Positions 1 to 5,267 of a stretch of 5,267 nucleotides of DNA are shown here, in pieces. How positions within the stretch are numbered: the stretch's first letter is position 1; every line of letters starts with the position of its first letter. The stretch is from an uncultured Eubacterium sp. (GTDB lineage Bacteria > Bacillota_A > Clostridia > Lachnospirales > Lachnospiraceae): positions 1-5,267 of the forward strand of contig CAQBGY010000262.1 of the NCBI GenBank assembly GCA_948759685.1, in the 5' to 3' direction. The position numbers and the translations under genes are program-made. The notes below the pieces were generated by a model. That model saw only the letters and a program-made list of their open reading frames with translations, did no database searches and was not told the origin of the DNA.

Positions 1-30
1 CCCCCCTCGCTGCGGGGCATTGAAAGTGCC

Positions 31-94
31 GCCACTATGGAAAACCCGATGGGTTTACCACAGTGGCTTGGAAAACCTCTAACGAGGTTTACCA
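31..94. repeat. Two tandem hairpins, possible transfer or replication site
   Basis: The first hairpin has 17-nt arms (31-47 and 51-67) with 15 of 17 pairs and a GAT loop. The second has arms 69-79 and 84-94 with 10 of 11 pairs and a TAAC loop. Both share the frame TGGAAAACC...GGTTTACCACA, 31 bp apart. On the minus strand, 90-99 reads AAGTGTGGTA, which agrees at 8 of 10 positions with the pMV158 MobV nick region TAGTGTG/TTA. The equivalent sequence of the first hairpin agrees at 7 of 10. This could be an oriT, a secondary relaxase site or part of the replication origin. Its position downstream of mob is less typical for a MobV oriT than the site at 1599-1679. The structure is certain; the function is inferred. 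Confidence 0.55.
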
Positions 95-234
95 CACTTC
101 CAACACCCCTCCGCTCACCCCCCTTTTCCCCTCCGACTTTCTCCCTTTCAGAGAGAAAAAATATAGGTTGGGAGTACCCTTACAGGGGGCTTAGATTATC
201 AATACAGCAATTCCCTATTTTCAGTTGTTATTAT

Positions 235-274
235 AGCCTGTCCGAAAGAGATTTTCAAGCCCTCCGGACAGGCT
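235..274. terminator. Terminator-like stem downstream of mob
   Basis: A perfect 10-bp inverted repeat, AGCCTGTCCG (235-244) and CGGACAGGCT (265-274), encloses a 20-nt loop five bases beyond the mob stop codon. On the plus strand it is followed by TCTTTT. On the minus strand, the direction of mob transcription, it is followed by ATAATAA rather than a clean T-run. It therefore looks more like a barrier to transcription entering mob antisense, or a weak bidirectional terminator, than a textbook mob terminator. Confidence 0.5.
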
Positions 275-278
275 TCTT

Positions 279-1526
279 TTACAGCTCCATGCCGCCCATT
301 CCTCGCTGGTGCTGCTGTTGCTCCTGCTGCTGTCCAATCTCCGGATCGGGCAGCAGCTCCCTCGCCTTTTCAAGCAGAGGACGCAGACGCTCCGGCAAGT
401 GTTCTTCCAAGAAGTCCAGCATCCGACCGATGCCGTCCGTCAGACGCTCGGTGAAGCTGCGTTCCTCCTGCAGCTCGGATTGCAGATAATAGTTTTCATC
501 GCGCAGCCTCCGGTTTTCCTGTTCAAGCCTCTGCTGCCGCTGCGCTTCTTCCAGCCGCTTCTTCATGGACGGCACCTGTGACCGCAGACGGGTGTTTTCC
601 TCCGTCAGCTCCTGTACCTTGTGCCGATCCGTCACGCTGCGCAGTGCCATTTTCTTTAGCTGCTCGACCTGATCCACCGTCACGCCCTTTACTGCCCCTG
701 TGAGCGTCTTTTCCGGCTGAATATCATGCAGGGGTGCATTTACCCTGTCAGCCTCCTTTAAGAGCCGCACAGTGCCTTTCAGAGCGTCCCGCTGCCGTTC
801 CAGCTCAGCAACCTCCCGCTCTACTGCCGCTGTCTGCTGCTGCACCGCTTCCAGCCTCGCAGCCGCTTCCTTGAACTGCGGCAAGTCCATGTGCGGTCTG
901 TTCGTGCCGAGAGAGATAATTTCAAAATCGTGCCGCTGGGCGATCTCCGTCAGAGCTTCTTTCTCCCGTTCCATCCACGCCGCCCATTCGGTCTGCTTTC
1001 TGCCGACACCGACAAACCCCTGCTGCTTCAATGCCTGTTTCATAGATACCCTTGTAGAAAGTCCTCTTGACTGCTCCGTTGCCACAGGGATAAAATCGAC
1101 ATGGAGATGGGGCGTTGCCTCGTCCATGTGCAGCACCATATTGAACACCCGCAGATGGGGGTTGCGTTCTGCAAAAGACTCCGCAAAATCTTTCAGAGCT
1201 GCCGCCGCCCGTTCTCCGTCCGGCGTACCGCACCCACAGTCGCTCATGTTGCCGATCTGGAAGATCGCTTCATGGAACAGCTTTTCCTGTTTACTCTGCC
1301 GGATATGCTCATAGTAGTCCGGTATCTTATCTCTCGTTTTGGTTTTCTTTGCGTTGTAGGCTGCGAGAGCTTCATCAAAGACCATATGATAGACCTGCTT
1401 CAGATCCTCGTTGCAGAAAACAATGTTCTGCTCCGTCCGGCTCCGGTCTACATTCGCCGCTGAGAAGCTGCGGTTGTTGTGCCGGATGCTCCCTGCACCT
1501 GTCATACCCGAAATCGTAACTCCCAT
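279..1526 (-). CDS. mob: MobV-family relaxase (plasmid mobilization/recombination protein)
   Basis: This 415-residue protein should nick the plasmid at oriT, stay attached to the 5' end and pilot the strand into a recipient through another element's conjugation machinery. The N-terminus has the HNNR motif (H16 to R19), matching the catalytic-histidine region of pMV158 MobM, followed by the R/N-rich stretch near residues 28-34. The metal-binding motif HMDEATPHLH is at 133-142, so all key histidines are present. The relaxase domain ends near residue 210. After it come long, charged helical segments (about 215-262 and 300-360) likely to form coiled coils, and a Gln-rich tail (399-407). The start is supported by AAAGGGGGCG a few bases upstream of the ATG, and by an N-terminus (ISGMTGAGSIRHNNR) usual for clostridial members. 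Length fits the family. It is the last gene on its strand, with its own promoter at 1563-1591. It looks intact. Confidence 0.95.
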   Translation of the reverse strand: MGVTISGMTGAGSIRHNNRSFSAANVDRSRTEQNIVFCNEDLKQVYHMVFDEALAAYNAKKTKTRDKIPDYYEHIRQSKQEKLFHEAIFQIGNMSDCGCGTPDGERAAAALKDFAESFAERNPHLRVFNMVLHMDEATPHLHVDFIPVATEQSRGLSTRVSMKQALKQQGFVGVGRKQTEWAAWMEREKEALTEIAQRHDFEIISLGTNRPHMDLPQFKEAAARLEAVQQQTAAVEREVAELERQRDALKGTVRLLKEADRVNAPLHDIQPEKTLTGAVKGVTVDQVEQLKKMALRSVTDRHKVQELTEENTRLRSQVPSMKKRLEEAQRQQRLEQENRRLRDENYYLQSELQEERSFTERLTDGIGRMLDFLEEHLPERLRPLLEKARELLPDPEIGQQQEQQQHQRGMGGMEL

Positions 1527-1562
1527 AAAATCGCCCCCTTTCCGCTTATTCTTCCGTCCTCT

Positions 1563-1591
1563 ATTTTATCATAAATTTCCGCTAAAAACAA
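1563..1591 (-). promoter_or_regulatory. mob promoter
   Basis: On the minus strand a TAAAAT -10 box (1563-1568, five of six to consensus) is preceded by TGA, giving an extended -10. A TTGTTT -35 box (1586-1591, three of six) lies exactly 17 bp upstream. Transcription would start roughly 30 nt before the mob ATG. The -35 box lies only 7 bp from the inverted repeat at 1599-1622, so relaxase bound at that repeat could shut off its own promoter, as known for other MobV proteins. That last step is inference. Confidence 0.65.
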
Positions 1592-1598
1592 CCTCTTT

Positions 1599-1679
1599 GT
1601 TACTTTCTGGTGAGAAAGTAACGCAAAAGCACTTTCACACCGCCACCCCATCGGTGCAGCGGTGTGAAAGTGCTTTGCG
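1599..1679. repeat. oriT: Inverted-repeat pair upstream of mob, candidate oriT
   Basis: Two strong hairpins lie immediately upstream of the mob promoter. The first is a perfect 10-bp stem, GTTACTTTCT (1599-1608) and AGAAAGTAAC (1613-1622), with a GGTG loop. The second has perfect 18-bp arms (1626-1643 and 1659-1676) and a 15-nt loop holding a smaller CACC/GGTG stem. Three more pairs (1622-1624 with 1677-1679) extend it past a bulged A1625. GTGTG, part of the MobV nick consensus, occurs in the right arm on the plus strand (1662-1666), and in the left arm on the minus strand. MobV relaxases usually act at hairpins just upstream of their own gene, so this is the favoured transfer origin, but no full match to a known nick site is seen. 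Confidence 0.6.
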
Positions 1680-1779
1680 CCCCTAAAGGGGAGGGGTTGC
1701 CGGAGCTGCTTCACTGCCGGCTCGTGCCTGCTGCTCTGCCAGCTCCGGAGGGGCGCTGCCCCTGCCGTCTGCGGACGGC
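1680..1779. other. GC-rich hairpin-dense spacer
   Basis: Four inverted repeats follow one another with almost no gap: CCCC/GGGG around TAAA (1680-1691), CCGGAGCTG/CAGCTCCGG (1700-1708 and 1740-1748), GGGGC/GCCCC around GCT (1750-1762) and GCCGTC/GACGGC around TGCG (1764-1779). No convincing gene lies here. On the minus strand no T-run follows, so these are not ordinary terminators. The tract may be part of the transfer region, a single-strand origin, or structured DNA at the border of the cargo gene. Confidence 0.5.
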
Positions 1780-1816
1780 TCCCCGACCTTCATCCCACCG
1801 ATAAACTGGAAGTTGT

Positions 1817-2362
1817 CTAAAATAGTAAAGCCGTACCGCTTACTATTTTTTCTTTTACTGCTGAAACAGTATCTTTGATTGAATGCGTAGTTGTATCTAT
1901 AACATTTAATTCATAGATTCCCAAATTGGAAAATTGCTCCCACATGGTTTCTACCAATTCGATATTTGTCTTTCGGTCTAACTTTGAGCGTTCAACAGCT
2001 CGCTTCAAGGTTTCTTCCTTACTTGCCCTTAAAATAATATAATGCACCTCATAATGTTCCCGAACAAGACTTTGCCACGGCTTTAAAAACCACGGTCCGA
2101 TAATACCGTCAACAATTACATCATATCCACCACGAGCATATCGCTTCGCAGCTTCTAAAAACGCTTCAATGACAATCAAATTTTGCTCATTTGATTCTGG
2201 TAAATGCGGTGGTATTGCCCCTTTACTCAAATAATGATAAAAGTCATCTGTGTGCATATGCACAGACTTTTCCAAATCTGATTCTTTTGCAACAGCAGAT
2301 GCCGTTGTAGTTTTTCCTGTCCCCGGCGCACCTGTGATTACAATAATTCTACCTTGATTCAT
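1817..2362 (-). CDS. P-loop NTPase, small-molecule kinase-like (AAA_33/Zeta/CPT-like), probable cargo
   Basis: This 181-residue cytoplasmic protein is a compact nucleotide-binding fold. The Walker A motif GAPGTGKTT is at 11-19. HTDDF (37-41) has the acidic pair that usually holds substrate and metal in kinases of this group. YDVIVDGIIGPW (80-91) forms the Walker B-like strand, and the Arg/Lys-rich segment 121-131 fits a lid. Related families phosphorylate small molecules, for example chloramphenicol phosphotransferase, or nucleotides; the substrate here cannot be told. The ATG is preceded by GGAGG ten bases upstream. It starts 39 bp after the par stop and is probably cotranscribed with it. 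It is visibly richer in A and T than the mob, par and rep genes, which suggests separate acquisition as cargo. A resistance role is possible but unproven; a toxin role (Zeta-like) is less likely because no partner antitoxin adjoins it. Confidence 0.75.
   Translation of the reverse strand: MNQGRIIVITGAPGTGKTTTASAVAKESDLEKSVHMHTDDFYHYLSKGAIPPHLPESNEQNLIVIEAFLEAAKRYARGGYDVIVDGIIGPWFLKPWQSLVREHYEVHYIILRASKEETLKRAVERSKLDRKTNIELVETMWEQFSNLGIYELNVIDTTTHSIKDTVSAVKEKIVSGTALLF
1819..1849. terminator. Terminator-like hairpin overlapping the kinase 3' end
   Basis: Arms AAAATAGTAA (1819-1828) and TTACTATTTT (1840-1849) pair perfectly over 10 bp and can extend by GC/GC with one bulged A. On the plus strand it is followed by TTCTTTT; on the minus strand the T-run is only four bases and forms part of the arm. 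The arms are AT-rich, so it would be a weak terminator. It overlaps the last codons of the kinase gene. Confidence 0.4.
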
Positions 2363-2401
2363 CTATATTTTACCTCCACAACTTCCGATTTGTCGTTCTG
2401 T

Positions 2402-2884
2402 TTAGTCCCCAAAGAACCTACTAAACCAGCTACGCTTTTGAACCGGTTCTGTCTCACGCTCCGGCTGATCGGCTCCGGACTTGCCGGAAAGAAGCTGCTG
2501 ATGCATTGTCCCAGCATGGAGAGCCTGGGCCGCTGCCGCAGTCTGCTGTGCCGTCACCAACGCCGAGCTGACCTCCGCCAACCTTGCGTTCAGTTCCTCG
2601 ATCTGCTTGTCCTTTACAGCAAGTTGCTCGCTTTTCCGGTCTAATTCTCCCTGCAGCATAGCGATCAAAGTGGTTTCGCAAGTTTCGCAACTTGCTTTCG
2701 CCTGTTGCGAAACTTGCTTTCGTTCAACACCTAAATAATGCTGATATATGGCGGTTTTTTGACTTTCGCTGATTGCGAAACTTCCTTTCGCATCTTTCGC
2801 AACATGGTTTCGCCTACACCATGCACGAACTGCCTGTTCCGACACGCCACATTCTATTGCAATTTCCGTTATTACACCCGCCAA
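2402..2884 (-). CDS. par: HTH plus coiled-coil protein, putative pSK1-type plasmid partition protein
   Basis: The 160-residue product has three parts. Residues 4-26 form a helix-turn-helix (ITEIAIECGVSEQAVRAW core). Residues about 74-120 form a heptad-like charged coiled coil. The C-terminus ends in the aromatic motif SWFSRFF (152-158). This order resembles the single-protein partition systems of Gram-positive plasmids (pSK1 Par and DUF536-like relatives), which bind DNA near their own gene and stabilise plasmids without an ATPase. The start is TTG at 2884-2882, the first possible codon after an in-frame stop, with a weak GGTGATG-type ribosome site. The HTH begins immediately after it, as in relatives. 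It lies 33 bp downstream of the toxin gene and 39 bp upstream of the kinase, likely in one operon. The coding sequence holds a remarkable hexamer array (2674-2813). Family call is by architecture, not close sequence recognition; it could instead be a transcription regulator or replication accessory protein. Confidence 0.7.
   Translation of the reverse strand: MAGVITEIAIECGVSEQAVRAWCRRNHVAKDAKGSFAISESQKTAIYQHYLGVERKQVSQQAKASCETCETTLIAMLQGELDRKSEQLAVKDKQIEELNARLAEVSSALVTAQQTAAAAQALHAGTMHQQLLSGKSGADQPERETEPVQKRSWFSRFFGD
2674..2813. repeat. Phased TTTCGC/GCGAAA array inside par (candidate centromere or iterons)
   Basis: Nine exact hexamers start at 2674, 2683, 2696, 2707, 2764, 2775, 2786, 2795 and 2808, plus a TTTCGT variant at 2718. 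Those at 2707 and 2775 are inverted relative to the rest. They fall into two blocks of five (2674-2723 and 2764-2813), each with a mean spacing of exactly 11 bp, so all copies face about the same side of the helix. Only one other copy was found in the window (3620-3625). The segment encodes the linker between HTH and coiled coil, and the copies are read in all three frames. The likely reader is Par itself, giving segregation and autoregulation, or Rep if these are iterons. Function is inferred. Confidence 0.75.
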
Positions 2885-2917
2885 ATATCATCACCACTCT
2901 TTCATCCGGAGTTAATC

Positions 2918-3196
2918 TCAAAACAAATCGCTATGAGATCCCGTCCTTATCAATTTCAAAATCAAAGTCTGCCGAACAACTTTATAGACCAACAGCCAGT
3001 CCGGCTCGATGTGACATTCTCTCATGTCCTTATAATTTCTGGAATTAGTGAGAGCATGATCTCGATACGCCTCCGGCAACGGCTGCTCGTTACACAACAG
3101 CGTGATCACTTCCTCCAACTTCTTCGGATCGCAGCCTCTCTTGATCGCAAGCTTGTAATCTCGTTTGAACTGCCCCGAAAACTCCGGCTTAAGCAT
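2918..3196 (-). CDS. yafQ: YafQ-family type II toxin (mRNA interferase)
   Basis: The 92-residue protein belongs to the RelE/YafQ fold of ribosome-dependent ribonucleases that cut translated mRNA in the cytoplasm. Every residue of the known YafQ active site has a counterpart: H47 in the DHAL motif, H62, D66 and W67 in ECHIEPDW, R84, and H88 and F92 in the terminal GSHSDLF. Length is normal for the family, and no truncation is seen, so it should be active. The ATG (3194-3196) overlaps the end of the antitoxin gene by 8 nt (ATGCTTAA), indicating translational coupling that keeps antitoxin made first. Here it would stabilise the replicon by killing or arresting cells that lose it. Read-through would carry transcription into par. 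Confidence 0.94.
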   Translation of the reverse strand: MLKPEFSGQFKRDYKLAIKRGCDPKKLEEVITLLCNEQPLPEAYRDHALTNSRNYKDMRECHIEPDWLLVYKVVRQTLILKLIRTGSHSDLF

Positions 3197-3455
3197 TCAG
3201 CGCCTCCATCAGATCTGCAACGCTATCAAACGGACCATACATATCCTCTCCCTTTTCTGCCGCCTCCATCGCCGCATAGGTAACAGCATTCGGCTCGTCA
3301 ACCTTGACTTCAAAGGGAAGTCCATGACACCTAAGTGCCTGTCGATAAAAAATACCCGTTGCCGTACTCAAATCCATTCCGAGGGACTTAAAGAGAGCTG
3401 CCGCCTGTGCTTTCAGCTCCGGCTCCATTCTTATCGTCATATTTCCTTTAGCCAT
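3189..3455 (-). CDS. dinJ: RelB/DinJ-family antitoxin
   Basis: This 88-residue protein should bind and neutralise the adjacent YafQ toxin and repress their shared promoter. Residues 5-45 (MTIRMEPELKAQ through the ALRCHGLPFEV stretch) are the ribbon-helix-helix DNA-binding and dimer part typical of DinJ; the C-terminal half, ending GPFDSVADLMEALNA, is the flexible toxin-wrapping part. The ATG at 3453-3455 is chosen over the upstream in-frame ATG at 3530. It has a strong GGAAAGGAG ribosome site eight bases away and gives the usual family N-terminus (MAKGNMTIRM), while the longer form would begin inside the operator and upstream of the -10 box. It is the first gene of the presumed operon. Confidence 0.93.
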   Translation of the reverse strand: MAKGNMTIRMEPELKAQAAALFKSLGMDLSTATGIFYRQALRCHGLPFEVKVDEPNAVTYAAMEAAEKGEDMYGPFDSVADLMEALNA

Positions 3456-3495
3456 AATAGCACTCCTTTCCTCGTCATTTTTAGCTTGCACTAAT

Positions 3496-3539
3496 ATTAT
3501 ATTCAATATTCGTGACATTTGCAAGTGCATTGCAAATGT
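3496..3539 (-). promoter_or_regulatory. Toxin-antitoxin promoter with overlapping palindromic operator
   Basis: A perfect TATAAT -10 box (3496-3501 on the minus strand) sits 17 bp from TTGCAA (3519-3524), a four-of-six -35 box. That -35 box lies in one arm of a perfect inverted repeat, ACATTTGCAA (3515-3524) and TTGCAAATGT (3530-3539), with a 5-bp spacer. A ribbon-helix-helix antitoxin, alone or with toxin, bound there would block RNA polymerase, the normal autoregulation of this family. The predicted start near 3489 leaves a leader of about 34 nt before the antitoxin ATG. Confidence 0.82.
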
Positions 3540-3640
3540 TTTTTTGCAACTTTTCTATGAACAGTGCTTTCTATATGCTAACACCGCAGCGTGTACATTT
3601 AGGGGGTGAAAAAGCCTTATTTCGCGCGGTTTTCAAGCCT

Positions 3641-3708
3641 CGTTTTCGGTGGGGTAATATAAAAACCCTTACCCGCCCCGAAAACGCCTTGTAGGGCGTT
3701 TCTGGGGC
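3641..3708. other. Mutually exclusive stem-loops between rep and the toxin-antitoxin promoter
   Basis: Left structure: 3641-3657 pairs with 3669-3686 in 16 pairs, with one mismatch (3650/3677) and one bulge (G3675); the loop is 3658-3668. Right structure: AAACGCC (3682-3688) pairs with GGCGTTT (3695-3701), extended by GCCCC (3675-3679) with GGGGC (3704-3708). The central strand 3675-3686 is used by both, so only one can form at a time. It lies just beyond the rep stop. On the minus strand a T5 run (3661-3665) follows the right stem after 9 to 10 bases, so a rep terminator is possible but not classic. A replication origin or RNA switch are the alternatives. The remaining stretch 3540-3640 shows no gene. 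Confidence 0.6.
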
Positions 3709-3710
3709 GT

Positions 3711-5162
3711 TTACAGCCCTTTCTTAAATTCCTCCACCAACAGATCGCTCAAAGCCTGTGATGGGCGTATTTTGACCGTTATATGCCCCTCCGGTACGGT
3801 GTCCCACCATTTGCGGATCGTTTTCGGATCAAGTCCGGTGTCCCTATGACAATCGGCCTTGCGTCCCTCTGGATGCTCCTGCCGCCACGCATAGACTTGC
3901 GCTTTCTTTTCTTCTGCCCCTTTTCTTCTCCATGTGCCGCCAGGATAATCCACTTCCTGCACCGCCCTTGCTCTTTTCAAATGCTCTTTCTGTGATCTAC
4001 CATTCCTCTTGTTGCGCTCGATGCGAACATCGGTCAGAGCTTCAATATCGGAAATCGTGAAATTGTAATACTCCTTGTCGTAGGCTTCCAGCGCACTCCG
4101 TATATCTTCCTCGGTCAATGCGTTCTCATGCTTCACCATCTGCAGATCATCAAAAGCCTCTTTCATATCCTGCCGGAGCTGCTGCTTCGACACACCGCAT
4201 TTGTAAGCATAGATAGCAAGGCACATCAAAAAGAAATACCGATGCCCGCCCTTTATCTCTCCGATCTGCCGCAGCCACCAATGGTAGAGCGCATACGGAT
4301 CATCACCATGCACCTTTCCGGCAATATCCCACTTCTTGCGTCCTTTCTCGCCTCTCACAACAACACGCTCATACCACTCCGGATATGCCTCCCTCGCCTC
4401 AGCTCGTGTCATTTTGGATGGGCTGAAAGGCTTATTGACATCCACCCTGTTTTCTGGCTTTGCGTAGGCGTTCAGATAATCCAGCGTTACCCGTTCTCCG
4501 GTACGGAAAGCGACCAGCTCCGTCCCATGCTTGTCATTGATGCTGCCCACCATGCGGAAGCTCTGATTGATGGATTGATACTGGATCGCCTTGACCTGCG
4601 AAGTGCTGCCATACTCCCATAGCCGGAAAGTGAGGTCATATTTCAGACTTTTAAGCTGAATTTTTATATTCGGGTATAGGTCAATCGGCTGCTGGAAAAC
4701 ATAGTAGATATGCAGCCCTGTCCCCGACAGAACAAGGAAAGTCGGCATCGGCAACCGGCGCACTCGCTCCGGATCGCCGCCAAAGCGCAGAAAGAGGTTG
4801 CGCAGCTCGGCAAGACCTACGCCATCCAGATCGAAGATCAGAGCATACATCCGCTGGGCGTTCTCCAGCCTGTTCTCCTTTCTGCGATATGCAAGACCGC
4901 TGCACAAAGTAAGGCTGTTCCCCTCGACAAACTCCATGTAATCCTGTTCCCATGTGTCGTTATACATCTTCCTGCGCCGGAGCTTCTTATCCTCGCTCTG
5001 TTCGTCCCGATACAGATACACAGCGTTCGGATGGGAAAAATCCGTGTGCCGTTCTCCGGAGTTCTCATTGTCCGGAAACAGCTCTTTATAAAACTCATAG
5101 CCTCCGACCTCCGGATATTGTGCGCTCAAATACTCGTAGCAGCCTCGATAATTCTCGGTCAT
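3711..5162 (-). CDS. rep: Primase-polymerase-like plasmid replication protein with C-terminal HTH
   Basis: This 483-residue protein looks like an archaeo-eukaryotic-primase type initiator that would prime and perhaps extend replication of this element. The IFDLD motif (109-113) fits catalytic motif I (D111, D113), SGTGLHIYYVF (146-156) fits motif II with H151, and SFRMVGSINDK (201-211) resembles the downstream Arg/Gly motif of PrimPol proteins. The usual acidic residue of motif III is not obvious just before it. Residues about 281-345 (GGHRYFFLMCLAIYAYKCGVS) fit a helical primase C-terminal domain. The end, with AQVYAWRQEHPEG and TGLDPKTIRKWW (421-454), is a helix-turn-helix likely to bind the origin. 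The ATG is preceded by GAGGTGG. No promoter could be recognised in the leader 5163-5267. It stands alone on its transcript. A rolling-circle Rep is excluded by the lack of HUH motifs. Role as the replication initiator is inferred from family and context. Confidence 0.75.
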   Translation of the reverse strand: MTENYRGCYEYLSAQYPEVGGYEFYKELFPDNENSGERHTDFSHPNAVYLYRDEQSEDKKLRRRKMYNDTWEQDYMEFVEGNSLTLCSGLAYRRKENRLENAQRMYALIFDLDGVGLAELRNLFLRFGGDPERVRRLPMPTFLVLSGTGLHIYYVFQQPIDLYPNIKIQLKSLKYDLTFRLWEYGSTSQVKAIQYQSINQSFRMVGSINDKHGTELVAFRTGERVTLDYLNAYAKPENRVDVNKPFSPSKMTRAEAREAYPEWYERVVVRGEKGRKKWDIAGKVHGDDPYALYHWWLRQIGEIKGGHRYFFLMCLAIYAYKCGVSKQQLRQDMKEAFDDLQMVKHENALTEEDIRSALEAYDKEYYNFTISDIEALTDVRIERNKRNGRSQKEHLKRARAVQEVDYPGGTWRRKGAEEKKAQVYAWRQEHPEGRKADCHRDTGLDPKTIRKWWDTVPEGHITVKIRPSQALSDLLVEEFKKGL

Positions 5163-5267
5163 ATTACCACCTCACAAAAGAAAAAGTACCAAAAAGAAAA
5201 TCCGCTGCGGCGGGGATCGCCTGCGGGCGGGAAGGGGGAAAAGGGGGAGCAAAAGAGCGGCGGCTAC
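5163..5267. other. Rep leader, purine-rich end of window
   Basis: Upstream of rep is the ribosome site CCACCTC (5167-5173, GAGGTGG on the minus strand), then AAAAG-type direct repeats around GTACC, a GC-rich stretch with CCGCTGCGG, and the homopurine tract GGGGGAAAAGGGGGAG (5234-5249). No -10/-35 pair is clear. The purine tract is nearly the reverse complement of 114-131 at the other end of the window. If the molecule is circular this would be an inverted pair flanking the junction. No gene is seen. Confidence 0.5.

Follow-up and report, generated by a model that had tools for sequence, protein, structure and literature searches.

A small mobilizable plasmid appears to hold the target sites of its segregation protein inside the gene encoding that protein

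Single-protein partition and the plasmid analysed

The par gene of pSK1 reportedly has seven repeats and is autoregulated, and in work by Chan et al. in 2022 the same sites are said to serve both repression and partition. How single-protein partition, as by pSK1 Par or RocS, moves DNA is an open question according to the excerpt of PMC11500499 consulted. In the same excerpt, RocS of Streptococcus pneumoniae is described with an HTH (residues 1-55), a coiled coil (68-102), DUF536 (104-146), and an amphipathic helix (153-163). On SCP2 of Streptomyces, parS lies within the parT coding sequence, as shown by ChIP-seq (excerpt of PMC12260392). For C. perfringens ParMRC, similar Rep proteins go with different partition specificities, which apparently decide compatibility (excerpt of PMC9426499).

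The window analysed here, i.e., the whole stretch of 5,267 bp, is a small mobilizable plasmid backbone. The plasmid pCd13_cfrC of Clostridioides difficile (6,961 bp) is 99.9% identical to it across 94% of the window length, and a close relative is typed MOBV. Its minus strand carries, in this order, genes for a Rep-like protein, a RelB/DinJ antitoxin, a YafQ toxin, a par-like product, a CPT/zeta-like kinase, and a Mob_Pre relaxase (Table 1), with par as the third gene after relB-yafQ and separated from the end of yafQ by 33 bp. Pfam gives no match for the Rep-like protein at E 0.1, and relatives with 38-41% identity are found on several gut plasmids and contigs. The kinase gene is fragmented in one related locus (L001) and unmatched in others (e.g., L005-L007). 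The kinase segment at 1799-2393 has counterparts with 87-94% identity on plasmids of Campylobacter and Enterococcus, several of them next to aminoglycoside-resistance genes. In pCd13_cfrC, cfr(C) and aph(3')-IIIa occupy this place downstream of par, where pieces of the kinase gene are left. Just upstream of Mob_Pre, a perfect 18-nt inverted repeat with a 15-nt loop (1626-1676) is a candidate oriT-like or terminator element. A 4-kb phage record (MT839798.1, "Bacteriophage sp.") encodes a 99.4% identical Par at 2611-3090, and is perhaps a mislabelled plasmid fragment.

The par-like product is predicted, from its sequence and a structure model, to consist of a MerR-like winged HTH, a coiled coil followed by a disordered stretch, and a MinD-like C-terminal amphipathic helix. 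The model gives a helix at residues 64-132 and a short helix at 154-157, and in the alignment of 42 homologues W153 of the tail is nearly invariant and F158 invariant. Among the matches listed for the six window proteins (25 of 38 for the kinase, none for Rep), none belonged to the families of ParA, TubZ, or the actin-like motor ParM, so that no partition NTPase is seen among them. Against Pfam DUF536, Par of the window and of its relative L017 score 15.9 and 16.3 bits, below the gathering cut-off of 20.7, which a Lactococcus relative (L030) passes with 22.5 bits. Another Lactococcus locus with a DUF536-like product (L071, par gene 178-322) contains in the linker a tandem repeat with a 24-bp period, which is a different kind of repeat.

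Table 1. Features of the window discussed in the text
Feature	Position	Strand	Basis or remark
Rep-like gene, 483 aa	3711-5162	-	used for Rep-versus-array test
RelB/DinJ-family antitoxin gene	3189-3530	-	Pfam
YafQ-family toxin gene, immediately upstream of par	2918-3196	-	Pfam
par-like gene, 160 aa, TTG start	2402-2884	-	
Winged HTH (predicted)	N-terminal, Par residues 3-53		
Coiled coil, then disordered stretch (predicted)	Par residues 64-132		
Predicted recognition helix codons (residues 16-25, EQAVRAWCRR)	2810-2839	-	model and helix groups
Putative specificity cassette: most of recognition helix, wing, whole array	2618-2828	-	gene positions ~57-267; sequence breaks and segment identities
Array block 1: TTTCGC at 2674, 2683, 2696; GCGAAA at 2707; TTTCGT at 2718 (2718-2723)	2674-2723		
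Array block 2: TTTCGC at 2764, 2786, 2795, 2808; GCGAAA at 2775	2764-2813		
Perfect 14-nt inverted repeat from two opposed extended sites; could form mRNA hairpin	2678-2717		
C-terminal tail KRSWFSRFFGD, residues 150-160, MinD/RocS-like amphipathic helix candidate	2405-2437	-	alignment; comparison with RocS (excerpt of PMC11500499)
CPT/zeta-like kinase gene	1817-2362	-	
Mob_Pre relaxase gene	279-1526	-	

The hexamer array and its conservation

TTTCGC, counted on either strand, occurs ten times in the 5,267 bp, nine times within 2674-2813 and once outside (3620, plus strand). The first-pass annotation had described nine exact hexamers in 140 bp, one further member reading TTTCGT, the offsets within two blocks, and a single outside copy, and our count reproduced each of these exactly. 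The striking feature is the clustering of the hexamers and not their window-wide total of ten, a mildly unusual value that 3 of 200 dinucleotide shuffles attain. In 160-bp stretches taken at 20-bp steps, the leading hexamers other than TTTCGC never exceed four copies. Synonymous-codon shuffles of par contain on average 1.84 hexamers (maximum 8), or 1.38 (maximum 7) with plasmid codon usage, and in neither set did any of 100,000 shuffles reach nine. The copies in par lie on both strands and in all three codon phases, and thus an amino-acid repeat does not explain the array.

Successive sites are 9, 13, 11, and 11 bp apart in block 1 and 11, 11, 9, and 13 bp apart in block 2, so that each block divides into 22 + 22 bp. 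Phasing within the blocks is strong (R 0.90 and 0.90 at 11.0 bp), and this regularity is matched by 1 of 20,000 random non-overlapping placements. The earlier proposal that all copies lie on nearly the same helix face therefore holds within each block, but between blocks only if a common period of ~11.25 bp is assumed (R 0.89); with 10.5 bp per turn, one block is out of phase with the other (overall R 0.17). Two phased clusters are thus a safe description, whereas a single face for all sites is not.

The comparison with homologues covered 24 genome loci and, in addition, plasmid loci; DNA was obtained for a small part of the homologues, since the 1,586 and 5,172 hits of the protein searches came without DNA. 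The complete nine-site layout is present in all 16 near-identical loci (L001-L016, 96-100% protein identity; L016 ends at 125 aa). L017 (74% protein identity) has ten sites, with a full hexamer at the position of TTTCGT in the window, and L018 (72%) and L029 (49%) have eight and six. Relatives at 49-74% protein identity thus retain 6-10 hexamers with hardly any silent change within them. In L017, one hexamer is flipped and lies two bases away, SCET of the protein being replaced by SFAT while the hexamer is kept. In a Faecalibacterium chromosome (L019, 5001-5475) and a Lachnospiraceae MAG (L020, 5001-5424), the par frame is broken, and eight and seven hexamers, respectively, are still present. 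The par homologue of L018 (5001-5468) lies on a 51-kb contig and adjoins arginine-biosynthesis-like genes, as judged from translations; no other window gene was matched within the 10.5 kb examined.

Silent sites were counted at codons with the amino acid kept, with ten sites masked as hexamers including ACGAAA, and compared by one-sided Fisher tests; L019 and L020 were left out owing to their broken reading frames. Silent-capable positions were unchanged at 20/20 in hexamers versus 79/111 outside in L017 (P 0.0022), 17/18 versus 55/99 in L018 (P 0.00098), 12/12 versus 24/52 in L029 (P 0.00038), and 22/22 versus 120/141 in L015 (P 0.038). The difference persists when the outside is limited to codons 1-78 (P 0.018 in L015, 0.017 in L017, 0.0098 in L018, and 0.0039 in L029). 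L013 and L014 gave P 0.87 each and are too close to the window to be informative. These counts mark the array as a selected DNA element, and they bear out, for L015, L017, L018, and L029, the conservation of hexamers at synonymous sites that had been proposed as a check. None of the homologues with DNA obtained kept the amino acids while losing the hexamers, the pattern that the first-pass annotation had named as speaking against its reading.

The three-site core GCGAAA-N5-TTTCGC-N5-GCGAAA occurs four times in 394 genomes of one order, always inside par, and its reversed control does not occur in them; a Par-family match at E <= 1e-5 is present in 16 of these genomes, 12 of which lack the core. 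Among 2.9 million viral contigs, the core is found in three stretches within unrelated genes, which by translation encode the same capsid-like product in two contigs and a primase-like product in one stretch; we take these hits as chance. A second search pattern gave no hit. A single query found no Par homologue in viral contigs; with an alignment, one partial homologue (L041) was found and excluded from further use. A phage collection yielded one Par-homologue record.

Motif switching and the reader of the array

The 62 distinct family genes, many of them near copies, were reduced to 52 by merging those with the same first 60 residues and dropping pieces shorter than 60 aa. Homologues with other predicted recognition helices have other motifs at the same part of par. 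GCGAAA is present in 6-10 copies in all five group A genes (helix SEQAVRxWxR(R/K)N) and at most once in groups B-D. CGCAAA occurs 7, 7, 7, and 3 times in the four group B genes (NLGLxSxL) and at most once in A, C, and D, and CATACG 4-5 times in 6 of 6 group C genes (KRxxGxLxTV) and not at all in A, B, and D. GTCAAC is found 11, 10, 5, 5, 3, 0, and 0 times in the seven group D genes (PLS), again with at most one copy in A-C. Among the 30 other genes, one of the seven listed motifs exceeds three copies in L020 (seven GCGAAA, the broken group A gene), L087 (six GTCAAC), L025 (six TATCAA), L092 (five CGGAAA), and L072 (four TATCAA), and five more reach three copies. The first site falls between gene positions 69 and 98 in groups A-C, L059, L085, and L087, and later in L052 and L053. 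Two par genes from Streptococcus (L064) and Enterococcus (L069) have a group-B-like wing, LQSSLRK, and three CGCAAA each in the first 330 bp, possibly a weaker version of the group B pair of reader and sites.

In groups A and B, as well as in L059, L085, and L025, the enriched 6-mers are matched by 0-11 of 1000 synonymous shuffles, and 20 of the 62 genes, including several near-identical group A genes, stand at or below 10 of 1000. Group C 6-mers are weak (130-194 of 1000 in L022, L021, and L049, 159-237 in L082-L084, 30 in L023, and 12 in L024); its 8-mers are stronger (5-45 of 1000). In group D, several GTCAAC sites are VDG codons.

The sequence breaks of three related plasmids fall at the edges of this part of par. 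L026 and L114 are 89% identical across 2,755 bp, reaching from rep past the toxin gene as far as par +56, where the match breaks off midway in the recognition helix, and L026 and L048 are 94.8% identical over the last 630 bp before the same position. For L017 and L026, blastn gives no match at par positions 1-266 and 93.75% identity in the 160 bp directly after, which places the breaks among L026, L048/L114, and L017 at par +56 and 267. Across codons 1-18, 19-84, and 85-end, mean nucleotide identity is 62%, 40%, and 58% between groups (164 pairs) and 75%, 69%, and 61% within groups (46 pairs), averages that include L059, a 110-codon piece whose high identities in the coil and C-terminal part rest on few bases and do not serve as examples. 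Clear mosaics between groups are L017-L022 (52/35/82%), L048-L082 (91/49/83%), L048-L024 (78/49/81%), and L027-L082 (89/49/79%). These values suggest that recognition helix and array move as one ~210-bp cassette, with exchange read here from sequence breaks and segment identities; beyond most of the recognition helix, the wing, and the whole array, the exchanged part contains hardly anything. Since reader and sites lie within ~210 bp, recombination in the flanks would swap both at once. We lean, with some reserve, towards the view that in this plasmid family of gut Clostridia partition specificity is one exchangeable cassette in par, which codes for recognition helix and wing while spelling the array that this helix binds. 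On this view, a replicon that swaps the cassette and stays otherwise the same would acquire a new incompatibility type, and the family would include four or more reader/site types (GCGAAA, CGCAAA, CATACG with GCTCC, and GTCAAC). Neither the motif switching nor the apparent exchange of HTH plus array had been foreseen in the first-pass annotation.

Several other readings of the array have to be weighed. Some copies do spell the dipeptide AK (GCG AAA), but the idea that the repeats derive from amino acids (AK, SFA, CET) or base composition is hardly credible, given that no synonymous shuffle reaches nine, that the copies occupy three codon phases and both strands, and that silent sites within them hardly change; an amino-acid repeat origin is rejected by the shuffles and the silent-site conservation. 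The first-pass annotation had also considered iterons for the plasmid's Rep, and several phased short repeats on a small plasmid that encodes a Rep do look iteron-like. However, the repeats do not co-vary with Rep: the window and L017 have the same array type with Rep proteins only 41% identical, whereas L017, L026, and L114, with Rep 90.5-93.2% identical, have GCGAAA, CATACG, and CGCAAA, respectively (L114 is a longer piece of the record behind L048, and the array type of L026 was read from its near-identical copy L022). The window-type Rep is unmatched in the examined stretches of L018, L020, and L029, and L029 has a different annotated initiator. Because of this double dissociation Rep iterons are rejected as very improbable; the array tracks Par, not Rep, in these comparisons. 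The RelB/YafQ pair as a necessary reader was likewise rejected, as relB and yafQ, like rep, gave no tblastn match in the examined stretches of L018 and L029, where the array is kept, and as L026 and L114 have 100% identical YafQ with different arrays. A coupling of the array to toxin-antitoxin read-through is conceivable. Every reader named here is a candidate, and a nucleoid or transcription factor of the host might be the reader instead of Par, but this has next to no probability when the motif changes together with the plasmid's own recognition helix and the three-site core is absent outside par in the 394 genomes of one order.

Hairpins formed by the inverted hexamers in par mRNA might control translation or stability. 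RNA folding gives z -5.28 for 2660-2830, z -4.98, -4.61, -3.57, -4.53, and -2.30 in the window, L017, L018, L019, and L029, and z -5.49, -3.62, and -2.80 in L027, L022, and L048; the 14-bp stem has 87.1% of its cells paired with four pairs changed on both sides, and its covariation score is reached by 1 of 500 shuffles in seven related sequences, which are few for such a count. However, in a hexamer-only model, arrays with randomised orientations fold as low or lower in 181 of 400 cases for the window, 184 of 400 for L017, and 232 of 400 for L018; L019 is lower than most (21/400), and L029 folds worse than all 400. The predicted folds vary between homologues, L020 is without one stem arm, and motif switching along with a DNA-recognition helix would be unexpected for RNA. 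Thus, the hairpin reading is disfavoured as improbable. It is also unlikely, though conceivable for an array within a transcribed gene, that the array is an operator only, where Par would repress its own gene by a transcription roadblock, with the partition site elsewhere or Par having no part in partition. The eight sites that L018 keeps beside arginine-biosynthesis-like genes, where no plasmid needs partition, would fit such a role. On the other side, ten sites across 140 bp exceed what a simple operator is generally held to need, no hexamer is found in the 250 bp upstream of group A genes, and pSK1 sites reportedly do both jobs.

The array is most likely a Par-bound centromere and operator in one. 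The earlier claim that par conceals several sites for a DNA-binding protein is supported by the conservation in homologues, with Par itself as the likeliest protein. We regard it as quite probable that the array is the cis-acting site, within par, of a single-protein partition system of the pSK1 Par/RocS type that works without an NTPase. In this scheme, the MerR-like winged HTH of Par would bind the two clusters of five phased hexamers, bound molecules would oligomerise and bridge through the coiled coil, and the amphipathic tail would provide a membrane anchor that keeps sister plasmids apart, each daughter cell thus receiving one. Occupancy of the array would hinder transcription through par and thereby cause autorepression, with the upstream antitoxin-toxin genes untouched, and recombination in the conserved flanks would create a new partition specificity on the same replicon.

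Genes that contain their own reader and array offer natural reader-site pairs for studying DNA recognition by the winged-HTH fold, and also allow testing whether partition specificity sets plasmid compatibility. If cassette exchange proves true, it could in a simple way enable small mobilizable plasmids of the gut, some of which carry resistance, to coexist in one cell. Furthermore, the locus clearly exemplifies how coding DNA can accommodate a site array in all three codon phases.

Comparison with known systems

The window Par shares the MerR-like winged HTH, coiled coil, and MinD-like C-terminal helix of pSK1 Par (PDB 8csh; excerpt of PMC11500499), as predicted. Both systems have an array of short repeats and no NTPase partner has been found for either, but the sequence similarity of the two proteins is weak, and the position of the arrays differs. 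The Par of a staphylococcal locus, L111, matches the PDB chain at each of the 159 residues searched. There, seven direct TTAGG and an inverted one lie at 304-409, just upstream of par (425), and a further single copy is found within the gene, at 1025. Exact-word enrichment upstream is modest (8-mers 10/300 shuffles, 6-mers 50/300) and is not seen in the first 330 bp of par (266-300/300 shuffles). Thus, the statement that pSK1-type sites lie upstream of par holds at the one staphylococcal locus checked, whereas all array sites of the window are intragenic and the 250 bp upstream of group A par genes contain no hexamer. The window array may be intragenic because an array upstream of a third gene with a 33-bp spacer would fall in the toxin gene. 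Two other staphylococcal par genes (L112 and L113, 42-47% identical to pSK1 Par) have different enriched upstream words, TATATA and TTATAAA, hinting that motif switching also takes place where arrays lie upstream. As neither an upstream array nor a DUF536 score above the cut-off is found, we file the window system as one that works like pSK1 Par and not as a member of that type. RocS has the same layout and size as the window Par; it is a chromosomal protein for chromosome segregation, and the comparison is one of protein layout alone.

An intragenic centromere is not new in itself. SCP2 ParT/parS, the sole such case among the listed matches and excerpts from one open literature collection, likewise has the centromere inside the gene of the centromere-binding protein, but parS is a single 18-bp inverted repeat and works with a ParA ATPase, and a motif-switching cassette is not mentioned in the excerpt (PMC12260392). 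As far as searches of that collection tell, the intragenic multi-site array in a single-protein family, the motif switching, and the cassette of reader and sites are new. C. perfringens ParMRC differs from the window system in having ParM as partner and ParR, which binds the parC site.
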